DNA of 59,494 bases from Bacteroidota bacterium (GTDB lineage: Bacteria; Bacteroidota; Ignavibacteria; UBA10030; UBA8401). Shown here one piece after another: positions 1 to 59,494 of the stretch (position 1 is its first letter; every line of letters starts with the position of its first letter). Location of the stretch: positions 1-59,494 of the forward strand of contig WBUG01000014.1 of assembly GCA_008933835.1 (NCBI GenBank), in the 5' to 3' direction. Both the position numbers and the translations under genes were made by a program. The notes under the pieces are model-generated. The model searched no databases and had not been told where the DNA came from. It saw only the letters and a program-made list of their open reading frames with translations.

Positions 1-13
1 TACCGATACGCAT
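1..13 (-). CDS. 5' end of a gene leaving the window (4 codons)
   Basis: On the minus strand an ATG at 13-11 is preceded by an AAAGGAAA Shine-Dalgarno-like run 7 bases upstream and reads Met-Arg-Ile-Gly before the window ends. This looks like a real start, because the RBS spacing is good and the 160 bases upstream hold no other gene. Nothing can be said about its product from four residues. Confidence 0.35.
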
Positions 14-107
14 TGTGAAGTTTCCTTTCGTTGCTGTTCTGGTGAGAGGGACCCGCTGGTCCGTGTACGCGACTCCGGCACGAACGACGTGCCAATGGAA
101 TTTCTTC

Positions 108-124
108 AATAATCAGCGATTATT
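108..124. repeat. perfect inverted repeat AATAATC-AGC-GATTATT
   Basis: Two perfect 7-base arms separated by 3 bases lie in the 162-base gap upstream of the minus-strand gene that leaves the window. It could be an operator for that gene or a small transcript-end structure for the methyltransferase. There is no T-run adjacent on either strand that would make it a clear terminator. The rest of 14-175 shows nothing else recognisable. Confidence 0.45.
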
Positions 125-175
125 CCAATCCTTTTTTCGGAACGGACAAAAATCTGTCGGTAGAATGCACTCCGG

Positions 176-763
176 CTAAGAGACGCCGGACAGGATGAAT
201 GTGGTGTTGAGCGCTGTTTCCAGCCGTCGCAGAGAACCGCCCCGGGTCCGCAGCACCGGCTCCGCTTCGCCCACCGGCATCGCTCCCCGTTCGTGATCGT
301 TGTGGTACACCTCTTCATGGATCCACTGCATCGTGTCGAACCCTGTCTCATTGAAATCCCCGACCGCCAGCACGCCTCCGGGTCTGAGGACCCGCAGCAT
401 CTCCTCCAGACAGCGCCGCGGTGCGGCGGTCTCGTGCAGCGTGTTCACACACAGGATGAAGGGGACGCTGCGGTCCCGGAAGGGGAGCCGCTCCATGTCC
501 AGTTGGAGGAATGCGAGTCGGCCAAGTTGTGCGGCAGGTACGCGCTGCCGCACTCGCGGGATCCCGTCAAGGGAGATGTCCCCGGTGACGACGAGGGGGT
601 AATGCTGGGTCAGGACGGCGCACATCCTCCCGGTGCCGGTCGCGAGCTCGAGCACCGGTCCGGCTGGCATTCCCGTCGCGCGCACGATCTCGTCGTACTC
701 GGAAAACAGGTCGTATCCGCGGGACTGCAACAGCCGGTCGCTGGGGGAGAGGGGGATATCCAT
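176..763 (-). CDS. class I SAM-dependent methyltransferase
   Basis: A 195-residue protein with the Rossmann-type methyltransferase signature: motif I LELATGTGRM near residues 38-47, an acidic strand-2 end, and the post-motif stretch LRVLRPGGVLAVGDF near 123-137. It should transfer a methyl group from S-adenosylmethionine; the substrate is not visible. It resembles the UbiE/Methyltransf_11 type. It starts 5 bases after the stop of the beta-barrel gene at 769-1626 and has no clear Shine-Dalgarno sequence, so it is probably translated from the same mRNA. Family assignment is firm, function is not. Confidence 0.8.
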   Translation of the reverse strand: MDIPLSPSDRLLQSRGYDLFSEYDEIVRATGMPAGPVLELATGTGRMCAVLTQHYPLVVTGDISLDGIPRVRQRVPAAQLGRLAFLQLDMERLPFRDRSVPFILCVNTLHETAAPRRCLEEMLRVLRPGGVLAVGDFNETGFDTMQWIHEEVYHNDHERGAMPVGEAEPVLRTRGGSLRRLETALNTTFILSGVS

Positions 764-768
764 AGGGG

Positions 769-1626
769 TCAGAATGTCAACGTTACGTTCCCGCCGACGG
801 AGCTCTTCATGAACGTCTTCAGCATATCGTTGATGGGAAGGCGGTAGTACGCTCCGAACCGGACGGGGCCGAGCGTGACGGTTCCCGCGATCCCCGCCTG
901 GTGCAACACACGGTCCTCGAGGTCTGCTCCATCGGTGAGCATCATCCTGCCGGAGAATCCGGCGACGATCTGCACGGCGCCTGCCGTGATGGTCGGCTGC
1001 GCGGCGTAGACCATCATGGCCTCGAACGAGTCGCCTCCGTTCGATTGTGATGCGGTGTTCAGCATGCCCGTGATGCCGGCGCGAAGACGGAGACCCAGTC
1101 CGCCGTCGGGATTGAAGTGCTTGCCGGTCCGGAATGCGATGGAGACGAACTCCGGGATGTACGACTCATAGCGGTCGATGTCGGAGAAAAGACCGCTGAT
1201 GATGGCGGTCCATTTCTCTTTGTCGATCGTCGGAAGGAACAGTCCGATGTTCGTCGTCATGCCGGTCTCCGGTTTGACCAATTCGACGCCGAGATAGACG
1301 TTGCCGATGGTCGAATGATTCTGCCCGTTCACCGTGAAGAGCCATGTCGTGTACGTCGGATACTCTCCGTGGGCGTACGGAAGCATAAGCATGAACGCGT
1401 TGTGTTCGCCGAACGGGAGCCGGCCGGTGATGTACATGGAGTACCCGGACATGTCGTCGATGAAATTGTCGCTGTTGAAGCCGAGAGAGAGGAACTCGAC
1501 CGAGACTTCCTTGCGGGTCTGGCCGACGGTCCACATGGATTGCCCGTGAAGGGATGGGAGGGTGGTGATGAAAAAGAGCAGGATGATGGACATCCGCGAG
1601 CGCAGGATCGATGACGAACCGTTCAT
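769..1626 (-). CDS. predicted outer-membrane beta-barrel protein, function unknown
   Basis: A 285-residue protein. The N-terminus has a basic stretch then a hydrophobic core (about residues 12-27) ending in a likely signal-peptidase site near HGQS. The rest is alternating polar/hydrophobic strands with many Gly and aromatic residues, and the chain ends VTLTF, the terminal-Phe signal typical of outer-membrane barrels. AAGGAG sits 5 bases before the ATG, which fixes the start. I recognise no specific family. It lies downstream of the enoyl-CoA hydratase (82-base gap) and upstream of the methyltransferase. An outer-membrane location is inferred from sequence pattern only. Confidence 0.6.
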   Translation of the reverse strand: MNGSSSILRSRMSIILLFFITTLPSLHGQSMWTVGQTRKEVSVEFLSLGFNSDNFIDDMSGYSMYITGRLPFGEHNAFMLMLPYAHGEYPTYTTWLFTVNGQNHSTIGNVYLGVELVKPETGMTTNIGLFLPTIDKEKWTAIISGLFSDIDRYESYIPEFVSIAFRTGKHFNPDGGLGLRLRAGITGMLNTASQSNGGDSFEAMMVYAAQPTITAGAVQIVAGFSGRMMLTDGADLEDRVLHQAGIAGTVTLGPVRFGAYYRLPINDMLKTFMKSSVGGNVTLTF

Positions 1627-1708
1627 GGTTCTCCTTAGAAAGGATGATGAGTAGCGGTAGGATGCGTGAGTGCGGAGAGTGTCCGGCGGGCGTCCGGGGC
1701 TCCGGAGG

Positions 1709-2482
1709 TCAACGGCCTTTCCAGGAGGGCTTCCGCTTTTCGATGAACGCGGTCATCCCTTCCTTCTGGTCTTCGGTATCGAACAGGGCGTTGAATCGGT
1801 GACGCTCGGTCTCGAGGGCGGCGTCGAGATGCTCGTTGTAGGAGCGCAGCACGAGCTCTTTGATCGCCTTCACCGCGAGCAGCGGTTTGGCGGCGAGTTT
1901 CTGCGCGAGGGCGGTCGCTTCGTCCATCAGCCGGTCCGGCGGAACGACCTTGTTCACCAGGCCCCAGGCGAGCGCTTCGGGAGCGGTGAAGAGGTCGCCG
2001 GTCAGCATGAGTTCCATCGCCCGGTACTTCCCCACCGCGCGCGTCAGCCGCTGCGTACCCCCCATGCCGGGGATCACGCCGAGGTTGACCTCCGGCTGTC
2101 CGAACCGGGCGGTCTCGCCGGCGATGATGATATCGCACGCCATCACGAGCTCGCATCCGCCGCCGAGCGCGAACCCGTTCACCGCAGCGATGACCGGCTT
2201 CTTCAGGCGCCGCATGTGGTCGAACGGCGCGAACTGGTTGTCCAGGATCATCTGCTGCTGGTCCTTGTCCCGCATCTCCTTGATGTCCGCACCCGCCGCG
2301 AACGCCTTCTCGTTCCCGGTGAGGATGGTGCACGACATCGCATCGTCATGGTCCACCTCGAAGAGCGCGGCGTAGACCTCCTGCAGCACGGCGGAGTTCA
2401 GGGCGTTGAGCTGCTGGGGACGGTTGATCCGGATGACGGCGTAGCGTTCGTGTTTCGTGAAGAGGATGGTGGCGGTGGACAT
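1709..2482 (-). CDS. enoyl-CoA hydratase/isomerase (crotonase family)
   Basis: 257 residues, the usual crotonase length. The oxyanion-hole segment AFAAGADIKEM (about 58-68) and the catalytic region GGGCELVMACD followed by FGQPEVNLGVIPGMGGTQRL carry the two Glu residues that activate water in enoyl-CoA hydratases. The likely reaction is hydration of trans-2-enoyl-CoA in beta-oxidation or a short-chain acyl-CoA pathway. The open frame extends upstream to 3007, but that part is low-complexity and antisense to the TonB gene. The ATG at 2482 has GGAG 6 bases upstream and is the expected N-terminus. A -10 like TATATT lies upstream. Confidence 0.92.
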   Translation of the reverse strand: MSTATILFTKHERYAVIRINRPQQLNALNSAVLQEVYAALFEVDHDDAMSCTILTGNEKAFAAGADIKEMRDKDQQQMILDNQFAPFDHMRRLKKPVIAAVNGFALGGGCELVMACDIIIAGETARFGQPEVNLGVIPGMGGTQRLTRAVGKYRAMELMLTGDLFTAPEALAWGLVNKVVPPDRLMDEATALAQKLAAKPLLAVKAIKELVLRSYNEHLDAALETERHRFNALFDTEDQKEGMTAFIEKRKPSWKGR

Positions 2483-2509
2483 GGCGTCTCCGTAGTGGGT
2501 CGTTGGCGA

Positions 2510-2538
2510 AATATAGTCCTTCATTGCCGAAAAGGAAA
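2510..2538 (-). promoter_or_regulatory. candidate promoter of the enoyl-CoA hydratase gene
   Basis: Read on the minus strand: TTTCCT, a 17-base spacer, then TATATT, about 28 bases upstream of the ATG. The -10 and its flank (TATATTTCGCCA) match the stronger promoter at 53285-53313, but the -35 is poor. Confidence 0.4.
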
Positions 2539-2612
2539 GCGCCGTTTTGCCTCTTGACTTCCACCGCAAAAGGAGGGACATTGCCGGTACCACATCCCGA
2601 AAGGACTCCGCC

Positions 2613-3038
2613 ATGTTCCGGTGCCTGCTGCTGTCGCTCGCGGTCGTTTCGTTCGCCGTCGCCCAGAATCCCCCGCGTCCCGCCAACGACCCGGCCCGCC
2701 CGGTCGCGGGATGGGATTCGCTGAAGAGCATGATACCGTACCCGGAGATCGCCCGCCGCGCCGGCGTGCAGGGATATGCGAACGTCTCGGTGGACGTCGA
2801 CGAGAACGGCGCCGTCGGTTCCGTCTCAGTGTCGGGATACGGCATCTTCCGTCCGCCGGTGGAGGAGACCGTGCGGCGCGTGCAGTGGCTGCCGGAGTTC
2901 GTCAATGGAAAACCGGTGAAGACCTCCGTCGTCTTCGAGATCCAGTTCCAGTTGAGGAACGTACAGGACATGCCGAAGAAGCGCGTGCTCGTCATCGAAT
3001 CCGACATCCCGAACTACTCCGGACCGAAATCCAAATGA
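2613..3038 (+). CDS. TonB C-terminal-domain protein
   Basis: 141 residues. A signal peptide (MFRCLLLSLAVVSFAVA) is followed by a short Pro-rich linker and a TonB C-terminal-like domain: PYPEIARRAGVQGYANVSVD, then VDENGAVGSVSV, then a closing strand VVFEIQFQL. Full TonB proteins have an N-terminal anchor plus a long Pro-rich spanner. This one is only a secreted domain, so it may act as a periplasmic partner or orphan carboxy-terminal domain rather than a complete energy transducer. I chose ATG 2613 over 2547 because it gives a clean signal peptide and has AAAGGA about 8 bases upstream. Confidence 0.75.
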   Translation: MFRCLLLSLAVVSFAVAQNPPRPANDPARPVAGWDSLKSMIPYPEIARRAGVQGYANVSVDVDENGAVGSVSVSGYGIFRPPVEETVRRVQWLPEFVNGKPVKTSVVFEIQFQLRNVQDMPKKRVLVIESDIPNYSGPKSK

Positions 3039-3089
3039 CCTCCCGTCCCGGCCGCCCACCGGGACGCTGTGATGTGAAAGGAGGGGCCT

Positions 3090-3458
3090 ATGCCGTTCGC
3101 CGCACTCAGCACACTTCCGTGGGCGCGCATCGTCGCCCGTGCGCTCAGCGCCTCCCTCTTCATCCTGTGGGGCGCATTCTTCGTGGAGCACCTCACCTGG
3201 TTCAGCACCCTGCTGAAGAATCCGCCTCCGGCATGGGTGTGGTTCCTCTCCCTCATGCACTTCCTGCTGCTGGTCAGTTACCTCGTCTCCATGAAATGGG
3301 AGAAGGCGGGCAGCGTCCTGATGGTGGTGAGCGCCGTGACCTTCTTCTCCTTCGCCGCCGGCATCAATGCCGTGCCGTTCATCCTCGTCAGCATCCTCCC
3401 GGTGGCGGCCTACTCCATCTGCTGGTTCCGCGAACGGACGAAGACGACCCCGGTGTGA
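3090..3458 (+). CDS. small membrane protein, four predicted TM helices
   Basis: 122 residues, mostly hydrophobic, with four likely membrane segments (about residues 13-33, 45-65, 72-92 and 95-113) and a short basic C-terminus. A strong AAAGGAGG sequence lies 6 bases before the ATG. It is 51 bases downstream of the TonB-like gene and is followed by a rho-independent terminator, so these two genes probably form one transcript. No catalytic motif is visible and I assign no function. Confidence 0.7.
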   Translation: MPFAALSTLPWARIVARALSASLFILWGAFFVEHLTWFSTLLKNPPPAWVWFLSLMHFLLLVSYLVSMKWEKAGSVLMVVSAVTFFSFAAGINAVPFILVSILPVAAYSICWFRERTKTTPV

Positions 3459-3485
3459 CCGGTACCGCTCTATTATAGAGATGGA

Positions 3486-3515
3486 CGCCGGTCCCCGCAC
3501 CGGCGCTCTTTTTTT
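3486..3515 (+). terminator. rho-independent terminator
   Basis: A 7-base perfect stem (CGCCGGT/ACCGGCG) with a 6-base loop is followed by a T-rich run at 3509-3515. It ends the TonB-like/membrane-protein unit and separates it from the sigma factor gene. Confidence 0.85.
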
Positions 3516-3571
3516 CATCCTCCCCACAACCTTTTCCCCCGTACCGAAGTCAAAACGGTAAACAAAGGGAT

Positions 3572-4123
3572 ATGTCCGCAGACGATCACGAGCTCATTGA
3601 ACGCTCCCGGAACGGGGATTACTCCGCGTTCGAGCAGTTATTGCTGCGGTACGACCGCGACGTGCTCTCCATCGCGGGGCGGTATACGAACGATGCGGAC
3701 GATGCGAAGGACATCTATCAGGAGACGTTCATCCGGGTGTACAAGGGACTGTCGAAGTTCCGCGGAGAATGCTCCTTCCCGACCTGGGTCTACCGCATCA
3801 CGGTGAACGTCTGCCTCTCGCATCGCCGCCGTCAGCACCGCCGGGCCACGGTCCCACTCTCGGAAGGGGAGAACGGCAGCGAACCGGAGGGGCGTGATCG
3901 GGCGGACGAAAGAGCGGAAAGTTCCGAAACGCTCCGGCGTATCGCGGAAGCGATGGAGGCACTCTCGCCGCAGCAGCGGCTCGCCTTCTCGCTCAAACAC
4001 TACAACGAACGCACCATCCGCGAGATCGCCGATGTGATGGAGTGCGAAGAAGGGACCGTGAAGCGCTACCTCTTCGACGCCACCCGCCGGTTGCGGGAAC
4101 GGCTGCATGACCTGGCACAGTGA
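3572..4123 (+). CDS. ECF-type RNA polymerase sigma factor
   Basis: 183 residues, standard ECF size. Region 2 (about 15-85) contains DDAKDIYQETFIRVYKGL and the -10-recognition helix around FPTWVYRITVNVCLSHRRR. Region 4 (about 125-180) contains LSPQQRLAFSLKH and the helix-turn-helix TIREIADVMECEEGTVKRYL. A linker rich in Arg, Glu and Asp joins them. It should direct core polymerase to a small regulon. The next gene starts 4 bases after its stop and encodes the expected membrane anti-sigma factor. A short inverted repeat (TACCG/CGGTA) lies just upstream, but no certain autoregulatory promoter is visible. Confidence 0.93.
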   Translation: MSADDHELIERSRNGDYSAFEQLLLRYDRDVLSIAGRYTNDADDAKDIYQETFIRVYKGLSKFRGECSFPTWVYRITVNVCLSHRRRQHRRATVPLSEGENGSEPEGRDRADERAESSETLRRIAEAMEALSPQQRLAFSLKHYNERTIREIADVMECEEGTVKRYLFDATRRLRERLHDLAQ

Positions 4124-4127
4124 ACCT

Positions 4128-5075
4128 ATGAACGATCACGAACTGAACGAATTACTGCACCTCGCGGCGATGAACGAACTTTCGCCGGACCAGGAACGGG
4201 CGCTTGATTCCCGCCTGAAGAGGAACCCCGCAGCGAAGAAGGAACTGGAGGAACTGAAGCGCCTTGGTGCCCTTATCGCCTTGAACGCACCCGCACCGCT
4301 GCCGGAGACCGTGCTGACCGAAGCGCGCCGCGGTCTCCGCCGTCATCTTACCGCGCCGTCCTGGACCGTACGGTTCGACCGGTTCCGCACCGTCTTGCGC
4401 GAGTGGTTCTCTCCGCGCTTCGCCGTGACCGGTGCCGCGGCGCTGGCGCTCGGTGTGCTCATCGGATACTGTTCCTTCAACCTGCCGGAAGGTCCCGCGC
4501 TCTCCATTCAACCGGCGTCGGAGACGCCGGAGAACACCGCAACGCGCATCGAGAATCTCCGCTTCATCGACCAGGACGGTTCGGACGGAGAGGTGGAGTT
4601 CGAGTTCGATGCCGTCGCGCCGGTCCGCCTCAAAGGCCGCATCGACGACCCGGAGGTGCAGCGCATCCTCACCCATGCCATGCTGAACGAATCGAACGCC
4701 GGCGTGCGCCTCTCGTCCATGCAGACCATCGCGCGGGAAGCGGAGCGGAGTTCCGCCGTCGACACCGCCGTCGTCGCTGCGCTCATTGCCGCCCTCTCGG
4801 GGGACGTCAACCCGGGCGTCCGGCGCGAAGCGCTCCGTGTGCTGCAACAGATGCCCTTCTCTCCACGCATCCGCGACGCGTTCGTCTCGGTCGTCATCCA
4901 TGACCGTAACTCAGGACTGCGGGTCGCCGCCATCAACGCGCTGGAACTGGCGCGCCTCGACGGCAACGCCATCGACCGGCAGAACGCCGAATCGCTCCGC
5001 CGCGGTCTCGAATCCGAATCCAACCACTACATCCGCGAACGCGCGGCCCATCTCGTCAAGGAGGTCTACCAATGA
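4128..5075 (+). CDS. membrane anti-sigma factor with C-terminal HEAT-repeat domain
   Basis: 315 residues. The N-terminal cytoplasmic part has the anti-sigma layout (short acidic helix, then LSPDQERALDSRLKRNPAAKKE), followed by one transmembrane helix at about 98-116. The periplasmic part ends in a helical HEAT-type repeat module (about 168-315) with recurring units such as DPEVQRIL..., NAGVRLSSMQTI, NPGVRREALRVLQQM and NSGLRVAAINALE. It probably holds the neighbouring ECF sigma factor inactive and releases it on an envelope signal read by the HEAT module. ATG 4128 is preferred to 4107, giving a conventional N-terminus just after the sigma stop. It overlaps the next gene by ATGA. Confidence 0.8.
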   Translation: MNDHELNELLHLAAMNELSPDQERALDSRLKRNPAAKKELEELKRLGALIALNAPAPLPETVLTEARRGLRRHLTAPSWTVRFDRFRTVLREWFSPRFAVTGAAALALGVLIGYCSFNLPEGPALSIQPASETPENTATRIENLRFIDQDGSDGEVEFEFDAVAPVRLKGRIDDPEVQRILTHAMLNESNAGVRLSSMQTIAREAERSSAVDTAVVAALIAALSGDVNPGVRREALRVLQQMPFSPRIRDAFVSVVIHDRNSGLRVAAINALELARLDGNAIDRQNAESLRRGLESESNHYIRERAAHLVKEVYQ

Positions 5076-6280
5076 GAACCTATCGCACCGCTCTCGGACT
5101 GCTCCTCGCAGTCATCCTTTCCGCCGCCGCCGTCGGCGCGGAAGGGACTCAGTCACGCTCCAAGAACACCACCGTGACCGCCACGGCACCGGCAGCGGGA
5201 GGTCCCGTCTCCCGCGAACAGTCGTTTCCGGTGGGAAAGAACAGCGGACTGGAGGTCTCGGTGAACGGCGGCGACCTCGTCGTCCGCACCTGGGAGAAAC
5301 AGGAGATCCGCGTCATCGTCGACGGCCTGGACGATGAGGATATGGACAATGTGAAGATCACGCAGAGCGGCGACGAGGTCCGTGTGACCTACCGTCCGAA
5401 ATGGGGGAGCCACGGCGGCGGACGGTTCGAGATGACCGTTCCGACGCAGACGAAGGTGGACCTCCGCACGGCCGGCGGCGACATCGAACTGCAGGGGAAC
5501 CTCGTCGGTGACGCGAAAGGCTCCACCTCCGGCGGCGACATCATCATCGAACGGGTGAAGGGGACCGTCTCCATGTCCACATCCGGCGGCGATGTCCGCA
5601 CCGGCGACATCGACGGCCGCGCGGACCTGCGCACGTCGGGAGGGAACATCCGTCTCGCGTCCGTGAACGGCGAAGCCTCCGTCAGCACGAGCGGCGGCGA
5701 CATCCGCATCGAACGGGTCGGGAAGAAGCTCGACGCCCGCACCTCCGGCGGCGACATCGAAGTCGGCGACATCGGCGGCGACGCGAACCTCTCCACCGCG
5801 GGCGGCGACGTTCGTGTCGGTAAAGTGACCGGCAGCGCGTACCTTCGCACGGCGGGGGGCGACGTCACGCTCAAAGGCGCCTCCGGTTCCGTCGAAGCGA
5901 AAACGAGCGGCGGCGACATCGAGATGACGAACATCAGCGGCATCATCGAGGCGAGCACTGCGGGGGGCAACATCTCGGCGGAACTGAATCCGCAGGGGAA
6001 AGGGGAGAGCCGTCTGAAGTCCGCGGGCGGGGACATCAAACTGGAGGTTCCGGCCACCGCCAAAGCGACCATCGAGGCGACCATCCGCATCCGTACGGAA
6101 TGGGGCTCGTCGCGCCGGCAGAAGTACGACATCCGTTCCGATTTCAAGGCGGACACGTACGACAAGCGGGGCGACGGGGAGGACGGCGACGAGATCCACG
6201 CGGTCTATAAGCTCAACGGCGGCGGGGAGACCATCACGCTCGAGACGGTGAACGGATTCATCGATATCCGGAAGAAGTGA
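5072..6280 (+). CDS. DUF4097-type beta-repeat envelope protein
   Basis: 402 residues. The N-terminus is a signal peptide (hydrophobic core about 9-22). After an N-terminal beta domain, residues 133-322 hold eleven copies of a [TS][SA]GG[DN][IV] motif, most exactly 18 residues apart, the hallmark of DUF4097 putative adhesin/beta-helix proteins. The start overlaps the anti-sigma stop (ATGA), so the two are translationally coupled. The three genes sigma, anti-sigma and DUF4097 form one envelope-stress-like cassette. The fold should be a right-handed parallel beta-solenoid exposed in the periplasm or on the surface. The molecular role of the family is not established. Confidence 0.85.
   Translation: MRTYRTALGLLLAVILSAAAVGAEGTQSRSKNTTVTATAPAAGGPVSREQSFPVGKNSGLEVSVNGGDLVVRTWEKQEIRVIVDGLDDEDMDNVKITQSGDEVRVTYRPKWGSHGGGRFEMTVPTQTKVDLRTAGGDIELQGNLVGDAKGSTSGGDIIIERVKGTVSMSTSGGDVRTGDIDGRADLRTSGGNIRLASVNGEASVSTSGGDIRIERVGKKLDARTSGGDIEVGDIGGDANLSTAGGDVRVGKVTGSAYLRTAGGDVTLKGASGSVEAKTSGGDIEMTNISGIIEASTAGGNISAELNPQGKGESRLKSAGGDIKLEVPATAKATIEATIRIRTEWGSSRRQKYDIRSDFKADTYDKRGDGEDGDEIHAVYKLNGGGETITLETVNGFIDIRKK
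5468..6037 (+). repeat. 18-residue (54-base) internal repeat in the DUF4097 gene
   Basis: Eleven T/S-S/A-G-G-D/N-I/V units begin at residue 133 and end at 322. The successive spacings are 19, then eight of exactly 18, then 21. Coding DNA repeats the element as variants of TCCGGCGGCGACATC. Confidence 0.9.
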
Positions 6281-6319
6281 CACGGGTCGCGACAGCGCGA
6301 CCGCAACTAACCTTCCACG

Positions 6320-6351
6320 GCGGCGTAGCAGAGAGTGCTCACGCCGCTTTT
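6320..6351 (+). terminator. probable terminator after the sigma/anti-sigma/DUF4097 unit
   Basis: GCGGCGTAGCA pairs with TGCT-C-ACGCCGC (one bulged base), loop GAGAG, followed by TTTT at 6348-6351. The T-run is short, so termination may be partial. Confidence 0.6.
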
Positions 6352-6368
6352 CATTTCATGAGGGAAGC

Positions 6369-9020
6369 ATGAACAATTGTAAACCGTTCGCCGTCATCAT
6401 CGCGCTGTTGTCGCTCGGGAGCCTGCTTGCCGCCGGTCCCGTGACCGCCGTTCGGGTGACGGAACGCATCGCGTTGGATGGGCGCCTGGATGAGCCGGTG
6501 TGGCGTTCCGTCCGTCCCGTGTCGGAGTTCCTCCAGCGCGAACCGGTGCAGGGAGCTCCGGCCAGCGAACGGACGGAGGTCTGGGTCGCGTACGACGACA
6601 ACGCGCTCTATGTCGCCGCACGGCTGCACGACGCCTCGCCGGACTCCATTATGGCGCTGCTCGACCGCCGTGACAATCTCAACACGGCCGACTGGTTCGG
6701 TGTCTTCCTCGACCCGTACCGCGACAAGCGGAGCGGCAACTACTTCGTCGTCGGTCCCACCGGCTCCATCGGCGACGGCGCGATGTACAACGACGACTGG
6801 GACGATTCGGACTGGGACGGCGTGTGGGAAGCGAAGACCGGCATGGACACCGGAGGCTGGACGGTGGAGATGATGATCCCCTTTTCGCAGCTCCGGTTCC
6901 AGGAGAAGCCGGTGCAGGAGTGGGGGGTGAACTTCCGCCGCGACATCGGCCGGAAGAACGAACAGTCCTACCTCGTGTACACCCCGCGCGGAGAGAGCGG
7001 TTTCGTGTCGCGCTTCCAGCCGCTGCTCGGCATCGAAGGCATCCGTCCCTCCACCGCGCTCGAAGTGCGGCCGTTCGTCACCGGCAAGCATGAACGGACC
7101 CACCCCTCCGCCGGAGATCCGTTCAATCCGGACGGCGTCCGGAACTTCGGCGACGCCGGGGCGGACATCAAGTACGGCATCAGCAGCAACCTCATCCTCG
7201 ACGCCACCGTCAATCCGGACTTCGGACAGGTGGAGGTGGACCCGGCTGTCGTCAACCTGAGCGACGTGGAATCGTTCTTTCAGGAGAAGCGGCCGTTCTT
7301 CATCGAAGGGGCCTCCACGTTCAGCAACTTCGGCCGGGGCGGGGGACGCAACTTCTGGAACTTCAACTATCCGCAGCCCACCATCTTCTACAGCCGCCGC
7401 ATCGGCCGCGCGCCGTACGGCAACGACACGCTCGACGCCGACTATACGGACGCACCCATCGCCACGCGCATTCTCGGCGCCGCCAAGGTGACCGGCAAGC
7501 TCGGCGACGGATGGAACGTGGGGACCATCCACGCGCTCACCGCGCGCGAGTTCACGCCGTTCCGGACCGGCGCGCTCCGCGGCGACGCGGAGATCGAACC
7601 GCAGACGTACTACGGCGTGGCGCGCGTGCAGAAGGAGCTCAACGGCGGGCGGCAGGGACTCGGCGTCCTTTCGACGTACACCGCCCGCGGATTCTCCGAC
7701 CGGACCTTCGCCGATGTGATGAACCACACGAGCCTCTTCGCCGGCGCGGACGGCTGGACCTTCCTCGACGAGGACCGTTCCTGGGTCGTCACCGGGTACG
7801 GCGGCGTCTCCCGTGTCGAAGGGAGCCGGGAACGGATGGTGCGTCTGCAGCGGAACTCGACACACTACTTCCAGCGGCCCGACGCGTCGCACGTGGAGGT
7901 CGACTCGGCCGCGACCTCGCTCACTGGATTCTCGGGACGGTTCTACCTCATCAAGCAAAAGGGGAGCACGTACGTCAACGCCGCCCTCGGCGTCATCGAC
8001 CCGAACTTCGAGATCAACGACCTCGGCTTCCTCTCCCGCACCGACGTCATCAACGCCCACGTCGGCGGCGGATACATGTGGACGGAACCGGAGGGGATCT
8101 TCCGCTTCCGCGAGCTCGGCGGCGGTGTCGGCGCGAGCACGGACTTCAGCGGATTGATGGTGCACAACATCCTCGTCCACTGGGGCTACGCGCAGTTCGT
8201 CAACTACTGGAGCATCAATTATAACCTTGCGTTCAATTTCTCTGCAATGAACAACACCCGGCGGACGCGGGGGGGACCGGTCACCATCAACCGTCCCGGT
8301 TCGGAAGTGAACTTCAACATCATGTCCGACGACCGTAAGCCGGTCCGGCTGGAGGTGGGGTCCAACCTCTTCACGTCGGGACAGCGCCGCTACACCTCCT
8401 TCTGGTCGTCGGTGGTCTTCCGGCCGGCCCCGCACATCAACTTCTCCGTCGGTCCGCAGTACTTGGCCGAGTCGCAGCGGCTGGCCTTCGTCGACATCGT
8501 CGATGATGCGGCGGAGACCCGCACGTTCGGACGGCAGTACCTCTTCGGACGTCTCGCCTACCGTGAGCTCTCCGCCAACATCCGGCTCAACTGGACCTTC
8601 ACGCCGGCGTTGACGCTCCAGCTCTACATGCAGCCCTTGTTCTCGTCGGGCGATTATTCGGAGTTCAAGCAGCTCGCTGCGCCGCGGTCGGACGATTACC
8701 TCGTCTTCGGAACGGGTCCGTCGACGCTCGCGTACGACGCCGGCGCCGACGAATACGAGTTCGACAGCGACGGGGCGGGAGGACCTTCCGCACCGAAACG
8801 GTTCGGAGACCCCGACTTCAATTTCCGCTCGCTCCGCGGCAATGCGGTGCTCCGGTGGGAGTATCGTCCCGGGTCGGCGCTGTACCTGGTGTGGACGCAG
8901 AGCCGGTACGACGTGGAGGACGACGGCGAGTTCCGGATGAACCGGTCCGCCGAACGTATCGCGAACGCCCGGCCGGACAACATCATCATGCTGAAACTGA
9001 CCTACTACTTCGCGATGTGA
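6369..9020 (+). CDS. DUF5916 outer-membrane protein with CBM9-like N-terminal domain
   Basis: 883 residues. A signal peptide is followed by a carbohydrate-binding family 9-like domain (about 27-215), with the characteristic opening ERIALDGRLDEPVWRSV and the phrase VWVAYDDNALYVAARLHD. The remaining ~650 residues are the DUF5916 region: ATVNPDFGQVEVDPAVVNLS, then FFQEKRPFFIEGASTF, then a long beta-rich barrel-like part ending MLKLTYYFAM. The family is common in Bacteroidota and its substrate is unknown; a surface glycan or peptide role is often presumed. GAGGGAAGC precedes the ATG. It lies between the terminators at 6320-6351 and 9042-9082, so it is probably monocistronic. Confidence 0.88.
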   Translation: MNNCKPFAVIIALLSLGSLLAAGPVTAVRVTERIALDGRLDEPVWRSVRPVSEFLQREPVQGAPASERTEVWVAYDDNALYVAARLHDASPDSIMALLDRRDNLNTADWFGVFLDPYRDKRSGNYFVVGPTGSIGDGAMYNDDWDDSDWDGVWEAKTGMDTGGWTVEMMIPFSQLRFQEKPVQEWGVNFRRDIGRKNEQSYLVYTPRGESGFVSRFQPLLGIEGIRPSTALEVRPFVTGKHERTHPSAGDPFNPDGVRNFGDAGADIKYGISSNLILDATVNPDFGQVEVDPAVVNLSDVESFFQEKRPFFIEGASTFSNFGRGGGRNFWNFNYPQPTIFYSRRIGRAPYGNDTLDADYTDAPIATRILGAAKVTGKLGDGWNVGTIHALTAREFTPFRTGALRGDAEIEPQTYYGVARVQKELNGGRQGLGVLSTYTARGFSDRTFADVMNHTSLFAGADGWTFLDEDRSWVVTGYGGVSRVEGSRERMVRLQRNSTHYFQRPDASHVEVDSAATSLTGFSGRFYLIKQKGSTYVNAALGVIDPNFEINDLGFLSRTDVINAHVGGGYMWTEPEGIFRFRELGGGVGASTDFSGLMVHNILVHWGYAQFVNYWSINYNLAFNFSAMNNTRRTRGGPVTINRPGSEVNFNIMSDDRKPVRLEVGSNLFTSGQRRYTSFWSSVVFRPAPHINFSVGPQYLAESQRLAFVDIVDDAAETRTFGRQYLFGRLAYRELSANIRLNWTFTPALTLQLYMQPLFSSGDYSEFKQLAAPRSDDYLVFGTGPSTLAYDAGADEYEFDSDGAGGPSAPKRFGDPDFNFRSLRGNAVLRWEYRPGSALYLVWTQSRYDVEDDGEFRMNRSAERIANARPDNIIMLKLTYYFAM

Positions 9021-9037
9021 CCCGGCGGTTTTTTCAT

Positions 9038-9066
9038 TGACGCGACGGCCCACTTGTTCGTATTTT
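9038..9066 (+). promoter_or_regulatory. promoter of the DUF2723 gene, inside a terminator
   Basis: TTGACG (9038-9043), a 17-base spacer, then TATTTT (9061-9066). The predicted start of transcription is near 9073, about 10 bases before the ATG at 9083. The whole element overlaps the terminator hairpin of the gene before it. Confidence 0.6.
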
Positions 9067-9082
9067 GGGCCGTCGCTTTTTT
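9042..9082 (+). terminator. strong rho-independent terminator of the DUF5916 gene
   Basis: An 11-base perfect stem (GCGACGGCCCA/TGGGCCGTCGC) with a 13-base loop is followed directly by six T (9077-9082). The next gene's ATG begins at the very next base. Confidence 0.9.
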
Positions 9083-10867
9083 ATGACGGAACCGGTGAAC
9101 CATATCGCTCGGCGTGAACGTCTGCTGGCCTCCCTGCTCGGCCTCGTTCCCTTCGCCGTGTACCGTGCGGCGGCGCTCCCGTCGGTCGGATACATCGACA
9201 GCGGAGAACTGTCGGCGGTCGCCGTCCAGCTCGGCATCGCGCATCCCACCGGATATCCCCTCTTCACGCTTCTCGGCCGCATCGCCTCCATGCTTCCTGG
9301 TGGCGAAAAGATCGTTCTTCTCAACACGATGAGCGCCTTCTTCGCCGCCGCGGCCGTCCCGCTCGTCTTCTTCATCGCGCTGGAACTGCTGGAACCGCTC
9401 CGGGAACGCCGGACTGCCGTGCACCATGCCGGCGCGTTCTCCGGCGCAACGGCCCTGGCGTTCTCGCAGACCTTCTGGAGACAGGGGATCGGTGTGGAGG
9501 TGTATTCGCTCCACCTGGCGCTCCTCGGCGGCGTGCTGCTGTCGCTGCTGCGCGCCGCGGGGACCGGCGCCGCGAGGTACTGGATCCTGTCGGCGTTCCT
9601 GCTCGGTCTCTCGTTCACGAACCACATGACGACGCTGCTCCTCCTTCCGGCGGCGGCATATCTGTTCTTCGTCACCGGCGGACCCTTCCGCGAGTCCCTT
9701 CGGCGGCTCGTCGTGCTCGGAGCGCCGTTCGCTGCGGGGCTCTCGCTCTATCTGTACCTTCCCCTGCGGGCGGCGTCCCATCCTCCGCTCAATTGGGGGA
9801 ATCCCTCCGCCTGGGAGCAGCTGCTGTGGCATGTGTCCGGCAAACAGTTCCGGGTCTGGATGTTCACCTCCACCGAGAGCGCACGGCGCCAGTTCGAATA
9901 CTTCGTCCAGCGGCTGCCGGAAGAGTTCGCGCTGGTGCCGTTCCTCATCGCCGCCGTCGGTCTCTTCGTCGTTCTGTTCTCGGACCGGCGGACCTTCGTC
10001 TTCCTCGCGCTGCTCTTCGCCGCCTGTGTCGGGTACTCCGTCAACTATGACATCCACGACATCGATTCGTATTTCCTCCTCGCGTTCGTTGCGACCGCAC
10101 TTTTCCTTCCCTTCGGCTTCCTGTTCATCGTACGGCGTTTCCCATCTCACCGCGCCACGATCGCTGCCTGGACCATTGCGGTCACCATCGCGGGGATTCC
10201 TCTCTGGCAGAACTGGGGAGAGGTGGAGCAACATGAACAGCGACTTCCGGAGGAGTACACACGCTCCATCCTCGAATCGCTCCCGCCCGGTGCCGTCGTC
10301 CTTTCATATCAATGGGACTATTTCGTCGCTCCGTCGTACTATCTGCAGCGGGTCCGTTCCCTTCGCCCCGATGTGGTGGTGCTGGACAAGGAGCTCTTCC
10401 GCCGCTCCTGGTATTTCGAACAGTTGAAACGGCAGCATCCGGAAGTGATGCAGGCGTCGATGAGGGAGATCGATGCGTTCCTGGCGGAGCTCTCCAAGTT
10501 CGAGCACGGGCTGCCGTACGCCTATGAGCAGATCGAAGGGAGGTATACCGACCTGCTTCTGAGTTTTGTCGAGAAAAACAGTGAAAAACGAGGCGTTTTC
10601 GTAACGAATGAAATAGAACCGCAGTATTTCCGTGGATTTCAGAAAGTTCCGGTCGGAATATTGTATAAATTAACGAAAAAAAGCGATTTTATCCCTCCTT
10701 TGCACTCCGCGGTTCCCGCCCCGTCGGAACGGTATCGCGATACGTATTCCGCAAATCTGCGGCGAATCATTGCGACGGCGTTCCAGCATCGTTCCGAGTA
10801 TGACCGGTATTTCCGGAACGACACTCTCTCCGCACATTTCAGCGCATTATCCCAACGATTCCAGTAG
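9083..10867 (+). CDS. DUF2723 multi-pass membrane protein (glycosyltransferase-like)
   Basis: 594 residues. The N-terminal half carries the DUF2723 signature: ALPSVGYIDSGELSAVAVQ followed by LGIAHPTGYPLFTLLGRI, with the Asp of YIDSGE in the position expected for a polytopic GT-C-like transferase. About ten hydrophobic segments lie between residues 15 and 375, and a soluble domain (about 390-594) closes the chain. Proteins of this family are annotated as putative O-mannosyltransferases acting from polyprenol-linked sugars; that activity is family knowledge and is not shown here. There is no Shine-Dalgarno sequence. ATG 9083 directly follows a terminator T-run; an in-frame TTG at 9065 is less likely because it lies inside the hairpin. 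Confidence 0.85.
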   Translation: MTEPVNHIARRERLLASLLGLVPFAVYRAAALPSVGYIDSGELSAVAVQLGIAHPTGYPLFTLLGRIASMLPGGEKIVLLNTMSAFFAAAAVPLVFFIALELLEPLRERRTAVHHAGAFSGATALAFSQTFWRQGIGVEVYSLHLALLGGVLLSLLRAAGTGAARYWILSAFLLGLSFTNHMTTLLLLPAAAYLFFVTGGPFRESLRRLVVLGAPFAAGLSLYLYLPLRAASHPPLNWGNPSAWEQLLWHVSGKQFRVWMFTSTESARRQFEYFVQRLPEEFALVPFLIAAVGLFVVLFSDRRTFVFLALLFAACVGYSVNYDIHDIDSYFLLAFVATALFLPFGFLFIVRRFPSHRATIAAWTIAVTIAGIPLWQNWGEVEQHEQRLPEEYTRSILESLPPGAVVLSYQWDYFVAPSYYLQRVRSLRPDVVVLDKELFRRSWYFEQLKRQHPEVMQASMREIDAFLAELSKFEHGLPYAYEQIEGRYTDLLLSFVEKNSEKRGVFVTNEIEPQYFRGFQKVPVGILYKLTKKSDFIPPLHSAVPAPSERYRDTYSANLRRIIATAFQHRSEYDRYFRNDTLSAHFSALSQRFQ

Positions 10868-10876
10868 GAGAGAACG

Positions 10877-10914
10877 CAAAGTCAATATTTAATCGCTTTC
10901 TTTTGTTGACTTTG
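10877..10914. repeat. inverted repeat CAAAGTCAA...TTGACTTTG at the tRNA promoter
   Basis: Perfect 9-base arms at 10877-10885 and 10906-10914 are separated by 20 AT-rich bases. The right arm contains the -35 box of the tRNA promoter. It may be an operator or a loose transcript-end hairpin for the DUF2723 gene. Confidence 0.6.
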
Positions 10915-10933
10915 TAGCAAAATATTGTATATT
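10906..10933 (+). promoter_or_regulatory. promoter of the tRNA-rpmG-secE-nusG unit
   Basis: TTGACT (10906-10911), a 16-base spacer, then TATATT (10928-10933). The AT-rich DNA just upstream would suit an UP element, as expected for a stable-RNA promoter. Confidence 0.8.
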
Positions 10934-11008
10934 ACTAGTCTCCATCGGCACGCCAAATAGGCGCGGTAGTCTTGTGCATCCCTGTGCGGTATCGCGCGCC
11001 GTTGTGAT

Positions 11009-11084
11009 GCTGGCGTAGCTCAGTTGGTAGAGCAGCTGACTTGTAATCAGCAGGTCACGAGTTCAAGTCTCGTCGCCAGCTCCA
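11009..11084 (+). tRNA. tRNA-Thr (anticodon TGT)
   Basis: The acceptor stem GCTGGCG/CGCCAGC and anticodon stem GCTGA/TCAGC enclose loop CTTGTAA, giving anticodon TGT. The CCA end is encoded (11082-11084). First gene of the tRNA cluster. Confidence 0.97.
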
Positions 11085-11099
11085 GCAGGGTCGGTCATC

Positions 11100-11182
11100 G
11101 GGTAGGTAGCGAAGTGGTTAAACGCAACAGACTGTAAATCTGTCGCCCCCGGGCTTCGGAGGTTCGAATCCTTCCCTACCCA
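11100..11182 (+). tRNA. tRNA-Tyr (anticodon GTA)
   Basis: Acceptor GGGTAGG/CCTACCC, anticodon loop CTGTAAA between ACAGA and TCTGT, and a long variable arm (CGCCCCCGGGCTTCGG region) that marks a class II tRNA. CCA is not encoded. Confidence 0.97.
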
Positions 11183-11199
11183 CAACAGCTGTTCACACC

Positions 11200-11272
<73 letters not shown>

Positions 11273-11334
11273 CGACGCCGCCGTAGCGGGACCCGAACGG
11301 ACCACAGCGGCACGGTCCGCACCCCGGTGAGACC

Positions 11335-11407
11335 GCGGGAGTAACTCAGTTGGTAGAGTCACAGCCTTCCAAGCTGTTGGTCGCGGGTTCGAGTCCCGTC
11401 TCCCGCT
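11335..11407 (+). tRNA. tRNA-Gly (anticodon TCC)
   Basis: Acceptor GCGGGAG/CTCCCGC; anticodon stem ACAGC/GCTGT around loop CTTCCAA gives anticodon TCC. CCA is not encoded. The 62-base gap before it (11273-11334) holds nothing recognisable. Confidence 0.97.
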
Positions 11408-11432
11408 CTGAGAATCGACGAAAGGAACCACG

Positions 11433-11582
11433 ATGCGCGACATCATCACCCTCGAATGCACCGTCTGCAAGGAACGGAACTACTCGACCACGAAGAACAA
11501 GAAGAAGCAGACCAACCGTGTCGAGTACAAGAAGTACTGTCCCCGCTGCAACAAGCACACGGTCCACAAAGAGACCAAATAA
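11433..11582 (+). CDS. rpmG: 50S ribosomal protein L33
   Basis: 49 residues, the normal L33 length. Two Cys pairs (CTVC at 9-12 and CPRC at 36-39) make this the zinc-binding form. It ends TVHKETK, as L33 proteins usually do. AAAGGAA lies 6 bases before the ATG. It sits between tRNA-Gly and tRNA-Trp, a common bacterial arrangement, so tRNA processing must release its mRNA. L33 is a small component near the E site of the large subunit. Confidence 0.97.
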
Positions 11583-11588
11583 TTCTGT

Positions 11589-11661
11589 ACGGGTGTAGCT
11601 CAATTGGCAGAGTAGCGGTCTCCAAAACCGTTGGTTGGGGGTTCGAGTCCCTCCACCCGTG
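11589..11661 (+). tRNA. tRNA-Trp (anticodon CCA)
   Basis: Acceptor ACGGGTG/CACCCGT; the anticodon stem around loop CTCCAAA gives anticodon CCA. It starts 7 bases after the rpmG stop and is followed 22 bases later by secE. Confidence 0.96.
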
Positions 11662-11682
11662 CACACTGTTCCGGGAAACCGT

Positions 11683-11865
11683 ATGAAAGAGAAAATCATC
11701 AACTTCGTCACCGACGTCCAGAAAGAGATGGCGAAAGTGACCTGGCCGACCCAGAAGGAACTTCAGGAGTCCACCATGGTCGTGCTCGGCGTCTGCGGTG
11801 TGATCGCGCTGTTCGTCTACGTGGTCGACACGTTCGTCAGCCAGGTCATCAAGGGGATCTTCTAA
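11683..11865 (+). CDS. secE: preprotein translocase subunit SecE
   Basis: 60 residues: a short amphipathic helix with the conserved KVTWPTQKELQEST, then a single transmembrane helix (about 33-53). This is the minimal SecE form. It clamps SecY (encoded at 37123) in the inner-membrane Sec channel. ATG 11683 gives the conserved N-terminus; the open frame before it runs back into tRNA-Trp. nusG follows after 2 bases. Confidence 0.96.
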   Translation: MKEKIINFVTDVQKEMAKVTWPTQKELQESTMVVLGVCGVIALFVYVVDTFVSQVIKGIF

Positions 11866-11867
11866 CG

Positions 11868-12425
11868 GTGGAAAGCACGGTCGCACATCGCTGGTACGTG
11901 GTCCGCACCTACTCGGGACACGAGAACAAAGTGAAGCTCGCGCTCGAGAGCGAATCGAAAGAGCAGGGGCTGCAGGACCGCATCCTCCGGGTGATGATCC
12001 CCGCGGAGAAGATCTTCGAGGTGAAGGACGGCAAGAAGAAGAGCAAGACGAAGAACTTCTTCCCGGGCTACATCCTGGTGGAGGCGGTGCTCGACGAGAA
12101 GACGAAGCATCTCATCCTCAACACGCCGTCGGTGCTCAGTTTCGTCGGGACGAAGGACCGTCCCGTGCCGCTGCAGCCGGACGAGGTGAAGCGCCTCATC
12201 GGCCGCATCGAGGAGAAGAAGGACGACGGGGCACCGGTGGAGCGCGTTGAGATCCCGTTCCACATCGGCGAACCGGTCAAGGTCATCAGCGGACCGTTCC
12301 ACAACTTCACCGGGTTCGTACAGGAGATCAACGAGGAGAAGCTGAAGCTGAAGGTCATGGTGAGCATCTTCGGCCGCAAGACGCCGATCGAGCTCGACTT
12401 CACGCAGGTCGAACTGGAAAAATAG
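11868..12425 (+). CDS. nusG: transcription termination/antitermination factor NusG
   Basis: 185 residues. The NGN domain begins HRWYVVRTYSGHENKVK and includes NFFPGYILVEA. The C-terminal KOW domain begins FHIGEPVKVISGPFHNFTG. It binds RNA polymerase and links it to Rho or ribosomal protein S10. The start is a GTG two bases after the secE stop; no Met occurs in frame before the conserved HRWYVVRT. Confidence 0.96.
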   Translation: MESTVAHRWYVVRTYSGHENKVKLALESESKEQGLQDRILRVMIPAEKIFEVKDGKKKSKTKNFFPGYILVEAVLDEKTKHLILNTPSVLSFVGTKDRPVPLQPDEVKRLIGRIEEKKDDGAPVERVEIPFHIGEPVKVISGPFHNFTGFVQEINEEKLKLKVMVSIFGRKTPIELDFTQVELEK

Positions 12426-12460
12426 GACATCATTTCATCTATCGAACGTAGAGACAGCGT

Positions 12461-12886
12461 ATGGCAAAGAAAGTAACCGGATTCATCAAGCTGCAGATCC
12501 CCGCCGGACAGGCGAACCCCGCACCCCCGGTCGGACCGGCCCTCGGTCAGAAGGGTGTGAACATCATGGAGTTCTGCAAGCAGTTCAACGCCAAGACCCA
12601 GTCGCAGGCCGGCCTCATCATTCCGGTCATCATCACCGTCTACTCGGACAAGTCGTTCACCTTCATCACCAAGACCCCGCCGGCGGCCGTGCTGCTGGTG
12701 AAGGCCGCGAAGGTCGCCAAAGGTTCCGGTCAGCCGAACCGCACCAAGGTCGGCAAAGTGACCAGGGAGCAGGTGAAGGAGATCGCACAGATGAAGATGC
12801 CCGACCTCAACACCACGGACATCGAAGCGGCGATGAGCATGGTCGAAGGCACCGCCAAGAGCCTCGGCATCTCCGTCGAAGGATAA
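12461..12886 (+). CDS. rplK: 50S ribosomal protein L11
   Basis: 141 residues, full L11 length. The N-terminal domain carries [20 protein letters not shown], the flexible thiostrepton/RelA-responsive region. The C-terminal rRNA-binding domain holds [14 protein letters not shown] and [20 protein letters not shown]. It forms the L11 stalk base that contacts EF-G. It lies 35 bases after nusG and 61 before rplA in the classic nusG-rplKAJL-rpoBC order. Confidence 0.98.
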
Positions 12887-12947
12887 CCATCACTCAACAA
12901 CGTGGGAGTTCCGCTCCGCGGGACGTTCGGACCACCAGGAGGATCGC

Positions 12948-13640
12948 ATGAAACACGGAAAGAAGTACGTCAACGCCGCCAAGAAGATCGACCCCAAGAA
13001 GTTCTACTCCATCGAGGACGCCGTCGCGCTGGTGAAGGAGACCGCCTCGGCCAAATTCACCGAATCGTTCGATGTGGCGGTCCGCCTCGGCGTCGACCCC
13101 AAGAAGGCCGACCAGGCCATCCGCGGCACCGTCGCGCTGCCCCACGGCATCGGGAAATCGGTGCGCGTGCTGGTGGTGACCAAGTCGCCGAAGGACGCCG
13201 AAGCGAAAGCGGCCGGCGCGGACTACGCCGGTTTCGAGGAGTACATCGAGAAGATCAAGGGGGGCTGGGCCGATGTCGACGTCATCATCGCCACCCCGGA
13301 CGTGATGGTCGAACTCGGAAAGCTCGGCAAGATCCTCGGACCCCGCGGCCTCATGCCCAACCCGAAGAGCGGCACGGTGACGATGGACGTCGCCACCGCC
13401 GTGAAGGAAGTGAAGGCGGGCAAGATCGAGTTCCGCGTGGACAAGGCGGGCGTCGTCCACTCCACCGTCGGCAAGGTCTCCTTCGAGAAGGAGAAGCTCG
13501 TCGAGAATCTCAAGACCTTCCTGAACACGATCGTGAAGCTGAAGCCGTCCACGGCCAAGGGCACGTACGTGAAGAGCATCTACGTCTCGTCCACCATGGG
13601 ACCGGGCGTGCCGATCGACCGCACCGTCGCGGCGGCCTGA
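12948..13640 (+). CDS. rplA: 50S ribosomal protein L1
   Basis: 230 residues, the normal L1 length. Typical segments are [35 protein letters not shown] and the C-terminal [12 protein letters not shown]1 forms the mobile stalk by the E site and in many bacteria represses its own rplK-rplA mRNA. AGGAGG lies 7 bases before the ATG, one of the best ribosome-binding sites in the window. Confidence 0.98.
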
Positions 13641-13734
13641 CCAGAACTTACGCACTCACACTCATCAACCCAACGGCATTCGGTGCCCCGGTGTCCCCGG
13701 GGGCTTCTCACCGCATGCGAAACAACGGAACACT
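13641..13734 (+). promoter_or_regulatory. possible L10(L12) autoregulatory leader before rplJ
   Basis: The 94-base gap between rplA and rplJ contains a GC-rich foldback (GCCCCGG...CCCGGGGGC, about 13684-13703), and rplJ has only a weak Shine-Dalgarno sequence. Many bacteria place an L10-binding leader here. I see the hairpin but cannot confirm the kink-turn. Confidence 0.35.
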
Positions 13735-14256
13735 ATGAACAGATCAGAGAAGGAACAGGCCGTCGCCGAGATCCAGGCGAAGGTGGCCCGCGCGCAGGGG
13801 ATGTTCTTCACTGATTTCTCGGGAATCAACGTGGAGCAGATCACGCAGCTCCGCCGCGAGTTCCGGAAATCCGGTATCGAATACACGGTGGTCAAGAACA
13901 CACTGGCCACCATCGCGCTGCGGAACGTCTCCGGGTACGACGCGGTGTACGACAAGCTCGTCGGTTCCACCGGCATCGCGTTCGCGTACGAGGATGCGGC
14001 CGCTCCGGCCAAGATCATCCAGAAGTTCAAGGAGAAGAACGAGAAGTTCGGCGTGAAGGCCTGCGTCATCGAGAAGACGGTGTACGACGGTTCCAAGCTC
14101 AAGGAACTGGCGGCGCTGCCCTCGCGTGCGGAGGCGGTCGCGTCCATCCTCGGCAGCATCAACGCTCCCATCAGCGGCGTCGTCGGCGCACTCAATGCCG
14201 TCATGCGCGATGTGGTGGGCGTCCTGGAGGCCATCGAGAAGAAGAAGGCCGCCTGA
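13735..14256 (+). CDS. rplJ: 50S ribosomal protein L10
   Basis: 173 residues. The N-terminal rRNA-binding domain contains FFTDFSGINVEQITQLRREF and EYTVVKNTLATIAL; the C-terminal helix (about 130-173) should carry L7/L12 dimers. It forms the base of the factor-recruiting stalk and usually regulates its own operon. The ATG is preceded by only a weak GGAA, in line with leader-based control. Confidence 0.97.
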   Translation: MNRSEKEQAVAEIQAKVARAQGMFFTDFSGINVEQITQLRREFRKSGIEYTVVKNTLATIALRNVSGYDAVYDKLVGSTGIAFAYEDAAAPAKIIQKFKEKNEKFGVKACVIEKTVYDGSKLKELAALPSRAEAVASILGSINAPISGVVGALNAVMRDVVGVLEAIEKKKAA

Positions 14257-14309
14257 ACACCGTCATCGTCAATGTTATGATCAATTATATCATCTAAGGA
14301 GAACTCACC

Positions 14310-14684
14310 ATGTCAGTCGTCGCAGAAATCGTAGAGAAGATCGAAAAGCTCACCCTCCTCGAAGCCGTTGAACTGAAGAAGGCCCTCGAAGAGAAGTTCG
14401 GCGTCACCGCCGCCGCCCCGGTCATGATGGCCGCCGCCGGCGCCGCTCCGGCCGCCGCCGCCGCCGCCGAGCAGACCGAATTCACCGTCGAGCTCACCGA
14501 CGGCGGTGCCCAGAAGATCAACGTGATCAAGGTGGTCCGCGAAGCGACCGGTCTCGGCCTGAAGGAGGCCAAGGACCTCGTCGACGGCGCTCCGAAGCCG
14601 GTGAAGGAAGGCCTCAGCAAGGCCGACGCCGACGCGCTGAAGAAGAAGCTCGAAGAAGCGGGTGCGAAGGTCACCCTGAAGTAA
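14310..14684 (+). CDS. rplL: 50S ribosomal protein L7/L12
   Basis: 124 residues. The N-terminal dimerisation helices (about 1-30) lead into an Ala-rich hinge (about 37-54). The globular C-terminal domain holds [20 protein letters not shown] and [12 protein letters not shown], the factor-binding surface. TAAGGAG lies 9 bases before the ATG, a much stronger site than that of rplJ, matching the need for several L12 copies per ribosome. The 53-base gap before it is AT-rich (TATGATCAATTATATC). Confidence 0.98.
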
Positions 14685-14754
14685 CTTCGTTCGAGAACTT
14701 TTTCGGGGCCGTCAATGGTATCCATCGGCATCACCGTTCACATCTGACACATCG

Positions 14755-14801
14755 ACAAGCCGGTAGCCTCTTCTCATCGCAGGAGCGGGCTATCGGCTTG
14801 T
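14755..14801 (+). other. long hairpin in the rplL-rpoB intergenic region
   Basis: A 14-base stem (ACAAGCCGGTAGCC with GGCTATCGGCTTGT, one G-U pair) has a 19-base loop. No T-run follows. The position matches the attenuator/RNase III processing site between rplL and rpoB in enterobacteria, suggesting an analogous control point. The rest of 14685-14922 shows no gene. Confidence 0.65.
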
Positions 14802-14922
14802 GTATTCTTCTGTCGGCGATGTCCGGCAGTTCGAATTTGAACGGATTTTGCGGTCCCGGCGGAACGCGGTTCCATCCACCAACCATCTATCCAGATCCCC
14901 CCGATCTGAAGGAGTGATTGAC

Positions 14923-17900
14923 TTGAAGAGCCAATCCCGTTTGCACGCCGATCCCAAGACCGGACGGCAGACCTTCGCGACCATCCGCGACGTCGTCGAA
15001 TACCCCGACCTGCTGAACGTGCAGCTCGAGTCGTTCGAGGCGTTCCTGCAGGAGCGCATCAATCCGGCGAAGCGGAAGAACAAGGGCCTGCAGCAGGTCT
15101 TCCTGCAGAACTTCCCCATCACGGACACGCGCGAGAACTACCTGCTCGAGTTCGTGGAGTACTACGTCGAGAAGCCGAAGTACACCGTGCGGGAATGCCA
15201 GGAGCGCGGACTCACGTTCGCCGTGCCGATGAAGGCGAAGCTGCGGCTCTCGGCCAAGGCGGAGAACGGCGAAGGGTACTCCGACACCATCGAAGAGGTG
15301 GTGTACCTCGGCAACCTGCCGTACATGACCGACCGCGGCACGTTCATCATCAACGGCGCCGAACGCGTCATCGTCAGCCAGCTCCACCGCTCCCCGGGGG
15401 TGTTCTTCAGCGAATCCACCCATCCGAACGGCACGCCCATCTTCTCGGCGCGCATCATCCCGTTCCGCGGGTCGTGGGTCGAGTTCGCCACGGACATCAA
15501 CAACGTGATGTACGCGTACATCGACCGGAAGAAGAAGTTCCCCGTCACCACCCTCCTGCGCGCGCTCGGCTACTCGTCGGACGACGAGATCCTGGAGCTC
15601 TTCGGCCTCGTTGAAGAGGTGAAGACCGCCGACATCGACCTGAAGGAGTGCGTCGGCCGCATCATCTGCGGCGACGTCGTGGACCGGAAGACCGGCGAGA
15701 TCATCATCACCCGCGACACCCAGGTGAGCGACGAGGTCATCAAGAAGATCAAGAAGGCCGAGATCAAGAAGCTCCGCCTGCTCAAGTCCGAAGAGGCCGG
15801 CACCCGCTCCGTCATCGCGAACACCATCATGAAGGACGCGGTGCACAGCGAGGAGGACGCGCTCGAGACCATCTACCGCCAGCTCCGCTCCGGCGACGCG
15901 CCGGACCTGGACACCGCGAAGAACCTCATCGACAAGCTCTTCTTCAATCCGAAGCGTTACGACCTCGGCGACGTCGGACGCCACCGCCTCAACTCCCGGC
16001 TCAAGCTGGACATCGACGAGACGGTGACGACGCTGACGAAAGAGGACATCATCGCCATCATCAAGTACGTGCTGGAACTGCAGCAGGGGAAGGCGCAGGT
16101 GGACGACATCGACCACCTCGGCAACCGGCGCATCCGCACCGTCGGCGAGCAGATCGCCGCGCAGTTCAACATCGGCCTCGCCCGCATGACGCGCACCATC
16201 CGCGAGCGGCTGAACATTCGCGACCAGGAATCGGTGACGCCGGCGGACCTCGTGAACGCGCGCACCATCTCCAGCGTCATCAACACGTTCTTCGGCACCA
16301 ATCAGCTGTCGCAGTACATGGACCAGACCAATCCGCTGGCCGAACTGACGAACAAGCGCCGCATGTCGGCCCTCGGACCGGGCGGTCTCACGCGCGAACG
16401 CGCCGGATTCGAGGTCCGCGACGTGCACTACACGCACTACGGCCGGCTCTGTCCCATCGAGACGCCGGAAGGTCCGAACATCGGTCTCATCTCGTCCCTC
16501 TCCATGCACGCCCGGGTGAACGAGTACGGCTTCCTCGAGACCCCGTACCGCGTCGTGAAGAAGGGGAAGGTCACCGAGGACATCGAGTTCCTCAACGCCG
16601 AGAAGGAGGACGAGTTCATCATCGCCCAGGCGAACGCCCCCATCGACGACAAGGGGAAGTTCGAGACGGACCGCGTGCAGGCCCGGAAAGCCGGCGATTT
16701 CGTCGTGAACCATCCGGAGGAGATCGAGTACATGGACGTCGCGCCGACGCAGATCGTCAGCGCGGCCGCCGCCCTCATCCCGTTCCTCGAGCATGACGAC
16801 GCGAACCGCGCCCTCATGGGTTCGAACATGCAGCGCCAGGCGGTGCCGCTGCTCCGGCCCGAAGCGCCCATCGTCGGCACCGGTCTGGAGTACAAGATCG
16901 CGCGCGACTCGCGCACCTGCATCATCGCGGAGCGGAGCGGCGTGGTCGAGAACGTGTCGGGAGACCGCATCATCGTCCTGTACGACATCGACGAGGACAA
17001 CGTCGAACAGCTCATGTCGTTCGAGGACAAGCGCCGCGTCGAGTACCGGCTCATCAAGTTCTTCCGCACCAACCAGGACACCTCGGTCAACCAGAAGCCC
17101 ATCGTCGTTCCGGGACAGCGCTTCAAGAAGGGCGACGTGCTGGCGGACGGCTGCGCGACCGACCACGGCGAACTCGCCCTCGGCCGCAACATGCTCGTGG
17201 CGTTCATGCCGTGGCGCGGCTACAACTTCGAGGACGCCATCATCATGAACGAACGCATCGTCGCGGAGGACGTCTTCACGTCGGTGCACATCGAAGAGTT
17301 CGAACTCCAGGTCCGCGACACCAAGCGCGGCGAGGAGGAGCTCACGCGCGAGATCCCGAACGTGAGCGAAGAGGCCACCAAGGACCTGGACGAGAACGGC
17401 ATCATCCGCGTCGGGGCCGAGGTGAAGGAGGGGGACATCCTCATCGGCAAGATCACGCCGAAGGGGGAGACCGACCCCACGCCGGAAGAGAAGCTCCTCA
17501 AGGCCATCTTCGGCGACAAGGCGGGCGACGTGAAGGACGCCTCGCTGAAGGCGCCGCCGGGCATGAAGGGCATCGTCATCGCCACCAAGCTCTTCAGCCG
17601 CAAGAAGAAGGACGCGGACACGAAGAAGGACGACAAGAAGCGCCTCGACCTGCTCGACAAGATGCACAAGCAGAACGTGGACGCCCACCGCGAGAAGCTC
17701 GAGCGCAAGCTCGGCCTGCTGCTCGACGGCGAGAAGTCCGTCGGCGTGCGCGATGCGGACGGCACCATGGTCTTCCGCAGCGGCACCGTCTTCAAACCGG
17801 AGACCTTCGCCGGCAGCGACAAGCTCGCCAGCGTCGATTACCGGAGCGAGTGGGTCGACGACAAGCGGAAGAACAACCTCATCACCAAGATCTTCGAGAA

Positions 17901-18711
17901 CTACTTCGACACGCTGAACCACCTCGAAGAGGCGTTCAAGCACGAGAAGAACAAGATCACCATCGGCGACGAGCTCCCGCCGGGCATCGTGCAGCTGGCC
18001 AAGGTGTACGTGGCGAAGAAGCGCAAGCTCTCCGTCGGCGACAAGATGGCCGGCCGCCACGGTAACAAGGGCGTCGTGGCCGCCGTCGTTCCGGCGGAGG
18101 ACATGCCGTTCCTGCCGGACGGCCGTCCGGTGGACATCATCCTCAACCCGCTCGGCGTGCCCTCCCGTATGAACATCGGTCAGCTGTTCGAGACCGCGCT
18201 CGGCTGGGCCGGCAAACTGCTCGGACTGAAGTACGCCACCCCCATCTTCGACGGGGCGAGCTGGGAGGACGTCCAGGAGGAACTGAAGAAGGCCGGACTG
18301 AACCCCGACTCCAAGAGCGTGCTGCATGACGGCCGCACCGGCGAACGGTTCGACCAGGAGGTCACCGTCGGCCAGATCTACATGCTGAAGCTTTCGCACC
18401 TGGTGGACGACAAGATCCACGCCCGCTCCATCGGACCGTACTCCCTCATCACCCAGCAGCCGCTGGGGGGCAAGGCGCAGTTCGGCGGTCAGCGCTTCGG
18501 AGAGATGGAGGTCTGGGCGCTGCAGGCCTACGGTGCCTCGCATGTGCTGCAGGAGATCCTCACCGTGAAGTCCGACGACGTGATGGGCCGCGCCAAGGTG
18601 TACGAGGCCATCGTCAAAGGCGAGAACCTGCCCGAGGCGAACATCCCCGAATCGTTCAATGTGCTCGTCCGGGAGCTCCAGGGGCTCGGACTCGAGGTCA
18701 AGATCGACTAA
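14923..18711 (+). CDS. rpoB: RNA polymerase beta subunit
   Basis: 1262 residues from a TTG start with GAAGGAG 8 bases upstream; the open frame reaches back to 14800, but those codons fall in the hairpin region. Recognisable parts are the rifampicin-pocket fork ([20 protein letters not shown]...[11 protein letters not shown]), [10 protein letters not shown]-type segment [14 protein letters not shown], the active-site [10 protein letters not shown] near the C-terminus, and [11 protein letters not shown]. It forms the catalytic core with RpoC. An Asn occupies the site of E. coli His526. rpoC follows after 54 bases. Confidence 0.97.
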
Positions 18712-18765
18712 GAACGGCCGCCGTACCGCCGTTCAACCATTCACGAGAGAATTGGAGACGAGAAC

Positions 18766-21700
18766 ATGATGTTCCGCGCAAACGATGCGAAAGCCCATAA
18801 GGTCTTCTCCCGGATCAGCATCAGTCTGGCGTCGTCGGACGAGATCCTGACCCGGTCGTACGGCGAAGTGACGAAGCCGGAGACCATCAACTACCGTTCG
18901 TTCCGTCCGGAACGCGACGGACTGTTCTGCGAGCGCATCTTCGGCCCCACCCGGGACTGGGAATGCTACTGCGGGAAGTACAAGCGGATCCGCTACAAGG
19001 GCATCATCTGCGACCGCTGCGGCGTCGAGGTGACGCAGAAGAGCGTGCGCCGCGAGCGCATGGGGCACATCGCCCTGGCGGTGCCCATCGTGCACATCTG
19101 GTACTTCCGGTCGCTTCCGAGCAAGATCAGCTACGTCCTCGGCATCAGCAACAAGGACCTCGAGAAGATCGTCTACTACGAGTCGTACGTCGTCACGAAC
19201 CCGGGGACGACCGGACTGCAGCAGAAGGACCTCATCACCGAGGACCAGTACTTCGAGATCCTCGCCTCCCTGCCGGAGAAGAACCAGGACCTCGAGGACG
19301 ACGATCCGAAGAAGTTCGTCGCCCGCATCGGCGGCGAGGCCATCAAGGACCTCCTGAAGAAGGTCGACGTCGAAGTGCTCTCCGCCGAACTGCGCGCGCA
19401 GCTTCGCGTCGAGACGTCGCAGCAGAAGAAGCAGGAGCACCTCAAGCGCCTCCGCGTCATCGAAGCGTTCCGCGAACACGAAGGGGGCCCGCCGAACCGT
19501 CCGGACTGGATGGTGCTGGACGTCATCCCGGTCATCCCGCCGGAGCTCCGTCCGCTCGTGCCGCTCGAGGGCGGCCGGTTCGCCACCTCGGACCTGAACG
19601 ACCTGTACCGCCGCGTCATCATCCGTAACAACCGCCTCAAGCGGCTCATCGACATCAAGGCACCGGAGGTCATCCTCCGGAACGAGAAGCGCATGCTGCA
19701 GGAGGCGGTCGACTCGCTGTTCGACAACTCCCGCCGGACGAACGCGGTCCGCAGCGATAACAACCGCGCCCTGAAGTCCCTCTCCGACATGCTGAAGGGG
19801 AAGCAGGGGCGCTTCCGTCAGAACCTGCTCGGCAAGCGCGTCGACTACTCCGGCCGTTCGGTGATCGTGGTCGGTCCGGAACTGCAGCTGCACCAGTGCG
19901 GTCTGCCGAAGGACATGGCGGTGGAGCTCTTCAAGCCCTTCATCATCCGCAAGCTCATCGAGCGCGGCCTCTCCAAGACGGTGAAGAGCGCGAAGAAGAT
20001 GGTCGAGCGGAAGGGACCGGAGATCTGGGAGATCCTCGAGAACATCATCGACGGACACCCGGTGCTGCTCAACCGCGCACCCACGCTGCACCGTCTCGGC
20101 ATCCAGGCGTTCCAGCCCGTGCTGGTCGAAGGGAAGGCCATCCGCATCCATCCGATGGTCTGCACGGCGTTCAACGCGGACTTCGACGGCGACCAGATGG
20201 CCGTGCACGTGCCGCTGTCGTTCGACGCGCAGCTCGAGGCGCGCATCCTCATGCTGTCGTCCCATAACATCCTCTCGCCCGCGAGCGGCGCCCCCATCAT
20301 CACGCCGACGCAGGACCAGGTGCTCGGCTGCTATTATCTGACGAAGTCGAAGAGCGGCGCCAAGGGCGAAGGCATGGTCTTCTCCTCGGTGAAGGAGCTC
20401 ATCATCGCCCGGAACGAAGGGAAGGTGGACCTGCACGCGCGCATCCGCCTGCGCGCTCAGGGGAAGCTCATCGAGACGACCACCGGCCGCGCCATCTTCA
20501 ACCAGATCATTCCGGAGGACCTGGGATACATCAACGAGCTCCTCAATAAGAAGCGTCTCGTGCAGATCATCGCGATGTCGTTCCGCAAGTGCGGCAACCA
20601 GCGCACTGCTCGGTTCCTCGACGAGATGAAGATGCTCGGGTTCACCTACGCCATGAAGGGCGGACTGTCGGTGAACGTGTCCGACGTCGCCGTGCCGAAG
20701 GAGAAGGAGGACCTCATCCAGAAGGCGCAGAAGGAGGTCGACTCCATCGAGCGTCAGTACCAGAACGGCTTCATCACCAACGGCGAGCGGTACAACAAGG
20801 TCATCGATGTGTGGACCCGCACCACGAGCCGCGTGGCCGAGCGTCTGTTCGAGTCGCTGCAGAACTCGAAAGAGGGCTTCAACTCCATCTATATGATGAT
20901 CGACTCCGGCGCGCGCGGTTCCAAGGAACAGGTGCGTCAGCTCGCCGGCATGCGCGGTCTCATGGCGAAGCCGCAGAAGTCCCTCTCCGGCGCCACCGGT
21001 GAGCTCATTGAGAACCCCATCATCGCGAACTTCCGCGAGGGTCTCTCGATCCTCGAGTACTTCATCTCCACGCACGGCGCCCGGAAGGGCCTGGCGGACA
21101 CCGCGCTGAAGACGGCCGATGCCGGCTACCTCACCCGCCGTCTTGTGGACGTGGCGCAGGACGCCATCATCTCCGAAGAGGATTGCGGCACCTTCCGCGG
21201 CGTGCACACCAGTGCGCTGAAGGAAGGGGAGGACGTGAAGGAGCCGCTGGCCGAACGCATCCTCGGCCGCGTGGCGGTGCACGACGTGAAGGACCCGATG
21301 ACCGGCGTCATCCTCGTGAAGGCGGGCGAGATCATCGACGAAGAGGTGGCGACCGCCGTCTCCGAGACCTCCATCGAGACCGTCGAGATCCGTTCCGTGC
21401 TCACCTGCGAATCGAAACGCGGCGTCTGCGCGAAGTGCTACGGCCGGAACCTCACCACCGGGAAGCTGGTGGAGGTGGGCGAGACCGTCGGCATCATCGC
21501 GGCGCAGTCCATCGGCGAGCCGGGCACGCAGCTCACGCTGCGCACGTTCCACACCGGCGGTACGGCGAGCCTCATCGCGTCCCAGTCGCACATCATGTCC
21601 AAGTTCGAAGGGTACGTGAAGTACGAGGGGATCAAGTCCGTGAAGGTCACCACCGAGGAAGGGGAGAAGATCCTCAGCCTCGGCCGGAGCGGCGTCATCA

Positions 21701-23073
21701 ACGTGCTCAACAACGACAACGCCGTGCTCACCAAGTACGACGTCCCCTACGGTGCGATGCTGCAGCTGACGGACGGCGCGAAGGTGCAGAAGGGCCAGCT
21801 CCTGTATGAGTGGGACCCGTACAACGCCACCATCATGACGGAACACGCCGGCACGGTGAAGTACGTTGACCTGAAGGAGAACATCACCTATCGCGACGAA
21901 CCGGACGAACAGACCGGTCACATCCAGAAGGTGGTCATCGAATCGCGCGACCGGAACCTCAGCCCCTCCATCATGATCGTGGACAAGGCGGGCAAGAAGA
22001 TCGCGAACTACATCATCCCGACGCGCGCGCACATCCTCGTCGACGACGGCGACGCCATCGGCGCCGGCTCCGTGCTCGTGAAGATCCCGCGCGACATCGG
22101 CAAGACCCGCGACATCACCGGCGGTCTGCCGCGCGTGACCGAGCTGTTCGAAGCCCGGTCTCCGCAGGACCCGTCGGTCGTCTCCGAGATCGACGGCACG
22201 GTGTCGTTCGGCGCGCAGAAGCGCGGCTCGCGCGAGGTCATCGTCACGAGCCACGACGGACGCGAGCGGAAGGTGTACATGATCCCGCTCGGCAAGCACG
22301 TGCTCGTGCAGGAGAACGACATCATCCGCAGCGGCGAACGTCTGTCGGACGGCGCCATCGATCCGCACGACATCCTGCGCATCAAGGGGACCAGTGCGGT
22401 GCAGGAGTACCTGGTGAACGAGATCCAGGAAGTGTACCGCATGCAGGGGGTGAAGATCAACGATAAGCACATCGAGATCATCGTGCGGCAGATGATGCAG
22501 AAGGTGCGCGTCACCGATCCGGGCGACACGCACTTCCTGGAAGGCGACTACGTGGACAAGGTGAAGTTCGAAGAGGAGAATCGCTCGCTCGAAGGCATGG
22601 TGTTCATCGAGAACAAGGGCGACTCGAAGATGAAGAACAACACCGTCGTCGAGAAGAAGAAGGTGAAGGAGCTCAACGTCGAGTTCAAGAAGCGCGAGAA
22701 GAAGGTCATCGAGGTCCGCGACGCGGAACCCGCGCTCTCCGAACCGGTGCTGCTCGGCATCACCACCGCCTCGCTCTCGACCGACAGCTTCATCTCGGCG
22801 GCATCGTTCCAGGAGACGACGAAGGTGCTCACCGACGCCGCCATCGAGGCGAAGGTGGACCGTTTGCTCGGTCTCAAGGAGAACGTCATCATGGGCCATC
22901 TCATCCCGGCCGGTACGGGTCTCAAGAAGTTCCGCGACGTGCTCGTGACGTCGAAGACCCCGACCCGCGTGATCGAGAAGCCCGTGGCCGCGGAGGAACC
23001 GACGGACGAGGCGAAAGAGGAGGAAGTGGTGCTCGTGAAAAAAGCGAGAAAAAAGACGAAATCCGCTTCCTGA
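18766..23073 (+). CDS. rpoC: RNA polymerase beta' subunit
   Basis: 1435 residues. The N-terminal zinc ribbon reads [20 protein letters not shown]; the catalytic Mg loop is NADFDGDQM; the second zinc site includes [11 protein letters not shown]; the bridge/trigger region has [20 protein letters not shown]. The tail (about 1260-1435) is a Lys/Glu-rich stretch plus [17 protein letters not shown] lies 9 bases before the ATG. It is followed by a 12-base-pair hairpin and a separate promoter for rpsL. Confidence 0.98.
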
Positions 23074-23082
23074 AGATTCACG

Positions 23083-23112
23083 GTCCCGGACGGGTAAATT
23101 CCCGTTCGGGAC
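23083..23112 (+). terminator. hairpin after rpoC, possible terminator
   Basis: GTCCCGGACGGG pairs with CCCGTTCGGGAC (one G-U) around loop TAAATT, 9 bases after the rpoC stop. No T-run follows, and the rpsL -35 box starts 3 bases later. It may be a weak terminator or a 3'-end stabiliser. Confidence 0.5.
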
Positions 23113-23114
23113 TG

Positions 23115-23143
23115 TTGACAAAAAAAAATAATTTCCCTATATT
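23115..23143 (+). promoter_or_regulatory. strong promoter of the rpsL-rpsG-fusA-tuf-S10 cluster
   Basis: TTGACA (23115-23120), a 17-base spacer rich in A/T, then TATATT (23138-23143): a near-consensus housekeeping promoter. The predicted leader before the rpsL start is about 38 bases. Confidence 0.88.
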
Positions 23144-23187
23144 ACAAGGCTTACAAATCAAAAACCGAACTTTTCTGGAGTACGTGG

Positions 23188-23559
23188 TTGCCTACGATTA
23201 ATCAGTTGGTCCGGCTGGGCCGCGAAGACCTGGCAGTGAAATCCAAGTCGCCCGCGCTCGAGGGGAATCCTCAGAAGCGCGGCGTCTGCACGCGCGTCTA
23301 TACGACCACCCCGAAGAAGCCGAATTCGGCCCTTCGCAAAGTGGCCCGTGTCCGTTTGACGAATCAGATCGAGGTCACCGCCTACATCCCCGGGGAAGGG
23401 CACAATCTGCAGGAGCATTCCATCGTGCTCATCCGCGGCGGCCGTGTGAAGGACCTTCCGGGCGTGCGCTACCATATCGTCCGCGGGACGCTGGACACCC
23501 AGGGTGTGCAGGACCGCAAGCAGGCCCGCTCCAAGTACGGTGCCAAACGGCCCAAATAA
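23188..23559 (+). CDS. rpsL: 30S ribosomal protein S12
   Basis: 123 residues, normal length. It begins [12 protein letters not shown] and carries [17 protein letters not shown] and [12 protein letters not shown], with the lysines corresponding to Lys42 and Lys87 (mature numbering) intact, as in streptomycin-sensitive strains. It sits at the decoding centre. The start is a TTG with GGAG 7 bases upstream; no ATG or GTG gives the conserved N-terminus. First gene behind the promoter at 23115. Confidence 0.97.
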
Positions 23560-23577
23560 CGGATTGAATCGTCGACC

Positions 23578-24048
23578 ATGAGAAAAAAGCAAGCCTCCAA
23601 ACGCATCCTGGCGCCGGACCCGAAGTTCGGTGATGTGCTCGTCAACCGTTTCGTCAACAACATCATGAAGGATGGCAAGAAGCATCGTGCGCAGACCATC
23701 CTGTACGATGCGCTGGAAGTGGTCGCGGAACGTACGAAGAATCAGAACCCTCTCGAAGTCTTTAAGAAAGCTGTCAGCAACGTCTCTCCCATGATCGAAA
23801 TCCGTGCGCGGAGAGTCGGCGGAGCAACCTATCAGGTTCCTACAGAAGTTCGTCCCGAACGGCGAACCGCTCTCGCAATTCGTTGGCTTATTGGCTACGC
23901 ATCAGAACGTTCGGATAAGTCCATGTCGTTGAAGCTGGCGGCGGAGATCGTCGCGGCGGCGAACGGTGAAGGCAATGCGGTGAAGAAGAAGGAAGACGTG
24001 CACCGCATGGCGGAGGCCAACAAGGCTTTCGCGCACTTCAAGTGGTAA
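23578..24048 (+). CDS. rpsG: 30S ribosomal protein S7
   Basis: 156 residues. It starts [19 protein letters not shown] and contains the rRNA-binding [19 protein letters not shown]. It initiates assembly of the 30S head and lines the E site. It lies 18 bases after rpsL with no clear Shine-Dalgarno sequence, so translation is probably coupled to rpsL. Confidence 0.98.
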
Positions 24049-24136
24049 GAGAACTTATCCTTTCCCATACATTCTTTCTCGAATCATCGCGCGGGGACCG
24101 GTACGTCCGTTCCGTTCCCGTGCACCGGGATTTCCT

Positions 24137-26230
24137 ATGCCTCGCAAATACTCATTAGAACGCACCCGTAACATCGGCATCATGGCCCACATCGATGCCG
24201 GGAAGACCACCACGACCGAGCGCATCCTCTTCTATACCGGTGTGCTGCACCGGATGGGCGAAGTGCACGACGGCGGTGCGACCATGGACTGGATGGAGCA
24301 GGAGAAGGAGCGCGGTATCACCATCACCTCCGCGGCGACCACCTGCTTCTGGCGCGATCACCGCGTCAACATCATCGATACCCCCGGCCACGTGGATTTC
24401 ACCATCGAAGTGGAACGCTCCCTGCGCGTCCTCGACGGCGCCGTGGCGCTGTTCTGCTCCGTCGGCGGCGTGGAGCCGCAGTCCGAGACCGTGTGGCGCC
24501 AGGCGGACAAGTACGGAGTTCCGCGCATCGCGTTCGTCAATAAAATGGACCGCATCGGCGCCGATTTCCTCGGTGCGGTGCAGATGATGAAGGACCGTCT
24601 TGGCGCCAACGCCGTACCGATCCAGCTGCCGGTCGGTCAGGGCGACATGTTCAAGGGCATCATCGACCTGGTGAGGATGAAAGCGCACATCTACGACGAC
24701 CAGAACAACGGGATGACGTGGGATGAGATCGACATTCCGCACGACCTGCAGGCGCAGGCGGCGGAATACCGCACCAAGATGCTCGAAGCGGTCTCCGATG
24801 AGGACGATACGCTGCTGGAGAAGTACCTCGAAGGGAAAGAGATCACCGAGAAGGAGATCATCGACGTCCTCCGCCGCGCTTGTCTCAAGGTCTCCATCAT
24901 CCCCGTGCTCTGCGGATCGTCGTTCAAGAACAAGGGTGTCCAGCTCCTGCTGGATTCCGTCGTGAACTTCCTTCCTTCCCCGGTCGATATTCAGGGGGGC
25001 GCCATCTCGGGCCACCATCCGAACATGAAAGACACCGTCACCCGGAAGGTGGCGGACAACGAAAAGTTCACCGCACTCGCGTTCAAGATCATGACCGACC
25101 CGTACGTCGGCCGTCTCACCTTCTTCCGCGTCTACAGCGGAACGGTGAAGGCGGGTTCCTATCTCTATAATTCCACGAGCGAGAAGAAGGAGCGCATCGG
25201 CCGCGTTCTGCGGATGCATGCCAACCATCGTGAGGATGTGGACGAGGGATACTCGGGCGACATCCTGGCCGCCATCGGCTTCAAGAACACCCGGACGGGC
25301 GACACCCTGTGCGGCGAGGACGATCCCATCATCCTCGAGAAGATGGTGTTCCCGGAACCGGTGATCCACCAGGCCATCGAGCCGAAGACCAAGGCCGACC
25401 TCGAGAAGATGGGCGAAGCGCTGGCGAAGCTGTCCGAAGAGGACCCGACCTTCCGCGTGACGACCAACCACGAGACCGGCCAGACCATCATCGGCGGCAT
25501 GGGCGAGCTGCACCTCGAGATCATCGTGGACCGCATGAAGCGCGAGTTCAAGGTGGAGGCGAACGTCGGCAAGCCGCAGGTGGCGTACAAGGAGACCATC
25601 CGCAAGAAGGTCACGGCCGAAGGGAAGTTCGTCCGTCAGTCGGGCGGCAAGGGGCAGTACGGTCACGTCTGGATCGACCTCGAGCCGAACGAGAAGGGGA
25701 AGGGGTACGAGTTCGAGGACGGCATCGTCGGCGGCGTCATCCCGCGCGAGTTCATCAAACCGGTCAGTGAAGGCATCAAGGAAGCGATGCGGAACGGTAT
25801 CCTCGCCGGATATCCGGTCGAGGACATCAAGGTCCGCCTCTTCGACGGTTCGTACCACGACGTCGATTCGTCCGAAATGGCGTTCAAGATCGCCGGTTCG
25901 CTGGCGTTCCAGGAGGCGGCCCGCAAGGCGGATCCCGTCATCCTCGAACCCGTCATGGCGGTGGAAGTGGTCACGCCGGAGGATTACCTCGGCGACGTCA
26001 TGGGCGACCTCAATTCCCGCCGCGGCAAGATCGAGGGGATCAATCCCCGCAAGGACGCACAGGTCATCAAGTCGATGGTGCCGTTGTCCGAGATGTTCGG
26101 ATACGCCACGCAGCTGCGGTCGATGACGCAGGGCCGTGCGCTCTATACGATGCAGTTCGACCATTACGATGAAACGCCGCGCTCCATCTCGGAACAGATC
26201 ATCGAGAAGGTCAAGGGGAAGCAGGGCTGA
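24137..26230 (+). CDS. fusA: translation elongation factor G
   Basis: 697 residues. GTPase motifs: [20 protein letters not shown] (G1), [11 protein letters not shown] (G2), DTPGHVDF (G3), [10 protein letters not shown] (G4). Domains IV and V include [12 protein letters not shown] and [17 protein letters not shown]. It translocates tRNA and mRNA after peptide transfer. Canonical str-operon position between rpsG and tuf. Confidence 0.98.
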
Positions 26231-26287
26231 ACGCCCCTCAGAACGTAGAACGTCAACACTCACCACTCAACACAAGGAGAAATCCTC

Positions 26288-27493
<1,206 letters not shown>

Positions 27494-27512
27494 TCATCAT
27501 TCGCACGATGCG

Positions 27513-27535
27513 CGCGGCGCCGTTCCGGCGCCGCG
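27513..27535 (+). other. intercistronic hairpin between tuf and rpsJ
   Basis: A GC-rich stem CGCGGCGCC/GGCGCCGCG with loop GTTCC lies 20 bases after the tuf stop and has no T-run. It may slow decay of the tuf mRNA or act as a partial attenuator separating the str and S10 parts. Confidence 0.5.
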
Positions 27536-27556
27536 ATGTCATCAAGGAGAAGAACT

Positions 27557-27865
27557 TTGGCTGGCCAGAAGATTCGTATCAAACTGCGTTCGTACGATCA
27601 CAACCTGATCGACAAGTCCGCGGAAAAGATCATCAAGACCGTGAAGTCGACCGGCGCCGTCGTGTCGGGTCCCATCCCGCTGCCGACGAAGCGCTCCGTG
27701 TTCACGGTGAACCGTTCGCCGCACGTTGACAAGAAGTCGCGCGAGCAGTTCGAACTGAAGGCGCACAAGCGGCTGATCGACATCCTGTCGTCCGGCACGA
27801 AGACGGTCGATGCCCTGATGAAGCTCGACCTGCCGGCCGGCGTCGAAGTCGAGATCAAGGTCTGA
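27557..27865 (+). CDS. rpsJ: 30S ribosomal protein S10 (NusE)
   Basis: 102 residues, normal length: [17 protein letters not shown] at the start and [19 protein letters not shown] near the end. S10 also serves as NusE in antitermination and contacts NusG. The start is a TTG with AAGGAG 8 bases upstream; the longer frame from 27536 is not conserved in this family. First gene of the S10 part. Confidence 0.97.
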
Positions 27866-27877
27866 CCGTGGACGCTT

Positions 27878-27893
27878 CGGGGCGTGCGCCCCG
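27878..27893 (+). other. intercistronic hairpin between rpsJ and rplC
   Basis: CGGGGC-GTGC-GCCCCG, a 6-base stem with a tetraloop, lies 12 bases after the rpsJ stop. It may be the site of a regulatory or processing event within the S10 transcript. Confidence 0.45.
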
Positions 27894-27938
27894 CTTCAGT
27901 ACAGAAAGATTACGATTGTTCTCAAGGAGAATACACCT

Positions 27939-28562
27939 GTGAGTGGAATTTTAGGCAAAAAGATCGGCATGACCAGCGTCTACGACGATAACGGCGTCGC
28001 GGTTCCGTGCACCGTCATCGAAGCTGGTCCGTGCGTGGTCACCCAAGTCCGGACGAAAGAGAAGGACGGATACGATGCGGTGCAGCTCGGTTTCGACGCC
28101 AAGGCGGAACGCCTGGTGAACAAGCCGCTGCAGGGGCATTTCGCGAAGGCCGGTGCGAAGGCGCTGCGACTGCTTCGCGAGTTCCGCAACTTCAACGGCG
28201 TCAAGCTGGAGCTCGGACAGGAACTCAAGGTCGACGCGGTCTTCAACAAGGGAGACAAGGTCGACATCACGGCGCGCTCAAAGGGACGCGGCTTCCAGGG
28301 CGTCGTGAAGCGGCACCATTTCGGCGGCGTGGGCATGACGTCGCACGGCCAGTCGGACCGGGTGCGCGCTCCCGGTTCCATCGGCGGTTCGTCCTATCCG
28401 TCTCGCGTCTTCAAGGGGATGCGCATGGCGGGCCGGATGGGCTTCGACAACGTCACCGTGAAGAACCTCGTCGTGCTGAAGGTCATCCCGGAATCGAACC
28501 TGATCCTCGTGAAAGGTTCCATCCCCGGCGCGAAGAACACCTACGTGACCATCACGAAATAA
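27939..28562 (+). CDS. rplC: 50S ribosomal protein L3
   Basis: 207 residues, normal length. It begins [18 protein letters not shown] and has the central [16 protein letters not shown] plus the MAGRMG loop that reaches the peptidyl-transferase centre. GTG start with AAGGAG 9 bases upstream. It is an early assembly protein of the large subunit. Confidence 0.98.
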
Positions 28563-28586
28563 CCTGACTGCAGAGAAAGCATCGCT

Positions 28587-29216
28587 ATGAAACTTGAAGT
28601 GCTCAAGAAAGACGGGTCGAAGAACGGCGAGACGGTGGAGCTCAAGCCGGACATCTTCGAGATCGAACCGAACGACCATGCGATCTACCAGGCGGTCCGC
28701 TCGTACTGGGCCAACCAGCGGCAGGGGACGCACAAGGTGAAGGAACGCAGTGAGGTGCGCGGCGGCGGCAAGAAACCCTTCTCCCAGAAGAAGACCGGAC
28801 GCGCCCGTCAGGGCACCGGACGTTCGCCCCTGATGCCGGGCGGCGGTTCCATCTTCGGTCCCAAGCCGCACGACTACGTCGTGAAGCTTCCCGCCAAGGT
28901 GAAACGTCTCGCGCGCAAATCGGCGTGGTCGTACAAGGCGAAGGACGGTCAGATCATGATCGTCGAAGACTTCTCGTTCGACCTGCCGAAGACGAAGGAG
29001 ATGACCTCCATCCTGAAGGCGCTGAACGTCGGCGGTAAGAAGGTGCTGCTGCTCACGCCGAAGACCGATCAGAACGTCCTCAAGTCCGGACGGAACATCC
29101 CCTCGCTGAACGTGCTCGAAGCGGCGAAGGCGTCCACCTACGATATCCTGAACAACGCGGTGGTCGTCCTGACGAAGAGCAGCGTCGAGGTCATCCACAA
29201 CACTTTTGCGAACTAA
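28587..29216 (+). CDS. rplD: 50S ribosomal protein L4
   Basis: 209 residues. The extended exit-tunnel loop includes [21 protein letters not shown] and [13 protein letters not shown]4 lines the peptide exit tunnel and, in enterobacteria, regulates the S10 operon; whether it does so here is unknown. 24 bases after rplC. Confidence 0.98.
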
Positions 29217-29233
29217 GCGGGACGCGAACCATC

Positions 29234-29521
29234 ATGGCAATCCTAGTCCAACCATTACTGACCGAGAAGATGACCGACCTGGCCGCAAAGCGCCAGTACG
29301 CCTTCAAGGTCGCCCAGAACGCGAACAAGATCGAGATCGCGCGTGCCGTCGAGAAGAAGTTCAACGTCACGGTGACCAGCGTCCGCACGCTCAACGTGAA
29401 GGGGAAGGTCAAGACCCAGCTGACCCGGCGCGGCCGCGTCGTGGGGAAGCGCAGCGACTGGAAGAAGGCGGTCGTCACCCTGAAGGACGGCCAGACCATC
29501 GATTTTTTGGCAACAGCATAA
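29234..29521 (+). CDS. rplW: 50S ribosomal protein L23
   Basis: 95 residues. Typical parts are [21 protein letters not shown] and [19 protein letters not shown]23 sits at the tunnel exit and docks trigger factor and SRP. 17 bases after rplD. Confidence 0.97.
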
Positions 29522-29536
29522 CGGGAAGAGCAGTCT

Positions 29537-30370
29537 ATGGCAATCCGTAAACTCAAACCGACAACGGCCGCGACCCGCTACTACTCCATCGCGTCGTTCG
29601 ACGAGATCACGAAGACGAAGCCCGAGAAGTCCCTTCTCGAGAAGATCACCAAGTCCGGCGGACGCAACAGCCACGGACACGTGACCTCGCGCCACCGCGG
29701 CGGCGGACACAAGCGCCGGTACCGCGTCATCGACTTCAAGCGCGAGCGCCGCGACATCGAAGGGAAGGTCGCCGCGATCGAGTACGATCCGAACCGCACC
29801 TGCTACATCGCCCTGATCCACTATCCGGACGGCGACAAGCGCTACATCCTCGCTCCGGAAGGTCTGAAGGTCGGGATGAAGATCGTCGCCGGCGAGACCG
29901 CGGAGCCGAACCTCGGCAATGCGCTTCCGCTGAAGGCGGTCCCGGTCAACACCATGGTGCACAACATCGAACTGAAGGTCGGCAAGGGCGGACAGATCGC
30001 CCGGAGCGCCGGCAACTTCGCGATGGTGCAGGCGAAAGAGGGGGGATTCGTGCTCCTGAAATTCCCCTCCGGCGAGTCCCGCAACGTCCATGCCGCATGC
30101 TACGCCACGATCGGCCAGCTCGGGAACATGGACCACGAGAAACTGAGCCTCGGCAAGGCCGGCCGGTCGCGTTGGCTCGGCATCCGTCCGCACACGCGCG
30201 GCATGGTGATGAACCCGGTCGACCATCCGATGGGCGGCGGTCAGGGTAAGTCCAAGGGCGGCGGCGGCTGGCAGCATCCGCGCAGTCCGTGGGGCCAGCT
30301 CTCGAAGGGCCTCAAGACCCGCAAGCACAAGAAACAGTCCACACAGTACATCGTCAAGCGTCGCAAGTAA
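29537..30370 (+). CDS. rplB: 50S ribosomal protein L2
   Basis: 277 residues, normal length. Conserved segments are [20 protein letters not shown], the [10 protein letters not shown] stretch, and the C-terminal [17 protein letters not shown] containing the histidine close to the peptidyl-transferase centre. L2 is required for subunit association. 15 bases after rplW. Confidence 0.98.
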
Positions 30371-30385
30371 TTCTACGAGACTCCT

Positions 30386-30664
30386 ATGAGCCGTTCCCTC
30401 AAAAAAGGTCCTTACATCGATCTGCGTCTTCAGAAGAAAGTGGAGACGCTGAACAAGTCCAACAAGAAGCAGGTCATCAAGACGTGGGCCCGGTCGTGCA
30501 CGATCACGCCGGACTTCGTCGGGCACACCTTCGCGGTGCACAACGGGAACAAGTTCATCCCGGTGTACATCCAGGAGGCGATGGTGGGACACAAACTGGG
30601 CGAGTTCGCGCCGACCCGCATCTTCCGCGGGCATCCGGGCGTGAAGTCGGAAGCGGCGGCCTAA
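30386..30664 (+). CDS. rpsS: 30S ribosomal protein S19
   Basis: 92 residues: [20 protein letters not shown] at the start, then [21 protein letters not shown] and [13 protein letters not shown]19 is a head protein contacting the A-site finger of 23S rRNA. 15 bases after rplB. Confidence 0.98.
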
Positions 30665-30692
30665 CAACGAAATCTATCGGAGACGACAGTCC

Positions 30693-31046
30693 ATGGAAGC
30701 ACGAGCAGTCAATCGGTATGTTGGCACTTCACCGCGCAAGATGCGGATCGTGATCGATCTGATCCGCGGCAAGTCGGTGGGGGAAGCGATGAACATCCTT
30801 CACTTCCAGCCGAAGCATGCCGCCAAGGACGCGGAGAAGGTGTTGCGGTCCGCGGTGTCCAATTTTCAGAACAAGGATGCGAACGCCGGCGTGAGCACGG
30901 ACGACCTGTACGTGAAGGAGGTCTTCGTGAACGGCGGACCGCAGATGAAACGGATCCTCCCGGCGCCGATGGGCCGCGCGTACCGCATGATCAAGCGCTC
31001 GCACCATCTGACGATCGTGGTCGATCACCGCACTTCAAAAAAATAA
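30693..31046 (+). CDS. rplV: 50S ribosomal protein L22
   Basis: 117 residues. It opens [20 protein letters not shown]; the beta-hairpin near the C-terminus ([20 protein letters not shown]) reaches into the exit tunnel where macrolides bind. GGAG lies 9 bases before the ATG. Confidence 0.97.
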
Positions 31047-31065
31047 ATTCAGTCGAGGAGTCACT

Positions 31066-31704
31066 TTGGGACAGAAAATCAATCCGACCGGCCTGCGTTT
31101 AGGGGTCATCAAGACCTGGGATTCCAGCTGGTTCGATGACCGGAACTATTCCGAGAAGCTGCACGAGGATTTCCACGTCCGCAACTACCTGCGGAACCGC
31201 CTGAAGAAGGCCGGCGTGTCGCGCATCCAGATCGAACGGACCCCGAAGAACGCGCGCGTCACCATCAACACATCCCGTCCCGGTGTGGTGATCGGCAAGA
31301 GCGGCAAGGAGATCTCGCAGCTCGAAGAGGAACTGAAGAAGATCACGAACAAGGACGTGAAGATCCTCATCAACGAGATCAAACGTCCGGAGCTCGATTC
31401 GGCCCTGGTGGCGGAGAACATCGCGGCGCAGCTCGAGGGACGCGTCGCGTTCCGCCGGGCGATGAAGCAGGCCATCACGGCGGCGATGCGCATGGGCGCC
31501 GAAGGCATCCGCGTGAAGTGCGCGGGCCGTCTGGGCGGCGCGGAGATCGCGCGCACCGAGCAGTACAAGGAAGGCCGCATCCCGCTCCACACCCTCCGCG
31601 CGGACATCGACTATGCGCACGCCGAAGCGTCGACCATCTACGGGAAGATCGGCGTGAAGGTGTGGATCTGCAAGGGAGAGGTACTCGAGAAAGTCGGACG
31701 TTAA
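31066..31704 (+). CDS. rpsC: 30S ribosomal protein S3
   Basis: 212 residues. It begins [19 protein letters not shown]; the KH domain contains [17 protein letters not shown]; the C-terminal domain has [17 protein letters not shown]3 lines the mRNA entry site and has helicase activity with S4. TTG start (31066) after CGAGGAG; no ATG upstream gives the conserved GQK N-terminus. Confidence 0.97.
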
Positions 31705-31731
31705 TCAGGACAGTATTCGGAGCACGCAACC

Positions 31732-32151
31732 ATGTTAATGCCAAAGAGAGTCAAGTTCAGAAGGGCCCAGCGCGGACGGATGCGCGGAGCCGCCACCCGT
31801 GGTGCCTCGGTCGCGTTCGGTGACTACGGCCTGAAGGCCATGGAGCCGGGGTGGATCACCGCCCGGCAGATCGAAGCGGCCCGCGTCGCGCTCACGCGTT
31901 TGATGAAGCGCGAAGGCAAGGTCTGGATCCGCATCTTCCCGGACAAGCCGGTGTCGAAGAAGCCCGCCGAGACCCGTATGGGTTCGGGAAAGGGTGCGCC
32001 GGAGTTCTGGGTGTCCGTCGTGAAACCGGGACGCATCATGTTCGAGGTCGGCGGCATCAAGCGGGAGGTCGCCCAGGAGGCGCTCACCCTCGCCGCCCAC
32101 AAGCTTCCCATCAAGACGAAGTTCGTTTCACGCATCGATTTGGCCGCGTAA
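31732..32151 (+). CDS. rplP: 50S ribosomal protein L16
   Basis: 139 residues, normal length: [20 protein letters not shown] at the start and [20 protein letters not shown] in the middle. L16 organises the A-site tRNA region of the large subunit. GGAG lies 9 bases before the ATG. Confidence 0.98.
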
Positions 32152-32162
32152 GGAGAGGCACC

Positions 32163-32378
32163 ATGAAACCACACGAACTCAGACAACTGACCGACGCGGA
32201 GCTGGAGCAGCGCATCCTCGAGAACAACGACGCGCTCGCCACCATGCAGTTCCAGAAGGCGACCAGCCAGGTGGAGAACACCGCGAAGTTCACGTCGCTC
32301 CGGAAGGACACCGCCCGCATGAAGACCATCCTCCGCGAGCGGGCCCTGTCGAAGTCCAGCAGCGCACCCCAGCAATAA
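32163..32378 (+). CDS. rpmC: 50S ribosomal protein L29
   Basis: 71 residues forming two long helices. It begins MKPHELRQLTDAELEQRILE, the standard L29 opening, and ends in a Ser/Gln-rich tail. L29 is next to L23 at the tunnel exit. TAAGGAG lies 7 bases before the ATG, overlapping the rplP stop. Too short to stand out among larger frames but unmistakable by sequence and position. Confidence 0.96.
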   Translation: MKPHELRQLTDAELEQRILENNDALATMQFQKATSQVENTAKFTSLRKDTARMKTILRERALSKSSSAPQQ

Positions 32379-32393
32379 TCCTACAGAGGAACG

Positions 32394-32651
32394 ATGGAAC
32401 AACGTACGAACAGAAAAGTCAGGACCGGCAAGGTCGTCGCCAACAAGATGCAGAAGAGCATCGTCGTGGCGACCGAGCGCAAAGTCGCCCATCCGCTGTA
32501 TAAGAAGTACTTCAAGCGCACCACGAAATACTACGTGCACGACGAGAAGAACGAGGCGGGGATCGGCGACACGGTGAAGATCATGGAAACGCGGCCGCTC
32601 AGCAAACTGAAGCGCTGGAGACTGGTCGAGATCGTTGCGAAGGCAAAATAA
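32394..32651 (+). CDS. rpsQ: 30S ribosomal protein S17
   Basis: 85 residues. Key parts are [31 protein letters not shown] and [20 protein letters not shown], the OB-fold of S17. It binds the central domain of 16S rRNA. 15 bases after rpmC. Confidence 0.98.
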
Positions 32652-32681
32652 GAAGAACACGAGTATCGTTCGGAGACGACT

Positions 32682-33050
32682 ATGATTCAGGAAGAAACCA
32701 ATCTAGTGGTAGCAGACAATTCCGGCGCGAAGAAGGTGCGCTGCATCCGGGTGCTCGGCGGTCATGACCGCCGGTACGCCTCCGTCGGCGACCTCGTCGT
32801 GGTGTCCGTGAAGTCGGCCATCCCGGGCGCCCAGGTGAAGAAGGGGGACGTCTCCCGCGCCGTCGTGGTCCGGACCAAGAAAGAGGTCGGCCGCAAGGAC
32901 GGTTCGTACATCCGGTTCGACGAGAACGCCGTCGTCCTCATCAACCAGCAGGGGGAGCCCCGCGGCACCCGCATCTTCGGCCCCGTGGCCCGCGAACTGC
33001 GCGAGAAACAGTACATGAAGATCGTATCACTGGCACCCGAAGTGCTTTAA
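32682..33050 (+). CDS. rplN: 50S ribosomal protein L14
   Basis: 122 residues, exactly the usual length. It begins [20 protein letters not shown] and ends [12 protein letters not shown]14 helps form the intersubunit bridge B8 and binds the silencing factor RsfS. GGAG lies 8 bases before the ATG. Confidence 0.98.
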
Positions 33051-33065
33051 GAGAGAGAGCAACCC

Positions 33066-33389
33066 ATGCACGTCAAAAAGAATGATATCGTCGTCGTCGT
33101 CGCCGGCAACTCCAAGGGGAAAGAAGGCAAGGTCCTGAAGGTGTTCCCGGAGACCAACAAGGTCATCGTGGAGGGGGTGAACGTCGTGAAACGTCACACC
33201 CGACCCAGCCAGAAGAACCCGCAGGGAGGGGTGGTGCAGAAGGAGGCCCCCATCAGTTCCTCGAACGTGATGGTGAAGGACCCGAAGAGCGGCAGCGCCA
33301 CCCGGGTCGGCTACGCCCGCACCACCGACGCCGCGACCGGCAAGAAGAAGGTCATGCGCGTCGCGCAGAAGAGCGGAGAGATGTTCTAA
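33066..33389 (+). CDS. rplX: 50S ribosomal protein L24
   Basis: 107 residues. A KOW motif ([20 protein letters not shown]) is followed by [20 protein letters not shown]. It initiates 50S assembly near the tunnel exit. 15 bases after rplN. Confidence 0.98.
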
Positions 33390-33437
33390 TCTACCACCGG
33401 CGCCCCGCGAACAACGTGGCGCACAACGTACACTACC

Positions 33438-34079
33438 ATGGCAAAAGACAAACCGAAGAAAGAAGAGAAGTCCGAGAAGAAGAAGGGCGGGCACGTCCGC
33501 GAGGCCGGCGTCTACCCTCGTCTCGCCGAGAAGTACAAGGCCGAGATCGTCGGCGCGATGATGAAGCGTTTCAACTACAAGAACGTGATGCAGGTGCCGA
33601 AACTGGAGAAGATCTCCGTGAACGTCGGCGTGGGTCAGGCGACCCAGGACGCGAAGCTGCTCGACACCGCCGTGGCGGAACTGGAGCAGATCACGGGGCA
33701 GAAGGCGGCCATCACGAAGGCCAAGAAGGCCATCTCGAACTTCAAGCTGCGCCAGGGACTTCCCATCGGCGCCCGCGTGACCCTGCGCGGACGCATGATG
33801 TACGAGTTCCTGGACCGTCTCGTCTCGCTGGCCATGCCGCAGATCCGCGACTTCCGCGGCGTATCGGACCGGTCGTTCGACGGACGCGGTAACTACACGC
33901 TCGGCATCAAAGAGCAGATCATCTTCCCGGAGATCGACGCGGACAAGGTGGCCAAGATCACCGGCATGGACGTCACGTTCGTCACGACCGCGCAGACGGA
34001 CATGGAAGCGATGGAACTGCTCCGGCAGTTCGGCATGCCCTTCGTGAAACGCGAACAACCCGTCGTCAAAGCAAGCTAA
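33438..34079 (+). CDS. rplE: 50S ribosomal protein L5 with basic N-terminal extension
   Basis: 213 residues against about 180 in most bacteria. The L5 core begins near residue 25 ([20 protein letters not shown]) and includes [16 protein letters not shown] and [18 protein letters not shown]. Before it lies a 23-residue Lys/Glu-rich extension ([17 protein letters not shown]). No internal ATG or GTG would give the short form with a good RBS, so the extension is likely real. L5 binds 5S rRNA. Confidence 0.95.
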
Positions 34080-34089
34080 AAGGAACCCT

Positions 34090-34359
34090 ATGGCAAAACT
34101 CAGTTCGGTGGCCCGGCAGAAGCGCCGGGAAAAGCTGGTGGCGAAGTACGCCGCGAAGCGTAAAGAGTTGATCGAAGCGGGCGATGTGGAAGGCCTGCGC
34201 GCGCTCCCCCGCGACAGCAATCCCATCCGGCTCCACAACCGCTGCAATCTCACGGGCCGTTCGCGCGCGTACTACCGCAAGTTCGGGCTGTCCCGGCTGA
34301 TGCTGCGGAAACTGGCGCACGAAGGTAAAATCCCCGGACTTGTCAAAGCAAGCTGGTAA
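34090..34359 (+). CDS. rpsN: 30S ribosomal protein S14 (zinc-independent form)
   Basis: 89 residues, the short form but lacking the CxxC pairs of the zinc-binding type; only one Cys is present ([20 protein letters not shown]). It ends GLVKASW as usual. AAAGGAA lies 5 bases before the ATG. It binds the 30S head. Confidence 0.96.
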
Positions 34360-34381
34360 CGGAACAGGAGAACAGTTCAGA

Positions 34382-34780
34382 ATGGCTCATTCAGATCCCA
34401 TCGCAGATTACCTCACCCGACTCCGCAACGCCATCCAGGCGAAGCATAAGAAGGTGGAGATCCCGGCGTCGAACCTGAAGAAGGAGATCACCCGGATCCT
34501 CGCGGACAACAAGCTCATCACCCGGTACGAGGTGGTGCCCGACGTGACCAAGCAGGGGACCATCCGCATCGCGCTCCGGTACCACGAGGGGTCGAACGTG
34601 ATCAAGGGGACCCGCCGCGTCAGCACACCGGGCCGCCGCACGTACCGTTCGGTGGACCAGCTCCCCCGCGTCAACAACGGGCTCGGTCTGGCCATCGTCT
34701 CGACGTCAAAAGGTTTGATGTCCGATAAGCAGGCTCGCAAGGAAAACGTCGGCGGAGAGGTCCTCTGCCTCATCTGGTAA
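34382..34780 (+). CDS. rpsH: 30S ribosomal protein S8
   Basis: 132 residues. It begins AHSDPIADYLTRLRNAIQA, has STSKGLMSDKQARKENVGGE and ends VLCLIW, all typical. S8 binds the central domain of 16S rRNA and is the translational repressor of the spc operon in E. coli. AGGAG lies 10 bases before ATG 34382. Confidence 0.98.
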   Translation: MAHSDPIADYLTRLRNAIQAKHKKVEIPASNLKKEITRILADNKLITRYEVVPDVTKQGTIRIALRYHEGSNVIKGTRRVSTPGRRTYRSVDQLPRVNNGLGLAIVSTSKGLMSDKQARKENVGGEVLCLIW

Positions 34781-34791
34781 AGGAGTAGAAC

Positions 34792-35337
34792 GTGTCACGC
34801 ATTGGCAAGAAACCGGTAGTGATCCCCAGCGGCGTCACCGTCAACGTCGGCAACGGCACGGTGTCGGTGAAAGGGAAGCTGGGCGAACTCAAGGATCGCA
34901 TCCATCCCCGCATCACCGCCGAAGTGAAGGGGAGCGAACTGACCCTCACCCGCGCGAGCGAATCGCGGACGGACCGCGCCCTGCACGGGACGACGCGGGC
35001 CAACATCGCCAACATGGTGAAGGGGGTCTCCGAGGGCTTCACGAAGAAGCTCGAACTGGTCGGCGTGGGATACAAGGCGGAGATGAAGGGGAAGAACCTG
35101 GCGCTCGCGCTCGGCTTCTCGCATCCCATCCTGTTCCGCGCCCCGGAGTCCATCAAGATCGAGACCCCGACCCAGACGAGCATCCTCATCTCCGGCACGG
35201 ACCGGCAGCTCGTCGGCCTCGTCGCCGCGAAGCTCCGGTCCTTCAAGGAGCCCGAACCGTACAAGGGCAAGGGCGTGAAGTACGAGAACGAGTTCATCCG
35301 CCGTAAGGCCGGCAAGACCGCGGCGAGTTCCAAATAA
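34792..35337 (+). CDS. rplF: 50S ribosomal protein L6
   Basis: 181 residues with two repeated domains: SRIGKKPVVIPSGVTVNVGN, then LVGVGYKAEMKGKNLALALG and the closing KGKGVKYENEFIRRKAGK. It binds near the sarcin-ricin loop. GTG start with AAGGAG 6 bases upstream. Confidence 0.98.
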   Translation: MSRIGKKPVVIPSGVTVNVGNGTVSVKGKLGELKDRIHPRITAEVKGSELTLTRASESRTDRALHGTTRANIANMVKGVSEGFTKKLELVGVGYKAEMKGKNLALALGFSHPILFRAPESIKIETPTQTSILISGTDRQLVGLVAAKLRSFKEPEPYKGKGVKYENEFIRRKAGKTAASSK

Positions 35338-35357
35338 TACCAGGGTGAAATGATCCT

Positions 35358-35726
35358 ATGATCAAGAAAGACAACAACACGCGACGGCTGAAGATCAAGA
35401 CGACGATCCGGAAGAAGATCTACGGGACCGCCGAACGGCCGCGCTTCACGGTGTATCGCAGCTTGAACGAGATCTACGGGCAGATCATCGACGACGCGGC
35501 CGGCAAGACGCTGGTCTCCATCTCTTCCACGTCCAAGGACGTGAAGGGGGAACTGGCCGCGGCGAAGTCGAAGATCGAACGCAGCACCATCGTCGGCAAG
35601 CTCCTGGCGAAGAAGGCGCTCGAGAAGAACATCAGCTCCGTCGTCTTCGACCGGAACGGCTACCTGTACCACGGCCGGGTGAAGGCGATCGCCGACGGGG
35701 CGCGCGAAGGCGGGCTCAAGTTCTGA
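35358..35726 (+). CDS. rplR: 50S ribosomal protein L18
   Basis: 122 residues. Basic N-terminal arm ([20 protein letters not shown]) followed by the 5S rRNA-binding fold with [14 protein letters not shown] and [19 protein letters not shown]. It is followed within 13 bases by a tRNA gene instead of rpsE. Confidence 0.97.
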
Positions 35727-35739
35727 TCTGACCACGGAT

Positions 35740-35810
35740 TGTCGTGTCGTCCAATGGCAGGACAGCGGCCTTTGGAGCCGTTAATCCTGGTTCGAATCCA
35801 GGCACGACAG
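35740..35810 (+). tRNA. tRNA-Gln (anticodon TTG) inside the spc operon
   Basis: Acceptor TGTCGTG/CACGACA; the anticodon stem around loop CTTTGGA gives anticodon TTG; T-arm CCTGG/CCAGG with TTCGAAT is normal. CCA is not encoded. It lies 13 bases after the rplR stop and 38 before the rpsE start, same strand, with no visible promoter or terminator of its own. Confidence 0.95.
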
Positions 35811-35848
35811 CAACGACAGTCGAATAACCATCACAGAGAGGTCTTCCA

Positions 35849-36352
35849 TTGGCACGAATCAAAGCTAGCGAACTCGATCTGAAAGACAAACTGGTCCACA
35901 TCAACCGCGTCGCGAAAGTGGTGAAGGGCGGACGCCGGTTCAGCTTCAACGCCATCGTGGTGGTCGGCGACGGCAACGGACATGTCGGCGTGGGTCTGGG
36001 CAAGGCGAACGAAGTGGCGGACGCCATCTCGAAGGGGACCGACGACGCCAAGAAGAACGTGGTGAAGGTCCCGGTCATCAACGGCACCGTGCCGCACGAA
36101 GTGCTCGGCAAGTACGGCGCCGGCAAGGTGATGCTGCGGCCCGCGGCCCCAGGAACCGGGCTCATCGCCGGCGGCGGCGTCCGTGCGGTGCTCGAACTGG
36201 CGGGAGTGAAGGACGTGCTGACCAAACAGATGGGTTCCTCCAATCCGCACAACGTGGTGAAGGCGACCCTGAGCGCGCTGCTCTCCATGCGCGATGCGCG
36301 GATGATCGCCCGCGAGCGCGGCATTTCGGTTCAAGAACTTTTCCAACAGTAA
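35849..36352 (+). CDS. rpsE: 30S ribosomal protein S5
   Basis: 167 residues. [20 protein letters not shown] and the loop [20 protein letters not shown] lead into the C-terminal [21 protein letters not shown]5 supports decoding fidelity and the mRNA entry tunnel. TTG start preceded by AGAGAGG; no ATG lies in the short leader after the tRNA. Confidence 0.97.
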
Positions 36353-36366
36353 GGATGTGACCGACC

Positions 36367-36561
36367 ATGGCAGCACCGAAGAAGATCAAGATCACGCAGA
36401 CCCGGAGCATCATCGATACTCTGGCGAAGCATAAGGCCACCATCAAAGCGCTCGGTCTCGGCCGGCCCCATTACTCGGTGGTCCATACCGACACCCCCCA
36501 GATCCGCGGCATGATCAATGCCGTCCGGCATCTGGTCAAGGTCGAAGACGTCCGGTCCTAA
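36367..36561 (+). CDS. rpmD: 50S ribosomal protein L30
   Basis: 64 residues. [20 protein letters not shown], then [20 protein letters not shown] and [13 protein letters not shown] are the standard L30 features. Expected place between rpsE and rplO. TAAGGA lies upstream of the ATG. Confidence 0.97.
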
Positions 36562-36621
36562 TCGGGTACCGGGATGATGCGAGCTCCGGCTCCGGAGCGT
36601 TCAGTACCATCAGGAGAAACA

Positions 36622-37113
36622 ATGGCAGACATACTCAGCAATCTTCGTTACGCACAGGGTTCCAGAAAGAAGAAGAAACGCATCGGCCGCGGCCAGGGCT
36701 CCGGTCACGGAGGCACATCTACGCGCGGTCATAAGGGGCAGGGCTCCCGCTCCGGTTCCGGTCTGAAGCGGAACTTTGAAGGCGGCCAGATGCCTCTCGT
36801 GCGCCGTCTCCCCAAGTTCGGTTTCACCCCCGTCCACCGCGTGGAGTACGCCGTGGTGAACGTGTCGCTGCTCGAGAAGCTCGTCGAGACGAAGAAGGTG
36901 ACCGACGGCGTCATCACGCCCGATGTGCTCCGCGCGATCGGCGTGGTGTCGGACAAGAAATCGCCGGTGAAGGTGCTCGGCGACGGGGACCTGAAGTCGA
37001 AGCTCAGCGTCACCGCGCACAAGTTCTCGAAAACGGCGGCCGAGAAGATCGCCGCAGCGGGCGGAACGGTCACCGAGATCGTCTCCGGTCCGGCCCCGGC
37101 CAAACAATCGTGA
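36622..37113 (+). CDS. rplO: 50S ribosomal protein L15
   Basis: 163 residues. The Gly/Arg/Lys-rich N-terminal arm includes RIGRGQGSGHGGTSTRGHKG and the fold includes EGGQMPLVRRLPKFGF. A late 50S assembly protein. AGGAG lies 6 bases before ATG 36622; the longer frame from 36574 lacks both an RBS and conservation with known L15. Confidence 0.97.
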   Translation: MADILSNLRYAQGSRKKKKRIGRGQGSGHGGTSTRGHKGQGSRSGSGLKRNFEGGQMPLVRRLPKFGFTPVHRVEYAVVNVSLLEKLVETKKVTDGVITPDVLRAIGVVSDKKSPVKVLGDGDLKSKLSVTAHKFSKTAAEKIAAAGGTVTEIVSGPAPAKQS

Positions 37114-37122
37114 GTCTGATCC

Positions 37123-38463
37123 ATGAGCAAGTTCACTGAAAGTTTCCGGAACATCTTCAAGATCGAGGAGCTGAGGACGCGGCTGCTGTTCACCGCCGGC
37201 CTGCTCATCGTCGTCCGTATCGGCTCCCACGTCACCCTTCCCGGGGTCGACGCCGGCGTGCTGGCGGACGCCATGCGCAACCAGTCGAGCAACACGCTGT
37301 TCGGGTTGTACGACCTGTTCGTGGGGGGTGCGTTCAGCAACGCGGCCATCTTTGCGCTCGGCATCATGCCCTACATCAGCGCCTCCATCATCATCCAGCT
37401 GCTCGGCGCCGTGGTCCCCTTCTTCCAGAAGCTGCAGAAGGAGGGCGAGGCGGGCCGGAAGAAGATCAACCAGTACACCCGCTTCGGCACCGTCATCATC
37501 TCGCTGCTGCAGGCGTGGGGCGTGAGCGTGCGGCTGGAGAGCCTCAACGCGAACGGCGTGCCCATCGTGCCGGTGGAGGTGCAGGGCTTCTTCTTCGCGT
37601 TCAGCACCATGATCTTCCTCACCTCGGGCACCATGTTCATGATGTGGCTCGGCGAGCAGATCACGGAGCGGGGCATCGGCAACGGTATCTCGCTCATCAT
37701 CTTCATCGGCATCATCGCGCGGTTCCCGCACGCGGTGCTCGACGAACTGCAGCTGGTCGCCTCCGGCGCCCGGCCGCTCATCATCGAGCTCATCATCTGG
37801 GGAGCGATGCTGTTCATCATCGCGGGCGTCGTGATGGTCACGCAGGGGACCCGCCGCATCCCGGTGCAGTACGCGAAGCGGGTGGTCGGACGCAAGGTGT
37901 ACGGCGGCGTCACGCAGTACATCCCGATGCGCGTCAACACGGCAGGGGTCATGCCGATCATCTTCGCGCAGTCCATCATGTTCATCCCGAGCACCGTGCT
38001 GACGTTCTTCCCCGAGAGCGAGTTCGTCGGTTCCATCGCCGGGTACCTCGAGTACACGTCGTTCACCTACTCGTTCTTCTACGGACTGATGATCGTGTTC
38101 TTCACCTACTTCTACACCGCCATCGCGTTCAATCCGAAGGACGTGGCGGAGAACATGCAGAAGAACGGCGGCTTCATCCCGGGCATCCGGCCGGGCAAGC
38201 ACACGTCCGATTTCATCGACAATATCCTCACCAAGATCACGCTGCCCGGATCGGTCTTCCTGGCGATCATCGCCATCCTACCGGCGTTCATGGTGAAGTT
38301 CGGCATCACCTCGAGTTTCGCGTCGTTCTTCGGCGGCACCAGCCTCCTCATCTCGGTGGGCGTGGCGCTGGACACGCTGCAGCAGATCGAATCGCACCTG
38401 CTCATGCGGCATTACGACGGTTTCATGAAGAGCGGCAAGATCAAAGGCCGCATCGGCCGCTGA
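37123..38463 (+). CDS. secY: Sec translocase channel subunit SecY
   Basis: 446 residues with ten predicted transmembrane helices. Signature segments are GIMPYISASIIIQLL near TM2, GEQITERGIGNGISLIIF, and RIPVQYAKRVVGRKVYGG in the cytosolic loop that binds SecA and ribosomes. It forms the protein-conducting channel with SecE (11683). 9 bases after rplO. Confidence 0.98.
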   Translation: MSKFTESFRNIFKIEELRTRLLFTAGLLIVVRIGSHVTLPGVDAGVLADAMRNQSSNTLFGLYDLFVGGAFSNAAIFALGIMPYISASIIIQLLGAVVPFFQKLQKEGEAGRKKINQYTRFGTVIISLLQAWGVSVRLESLNANGVPIVPVEVQGFFFAFSTMIFLTSGTMFMMWLGEQITERGIGNGISLIIFIGIIARFPHAVLDELQLVASGARPLIIELIIWGAMLFIIAGVVMVTQGTRRIPVQYAKRVVGRKVYGGVTQYIPMRVNTAGVMPIIFAQSIMFIPSTVLTFFPESEFVGSIAGYLEYTSFTYSFFYGLMIVFFTYFYTAIAFNPKDVAENMQKNGGFIPGIRPGKHTSDFIDNILTKITLPGSVFLAIIAILPAFMVKFGITSSFASFFGGTSLLISVGVALDTLQQIESHLLMRHYDGFMKSGKIKGRIGR

Positions 38464-38472
38464 CCGGACACG

Positions 38473-39240
38473 ATGGCGGCGACGGTCAAGACGGCGGAAG
38501 AGATCGAACTGATGCGGGAAAGCAGCCGCATCGTGGCGGAGGTCATCAAACTGGTGGGAACGCAGATCGCCCCCGGGGTCGCCACGCAGCAGCTCGACCG
38601 GATGGCCGAGGAGTACATCCGCAGCTGCGGAGGAGTGCCCGCCTTCAAGGGATACGGGTTCGAAGCGGACAATCTCTTCCCGGCGACCCTCTGCATCTCG
38701 GTGGACAGTGAAGTGGTCCACGGCATCCCGGGAAAACGGGTGCTGCGCGACGGTGAGATCGTCTCCATCGACGTCGGCGTGAAGAAGAACGGATTCTACG
38801 GCGACGGTGCGTTCACCTTTCCGGTGGGCGCTGTCTCTCCGGACAAGCGGCGGCTGATGACGGTGACGAAGGAATCGCTCGACCGGGGCGTGGCGCAGGC
38901 GGTGGAAGGGAACCGGATCGGGGACATCGCTTTTGCGGTGCAGTCGCACGTCGAAGCGGCCGGATTCTCGGTCGTGAGGGACCTCGTCGGGCACGCCATC
39001 GGCCGGGAGCTGCACGAGGACCCGCAGGTCCCGAACTACGGCCGCCCGCAGAAAGGGACGGTGCTGAAGGAGGGGATGACGCTCGCCATCGAACCGATGG
39101 TCAACATGGGCACCCACCGGGTGCGGACGGCGTCGGACCGGTGGACCATCCTCACCGAGGACGGTATGCCGTCGGCCCATTACGAATACACGGTGGTCGT
39201 CCGGAAGGGCGCCGCGGAGATCCTCACACAGTATCAGTGA
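38473..39240 (+). CDS. map: methionine aminopeptidase, type I
   Basis: 255 residues. The five metal ligands are visible: Asp in [17 protein letters not shown] (two), His in [13 protein letters not shown], Glu in [11 protein letters not shown], and the last Glu in [17 protein letters not shown] (one of its Glu residues). It removes the initiator Met from nascent proteins. It begins 10 bases after secY, in the usual secY-map-infA order. Confidence 0.97.
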
Positions 39241-39242
39241 CC

Positions 39243-39461
39243 ATGTCCAAACAAGGTGCCATCAAGATCGACGGAGTCATCACCGATACGCTGCCCAACG
39301 CGTCGTTCCGGGTGAAGCTGGACAACGGGCATGAGATGCTGGCACACATCTCCGGCAAGATGCGGATGAACTACATTAAGATCCTGGTCGGGGACAAGGT
39401 CACGGTGGAACTCTCGCCGTACGACCTCACCAAGGGAAGAATCACGTACCGATACAAATAA
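39243..39461 (+). CDS. infA: translation initiation factor IF-1
   Basis: 72 residues, exactly IF-1 size, with the OB-fold segments [37 protein letters not shown] and [15 protein letters not shown]. It blocks the A site during initiation. The ATG lies 2 bases after the map stop, so translation is probably coupled. Confidence 0.98.
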
Positions 39462-39478
39462 GGCTCAAAGGGAAGACC

Positions 39479-39595
39479 ATGAAAGTCCGCGCCTCCATCA
39501 AGAAGATCTGCGAGAACTGCAAGATCATCCGCCGCAAGGGCAAAGTGATGGTGATCTGCAAGAAGAATCCGAAACACAAACAACGTCAAGGTTAA
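39479..39595 (+). CDS. rpmJ: 50S ribosomal protein L36
   Basis: 38 residues: [20 protein letters not shown] followed by [18 protein letters not shown]. The Cys-Cys-Cys-His set (C11, C14, C27, H33) makes it the zinc-binding form. 17 bases after infA, with AAGGGAAG before the ATG. Short, but the sequence and place leave no doubt. Confidence 0.97.
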
Positions 39596-39614
39596 TAGAC
39601 GAGGAGAATACTCA

Positions 39615-39998
39615 GTGGCTCGTATCGCCGGTGTTGATCTACCCAAGAACAAACGATCCGTGATCGGATTGACCTACATCTTCGGAGTCGGCCGCAAGAC
39701 CGCGAAGGACGTGCTGGCCAAGGCCGGTATCAGCGAGGACAAGAAGGTCGGCGCGCTGACCGACGAGGAGGTCAACAAGATCCGGACCATCCTGCAGACG
39801 GACTACAAGACCGAGGGGTCGCTCCGTGCGGAGAACCAGATGAACATCAAGCGGTTGATGGACATCGGTTCGTATCGCGGTCTCCGTCACCGCAAGGGTC
39901 TTCCGGTCCGCGGACAGCGCACCCGGACGAACTCCCGTACCAGGAAAGGCAAGCGTAAGACGGTGGCCGGCAAGAAGAAGGCCATCGCCAAGAAATAA
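39615..39998 (+). CDS. rpsM: 30S ribosomal protein S13
   Basis: 127 residues. [20 protein letters not shown] begins the protein; [20 protein letters not shown] and a Lys-rich tail end it. It contacts P-site tRNA and L5. GTG start with GAGGAG 9 bases upstream. Confidence 0.98.
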
Positions 39999-40023
39999 AT
40001 AGTTTGATTCGAAAGGACGAACC

Positions 40024-40428
40024 GTGGCCAAACAACAAGCAGCCCAGACAGCGGCAGCGAAGAAGAAGAAGAAGATCCACGTCGATGTGAACGGCAAAGC
40101 GTTCATCAAGGCGACCTTCAACAACGTCATCGTGACCATCTCGGACACGTACGGCAACACCATCTCCTGGTCGTCGGCCGGCAAGAACGGATTCAAGGGG
40201 TCGCGGAAGAACACTCCGTACGCCGCGCAGGTCTCCGCCGAGGCGGCGGCCAAGGAGGCCTACGATCTCGGCCTTCGCAAGGTGGAGGTCTTCGTGAAGG
40301 GACCGGGTTCCGGCCGTGAAGCCGCCATCCGGGCGCTGCAGACGGCGGGTCTCGAGGTGACCATCATCCGCGACATCACGCCGATCCCCCACAACGGCTG
40401 CCGGCCTCCGAAGCGCCGCAGAGTGTAA
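40024..40428 (+). CDS. rpsK: 30S ribosomal protein S11
   Basis: 134 residues. An Ala/Gln/Lys-rich N-terminal arm (about 1-20) precedes the S11 core with [20 protein letters not shown] and [20 protein letters not shown]. It lies in the platform near the E-site mRNA. GTG start preceded by GAAAGGA. Confidence 0.98.
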
Positions 40429-40454
40429 CCATCAGAAAAGGAACGTAACGAAAC

Positions 40455-41066
40455 ATGGCACGCAATACTGGTTCAGTCGTTAAGCAGTCCCGCAAGCTGG
40501 GCGTGGCGCTCAGCACCAAAGCCGGCAAGTTCATGGAGCGCCGTCCGTACGGTCCCGGTCAGCACGGTAAGGGACGGCGGCAGAAGGTCTCCGAGTACGG
40601 TCTTCAGCTGAAGGAGAAGCAGAAGATGAAGTACATCTACGGAGTGCTGGAACGTCAGTTCCGGAACTACTTCGAGAAGGCGACGCGGATGAAGGGTAAG
40701 ACGGGCGACAACCTGGTGAAGCTGCTGGAGCAGCGCCTGGACAACGTGGTCTACCGTCTCGGTTTCGCCCCGACGCGCCGCTCCGCCCGCCAGCTGGTGG
40801 TGCACGGACACTTCAAGGTGAACAATGCGAAGGTGAACATCCCGTCGTACCAGGTGCGCATCGGCGACGTGGTGAGCGTGCGCGACAAGAGCAAGCAGCT
40901 CGACCTCATCCACAGCTCGATGAAGCGGGTGAAGGACGGCTCGATGTACTCGTGGGTCAGCCTCGACAAGGCGGCCATGAACGGTTCGTTCCTGCGCGTG
41001 CCGGAGCGCGAAGAGATCCCGCTGCTGGCGAACGAACAGCTCGTGGTGGAGTTGTACTCCAAATAA
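40455..41066 (+). CDS. rpsD: 30S ribosomal protein S4
   Basis: 203 residues, normal length. It contains RRPYGPGQHGKGRRQKVSEY and the S4 RNA-binding motif LDNVVYRLGFAPTRRSARQL followed by VVHGHFKVNN. It nucleates 30S assembly and, in E. coli, represses the alpha operon. No zinc Cys set is present in the N-terminus. Confidence 0.98.
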   Translation: MARNTGSVVKQSRKLGVALSTKAGKFMERRPYGPGQHGKGRRQKVSEYGLQLKEKQKMKYIYGVLERQFRNYFEKATRMKGKTGDNLVKLLEQRLDNVVYRLGFAPTRRSARQLVVHGHFKVNNAKVNIPSYQVRIGDVVSVRDKSKQLDLIHSSMKRVKDGSMYSWVSLDKAAMNGSFLRVPEREEIPLLANEQLVVELYSK

Positions 41067-41100
41067 TCCATCGACCCCTACACAGAGTGAGAACCGACCT

Positions 41101-42087
41101 ATGAGCACCACACAATTCCAAATGCCGGACAACGTCCTTCTGGACGAGACGACCGCATCGGCGACCTACGGGAAGTTCATCGTGCAGCCGCTCGAGAAGG
41201 GGTACGGTGTCACCATCGGCAACGCCCTCCGGCGCGTGCTCCTCTCATCGCTTCCGGGCTACGCCATCACGGCCATCCGGATCGAGGGGGTCGTGCACGA
41301 GTTCACCTCCCTGCCGGGTCTGGTGGAGGACGTGACCGACATGATCCTGAACCTGAAACAGGTCCGCCTCAAGGCCACCAATAAGAAGGTGGGGAAGATC
41401 ATGGTCCACCTCAAGGGACCTGGCAAGTTCATGGCGGGAGACCTGCAGAAGTCCAATCCGGACGTCGAGGTGCTCAATCCGGAACTGCACCTGGCCACCC
41501 TGAACAAGGACGCCGATTTCGAGATGGAGCTCCGCATCGGCCGCGGTAAGGGCTACGTGACCGCCGAGGAGAACAAGATGCCCGACCAGCCGGTCGGGAT
41601 GATCACCATCGATTCCATCTTCACCCCCATCGTCAACGTGCGCTACAACGTCGAGTCGACCCGCGTGGGTCAGCAGACCGACTACGAGAAGCTGACGCTG
41701 GAGGTCGAGACCGACGGTTCCATCCTTCCGAAGGACGCTGTGGCGTACGCCGGCAAAGTGCTGCGCGACCATATCCAGTTCTTCATCAACTTCGACGCGA
41801 CGCAGGAGACCGAGAAGGAGGACAACGAGCGCGACGAGGAGATCTCCCGCATCCGGAAGATCCTCGTCACCCCGGTGGACGAGCTCGAGCTCTCCGTCCG
41901 TTCGCACAACTGCCTCCGCGCCGCCGATATCAAGACGCTCGGCGACCTGGTCCGCAAAGACGAGGCGGAACTGCTGCGGTTCCGGAACTTCGGACGCAAA
42001 TCGCTCGCGGAACTCACCGCCATCGTCGAGGCCAACAACCTCACCTTCGGCATGGACGTCGACAAATATCTGAAAGACAGCGACTAA
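41101..42087 (+). CDS. rpoA: RNA polymerase alpha subunit
   Basis: 328 residues. The N-terminal assembly domain includes LEKGYGVTIGNALRRVLLSS and GVVHEFTSLPGLVEDVTDM. After a Glu/Asp-rich linker (about 240-255), the C-terminal domain has LELSVRSHNCLRAADIKTLG and LRFRNFGRKSLAELTAIVE, with the Arg of NCLRAA matching the UP-element-binding residue Arg265 of E. coli. Dimeric scaffold of the polymerase. Confidence 0.98.
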   Translation: MSTTQFQMPDNVLLDETTASATYGKFIVQPLEKGYGVTIGNALRRVLLSSLPGYAITAIRIEGVVHEFTSLPGLVEDVTDMILNLKQVRLKATNKKVGKIMVHLKGPGKFMAGDLQKSNPDVEVLNPELHLATLNKDADFEMELRIGRGKGYVTAEENKMPDQPVGMITIDSIFTPIVNVRYNVESTRVGQQTDYEKLTLEVETDGSILPKDAVAYAGKVLRDHIQFFINFDATQETEKEDNERDEEISRIRKILVTPVDELELSVRSHNCLRAADIKTLGDLVRKDEAELLRFRNFGRKSLAELTAIVEANNLTFGMDVDKYLKDSD

Positions 42088-42099
42088 AAGGAACGACCA

Positions 42100-42612
42100 A
42101 TGATACATGCACGCAAAGGCCGTAAACTCAAACGTACCGCGAGTCACCGCAAGGCGCTGCTGAGCGCGTTGTCGACCTCGCTGCTCCGCCACAAGCGCAT
42201 CAAGACGACGTTGGCGAAGGCGAAGGAGACCCGCACGGTGGTCGAAAAGATCATCACCCGCGCGAAGAACGCCGTGGCGAAGGAGGCCGAAGGACCGAAG
42301 AACGTCCACGCCCGCCGCGAGGTCGCGAAGTTCATCCACGATAAGCTGGTCCTCCGCGAGCTCTTCAACGAGATCGCGCCGAAGGTGGCCGCCCGCGCCG
42401 GCGGATACACCCGCGTCATCAAGCTGGGACAGCGTCTCGGCGACGGCGCACAGGTCGCGCTTCTCGAACTGGTCGACTTCGGCTACGAAGCCGGAGCAGC
42501 GCCCGCACCGGTGAAGAAGAAACAGGACCGCCGCGCCCGCGTCAATCAGAAGAAGAAAGCGAAGTCCGACGCAACGGCCGCCGAAACCGCCGATGCGAAG
42601 TCCGCTCAGTGA
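42100..42612 (+). CDS. rplQ: 50S ribosomal protein L17 with Lys/Ala-rich tail
   Basis: 170 residues against about 120-130 in most bacteria. The L17 core (about 1-120) starts MIHARKGRKLKRTASHRKAL and ends GDGAQVALLELVDFG. A 45-residue low-complexity tail (KKKQDRRARVNQKKKAKSD region) follows. Similar tails occur in L17 of the Bacteroidota group. Last gene of the alpha part; a hairpin follows. Confidence 0.97.
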   Translation: MIHARKGRKLKRTASHRKALLSALSTSLLRHKRIKTTLAKAKETRTVVEKIITRAKNAVAKEAEGPKNVHARREVAKFIHDKLVLRELFNEIAPKVAARAGGYTRVIKLGQRLGDGAQVALLELVDFGYEAGAAPAPVKKKQDRRARVNQKKKAKSDATAAETADAKSAQ

Positions 42613-42621
42613 TGTCCGGAA

Positions 42622-42642
42622 GGGAGGGCCTCCGGCCCTCCC
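42622..42642 (+). terminator. hairpin after rplQ, probable transcript end
   Basis: A 9-base perfect stem GGGAGGGCC/GGCCCTCCC with loop TCC lies 9 bases after the rplQ stop. No T-run follows, so it may protect the 3' end or assist Rho rather than terminate alone. Confidence 0.5.
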
Positions 42643-42684
42643 GCTCCGTTCCGGTGTTCCTCTACCAATGATTCGTGCAGGGAT

Positions 42685-43317
42685 ATGAAAATTTCAACCG
42701 TGGATTTCGTTGTCGGCGTCGCCAACCTCCAGCAACTGCCCAAGACAAATCTGCCGGAGATCATCTTCATCGGACGGTCCAACGTCGGGAAATCCTCGCT
42801 CCTCAACAAGCTCTGCAACCGCAAGAACATCGCCCGCGTCAGCGCCACCCCCGGCAAGACCCGCGAACTCAACTACTACCAGATCAACAAGGACCTCTAC
42901 TTCGTCGACCTGCCCGGTTACGGCTACGCCAAGGTGGCCGAGCACGTGAAGGCTGGCTGGACGCAGCTCATCGAAGAGTTCTTCCACACCCGCAAACAGA
43001 TCGCCCTCGCCATCCAGATCGTCGACGCCCGCCTCGGCCCGACCGAACTGGACAGTACGATGATGGGGTGGCTCGATTTCTATAAAGTCCCCTTCCTGCT
43101 GGTGCTCACCAAAGCGGACAAGCTGCCGAAGAACAAGCTCATCTCCCAAATGAACACCATCGGGTCCGAATTGAACAAGTACAAGTACCTCGCCGGTGTC
43201 CAGCCCTTCTCGGCGGTGACCGGAGACGGCCGCATCGAACTGCTGAAGACCATCGAGCGTCATATCGATGAACGCGACCTCCGCCCCGCAAAATTAGTCA
43301 CATCCGCAGTTGCTTAA
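42685..43317 (+). CDS. engB: ribosome-biogenesis GTP-binding protein YsxC/EngB
   Basis: 210 residues. GTPase motifs: G1 GRSNVGKSS (30-38), a Thr-containing switch in ATPGKTRELNYY, G3 DLPGYGYA, and G4 TKAD. This spacing and the YGYAKV stretch are specific to the EngB/YihA family, which helps assemble the 50S subunit. It lies 72 bases after rplQ. Only GGGA precedes the ATG. Confidence 0.95.
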   Translation: MKISTVDFVVGVANLQQLPKTNLPEIIFIGRSNVGKSSLLNKLCNRKNIARVSATPGKTRELNYYQINKDLYFVDLPGYGYAKVAEHVKAGWTQLIEEFFHTRKQIALAIQIVDARLGPTELDSTMMGWLDFYKVPFLLVLTKADKLPKNKLISQMNTIGSELNKYKYLAGVQPFSAVTGDGRIELLKTIERHIDERDLRPAKLVTSAVA

Positions 43318-43338
43318 CAGGCAAAGTTCCCGTACACT
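43310..43338 (+). promoter_or_regulatory. candidate promoter for the aminotransferase-serA unit
   Basis: TTGCTT (43310-43315), a 17-base spacer, then TACACT (43333-43338). The -35 overlaps the last codons of engB. The predicted leader is about 55 bases. Confidence 0.55.
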
Positions 43339-43399
43339 TCCGCTGTCATTACTGTCCTTCCATTCCTCCTGAACCGACCATTCCGTAAGGACCTGTACC

Positions 43400-44536
43400 A
43401 TGAAGAAACGCCTGTTCACTCCGGGACCGACGCCGATCCCCGAGACCGTCATGCTCAAGATGGCGGAACCCATCATCCATCACCGCAATCCCGAATTCAA
43501 CGAGATCCTCACCCGCGTCAACAAGAACCTCAAGGTCCTCTTCCAGACCGAGCAGCCCGTCCTGACGCTCACCGCGTCCGGGACCGGCGGCGTCGAGTCG
43601 ACCTTCGTGAGCCTCTTCTCTCCGGGCGACACCATCATCGCCGCCAACGGCGGGAAGTTCGGTGAACGCTGGGTGAAGATGCCGAAGGCGTTCGGCATGA
43701 ACGTGGTCGAGATCAAAGTGGAGTGGGGGAAGGCGCCCACCGCGGAACAGGTGCTCGCCGCTCTGAAGGCGAATCCCGCCGCCAAGGCGGTCTACCTCGT
43801 CCACAGCGAGACCTCCACCGGCGCAGCGACGGACGTGAAGACGCTCGCGAAGCTCATCCGTGAGAACTCGAACGCGCTCGTTTGCGTGGACGGCATCACC
43901 GCCGTCGGCGCGCACGAGATGCGGTTCGACGAATGGGGCATCGATGTCTGCGTCACCGGTTCGCAGAAGGGTCTGATGATCCCGCCGGGCCTCGCCTTCG
44001 TCGCGCTCAGTCAGCGCGCCGTCGCCGCGATGGAGAGTTCCAAGATGCCGCGGTTCTACTTCGACCTGAAGAAGGCGCTCAAATCGTACCAGGACAACGA
44101 CACGCCCTGGACCCCCGCGGTGTCGCTGGTCATCGGCGTCGATGCCGCGCTGCAGCAGATCGTCCAGGAAGGGATGGAGAACGTGTGGGCCCGCCATCAG
44201 CGGCTCGCCAACGCCATCCGCGCCGGCGTCACCGGCGCCGGTCTTAAACTGTTCTCGGAGTTCCCCTCGTACGCCGTGACACCGGTCTGGGTGCCCGAAG
44301 GGGTCGAGTGGAAGAAGTTCAACAAGACCCTCAAGGGGAAGTACGGCATCACCATCGCCGGCGGTCAGGACGAGTACAAGGACCGCATCTTCCGCATCTC
44401 CCATCTCGGGTACTACGATGAGCTCGACATGATCACCATGATCGGCGCGCTCGAGCTCACCCTGAAGGAGTGCGGTCATTCGTTCGAACTCGGCGCCGGC
44501 GTCAAGGCGCTGCTGCAGTCCCTCGCGTCGCGCTGA
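43400..44536 (+). CDS. class V aminotransferase (serine/alanine-glyoxylate type)
   Basis: 378 residues, PLP-dependent fold type I. It begins FTPGPTPIPETVMLKMAEPI with IIHHRNPEFNEI, as in alanine-glyoxylate/serine-pyruvate aminotransferases. The PLP lysine lies in VTGSQKGLMIPPGLAFVALS, preceded by the PLP-binding Asp in VCVDGITAVGAHEM. It stands directly before serA. In several lineages an enzyme of this family replaces SerC as phosphoserine aminotransferase, which I infer here from the pairing. Glyoxylate transamination remains the alternative. Confidence 0.88.
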   Translation: MKKRLFTPGPTPIPETVMLKMAEPIIHHRNPEFNEILTRVNKNLKVLFQTEQPVLTLTASGTGGVESTFVSLFSPGDTIIAANGGKFGERWVKMPKAFGMNVVEIKVEWGKAPTAEQVLAALKANPAAKAVYLVHSETSTGAATDVKTLAKLIRENSNALVCVDGITAVGAHEMRFDEWGIDVCVTGSQKGLMIPPGLAFVALSQRAVAAMESSKMPRFYFDLKKALKSYQDNDTPWTPAVSLVIGVDAALQQIVQEGMENVWARHQRLANAIRAGVTGAGLKLFSEFPSYAVTPVWVPEGVEWKKFNKTLKGKYGITIAGGQDEYKDRIFRISHLGYYDELDMITMIGALELTLKECGHSFELGAGVKALLQSLASR

Positions 44537-44563
44537 CCGGGGCCGTCCGTATACCATCACACA

Positions 44564-44594
44564 ACGCGCCCCGGGCCCTCCGCCCGGGGTGCGT
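44564..44594 (+). other. hairpin between the aminotransferase gene and serA
   Basis: A 13-base stem ACGCGCCCCGGGC/GCCCGGGGTGCGT (one G-U) with loop CCTCC lies 27 bases after the aminotransferase stop and 18 before the serA ATG. No T-run follows. It may reduce read-through or protect the upstream message. Confidence 0.6.
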
Positions 44595-44612
44595 CATAAA
44601 TAGAGGGCAACC

Positions 44613-46196
44613 ATGAAGATACTCATCACCGATCCCATCGAACAGAGCTGCGTCGACATCCTCACCCGCGAAGGGTTCCAGGTGGACCTGAGACCCGGTC
44701 TGCCGCCGGACGACATCAAGAAGGTCATCGGCGAGTACGTCGCCATGGTCGTGCGCAGCGGAACGAAGGTCACCGCGGACATCATCGAACACGCCTCCTC
44801 CATGCGGGTCATCGGACGCGCCGGGGCGGGGGTGGACAACATCGACTCCGCCGCCGCGTCGCGCAAGGGCATCATCGTCATGAACACGCCGGGCGGAAAC
44901 ACCATCTCCACGGCCGAGCACACCTTCTCGATGCTCATGGCGCTCTCGCGCAACATCCCGAACGCCCATGCGAGTATGGCGGCCGGAAAATGGGACCGGA
45001 AGAAGTACATGGGGACGGAGCTGTTCGGAAAGACCATCGGTATCGTCGGCCTCGGCAAGATCGGCGCGGAAGTGGCCGTCCGCGCTCAGGCGTTCGGGAT
45101 GACCACCATCGGGTACGATCCGGTGCTCAGCGCCGACGTCGCGGCGAAGATGAACGTCGAATTGGTGTCGTTGGACGAGATCTACCGGCGGTCGGACTTC
45201 ATCACCGTCCATACGCCGCTCAACAACGAGACCCGCGGCCTGCTCAACCGTGAGACCATCGCCAAGTGCAAGAAGGGGGTCCGTCTCATCAACTGCGCCC
45301 GCGGCGGCATCATCGACGAAGCGGCGCTGCTCGAGGCGCTGGAGAACGGACACGTGGCGGGCGCCGCACTCGACGTGTACGGCGAGGAGCCGCCGAAGGA
45401 TTACACGCTGGCGAAGCATCCGAAGGTCGTCGCGACGCCGCATCTCGGCGCGTCCACCGAGGAGGCGCAGGAGAAGGTCGCCATCCAGATCGCGCACCAG
45501 ATCGCCGACGCGCTGAAGGACCGCGGCATCGTCGGCGCGGTGAACGCGTCGGCCCTCCAGGCCGGCATCCCGACGGAGATCAAACCGTTCCTGCTGTTGG
45601 CCGAGAAGCTCGGCATGCTGCAGGCGCAGGTGATGAACGGCAAGCTGAAGGAGCTGACGGTGGAACTACGCGGCGACCTGCTGCATAAGTACGCCGAACT
45701 GTTGAAGGCCGGGGTGCTTCGGGGACTGTTGTCGAAGCTCATCCAGATCCATGAGCCGGTCAACTACATCAATGCGCCCGTCGTCGCGCAGTCGCTCGGC
45801 GTCCGGGTGAGCGAAAAGAAAGAGGCAGAGGCGGAGAACTACACCAACCTCCTTACGATCTCTTACAAGACCGACGCGGAAGAGCGGATGTTCGCCGGAA
45901 CGGTGTTCGGCGGGACCTACCTCAAGTTCGTGCGGCTGGACCGGTACCATCTGGAAGGAACGCCCGAAGGGACGTTCCTGTACTACACGAACATCGACCG
46001 GCCGGGAATGCTGGCGAAGGTGGGGACCATCCTCGCCGACGCGGGCATCAACATCGCGGGACTGTCGCTCGGCCGGACGGGCGTCGGAGAACGGGCGCTC
46101 ACGGTGGTGAGCGTGGACCATCCCATCCCGGACGCGGTGCTGCAGAAGGTGCAGTCGCTCGACGGTGTGTTCCATGCGAAGGTGGTCACGCTCTGA
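44613..46196 (+). CDS. serA: D-3-phosphoglycerate dehydrogenase
   Basis: 527 residues, the long SerA form. Substrate domain with VVRSGTKVTADIIEHASSM; NAD-binding domain with TIGIVGLGKIGAEVAVRAQA; catalytic Arg/Glu region NCARGGIIDEAALLEALENG and the His in VATPHLGASTEEAQEK. The C-terminal part has an intervening (ASB) domain and an ACT domain (DRPGMLAKVGTILADAGINI) for likely serine feedback. It commits 3-phosphoglycerate to serine. AGAGGG precedes the ATG. Confidence 0.97.
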   Translation: MKILITDPIEQSCVDILTREGFQVDLRPGLPPDDIKKVIGEYVAMVVRSGTKVTADIIEHASSMRVIGRAGAGVDNIDSAAASRKGIIVMNTPGGNTISTAEHTFSMLMALSRNIPNAHASMAAGKWDRKKYMGTELFGKTIGIVGLGKIGAEVAVRAQAFGMTTIGYDPVLSADVAAKMNVELVSLDEIYRRSDFITVHTPLNNETRGLLNRETIAKCKKGVRLINCARGGIIDEAALLEALENGHVAGAALDVYGEEPPKDYTLAKHPKVVATPHLGASTEEAQEKVAIQIAHQIADALKDRGIVGAVNASALQAGIPTEIKPFLLLAEKLGMLQAQVMNGKLKELTVELRGDLLHKYAELLKAGVLRGLLSKLIQIHEPVNYINAPVVAQSLGVRVSEKKEAEAENYTNLLTISYKTDAEERMFAGTVFGGTYLKFVRLDRYHLEGTPEGTFLYYTNIDRPGMLAKVGTILADAGINIAGLSLGRTGVGERALTVVSVDHPIPDAVLQKVQSLDGVFHAKVVTL

Positions 46197-46215
46197 ACTG
46201 CGGAAGGACCTTTCC

Positions 46216-46256
46216 AAAATGCGAACGTCCCGCTCATGGCGGGACGTTCGCATTTT
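46216..46256. terminator. strong bidirectional terminator
   Basis: A perfect 18-base stem (AAAATGCGAACGTCCCGC/GCGGGACGTTCGCATTTT) with a 5-base loop. The arms begin with AAAA and end with TTTT, so it works on both strands. It separates serA from the convergent minus-strand regulator. Confidence 0.92.
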
Positions 46257-46317
46257 AAAGTGGTATGTAGGAGCGGCGTTCCGTGCCGCCACGGAGGCAC
46301 AATCGGGTGTACCGGTC

Positions 46318-46659
46318 TTAGCGCCGCTGATCGGCGAACATCGGCGCGGTCTTCTTGGCCTCGATGAAGACGTCGGACCCCATCGGCGTGCTCAACAGGG
46401 GGGTGCGTACGGACATGTCGACTCCGGAGGGCTGCACGGTCATCGTTTCTCGGCCTGTAAGGAGCCAGTTGATGTTGCAGCCGAGGTCGATGAGCTTCAC
46501 GAGCAGGACCGGTCCGGGCAGGCTTCGACCGTTGAGGTAACCGGAATAGAGGGTGGATGGATTCATTTCGAGGGCTTCGGCGAACCGCTTCATGGTGCCG
46601 AACTTCTTGTAGCCGAACAGACGCAGGTTCTGCGCCACTTCTTTCTTGTTGAGCTTCAT
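46318..46659 (-). CDS. small Xre/CI-like helix-turn-helix regulator
   Basis: 113 residues. The N-terminal ~70 residues form a CI-type HTH: MKLNKKEVAQNLRLFGYKKF, then a recognition segment in TMKRFAEALEMNPSTLYSGY, and a closing LGCNINWLLTG, as found in phage-repressor-like domains. The C-terminal ~40 residues are unstructured-looking, with no LexA protease domain. GGAGGAGAGGA precedes ATG 46659. It is the last gene of the minus-strand run, 95 bases after the cytochrome genes. A palindrome ACAATTGT lies just upstream of it and could be its operator. Target unknown. Confidence 0.8.
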   Translation of the reverse strand: MKLNKKEVAQNLRLFGYKKFGTMKRFAEALEMNPSTLYSGYLNGRSLPGPVLLVKLIDLGCNINWLLTGRETMTVQPSGVDMSVRTPLLSTPMGSDVFIEAKKTAPMFADQRR

Positions 46660-46754
46660 TCCTCTCCTCCGAATGAGAACAACGGTGAACAATACAATTG
46701 TCTACGGGAGGAGGGGCTTTTTTGTTGCAGGTCCGGAACCAGGGCCGCCGGCGT

Positions 46755-47126
46755 TCAGTTGTCGCGGGCGCCCTGATCGATCCAGGCGCGGAAGAGATTC
46801 ACCTCGTCCGGCGTCATTTTTTTCTTCGAAAAGATGGGCATTTGCGCCCCTTTTGGCGGGTTGGGGAGGAGCTTCACGATGAGGTAACTACCGTCAGCAT
46901 TGCCGGGCACCACCATGTTCGCGGTCTTGCCGCTCCGTTTGACGAGGTCGACCGATTCCATGGCGTAGTTGCTCGGGTTCTCATCGTCGCGTTCGTGACA
47001 CTTGATGCAGCGGGCTTTGACGATGGGGAACAGGTCCCGGGAATAAGAGACCTCCCGCTTCTCCTGGGCGGCGGCTGACGAGAGGACGAGGAGGAGGGCG
47101 ATGACGATGTAGGGCGATCGGTGCAT
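46755..47126 (-). CDS. single-haem c-type cytochrome, PSCyt1-like domain (third of set)
   Basis: 123 residues. A signal peptide (to about AAAQE, residue 21) is followed by SYSRDLFPIVKARCIKCHER with the haem motif CIKCH at 40-44. A later Met (AQMPIFSKKKM) is the probable axial ligand. The chain ends FRAWIDQGARDN. The layout matches the Planctomycete-type cytochrome c domain. It should be an exported electron carrier. It starts 14 bases after its paralogue's stop. The Met at 47126 is preferred to an upstream TTG that overlaps the preceding stop. Confidence 0.85.
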   Translation of the reverse strand: MHRSPYIVIALLLVLSSAAAQEKREVSYSRDLFPIVKARCIKCHERDDENPSNYAMESVDLVKRSGKTANMVVPGNADGSYLIVKLLPNPPKGAQMPIFSKKKMTPDEVNLFRAWIDQGARDN

Positions 47127-47140
47127 GGCGGAACGGCGCG

Positions 47141-47506
47141 TCAATTGTTCTTCGCCCCCTGGTCGATCCAGCGGGTGATCATCTCGATGGTCTCGGGTTC
47201 CAGCGGCTTCCGGCCGCGCGGCATCGGCCGGCCGAAATCGGTGGTGCCGAGGAGCTTTTTGACGAGCACGCTCTCCGCTCCCTTCCGCGGAAGGACGACC
47301 GGACCATGCCGGCTGTCGCCACGCATCAGTTCCTTGTAGTTGTCGAGGTACAGTCCGCTCGGGCTCTCGTCCTCGGTGTTATGGCAGTTGAGGCACTTCT
47401 TCACGAACACCGGCATCACGTCCTTGGAGAAGGAGACCTTCGTTTCCTTCTCCTGAGCGGAGAGGATGGCGGCAGTGAGGAGGAGGAGCATCATCGTTCG
47501 CATCAT
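47141..47506 (-). CDS. single-haem c-type cytochrome, PSCyt1-like domain (second of set)
   Basis: 121 residues. Signal peptide (LLLLTAAILSAQ), then SFSKDVMPVFVKKCLNCHNT with CLNCH at 38-42; an axial-Met candidate in FGRPMPRGRKPLEPE; ends TRWIDQGAKNN. It is clearly paralogous to its two neighbours. The open frame extends upstream to 47761 through the neighbouring gene in another frame; the ATG at 47506 (or 47503) gives the signal peptide. Spacing from the TIG-cytochrome stop is 20 bases. Confidence 0.85.
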   Translation of the reverse strand: MMRTMMLLLLTAAILSAQEKETKVSFSKDVMPVFVKKCLNCHNTEDESPSGLYLDNYKELMRGDSRHGPVVLPRKGAESVLVKKLLGTTDFGRPMPRGRKPLEPETIEMITRWIDQGAKNN

Positions 47507-47526
47507 ACGTCGTTCCCCGTCATGGT

Positions 47527-48162
47527 TCAATTGTTCGGAGCGCCCTGATCGATCCATTGCACGAACTTCAGGATCTCGTTCTCCGGCAGGGCCGAGCCGC
47601 CGAGAGGCATCCGCGCGCCGGCGGTTCCGCGGAGCTTCCGGACGAGGCGGCTCCCTTCGCCGTCGAACGGCACCACGGCGGCGCCGCTGTTCCCGCCGGC
47701 CATCAGCGATGCGTACGTCGTCACCGTGAGCCCACCCGAACCGCCGTGACAGCCGGCGCAACCCCGTGCGGTGAAGATGGGGGCGATGTCGGCAGCGAAA
47801 CTGATGGCGACCGTTCCGAGCACTTTGAAGGAGCGGCCCGTGGAGGCGGTGCCGTTCACCGTGACCTTCACCGCACCCGTGACGGCACCGGCCGGCACCG
47901 TCGTCCGCAGCAGCGTGTCGGTCCAGACGCCGACGGGGGACGCGGTCACGGCGCCGAACGCGATGGTGCTGGTACCCTGTGCAGCGCCGAACCGGGAACC
48001 GCTGATGGTGACCGTATCGCCGACGGCACCGGAATCCGGCAGAATGGTCGTGATGACCGGGGCGTTCGACGGGGCCGCGGGCGGCGTCACCGGGTCACCC
48101 AGATCGTCGCACGAGGCGGCGAAGAACGCCGCGAGCAGGGAAAGGAGCAGGGGGTATCGCAT
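47527..48162 (-). CDS. lipoprotein with TIG/IPT domain fused to a PSCyt1-like cytochrome domain
   Basis: 211 residues. A lipoprotein signal ends FFAASC, placing the lipidated Cys at 18. Residues about 33-115 form an IPT/TIG immunoglobulin-like domain (VITTILPDSGAVGDTVTISG, then GAVKVTVNGTASTG). The C-terminal domain has CAGCH at 135-139, an axial-Met candidate in ARMPLGGSALPENE, and ends VQWIDQGAPNN. ATG 48162 is chosen because AGGA lies 8 bases upstream; ATG 48177 is possible. It probably sits in the periplasm or outer membrane beside the barrel encoded just upstream. Confidence 0.85.
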   Translation of the reverse strand: MRYPLLLSLLAAFFAASCDDLGDPVTPPAAPSNAPVITTILPDSGAVGDTVTISGSRFGAAQGTSTIAFGAVTASPVGVWTDTLLRTTVPAGAVTGAVKVTVNGTASTGRSFKVLGTVAISFAADIAPIFTARGCAGCHGGSGGLTVTTYASLMAGGNSGAAVVPFDGEGSRLVRKLRGTAGARMPLGGSALPENEILKFVQWIDQGAPNN

Positions 48163-48180
48163 CGATCGGTTCCTCATGGA

Positions 48181-49311
48181 TCACAGGAAGAAATGGAACA
48201 TGACATGCAGTTCGTCGTTGGAAAGCTCCGTGAGGGACTCACGGTTGATGCGGTACACCGGACGCACTTCGACGCCCGTGAGCGGGAAGAACTCAGCGCC
48301 GACGGAGATGCGCGAGACGGAAGCGTCCTGCCGCGCGTCGTTCGGATCGTAGAACTCGTACCCGACCTTGAGGTCGATGCCCTCCGTGATGACGTAGTTC
48401 GCCTCCGTGAAGATGACGACACCGTTCACCGTGCGCAGGAGCGATGTGTTGTACGACTGTATCATGTCCGCTTCGGCCATCAGCGTGAGATTGCCGTCGT
48501 ACGTCACGATGCCGAATCCGCCCCATGACTGGGTGACGCGTCCGCCGCCGGTCGGCAACCGGTACAGTGAACCGCCGAGCAGGATGTTGAACGGGCCCGC
48601 CTCGAACGCGGCGTCACCGCGCACCGCGACCGCCTTCGACGTGCTTCCACCCGCTCCCGCCAGACCGCCTTTGCGTCCGTTGAAGACCCCGGCATTGAAC
48701 GTGAAGATGGAGGGATTGAACCCCACTTCCAGTCCCGTATCTTCGCTCCCTTGTCCGAATCCGAGACCTGCCGGATAGGCGGAGAGCGCCGGGTCGATGG
48801 GGGCGAACGGTCCGTTCCGGATGAAGAGAGTATGATCGTCCATGCGGAGACCGTAGGCGGGGATGAAATTCCCCACTTTCACGTATCCGTCCAGCGGCAG
48901 CACCTTCGCCAGACCGAACACTTCGAATCCGGAATAGAGTCCCTTGTCGAAATAGATCCTGAACTTTTTGTTGAGACGGAGGTCAAGGTAGAGGTCCCCC
49001 TGCATCTGGAAGAAGGAGGTGGCCGTCGTGGACTGCATGTAATAGAAAAGGGTCCGGTAATCCATTCCGATGGTGAACACGTCGTTGAGCGCGGGGGAGA
49101 ACTCCTCGATGTCGGTCCGCTCCTTGAACGTCGTCATCGTCAGCTCTTCGCGGCCGTACGTGGAGCCGAACGTGCTGCGCATCCCTTTGCCCGAGGGATT
49201 GATGTGGCAGGACTGGCATTTCGCCCCCTGGCGGGTCGCGAATTTCGGCAGCGCGTCGAGTGAGGAGGCCGCGACGGCCACGGCGATGAGCGGCATCAAC
49301 CATCGTTTCAT
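48181..49311 (-). CDS. outer-membrane beta-barrel with N-terminal CxxCH haem motif
   Basis: 376 residues. A signal peptide (to about 20) is followed by KFATRQGAKCQSCHINPSGK, with the haem-c motif CQSCH at 32-36 and GKGMRSTFG after it. The remainder is beta-rich with many short amphipathic strands and ends DELHVMFHFFL, an aromatic-rich barrel-like C-terminus. This combination suggests a porin carrying one haem at its periplasmic mouth. First gene of the cytochrome run. GGGAG lies 6 bases before ATG 49311. No MtrB- or OmcF-type relationship can be claimed. Confidence 0.8.
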   Translation of the reverse strand: MKRWLMPLIAVAVAASSLDALPKFATRQGAKCQSCHINPSGKGMRSTFGSTYGREELTMTTFKERTDIEEFSPALNDVFTIGMDYRTLFYYMQSTTATSFFQMQGDLYLDLRLNKKFRIYFDKGLYSGFEVFGLAKVLPLDGYVKVGNFIPAYGLRMDDHTLFIRNGPFAPIDPALSAYPAGLGFGQGSEDTGLEVGFNPSIFTFNAGVFNGRKGGLAGAGGSTSKAVAVRGDAAFEAGPFNILLGGSLYRLPTGGGRVTQSWGGFGIVTYDGNLTLMAEADMIQSYNTSLLRTVNGVVIFTEANYVITEGIDLKVGYEFYDPNDARQDASVSRISVGAEFFPLTGVEVRPVYRINRESLTELSNDELHVMFHFFL

Positions 49312-49351
49312 GTTCGACTCCCGGTGAATGGTGAAGCAACGATTCCGAAAG

Positions 49352-49380
49352 AATGTATCACAATCGGCTTGTTTATGCAA
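49352..49380 (-). promoter_or_regulatory. promoter of the cytochrome-barrel operon
   Basis: Minus strand: TTGCAT, a 17-base spacer, then TACATT. The predicted start of transcription near 49345 leaves a leader of about 34 bases before the barrel ATG. Confidence 0.7.
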
Positions 49381-49407
49381 GGACAAAGAGGTCCGGATTG
49401 AGATTCG

Positions 49408-50499
49408 TCACAACGTGCGGCGTCGGTTCTTGAGGTAATCCACGAAGATGTATTGACCGAGGTCGCCGAGTGACGAATAGTATGCCCGGCCTTTGTTCGC
49501 CTTGGTGAGTTCCTCCACGAAGCCGATGAGGTACGGGTCCTGCGCGATCATGAAGGTGCTGATGGTGATGCGTTCACGCCGGCACTGCACCGCCTCGTCG
49601 AGCGTTTTGTTGACGATCTTCGGGTCCAGTCCGTACGGGTTCTTGTAGAGCCGGCCGGATTCGTCGAACATGGCCGAGGGCTTCCCGTCGGTGATCATGA
49701 AGATCTGCTTATTGGCGTTGCCGCACTTCCGCAGGAGGGTACGGGCCATCTGCAGACCGGCCCGTGTGTTGGTGTGGAACGGTCCGACCTGGACGAACGG
49801 GACCTCGGCGAGACTGATGAGACGGGCGTCGTCGCCGAAGGTGAGGCAGGCGAGGTAATCCTTCGGGTACTTCGTCTGGATGAGCTCGGCGAGCGCCATC
49901 GCCACCTGCTTGGCGGGCGTGATCCGGTCCTCGCCGTAGAGCACCATGCTGTGCGAGATGTCGAGCATGACGACGGTGGCGCAGGAGGAGAGGTGCTCCG
50001 ACTCATAGACCTCGAGGTCCTCTTCGTTCAGCCGGAATTCGTCAATGCCGTCCCGCGTGAGCGCATTGGTCATCGTGGCGGTGAGGTCGATGTCCGCCGG
50101 CCTGTCTCCGAAGGTCCACTTCCGCGTTTCACTGACGCGTTCGACCCCCGTGCCGGTCTTCGGCGTCTCGTGGGAGCCGGGCCGGCTCTTCCGGAGCGAG
50201 GAGAAGATCTCAGCGAGCGCGTCCCGACGGATGCGCTGCATCCCTTTTCCGGTCATCCGGTGCACGCCGTCGACCTCTTCGATGAGGCCCATCTCCTTCA
50301 GGCGGCGCAGGAGCTCTTCGAAAGGCAAATCGTCGTCGAAGATGCCGTGTTCCCGGCCGAGCTGGCGGAGCCACTCGAGCGCTTCGTCCACATCGCCGCT
50401 GGTCTGCAGTACGAGGTAGTTGAACAGCTTCAGCAGCTGCTCGAGGCGCTGTTCGTCCGTCGCGGAACCGTCGCTCCAACGCGAATACAGGAATCGCAT
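49408..50499 (-). CDS. VWA-domain protein partnered with an AAA ATPase
   Basis: 363 residues. An N-terminal helical part (about 1-130) is followed by a von Willebrand A domain with an intact MIDAS: VVMLDISHSMVLYGEDRITP (DxSxS) and FMITDGKPSAMF. Its start lies just inside the ATPase gene's end (stop 50505-50507). I chose ATG 50499 because GGGGG lies about 10 bases upstream; a TTG at 50508 is possible. Such VWA proteins act with MoxR/chelatase-type ATPases in metal insertion or complex remodelling. Substrate unknown. Confidence 0.85.
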   Translation of the reverse strand: MRFLYSRWSDGSATDEQRLEQLLKLFNYLVLQTSGDVDEALEWLRQLGREHGIFDDDLPFEELLRRLKEMGLIEEVDGVHRMTGKGMQRIRRDALAEIFSSLRKSRPGSHETPKTGTGVERVSETRKWTFGDRPADIDLTATMTNALTRDGIDEFRLNEEDLEVYESEHLSSCATVVMLDISHSMVLYGEDRITPAKQVAMALAELIQTKYPKDYLACLTFGDDARLISLAEVPFVQVGPFHTNTRAGLQMARTLLRKCGNANKQIFMITDGKPSAMFDESGRLYKNPYGLDPKIVNKTLDEAVQCRRERITISTFMIAQDPYLIGFVEELTKANKGRAYYSSLGDLGQYIFVDYLKNRRRTL

Positions 50500-50504
50500 C
50501 GCGG

Positions 50505-52016
50505 TCAATCCCCCTCATCGATGTCGCCGGCGCGTCCGCTGAAGATCTGGCCGACCATGTCCTTGTAGACGGCGACGTGGTCCACCTCCTCCTTCGCGAT
50601 GCGCGAGTTCTGATGCAGACCGTCCAGGACGAACTCCATGGCGGTGGCGAGACCGTACGGATCGTCGTCGCCGAGCTTGAAGTGCTTCATCGTCACCTCC
50701 TTCAGTCCGGGCACGCGGGCGAGTTCCGCGCGGTACGCGGCGAAGGGCATGTCGTCCGACAGCATCAGGGAGTTCCCCTGTTCGAACCACCGAACGACGG
50801 GAGTGTACTCGTTCTTCGGTGTCTGTTCGGTGGACGCGGACGACTCGCGTCGTCGCGGCCGCTGCAGCGGGTCGGGGAAATACCGGGCGAACACCGTCCG
50901 GGTCGCCTTGCCGATGAGCGCTTTCCCCACCTTCATCGCTCCCTCTTGTTCCCCCTCGAACACCAGTTCCACCTTCCCGGTGACGCCGGGAAGGACGTGC
51001 GGTAGGTCGCACATACGGGGGACAATGCGCTCTTCGCCGAGCAGGATGGCGCGCCGTTCGGCGTTGCTGACCAGGTTCTCCATCGCGGCGATGGTGAGGC
51101 GGGCGCTGACGCCCGATTTCTGGTCCACGAACTCCGAACGCCTCGCCTCGAACGCGATGCTCTCGATGATCTCTTTGAAGTAGTGCGGAATGACGGCAGG
51201 GGCGCCGTTCCGTTCCGTCCATGCCTCCTGTCCGGTGATCTCGATGGCGTCGTCGAGGGTGCGGGGATAGTGCGTAAGGATCTGGGAATCGATGCGGTCC
51301 TTCAGCGGCGTGATGATGCTGCCGCGGTTGGTGTAGTCCTCCGGATTGGCGGTGAAGACGAGGAAGACGTCCAGCGGGATGCGGATGTTGAACCCGCGGA
51401 TCTGGACATCCTTCTCCTCCAGGATGTTGAAAAGCCCCACCTGGATGCGGGGCTGGAGGTCCGGGAGTTCGTTGAGGGCGAAGATGCCCCGGTTGGAGCG
51501 GGGGATGAGGCCGAAATGGATGGCACCTTCGTGCGAGTAGTGCAGACGCTGCGTCGCCGCCTTGATGGGGTCGATGTCACCGATGAGGTCGGCGATGGTG
51601 ACGTCCGGTGTCGCCAGTTTCTCGCTGAAACGCCGTTCGCGGTGGAGCCAATCGATCTCCGTCTCGTCCCCCTCGTCCCGCAGCCGGTCCGAGCCGAACT
51701 TGCTCACCGGACGGAACGGATCGTCGTTCACTTCACTCCCCTTGATGACCGGGACGTATTCGTCCAGCAGCGACGGCAGCATTCGGATGATCCGGGTCTT
51801 CGCCTGGCCGCGGAGCCCGAGCAGGATGATGTCATGCCGGGCGAGGATGGCGTTCACGAGGGCGGGTACCACCGTGGTCTCGTACCCGATGATGCCGGGG
51901 AAGAGAGGCTCCCGCGCCTTGAGCTTGGTGATGAGATTGGCGCGCACCTCCTCCTTCACGGGAACCGTGCGGTACCCGCTCCGTTTCAGTTCGCCCACCG
52001 TACGAGGTCTGTTCAT
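50505..52016 (-). CDS. MoxR/Mg-chelatase-like AAA+ ATPase
   Basis: 503 residues. Walker A is GLRGQAKT (67-74), the GxxGxAKT form of the MoxR clade. The Walker B-like segment reads GIFALNELPDLQPRIQVGLF with Asn-Glu where Asp-Glu is usual, then the DVQIRGFNIRIPLDVF and VFTANPEDYTNRGSIITPLK (sensor 1/Arg finger) region. ATG 52016 is chosen with AAGGAG 12 bases upstream; a GTG at 52037 is possible. With the VWA gene it forms a two-gene unit from a strong promoter. Confidence 0.88.
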   Translation of the reverse strand: MNRPRTVGELKRSGYRTVPVKEEVRANLITKLKAREPLFPGIIGYETTVVPALVNAILARHDIILLGLRGQAKTRIIRMLPSLLDEYVPVIKGSEVNDDPFRPVSKFGSDRLRDEGDETEIDWLHRERRFSEKLATPDVTIADLIGDIDPIKAATQRLHYSHEGAIHFGLIPRSNRGIFALNELPDLQPRIQVGLFNILEEKDVQIRGFNIRIPLDVFLVFTANPEDYTNRGSIITPLKDRIDSQILTHYPRTLDDAIEITGQEAWTERNGAPAVIPHYFKEIIESIAFEARRSEFVDQKSGVSARLTIAAMENLVSNAERRAILLGEERIVPRMCDLPHVLPGVTGKVELVFEGEQEGAMKVGKALIGKATRTVFARYFPDPLQRPRRRESSASTEQTPKNEYTPVVRWFEQGNSLMLSDDMPFAAYRAELARVPGLKEVTMKHFKLGDDDPYGLATAMEFVLDGLHQNSRIAKEEVDHVAVYKDMVGQIFSGRAGDIDEGD

Positions 52017-52042
52017 TCTATCGTCGTCTCCTTTCACCGTTC

Positions 52043-52071
52043 AATATAAACGCGGCGGCGGCGAAATGCAA
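52043..52071 (-). promoter_or_regulatory. promoter of the AAA-VWA pair
   Basis: Minus strand: TTGCAT, a 17-base spacer, then TATATT. Its -35 lies only 6 bases from the -35 of the plus-strand promoter at 52078-52106. Confidence 0.8.
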
Positions 52072-52077
52072 TTTTGG

Positions 52078-52106
52078 TTGTATGTACGCGAAGTTCCTGC
52101 TATCTT
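52078..52106 (+). promoter_or_regulatory. promoter of the GT9 gene
   Basis: TTGTAT (52078-52083), a 17-base spacer, then TATCTT (52101-52106). The leader should be about 50 bases. Back to back with the minus-strand promoter at 52043-52071. Confidence 0.7.
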
Positions 52107-52161
52107 CCATCGTCCGAACCGCGGACACCGCAACGACCGACCATCGGCACCACCGTCTGTC

Positions 52162-53217
52162 ATGTCCATACCTCCTAAAACACTCGTTCTCCGGCTGAGT
52201 TCCATCGGCGACATCGTCCTGTCGTCCGCGCTGCTGCGGACGCTCCGGACGGCGGCAGGCCGGGAGGCGCGGATCGACTACGTGGTGCGGAAGGAGTACG
52301 CCGACCTGGTGCGCTACAACCATCATCTCTCCGTCGTCCATGTGTACGACCCGGCGAGCGGGTTCGACGGTCTCAAGACACTGGCGGGTGAACTACGGAG
52401 AGAGGGGTACGGGCTCGTCGTGGACATCCATGACAGCATCCGGACGAAACTGCTGCGCGCCGCCTGCCGCGCGGAGCGGACGGTGGTGATCGACAAGCGG
52501 AAGATGGAACGGTGGCTGCTGGTGAACCTGAAGCGGAACGCGTACGACGGCATCGTCTCGGTGGCCGAACGGTACATCGAAACGGTCGCCCCGTTCGGCG
52601 TCGCGTACGACGGAAAGGGACTGGAGATCTTCATCCCTGATGCGGTGCAGTTCGATGTGTCGGGGAGAATGGCCAAGCTCCGTCTGGACCGTTTCGAGAC
52701 CGTCATCGGACTCTGTCCCGGTTCCCGCCACTTCACGAAACGGTGGCAGACCGAGAAGTTCGCCGAGGTGGGACTCCGGGCCGCGAAGGAGCTGAAGGCC
52801 AAGGTGCTCCTCTTCGGAGGTCCCGGCGAGAACGGAGACTGCTCGGTCGTGGAGCGGACCATCGCCGCCGGAGCCGGAGCCGATACGGTGACGAACTTCG
52901 CCGGATCGTTCTCGCTGCTCGAATCGGCGGCGGCGCTGGAGTTCTGCGACGCGGTGGTGACGAACGACAGCGGACTGATGCATTTGGCGGCGGCGAAGCA
53001 GAAGAAGACGGTGGCCGTCTTCGGTTCCACCGTCCGGGAGTTCGGTTTCGCGCCGTTCGGGACCGAAGCGGTGGTGGTGGAGGAAGAAGGGATGGAATGC
53101 CGACCATGCACCCACATCGGCCGCCGGGATTGTCCGAAAGGACATTTCCACTGCATGAACGGCATCACGGCCGACCGGGTCTTCACGGCGGTCACGTCGC
53201 TGCTCGCCCACCGCTGA
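52162..53217 (+). CDS. glycosyltransferase family 9 (heptosyltransferase-like)
   Basis: 351 residues. The N-terminal Rossmann half begins TLVLRLSSIGDIVLSSALLR; the C-terminal half has GLCPGSRHFTKRWQTEKFAE and VTNDSGLMHLAAAKQKKTVA, the nucleotide-sugar binding signature of ADP-heptose:LPS heptosyltransferases. A Cys/His cluster (CRPCTHIGRRDCPKGHFHC) near the end is common in this family. It probably adds sugar to the LPS core, implying a Gram-negative envelope. The frame extends upstream to 51562 antisense to the ATPase gene; ATG 52162 gives the family N-terminus. Confidence 0.9.
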   Translation: MSIPPKTLVLRLSSIGDIVLSSALLRTLRTAAGREARIDYVVRKEYADLVRYNHHLSVVHVYDPASGFDGLKTLAGELRREGYGLVVDIHDSIRTKLLRAACRAERTVVIDKRKMERWLLVNLKRNAYDGIVSVAERYIETVAPFGVAYDGKGLEIFIPDAVQFDVSGRMAKLRLDRFETVIGLCPGSRHFTKRWQTEKFAEVGLRAAKELKAKVLLFGGPGENGDCSVVERTIAAGAGADTVTNFAGSFSLLESAAALEFCDAVVTNDSGLMHLAAAKQKKTVAVFGSTVREFGFAPFGTEAVVVEEEGMECRPCTHIGRRDCPKGHFHCMNGITADRVFTAVTSLLAHR

Positions 53218-53284
53218 AACCTGCATTTCCCCTCTTTTTCTTCGTTGTTTTAAGCCATAATCACGCTCATCGAACCTCCGCGCC

Positions 53285-53313
53285 TTGCATCTCGCTCCCC
53301 CTTCCTCTATATT
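53285..53313 (+). promoter_or_regulatory. promoter of the 53326 gene (near-leaderless)
   Basis: TTGCAT (53285-53290), a 17-base spacer, then TATATT (53308-53313). The predicted start of transcription at about 53320 is only 5-7 bases before the ATG. Confidence 0.75.
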
Positions 53314-53325
53314 TCGCCACGATCC

Positions 53326-53733
53326 ATGACGCTCAGTCCGACCACACGCGCCCTGCTTTCCGACATCGCCGCCGCATCCGCCGGACGGCTGCAGCGTTCC
53401 ATGGATCTCGGCACCCTCATCGAACTCTCCGTGCAGCGCTCACTTCCGTCCGCTCTCGATGACCTCGCCTTCTCCGCGAAGTTCCTCACCAAATCCTTTG
53501 AACTGATGAAGCGCATCGGTAAGGGAGGGGAAGGGTACGACCGGCTCGAACAGGAGTTCGCCGCGCAGATGGAAAAGGCCCGTGCCGCCATCACCGGGCT
53601 CACGGCCGGTTCTCCGGCGGAACCGCATTTTTCCGCTACCTATCTTTCCATGGACACCGACGCTCTCCAGAATGTGATGCAACTGTTCCACGACCTCGGA
53701 TGGTACAAGAACTACCGCATCGATCATCCCTGA
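53326..53733 (+). CDS. small helical protein of unknown function
   Basis: 135 residues, predicted mainly helical, without signal peptide or membrane segment. It has no motif I recognise. The central part (ALDDLAFSAKFLTKSFELMK, then GYDRLEQEFAAQMEKARAAI) looks like a coiled coil, and the C-terminus ends WYKNYRIDHP. No Shine-Dalgarno sequence precedes the ATG, consistent with leaderless initiation from the promoter just upstream. Glutamate dehydrogenase follows after 41 bases and probably shares the transcript. Confidence 0.65.
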   Translation: MTLSPTTRALLSDIAAASAGRLQRSMDLGTLIELSVQRSLPSALDDLAFSAKFLTKSFELMKRIGKGGEGYDRLEQEFAAQMEKARAAITGLTAGSPAEPHFSATYLSMDTDALQNVMQLFHDLGWYKNYRIDHP

Positions 53734-53774
53734 CCGGCATACGACCCGTCCACTGACGCTGAAAGGGCAGTTCC

Positions 53775-55166
53775 ATGGCGAAGAGATCCGCACGCACCGC
53801 TCGTACCCGCACCCGCCGTACCGCCTCACCGAAACGGCGGCCTGCACCCGCTCCGAAGAAACGGCCGGTGCCGGCTCCGAAACGGCCCGCCGCTGCCCCG
53901 ACGGCGGTGACGGTGCGCGCCGTTCCGGTCGACACGAACCCGTATGAAGAGGTGCTGCACCAATTCGATACCGCCGCGAAGAAACTGGGTTTGAGCGGAG
54001 AGGAGGCCCTCCTCATCAAGACTCCGGACCGGGAACTGAGGGTGGAACTGCCGGTGATGCTCGATGACGGGCGGCTCCATTCCGTGATCGGCTACCGCGT
54101 GCAGCATAACAACGCACGGGGGCCGTACAAGGGTGGTGTGCGCTACCATCCCGACGTGGACATCGATGATGTGCGCGCGCTTGCGTCCCTGATGACCTGG
54201 AAAACGGCGGTCGTCGACATCCCGTTCGGCGGCGCGAAGGGGGGCATCGCCATCGATCCCGCGAAGTTCTCGGCGCCGGAACGAGAGCGCATCACGCGCG
54301 AATACACCGCGCGCATCGACCCGGTCATCGGTCCGCTGGAGGACATCCCCGCGCCGGACGTGAACACCGGGGCGCAGACGATGGCGTGGATGATGGACGA
54401 GTACAGCCGCCGTCATGGATACACCCCCTCCGTCGTGACCGGGAAACCGGTGGAACTCGGCGGCTCGTACGGACGGGACGAGGCGACCGGCCGCGGCGTC
54501 TGCATCGCCTTCCGGGAGGCGGCCCGCACCCACCGGCTCGACCTGAAGAAGGCCGCCGTGGCGGTGCAGGGGTTCGGCAACGTCGGTTCCCACACGGTGC
54601 GTATCCTCGAACAGGAGATGGGAGTGAAGGTGGTCGCCGTCAGCGATGTGAAGGGGGGCATCTACAATCCGCGCGGCATCCGGTACGCGGACGCGCTGCA
54701 GCAGTACAAGAGTACCGGGAGCGTGACGGGACTGCGGGGCTGTGTGAAGCTCTCGAACGAGGAACTGCTGGAACTGAAATGCGACGTGCTCATCCCCGCC
54801 GCACTCGGCAATCAGCTGCGGCGCGACAATGCGGCGAACGTGAAGGCCAAAATGGTGGTGGAGGGGGCGAACGGTCCCACCACGCACGATGCGGACGCCG
54901 TCTTCGCCTCGCGCGGCATCACGGTGGTGCCGGACATCCTCGCCAACGCCGGAGGAGTGACGGTGAGCTACTTCGAGTGGGCGCAGAATCAGCAGCAGTA
55001 CCGCTGGGAGTACCCGCGCGTGGCCGCCGAGCTAGAGAAAGTGATGACCGCCGCGTACACGGCCGTACTGCACACCGCCGAACGGCACAAGACCACGCTC
55101 CGCACCGCCGCGTTCATCATGGCGGTGGAGCGCGTCGCCCGCGCCGCCAAGATGCGGGGGGTGTGA
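53775..55166 (+). CDS. Glu/Leu/Phe/Val dehydrogenase with basic N-terminal tail
   Basis: 463 residues. From about residue 52 it is a normal glutamate dehydrogenase: GYRVQHNNARGPYKGGVRYH (substrate Lys), DIPFGGAKGGIAIDPAKFSA with the catalytic Lys, and the NAD(P) domain with AVQGFGNVGSHTVRI. Before it, residues 2-42 are almost only Arg, Lys, Ala, Pro and Thr (SPKRRPAPAPKKRPVPAPKR), like a histone H1 tail. AAAGGG precedes the ATG, supporting the extension. It interconverts glutamate and 2-oxoglutarate with ammonia; the tail's role is unknown. Confidence 0.92.
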   Translation: MAKRSARTARTRTRRTASPKRRPAPAPKKRPVPAPKRPAAAPTAVTVRAVPVDTNPYEEVLHQFDTAAKKLGLSGEEALLIKTPDRELRVELPVMLDDGRLHSVIGYRVQHNNARGPYKGGVRYHPDVDIDDVRALASLMTWKTAVVDIPFGGAKGGIAIDPAKFSAPERERITREYTARIDPVIGPLEDIPAPDVNTGAQTMAWMMDEYSRRHGYTPSVVTGKPVELGGSYGRDEATGRGVCIAFREAARTHRLDLKKAAVAVQGFGNVGSHTVRILEQEMGVKVVAVSDVKGGIYNPRGIRYADALQQYKSTGSVTGLRGCVKLSNEELLELKCDVLIPAALGNQLRRDNAANVKAKMVVEGANGPTTHDADAVFASRGITVVPDILANAGGVTVSYFEWAQNQQQYRWEYPRVAAELEKVMTAAYTAVLHTAERHKTTLRTAAFIMAVERVARAAKMRGV

Positions 55167-55285
55167 CCGGGCGGAAGCCCCGTGGATGGGACCGTACCGC
55201 AGTACCGGCATGGGATGCGTACGACGCCATGCCGCCCCTTTTTCCACGCCGATTTTTTCCCTACCTTGCATGAAAACGGTGCACT

Positions 55286-56506
55286 ATGCGTTCTTTCATC
55301 CTCCTCATCCTCGTTCCGTTCCTCCTTTCCGCACAAGTGAAACCGGGCATCGACGTCCTTGCCGATGACGGATTCGCGCTTCTCAAAGGGAAACGGGTCG
55401 GACTCATCACCAATCCCACCGGAATGTCATCCCGGTTCGTCAGTACGGTGGACCTCCTCGCGTCGGCTCCGTCCGTGAAGCTCGTCGCTCTCTACGCGCC
55501 GGAACACGGCGTGCGGGGGGACGTCACCGCCGGAGGCAAAGTGGACGCGTACACCGATCCGGCGACCGGCGTGCCGGTCCATTCCTTGTACGGAAGGACG
55601 CGCAAACCGACCCCGGAGATGCTGAAGGGGGTGGAGGTGCTGGTGTACGACATTCAGGACATCGGGTCCCGTTCCTACACGTTCATCAACACGATGGCGT
55701 ACGCGATGGAAGCGGCGGCGGAGCAGGGGATCGATTTCGTGGTGCTCGACCGTCCGGATCCGCTGGGGGGCGTGCGGGTGGAAGGGAACATCCTCGACAC
55801 CGCGTTCCGTTCGTTCGTGGGACAGTACCCCATCCCGTACGTCTACGGCATGACCTGCGGCGAGTTCGCCGCGATGCTCAACGCAGAAGGTTGGCTCGCC
55901 GGAGGGAAACGGTGCCGGTTGACGGTGGTACCGATGAGGAACTGGAAGCGGTCCATGCTGTGGAAAGAGACCGGTTTGCCGTGGGTGCCGACCTCGCCGC
56001 ACGTTCCCGACGCGCCGGACGCGCTCTATTATAGTGCCACCGGCATCATCGGCGAGCTCGAAACGGTGAACATCGGCGTCGGATACACGATGCCGTTCCA
56101 ATTGACCGGTGCGGAATGGATCGACGCCGTCAAACTTGCGGCGGAACTGAACTCCCGCGGTCTCCGGGGCGTGCAGTTCCGGCCCCTCTTCTACAAACCG
56201 TACTACGGCAAGCAGCAGGGTAAACTCCTCCAGGGAGTTCAGCTCCATCTCACGGACCCCGCCGCCGTGGACCTCACCGCTCTGAACCTTCACATCCTGG
56301 AAGCGCTCATCCGATTGCATCCGGACCGGAATCCATTCGTGCTGGCGGATTCCTCCCGTCTCGCCATGTTCGACAAGGTGATGGGTACCGACACCGTCCG
56401 CAAGCGATTGACGGCGGGAGAACGGGCGGAACGCATCATGGCCGGATGGGGAGCGGAGCGGAGCACGTTCATGAAGGCTCGGGCGAAGTATCTGCGGTAT
56501 GAATAG
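55286..56506 (+). CDS. DUF1343 exo-beta-N-acetylmuramidase (NamZ-like)
   Basis: 406 residues. Signal peptide (to about LLSAQ), then GKRVGLITNPTGMSSRFVST and YAPEHGVRGDVTAG with the conserved Glu-His of the DUF1343 active site, followed by LVYDIQDIGSRSYTFINTM and VLDRPDPLGG. NamZ enzymes remove MurNAc from the non-reducing end of peptidoglycan fragments in cell-wall recycling. It is exported. A TACCTT -10-like box lies 18 bases before the ATG but the -35 is poor. The next gene overlaps its end by 8 bases. Confidence 0.92.
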   Translation: MRSFILLILVPFLLSAQVKPGIDVLADDGFALLKGKRVGLITNPTGMSSRFVSTVDLLASAPSVKLVALYAPEHGVRGDVTAGGKVDAYTDPATGVPVHSLYGRTRKPTPEMLKGVEVLVYDIQDIGSRSYTFINTMAYAMEAAAEQGIDFVVLDRPDPLGGVRVEGNILDTAFRSFVGQYPIPYVYGMTCGEFAAMLNAEGWLAGGKRCRLTVVPMRNWKRSMLWKETGLPWVPTSPHVPDAPDALYYSATGIIGELETVNIGVGYTMPFQLTGAEWIDAVKLAAELNSRGLRGVQFRPLFYKPYYGKQQGKLLQGVQLHLTDPAAVDLTALNLHILEALIRLHPDRNPFVLADSSRLAMFDKVMGTDTVRKRLTAGERAERIMAGWGAERSTFMKARAKYLRYE

Positions 56507-57545
56507 AACGTTCCTCCTGTTGTTCGCCGCCGCGTTCGCGATGGCGGAACTGCCGGCCCAACCGAGCCGCACGCTCTTCGCGTCCGATTCCTCCCTCATC
56601 ATCGTACCGTTCCGCGACCGGTCCGGATTCTCCGGACGCTGGAACATCGCGCTGGACATCCCGCGGTTCCTGACGGCGTACGTGAAAGAACGGTTCCGCG
56701 CCGGCGTGATCGGACCGCAGTCGGTCGCCGCGTTCGCCGCGCAGAACGGCATCGATTCCGCCCGGATGCACGACGGATTCTTCCTGCGCGCCGCCGCGGA
56801 AGAGTTCCGGACGCGGTACATCCTCGACGCGACGGTGGAGGAGTTCTCGGTGAGCCGCTTCATGGTCTCGGAGGTCCAGCTGGCGGGCTACGAAGCGTTC
56901 TCGGCGACGGTGAAACTCACCTACACCATCTACGACGCGGCACGGTTCGGCGTCACCGGCGCCGCGCCCGTCGTGTACGAAGGGGAGGCGGAAGGGACGG
57001 TGAAAGACCGCGGTCTGGGACTGACCCTGTTCGGCAAGCGCACCGACCGGATGACGCAGTTCTTCTCCCTCGACGAACTGGCCTTCGGCAGCGAGCAGTT
57101 CAACCGCACCATCCTCGGCGAGGCGATGTTCCAGTGCGCGGACGAACTGTCCAAACGGCTCGAACGGGCGGTGCCGGAACTGGTGAGCCGGACGGTGGTC
57201 CTCTCCGGCGCCGTGGTCATCGATACGGCCGGCGCCGATTCCTCCTCCATCATCCTCAAGCGCCGTTTCGTCACCGGCGAAGTGGTCATCGTGGACGGCG
57301 ACGAGGTGTTCCTGAACGTCGGGACGCTGGACAAGGTGGGGCCGGGCGACGTGCTGACCGTCTACATCCCCGGCAAAGAACTGCGGGACCCGGCGACGGG
57401 AGAACTGCTCGGGACCGGCGACGAGAAGGTGGGAGAGGTGCAGATCGTGCAGGTCCGTGCGGAGCGCCTCTCGCTCGCCGCCATCCTCGCGGGAAAGGGT
57501 AAGATCGCCCCGAAACAGAAGGTTCGCAAGGTCATCGTCCGTTGA
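56499..57545 (+). CDS. exported protein, FlgT/CsgG-like layout, function unknown
   Basis: 348 residues. Signal peptide (LLLFAAAFAMAELPAQ), an N-terminal alpha/beta part (RTLFASDSSLIIVPFRDRSG, then YILDATVEEFSVSRFMVSEV) resembling the CsgG-type or FlgT middle domain, and a C-terminal beta domain (GEVVIVDGDEVFLNVGTLDK followed by VGPGDVLTVYIPG) resembling the FlgT C-terminal domain. The start codon overlaps the NamZ stop, so the genes are coupled. The similarity is by pattern only; it may be an outer-membrane-associated envelope protein. Confidence 0.6.
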   Translation: MNRTFLLLFAAAFAMAELPAQPSRTLFASDSSLIIVPFRDRSGFSGRWNIALDIPRFLTAYVKERFRAGVIGPQSVAAFAAQNGIDSARMHDGFFLRAAAEEFRTRYILDATVEEFSVSRFMVSEVQLAGYEAFSATVKLTYTIYDAARFGVTGAAPVVYEGEAEGTVKDRGLGLTLFGKRTDRMTQFFSLDELAFGSEQFNRTILGEAMFQCADELSKRLERAVPELVSRTVVLSGAVVIDTAGADSSSIILKRRFVTGEVVIVDGDEVFLNVGTLDKVGPGDVLTVYIPGKELRDPATGELLGTGDEKVGEVQIVQVRAERLSLAAILAGKGKIAPKQKVRKVIVR

Positions 57546-57570
57546 ATACCGCACCGCATCTTCGTATCTT
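57542..57570 (+). promoter_or_regulatory. promoter of the 57577 gene, predicted leaderless start
   Basis: TTGAAT (57542-57547), a 17-base spacer, then TATCTT (57565-57570). The expected start of transcription falls on or next to the A of the ATG at 57577. The -35 overlaps the stop codon of the gene before. Confidence 0.7.
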
Positions 57571-57576
57571 CACTCC

Positions 57577-58092
57577 ATGAAACGCCCCGTCACCCGCGCC
57601 GCCCTCGTCCTCTTCGTGTTCGCGTACACCGCGTGGAGCGCGGCGTCCATCCGCTCGAACATCGAGATCGGAACCCTTCTCGAATTCGGTACGGCGGCGT
57701 TCCGGAGCGGTGTGACGGAGAGCGCGGAGCGTGCCGCCTACGCCGCGCTTGCCGGGAACGCCATCGCGCGCTTCATCGCGTATCCGCTCCTGCTCCTCGG
57801 CGGCATCGTGTTCGTCGCGACGACGGAACTCTCCATCCGGCGGAACGGCTGGCTGCTCATGAGCGCCATCCTGCTCTTCCTGTTCGTCCCGGTGGAACTG
57901 TACTGCTTCTGGCTCGACTGGAAGCTCGTGGGACTGCAGTACTGGGGTTCGTGGCCGCTCGAAGAGTTCCGCAAGGCGCTGCTGGCCCGGGTGACCGCGC
58001 TGGCGGGTCTGCCGTTCATCGCTCAGCTGTGCTATTATACAATTCCGTTCCTTGTGTTGTTCAGACCATTGCGTACACCGGCAGAACGATGA
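57577..58092 (+). CDS. membrane protein, four predicted TM helices
   Basis: 171 residues, hydrophobic, with likely membrane segments at about 6-24, 63-82, 89-111 and 144-164 and a loop WLDWKLVGLQYWGSWPLEEF between the last two. No catalytic motif is visible. There is no Shine-Dalgarno sequence before ATG 57577, and the promoter at 57542-57570 would give a leaderless mRNA. Its stop overlaps the next start (ATGA). Earlier in-frame starts are rejected because they lie inside the preceding gene. Confidence 0.65.
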   Translation: MKRPVTRAALVLFVFAYTAWSAASIRSNIEIGTLLEFGTAAFRSGVTESAERAAYAALAGNAIARFIAYPLLLLGGIVFVATTELSIRRNGWLLMSAILLFLFVPVELYCFWLDWKLVGLQYWGSWPLEEFRKALLARVTALAGLPFIAQLCYYTIPFLVLFRPLRTPAER

Positions 58093-58511
58093 AAGAAGAA
58101 GAACTGCTCTTGGAGATCGAACAGGCGGCGCAGGACATGAACCTGCGCATCCGCTATGAGAAGGGGGATTTCGACGGGGGATACTGCATCCTGCGCGACG
58201 AGAACATCATCGTCGTGAACAAGAAGCTCGCTCCGATCCGGAAATGCTCCGTCATCGCCCAGGCGCTCGGCGAGTACGGCATCGATCAGGTGTACATGAA
58301 GCCCATCGTCCGGACGTACGTGGAGGACGAGATCGTACGGGCGAAGGCGGCTGCGGGGAAGAACGTGGTGCGTCGGACCGATGCGGCTGCAGAGGCCGTT
58401 CCGTCCGAAACGCCGGGCTCGGACGCGACCGCAGCAGCGGAAGGAGCGTCCGCCACACCGGAAGAGGCACCGGCACCGGAAGCGTCCGCAAACGATGGAA
58501 CGGACGCATGA
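58089..58511 (+). CDS. small protein with Ala/Pro/Glu-rich tail, function unknown
   Basis: 140 residues. The N-terminal ~75 residues look folded: EEELLLEIEQAAQDMNLRIR, then GGYCILRDENIIVVNKKLAP and ALGEYGIDQVYMKPIVRTYV. From about 95 it is a low-complexity tail of Ala, Pro, Thr and Glu. Coupled by ATGA overlaps to the genes on both sides (membrane protein and aroQ). It resembles small conserved proteins often found beside aroQ, but I assign no function. Confidence 0.6.
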   Translation: MKEEELLLEIEQAAQDMNLRIRYEKGDFDGGYCILRDENIIVVNKKLAPIRKCSVIAQALGEYGIDQVYMKPIVRTYVEDEIVRAKAAAGKNVVRRTDAAAEAVPSETPGSDATAAAEGASATPEEAPAPEASANDGTDA

Positions 58512-58948
58512 AGATCCTGGTCATCAACGGCCCGAACCTGAACATGCTCGGCATGCGGGAACCATCCGTCTACGGGTCGCAGACCCTTGCAGACATCCAG
58601 AAGGAACTGGCGGGGTCGTTCACGGACATCGCGTTCACCTTCTTCCAGTCCAACCACGAAGGGGCCATCATCGATGCGCTCCAGTCGGTCATCGGCAAGG
58701 ACTTCGGCGGCGTCATCCTGAACGGCGGCGCCTTCACGCACTATTCCTATGCCATCCGCGACGCCATCGCGCTGCTGAGCGTGCCGGTCGTGGAGGTGCA
58801 CATCTCCAACATCCATCTGCGGGAGGAGTTCCGCCGTCATTCGGTCACCGCCCCGGTCTGCGCCGCGCAGGTCTCGGGCCTCGGTGCCGAAGGGTACACG
58901 ACGGCGGCGGCGATGCTCCGGTCCCGCCTGCAGGAGGCCCGCCGATGA
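58508..58948 (+). CDS. aroQ: type II 3-dehydroquinate dehydratase
   Basis: 146 residues, the normal type II size. ILVINGPNLNMLGMREPSVY includes the catalytic Tyr region; SNHEGAIIDALQSVIGKDFG supplies Glu and Asp; LNGGAFTHYSYAIRDAIA has the catalytic His; and VEVHISNIHLREEFRRHSVT closes the active site. It dehydrates 3-dehydroquinate in the shikimate pathway. Its start overlaps the previous stop and its end overlaps the next start, both by ATGA. Confidence 0.96.
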   Translation: MKILVINGPNLNMLGMREPSVYGSQTLADIQKELAGSFTDIAFTFFQSNHEGAIIDALQSVIGKDFGGVILNGGAFTHYSYAIRDAIALLSVPVVEVHISNIHLREEFRRHSVTAPVCAAQVSGLGAEGYTTAAAMLRSRLQEARR

Positions 58949-59494
58949 TCTCCGCCGTCATCTTCGATCTGGACAACACGCTGGTCGACTTCATGGCGAT
59001 GAAGCGGCAGGCGGTGGACGCCGCCATCGGCGCGATGATCGACGCAGGCCTGAAGCTCTCCCGCGCCGAGATCCAGGCTCGCATCGACGCCATCTACAAG
59101 GAGCGCGGCATCGAGTTCCAGAACGTGTTCGACCAGCTCGTGTACGACGAGTTCCAGAAGCTGGACTACAAGATCCTCTCCGCCGGCATCGTGGCGTACC
59201 GCCGCGCGCGCGAAGCGGCGCTCGTTCCGTATCCGCACGTGTACAAGACCCTCATGGAGCTGGTGAAGATGGGGATGAAGACCGGCGTCGTCTCCGATGC
59301 CCCGGCCAAGGAAGCGTGGCTGCGGCTCACGTACCTGAACCTCCACCACATGTTCGATCACGTGGTGACGTTCGAAGACACCGGCAAGCGCAAGCCCGAC
59401 CCGGCGCCGTTCAAGAAGATCCTGCAGTTGCTGCACGTCGACGCCTCCGAAGCGCTGATGATCGGCGACTGGGCGGAGCGGGACATGGTGGGGG
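58945..59494 (+). CDS. HAD-superfamily hydrolase, cut by the window end
   Basis: 183 codons present. Motif I is FDLDNTLVD (nucleophile Asp and acid/base Asp), motif II VVSDAP, motif III the Lys in GKRKPDPAPF, and motif IV IGDWAERD, in the correct order for the phosphoglycolate-phosphatase-like subfamily. The frame is open at 59494, so the C-terminus lies beyond the window. The start overlaps the aroQ stop (ATGA). Its substrate is not visible. Confidence 0.9.
   Translation, partial: MISAVIFDLDNTLVDFMAMKRQAVDAAIGAMIDAGLKLSRAEIQARIDAIYKERGIEFQNVFDQLVYDEFQKLDYKILSAGIVAYRRAREAALVPYPHVYKTLMELVKMGMKTGVVSDAPAKEAWLRLTYLNLHHMFDHVVTFEDTGKRKPDPAPFKKILQLLHVDASEALMIGDWAERDMVG

Follow-up and report, generated by a model that had tools for sequence, protein, structure and literature searches.

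A Cyc2-related cytochrome-porin and three PSCyt1 cytochromes as a candidate outer-membrane electron conduit in Ignavibacteria

What is the role of a porin that carries its own haem motif and is encoded in one row with three small exported cytochromes? Such a set of genes is found on contig WBUG01000014.1 of a Bacteroidota bacterium of the class Ignavibacteria (assembly GCA_008933835.1), within the 59,494-nucleotide stretch analysed here, hereafter the window. A preliminary description, made from the letters of the DNA, took the set for a small module that transfers electrons across or at the outer membrane. This reading is supported by the haem-motif barrel, the three exported monohaem cytochromes and the conserved neighbourhood described below. 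We consider it probable that the four proteins form an outer-membrane electron conduit in which inward flow is favoured.

Gene layout and predicted products

The cluster spans 46755-49311 on the minus strand. Inspection of open reading frames found the haem-motif barrel gene followed by the genes of three exported monohaem cytochromes, all four in a row as first described. Directly upstream, a VWA gene and a MoxR-type AAA gene are co-directional with the barrel gene. The features are as follows.

48181..49311, minus strand: fused monohaem cytochrome-porin, 376 aa, with an N-terminal haem-motif domain before a predicted 16-strand barrel
49204..49218, minus strand: CQSCH (residues 32-36), the motif for haem attachment, with NPSGKGMR after it
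48187..49077, minus strand: predicted 16-strand beta-barrel, residues 79-375, OprO/OprP-like (AlphaFold, fold search)
47527..48177, minus strand: lipoprotein with a TIG/IPT domain and a PSCyt1 monohaem cytochrome domain (Pfam match, model)
47827-48060, minus strand: TIG/IPT domain of the lipoprotein
47605-47760, minus strand: PSCyt1 domain of the lipoprotein
47141..47506, minus strand: exported monohaem cytochrome of the PSCyt1 family, with its haem domain at 47219-47395 (Pfam match)
46755..47126, minus strand: exported monohaem cytochrome of the PSCyt1 family, with its haem domain at 46866-47009 (Pfam match)
49408..50508, minus strand: VWA-domain protein, upstream of the barrel gene
50505..52037, minus strand: MoxR/Mg-chelatase-type AAA ATPase, upstream of the VWA gene

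The spacing of 14-20 bases given earlier holds for the gaps after gene 2 and gene 3 (20 nt and 14 nt), but the first gap depends on the start chosen for gene 2, being 18 nt to ATG 48162 and 3 nt to its first ATG. The last gene (46755-47126) begins at ATG. One good promoter had also been proposed, but a sigma-70 consensus scan of the 96 nt 5' of the barrel gene gave no match, with a consensus that fits Bacteroidota poorly. Just downstream of the four genes, 46318-46659 on the minus strand encodes a small protein that matches CI-repressor/HTH_3-like domains weakly; its gene is absent from the equivalent position in the relatives displayed.

In the barrel protein, the signal peptide is followed by ALPKFATRQGAKCQSCH, and CQSCH starts ten residues past the signal peptide. 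C32, C35, H36, R45, M103, K145, H160 and E195 are invariant among 73 aligned relatives. The outer-membrane barrel that had been proposed for 48181-49311 is borne out by an AlphaFold model with 16 strands (pLDDT 86.6, pTM 0.85), which run from residues 79-92 to 367-375 with a small N-terminal domain ahead of them. The closest solved folds are those of OprO (Z 24.8) and OprP (Z 24.0), and the diffusion porins Omp32 and VhChiP are also among the matches. The protein would carry a covalently attached haem c, and its N-terminal haem domain would be located in the pore. Searches of Pfam and NCBIfam found no family that covers the protein, and a search of solved structures by sequence, with either the single sequence or a profile, returned nothing credible. 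A match to choice-of-anchor V was rejected at 15 bits against a cut-off of 42 bits.

The three small proteins carry the haem motifs CAGCH (47527-48177), CLNCH (47141-47506) and CIKCH (46755-47126). They had been described as exported CxxCH proteins, the first a lipoprotein, and this agrees with their export signals, with the lipobox AASC of 47527-48177 and with their matches to Pfam PSCyt1 (PF07635), which reach 29.1, 28.0 and 25.9 bits against a gathering cut-off of 22. Since the whole genome has four PSCyt1 matches and three of them are these proteins, the clustering of their genes is not due to chance. Among the PSCyt1 partners, CxxCH, Met190-Pro191 and a terminal WIxxGA are invariant. Met190 is a possible sixth haem ligand, and the pattern is consistent with His/Met ligation.

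The model of the TIG lipoprotein is confident and combines a beta-sandwich with a haem domain made of helices. Its fold matches were filled by TIG-domain structures, and therefore the assignment of its cytochrome part rests on sequence. A profile of the PSCyt1 partners compared with solved structures found FoxE as the best relative (E 3.6e-15), with hydrazine synthase alpha and PccH also found; a single-sequence search with one of the cytochromes did not reach FoxE. FoxE (PDB 5MAB) and PccH (4RLR) are thus related to the partners at the profile level. However, FoxE, a cytochrome of photoferrotrophic Fe(II) oxidation, is dihaem and acts with FoxY/FoxZ and no porin partner, and PccH stands alone. 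The PSCyt1 domain also links all three proteins to the PSCyt (Planctomycete-specific) cytochromes. In Verrucomicrobia and Planctomycetes these are usually fused to PSD domains (PMC5615132), whereas the proteins of the cluster are small, stand-alone or TIG-fused, and encoded beside a haem porin.

Relationship to Cyc2 and other conduits

Cyc2 is a marker gene for microbial iron oxidation. It encodes a fused monohaem cytochrome-porin, an Fe(II) oxidase whose 16-strand barrel was modelled on OprO/OprP (Keffer et al., 2021; PMC8406198), and its consensus is AXPXFAR[Q/K][T/Y] ... CXXCH ... PXL (PMC8406198). The barrel protein has the same architecture. Its 376 aa compare with the at least 365 aa asked of Cyc2, a single N-terminal CxxCH after the signal peptide is fused to the porin, and the predicted structure is an OprO/OprP-like 16-strand barrel. 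The earlier statement that the locus matches no named conduit has to be revised, since it came from a comparison with multihaem conduits only, and Cyc2, whose defining motifs are absent here, is nevertheless related by profile comparison.

In this comparison, the barrel family was set against Cyc2-motif proteins from Chlorobia and other Bacteroidota, and scored 99.1% over the full length (reversed control, 0.4%). By part, the haem domain scored 96.6% and the barrel 96.7%, with reversed and shuffled controls at 0-1.9%, so that both domains appear homologous. The barrel part also drew a score of 78% from one unrelated set of porins; the similarity of the barrel is therefore partly general to porins, and the haem domain is the cleaner evidence for homology to Cyc2. 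The spacing P-x-[FYL]-x7-CxxCH, in Cyc2 likeness P-x-F-x7-CxxCH, is found in 72 of the 73 relatives and equally in Cyc2-motif sequences.

The differences are as clear. Neither PxFAR[QK][TY] before CxxCH nor PxL after it occurs in the relatives (0/73 for each), NPTGGGMR follows the haem motif, and PSCyt1 cytochromes are co-encoded. A tree separated 37 members of the barrel family from 15 Cyc2-like sequences at 100/99 support, the Cyc2 side being limited to Bacteroidota/Chlorobia sequences and one Nitrospirota Cyc2-like protein. Because the defining motifs are absent from 73 relatives and the tree splits cleanly, the barrel family is, as judged from these sequences, a sister of Cyc2 and not Cyc2 itself. 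What is new is a sister of Cyc2 that differs from it in its motifs and has partner cytochromes of its own; literature searches, which covered sources outside subscription journals, found no description of the family.

Other conduits are built differently. MtrAB, MtoAB, PioAB and the Pcc systems of Geobacter employ separate multihaem cytochromes, and the Mtr-type barrel has 26 strands, whereas the barrel of the cluster is predicted to have 16 and each protein has one haem motif. Membership of the Mtr/Mto/Pio or Pcc systems, which combine a large barrel with multihaem cytochromes, was rejected on these grounds.

A gene with the true Cyc2 motif, AIPAFARKYDMSCQTCH...PAPKL, is also present in the source genome (L187:3853-4380, plus strand; G000:C142). 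It lies directly after a multihaem cytochrome gene and is truncated by the contig end. The genome may therefore encode both kinds of haem porin. In a Nitrospirota locus (L125:7497-8939, plus strand), a Cyc2-like gene (AIPAFARREQMPCHRCHDSWPRL) immediately follows a barrel-family gene; upstream of the pair are genes for a two-component system and a dihaem cytochrome. Apart from this case, in which the motif is imperfect, no Cyc2-motif genes were found adjoining the barrels.

Distribution and gene neighbourhood

The barrel was found in 41 of 60 relatives, which are genomes of the same order. A pattern scan over one genome per species confirmed 247 relatives, of which the best 80 were kept. These belong to Ignavibacteria/Bacteroidota, Nitrospirota, Krumholzibacteriota, Eisenbacteria, Zixibacteria, Deltaproteobacteria (labelled Myxococcota in the tree), Gemmatimonadetes and others, although most are metagenome bins and individual phylum labels may be wrong.

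Conservation of the gene order, which according to the preliminary description would support the proposed module, is evident. In 31 of the 35 loci with at least 1.5 kb of downstream sequence, 1-4 PSCyt1 genes lie directly downstream of the barrel on the same strand; counts of four probably reflect broken genes. The other four loci have no cytochrome beside the barrel, one of these stretches being masked. Masked sequence also accounts for an open frame of 24,413 residues in genome G031, which was rejected as no real gene. PSCyt1 neighbours occur in Eisenbacteria, Krumholzibacteriia and Troglogloeales loci as well, and the neighbours in other phyla include dihaem cytochromes, a P460 cytochrome, and YceI or cupredoxins. 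The VWA and AAA pair is upstream of the barrel throughout the same family of genomes only. Since the flanking genes differ in other families, the barrel and the PSCyt1 cytochromes are taken as the core, and the VWA gene is probably outside it.

Two further kinds of neighbour were observed. Just upstream of the barrels in two Ignavibacteria loci, a gene (L154:5245-5970 and L138:5359-5949) encodes an exported protein with CANCHxNPSGGGPRN, which closely resembles the haem motif of the barrel; the copy from L154 has a C-terminal sorting tail for type IX secretion. From its position, this protein may be a secreted haem partner. Records of Eisenbacteria, Krumholzibacteriia and Myxococcota repeatedly show a YceI-family (isoprenoid-binding) gene downstream of the barrel (L139:7090-7716, L133:6402-7016 and L134:8965-9633).

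Possible direction of electron flow

Each of the 41 genomes that encode the barrel also has a gene for a haem-copper oxidase. The barrel is present in 41 of the 55 genomes with COX1 and in none of the five without it (p 0.002, not corrected for kinship), and oxidase and barrel contrast in the same way within genera, namely in g15 (G037 vs G027) and g18 (G031 vs G053 and G059). This co-occurrence fits electron flow towards oxygen, and would also fit any aerobic function.

In the favoured mechanism, the N-terminal domain with its one covalent haem c would plug the periplasmic side of the pore of a 16-strand outer-membrane porin. A small, soluble electron donor would enter the pore and reduce the haem; Fe(II) or some other reductant in solution is the most plausible candidate. 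The three PSCyt1 cytochromes, of which the lipoprotein would be held at a membrane by its lipid, would accept the electron in the periplasm and pass it to the respiratory chain and the haem-copper oxidase. The module would work like Cyc2, although its porin belongs to a distinct sister family and has partner cytochromes of its own. Fe(II) is perhaps the specific donor, which is clearly less likely than the conduit itself.

The same components could in principle run in reverse, with electrons passed from the PSCyt1 cytochromes to the haem porin and on to a soluble acceptor outside the cell, such as humics or chelated Fe(III). Monohaem cytochromes are able to work in either direction, and Ignavibacteria have been reported with EET systems and as Fe(III)-reducing relatives (PMC6137239, PMC6344600). 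However, a single haem is ill-suited to mineral reduction, the relatives of known role (Cyc2, FoxE and PccH) are tied to electron uptake, and the barrel keeps company with COX1 and is lacking in oxidase-less relatives; outward flow is thus unlikely. Slightly less likely still is a porin that is specific for a substrate or metal (an anion or copper, for example). Its haem domain would then be a plug, either redox-sensing or structural, and the cytochromes would do no more than regulate or protect. In favour of this, diffusion porins (OprP, Omp32, VhChiP) have the same fold, a binding site could be lined by the invariant H160, M103, K145 and E195, and YceI and cupredoxin genes are neighbours in some phyla. 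Such a porin does not readily explain why most genomes encode 1-4 cytochromes beside the barrel, nor the invariance of the haem motif and a homology that reaches Cyc2, whose haem is catalytic.

The profile match, the shared fold and the haem spacing would also agree with a divergent Cyc2 proper that has lost its consensus motif. This is very improbable, given the complete absence of the defining motifs, the 100/99 split and the presence of a Cyc2-motif gene in the same genome. An inward conduit thus remains the preferred reading. A broader and tentative proposal, which we find slightly less likely than not, is that Cyc2 has a second, so far unrecognised sister family of porins, widespread in Ignavibacteria and several other phyla and beyond the published Cyc2 motif screen. 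Each of these porins would take up electrons at the outer membrane as a single protein and feed a dedicated set of PSCyt1 cytochromes, so that bacteria not regarded as lithotrophs could draw on soluble external donors.

The published motif filter for Cyc2 would miss the barrel family, in 41 of 60 genomes of the order and in several other phyla. If electron uptake is its true function, outer-membrane electron uptake reaches further than thought. PSCyt1 is a broad and large family with almost no assigned roles, and the module offers a testable function for its cytochromes. The fourth PSCyt1 protein of the source genome is encoded away from the cluster (L076 / L004; G000:C56:2973-3095); its frame is about 310 aa long and has one CxxCH.
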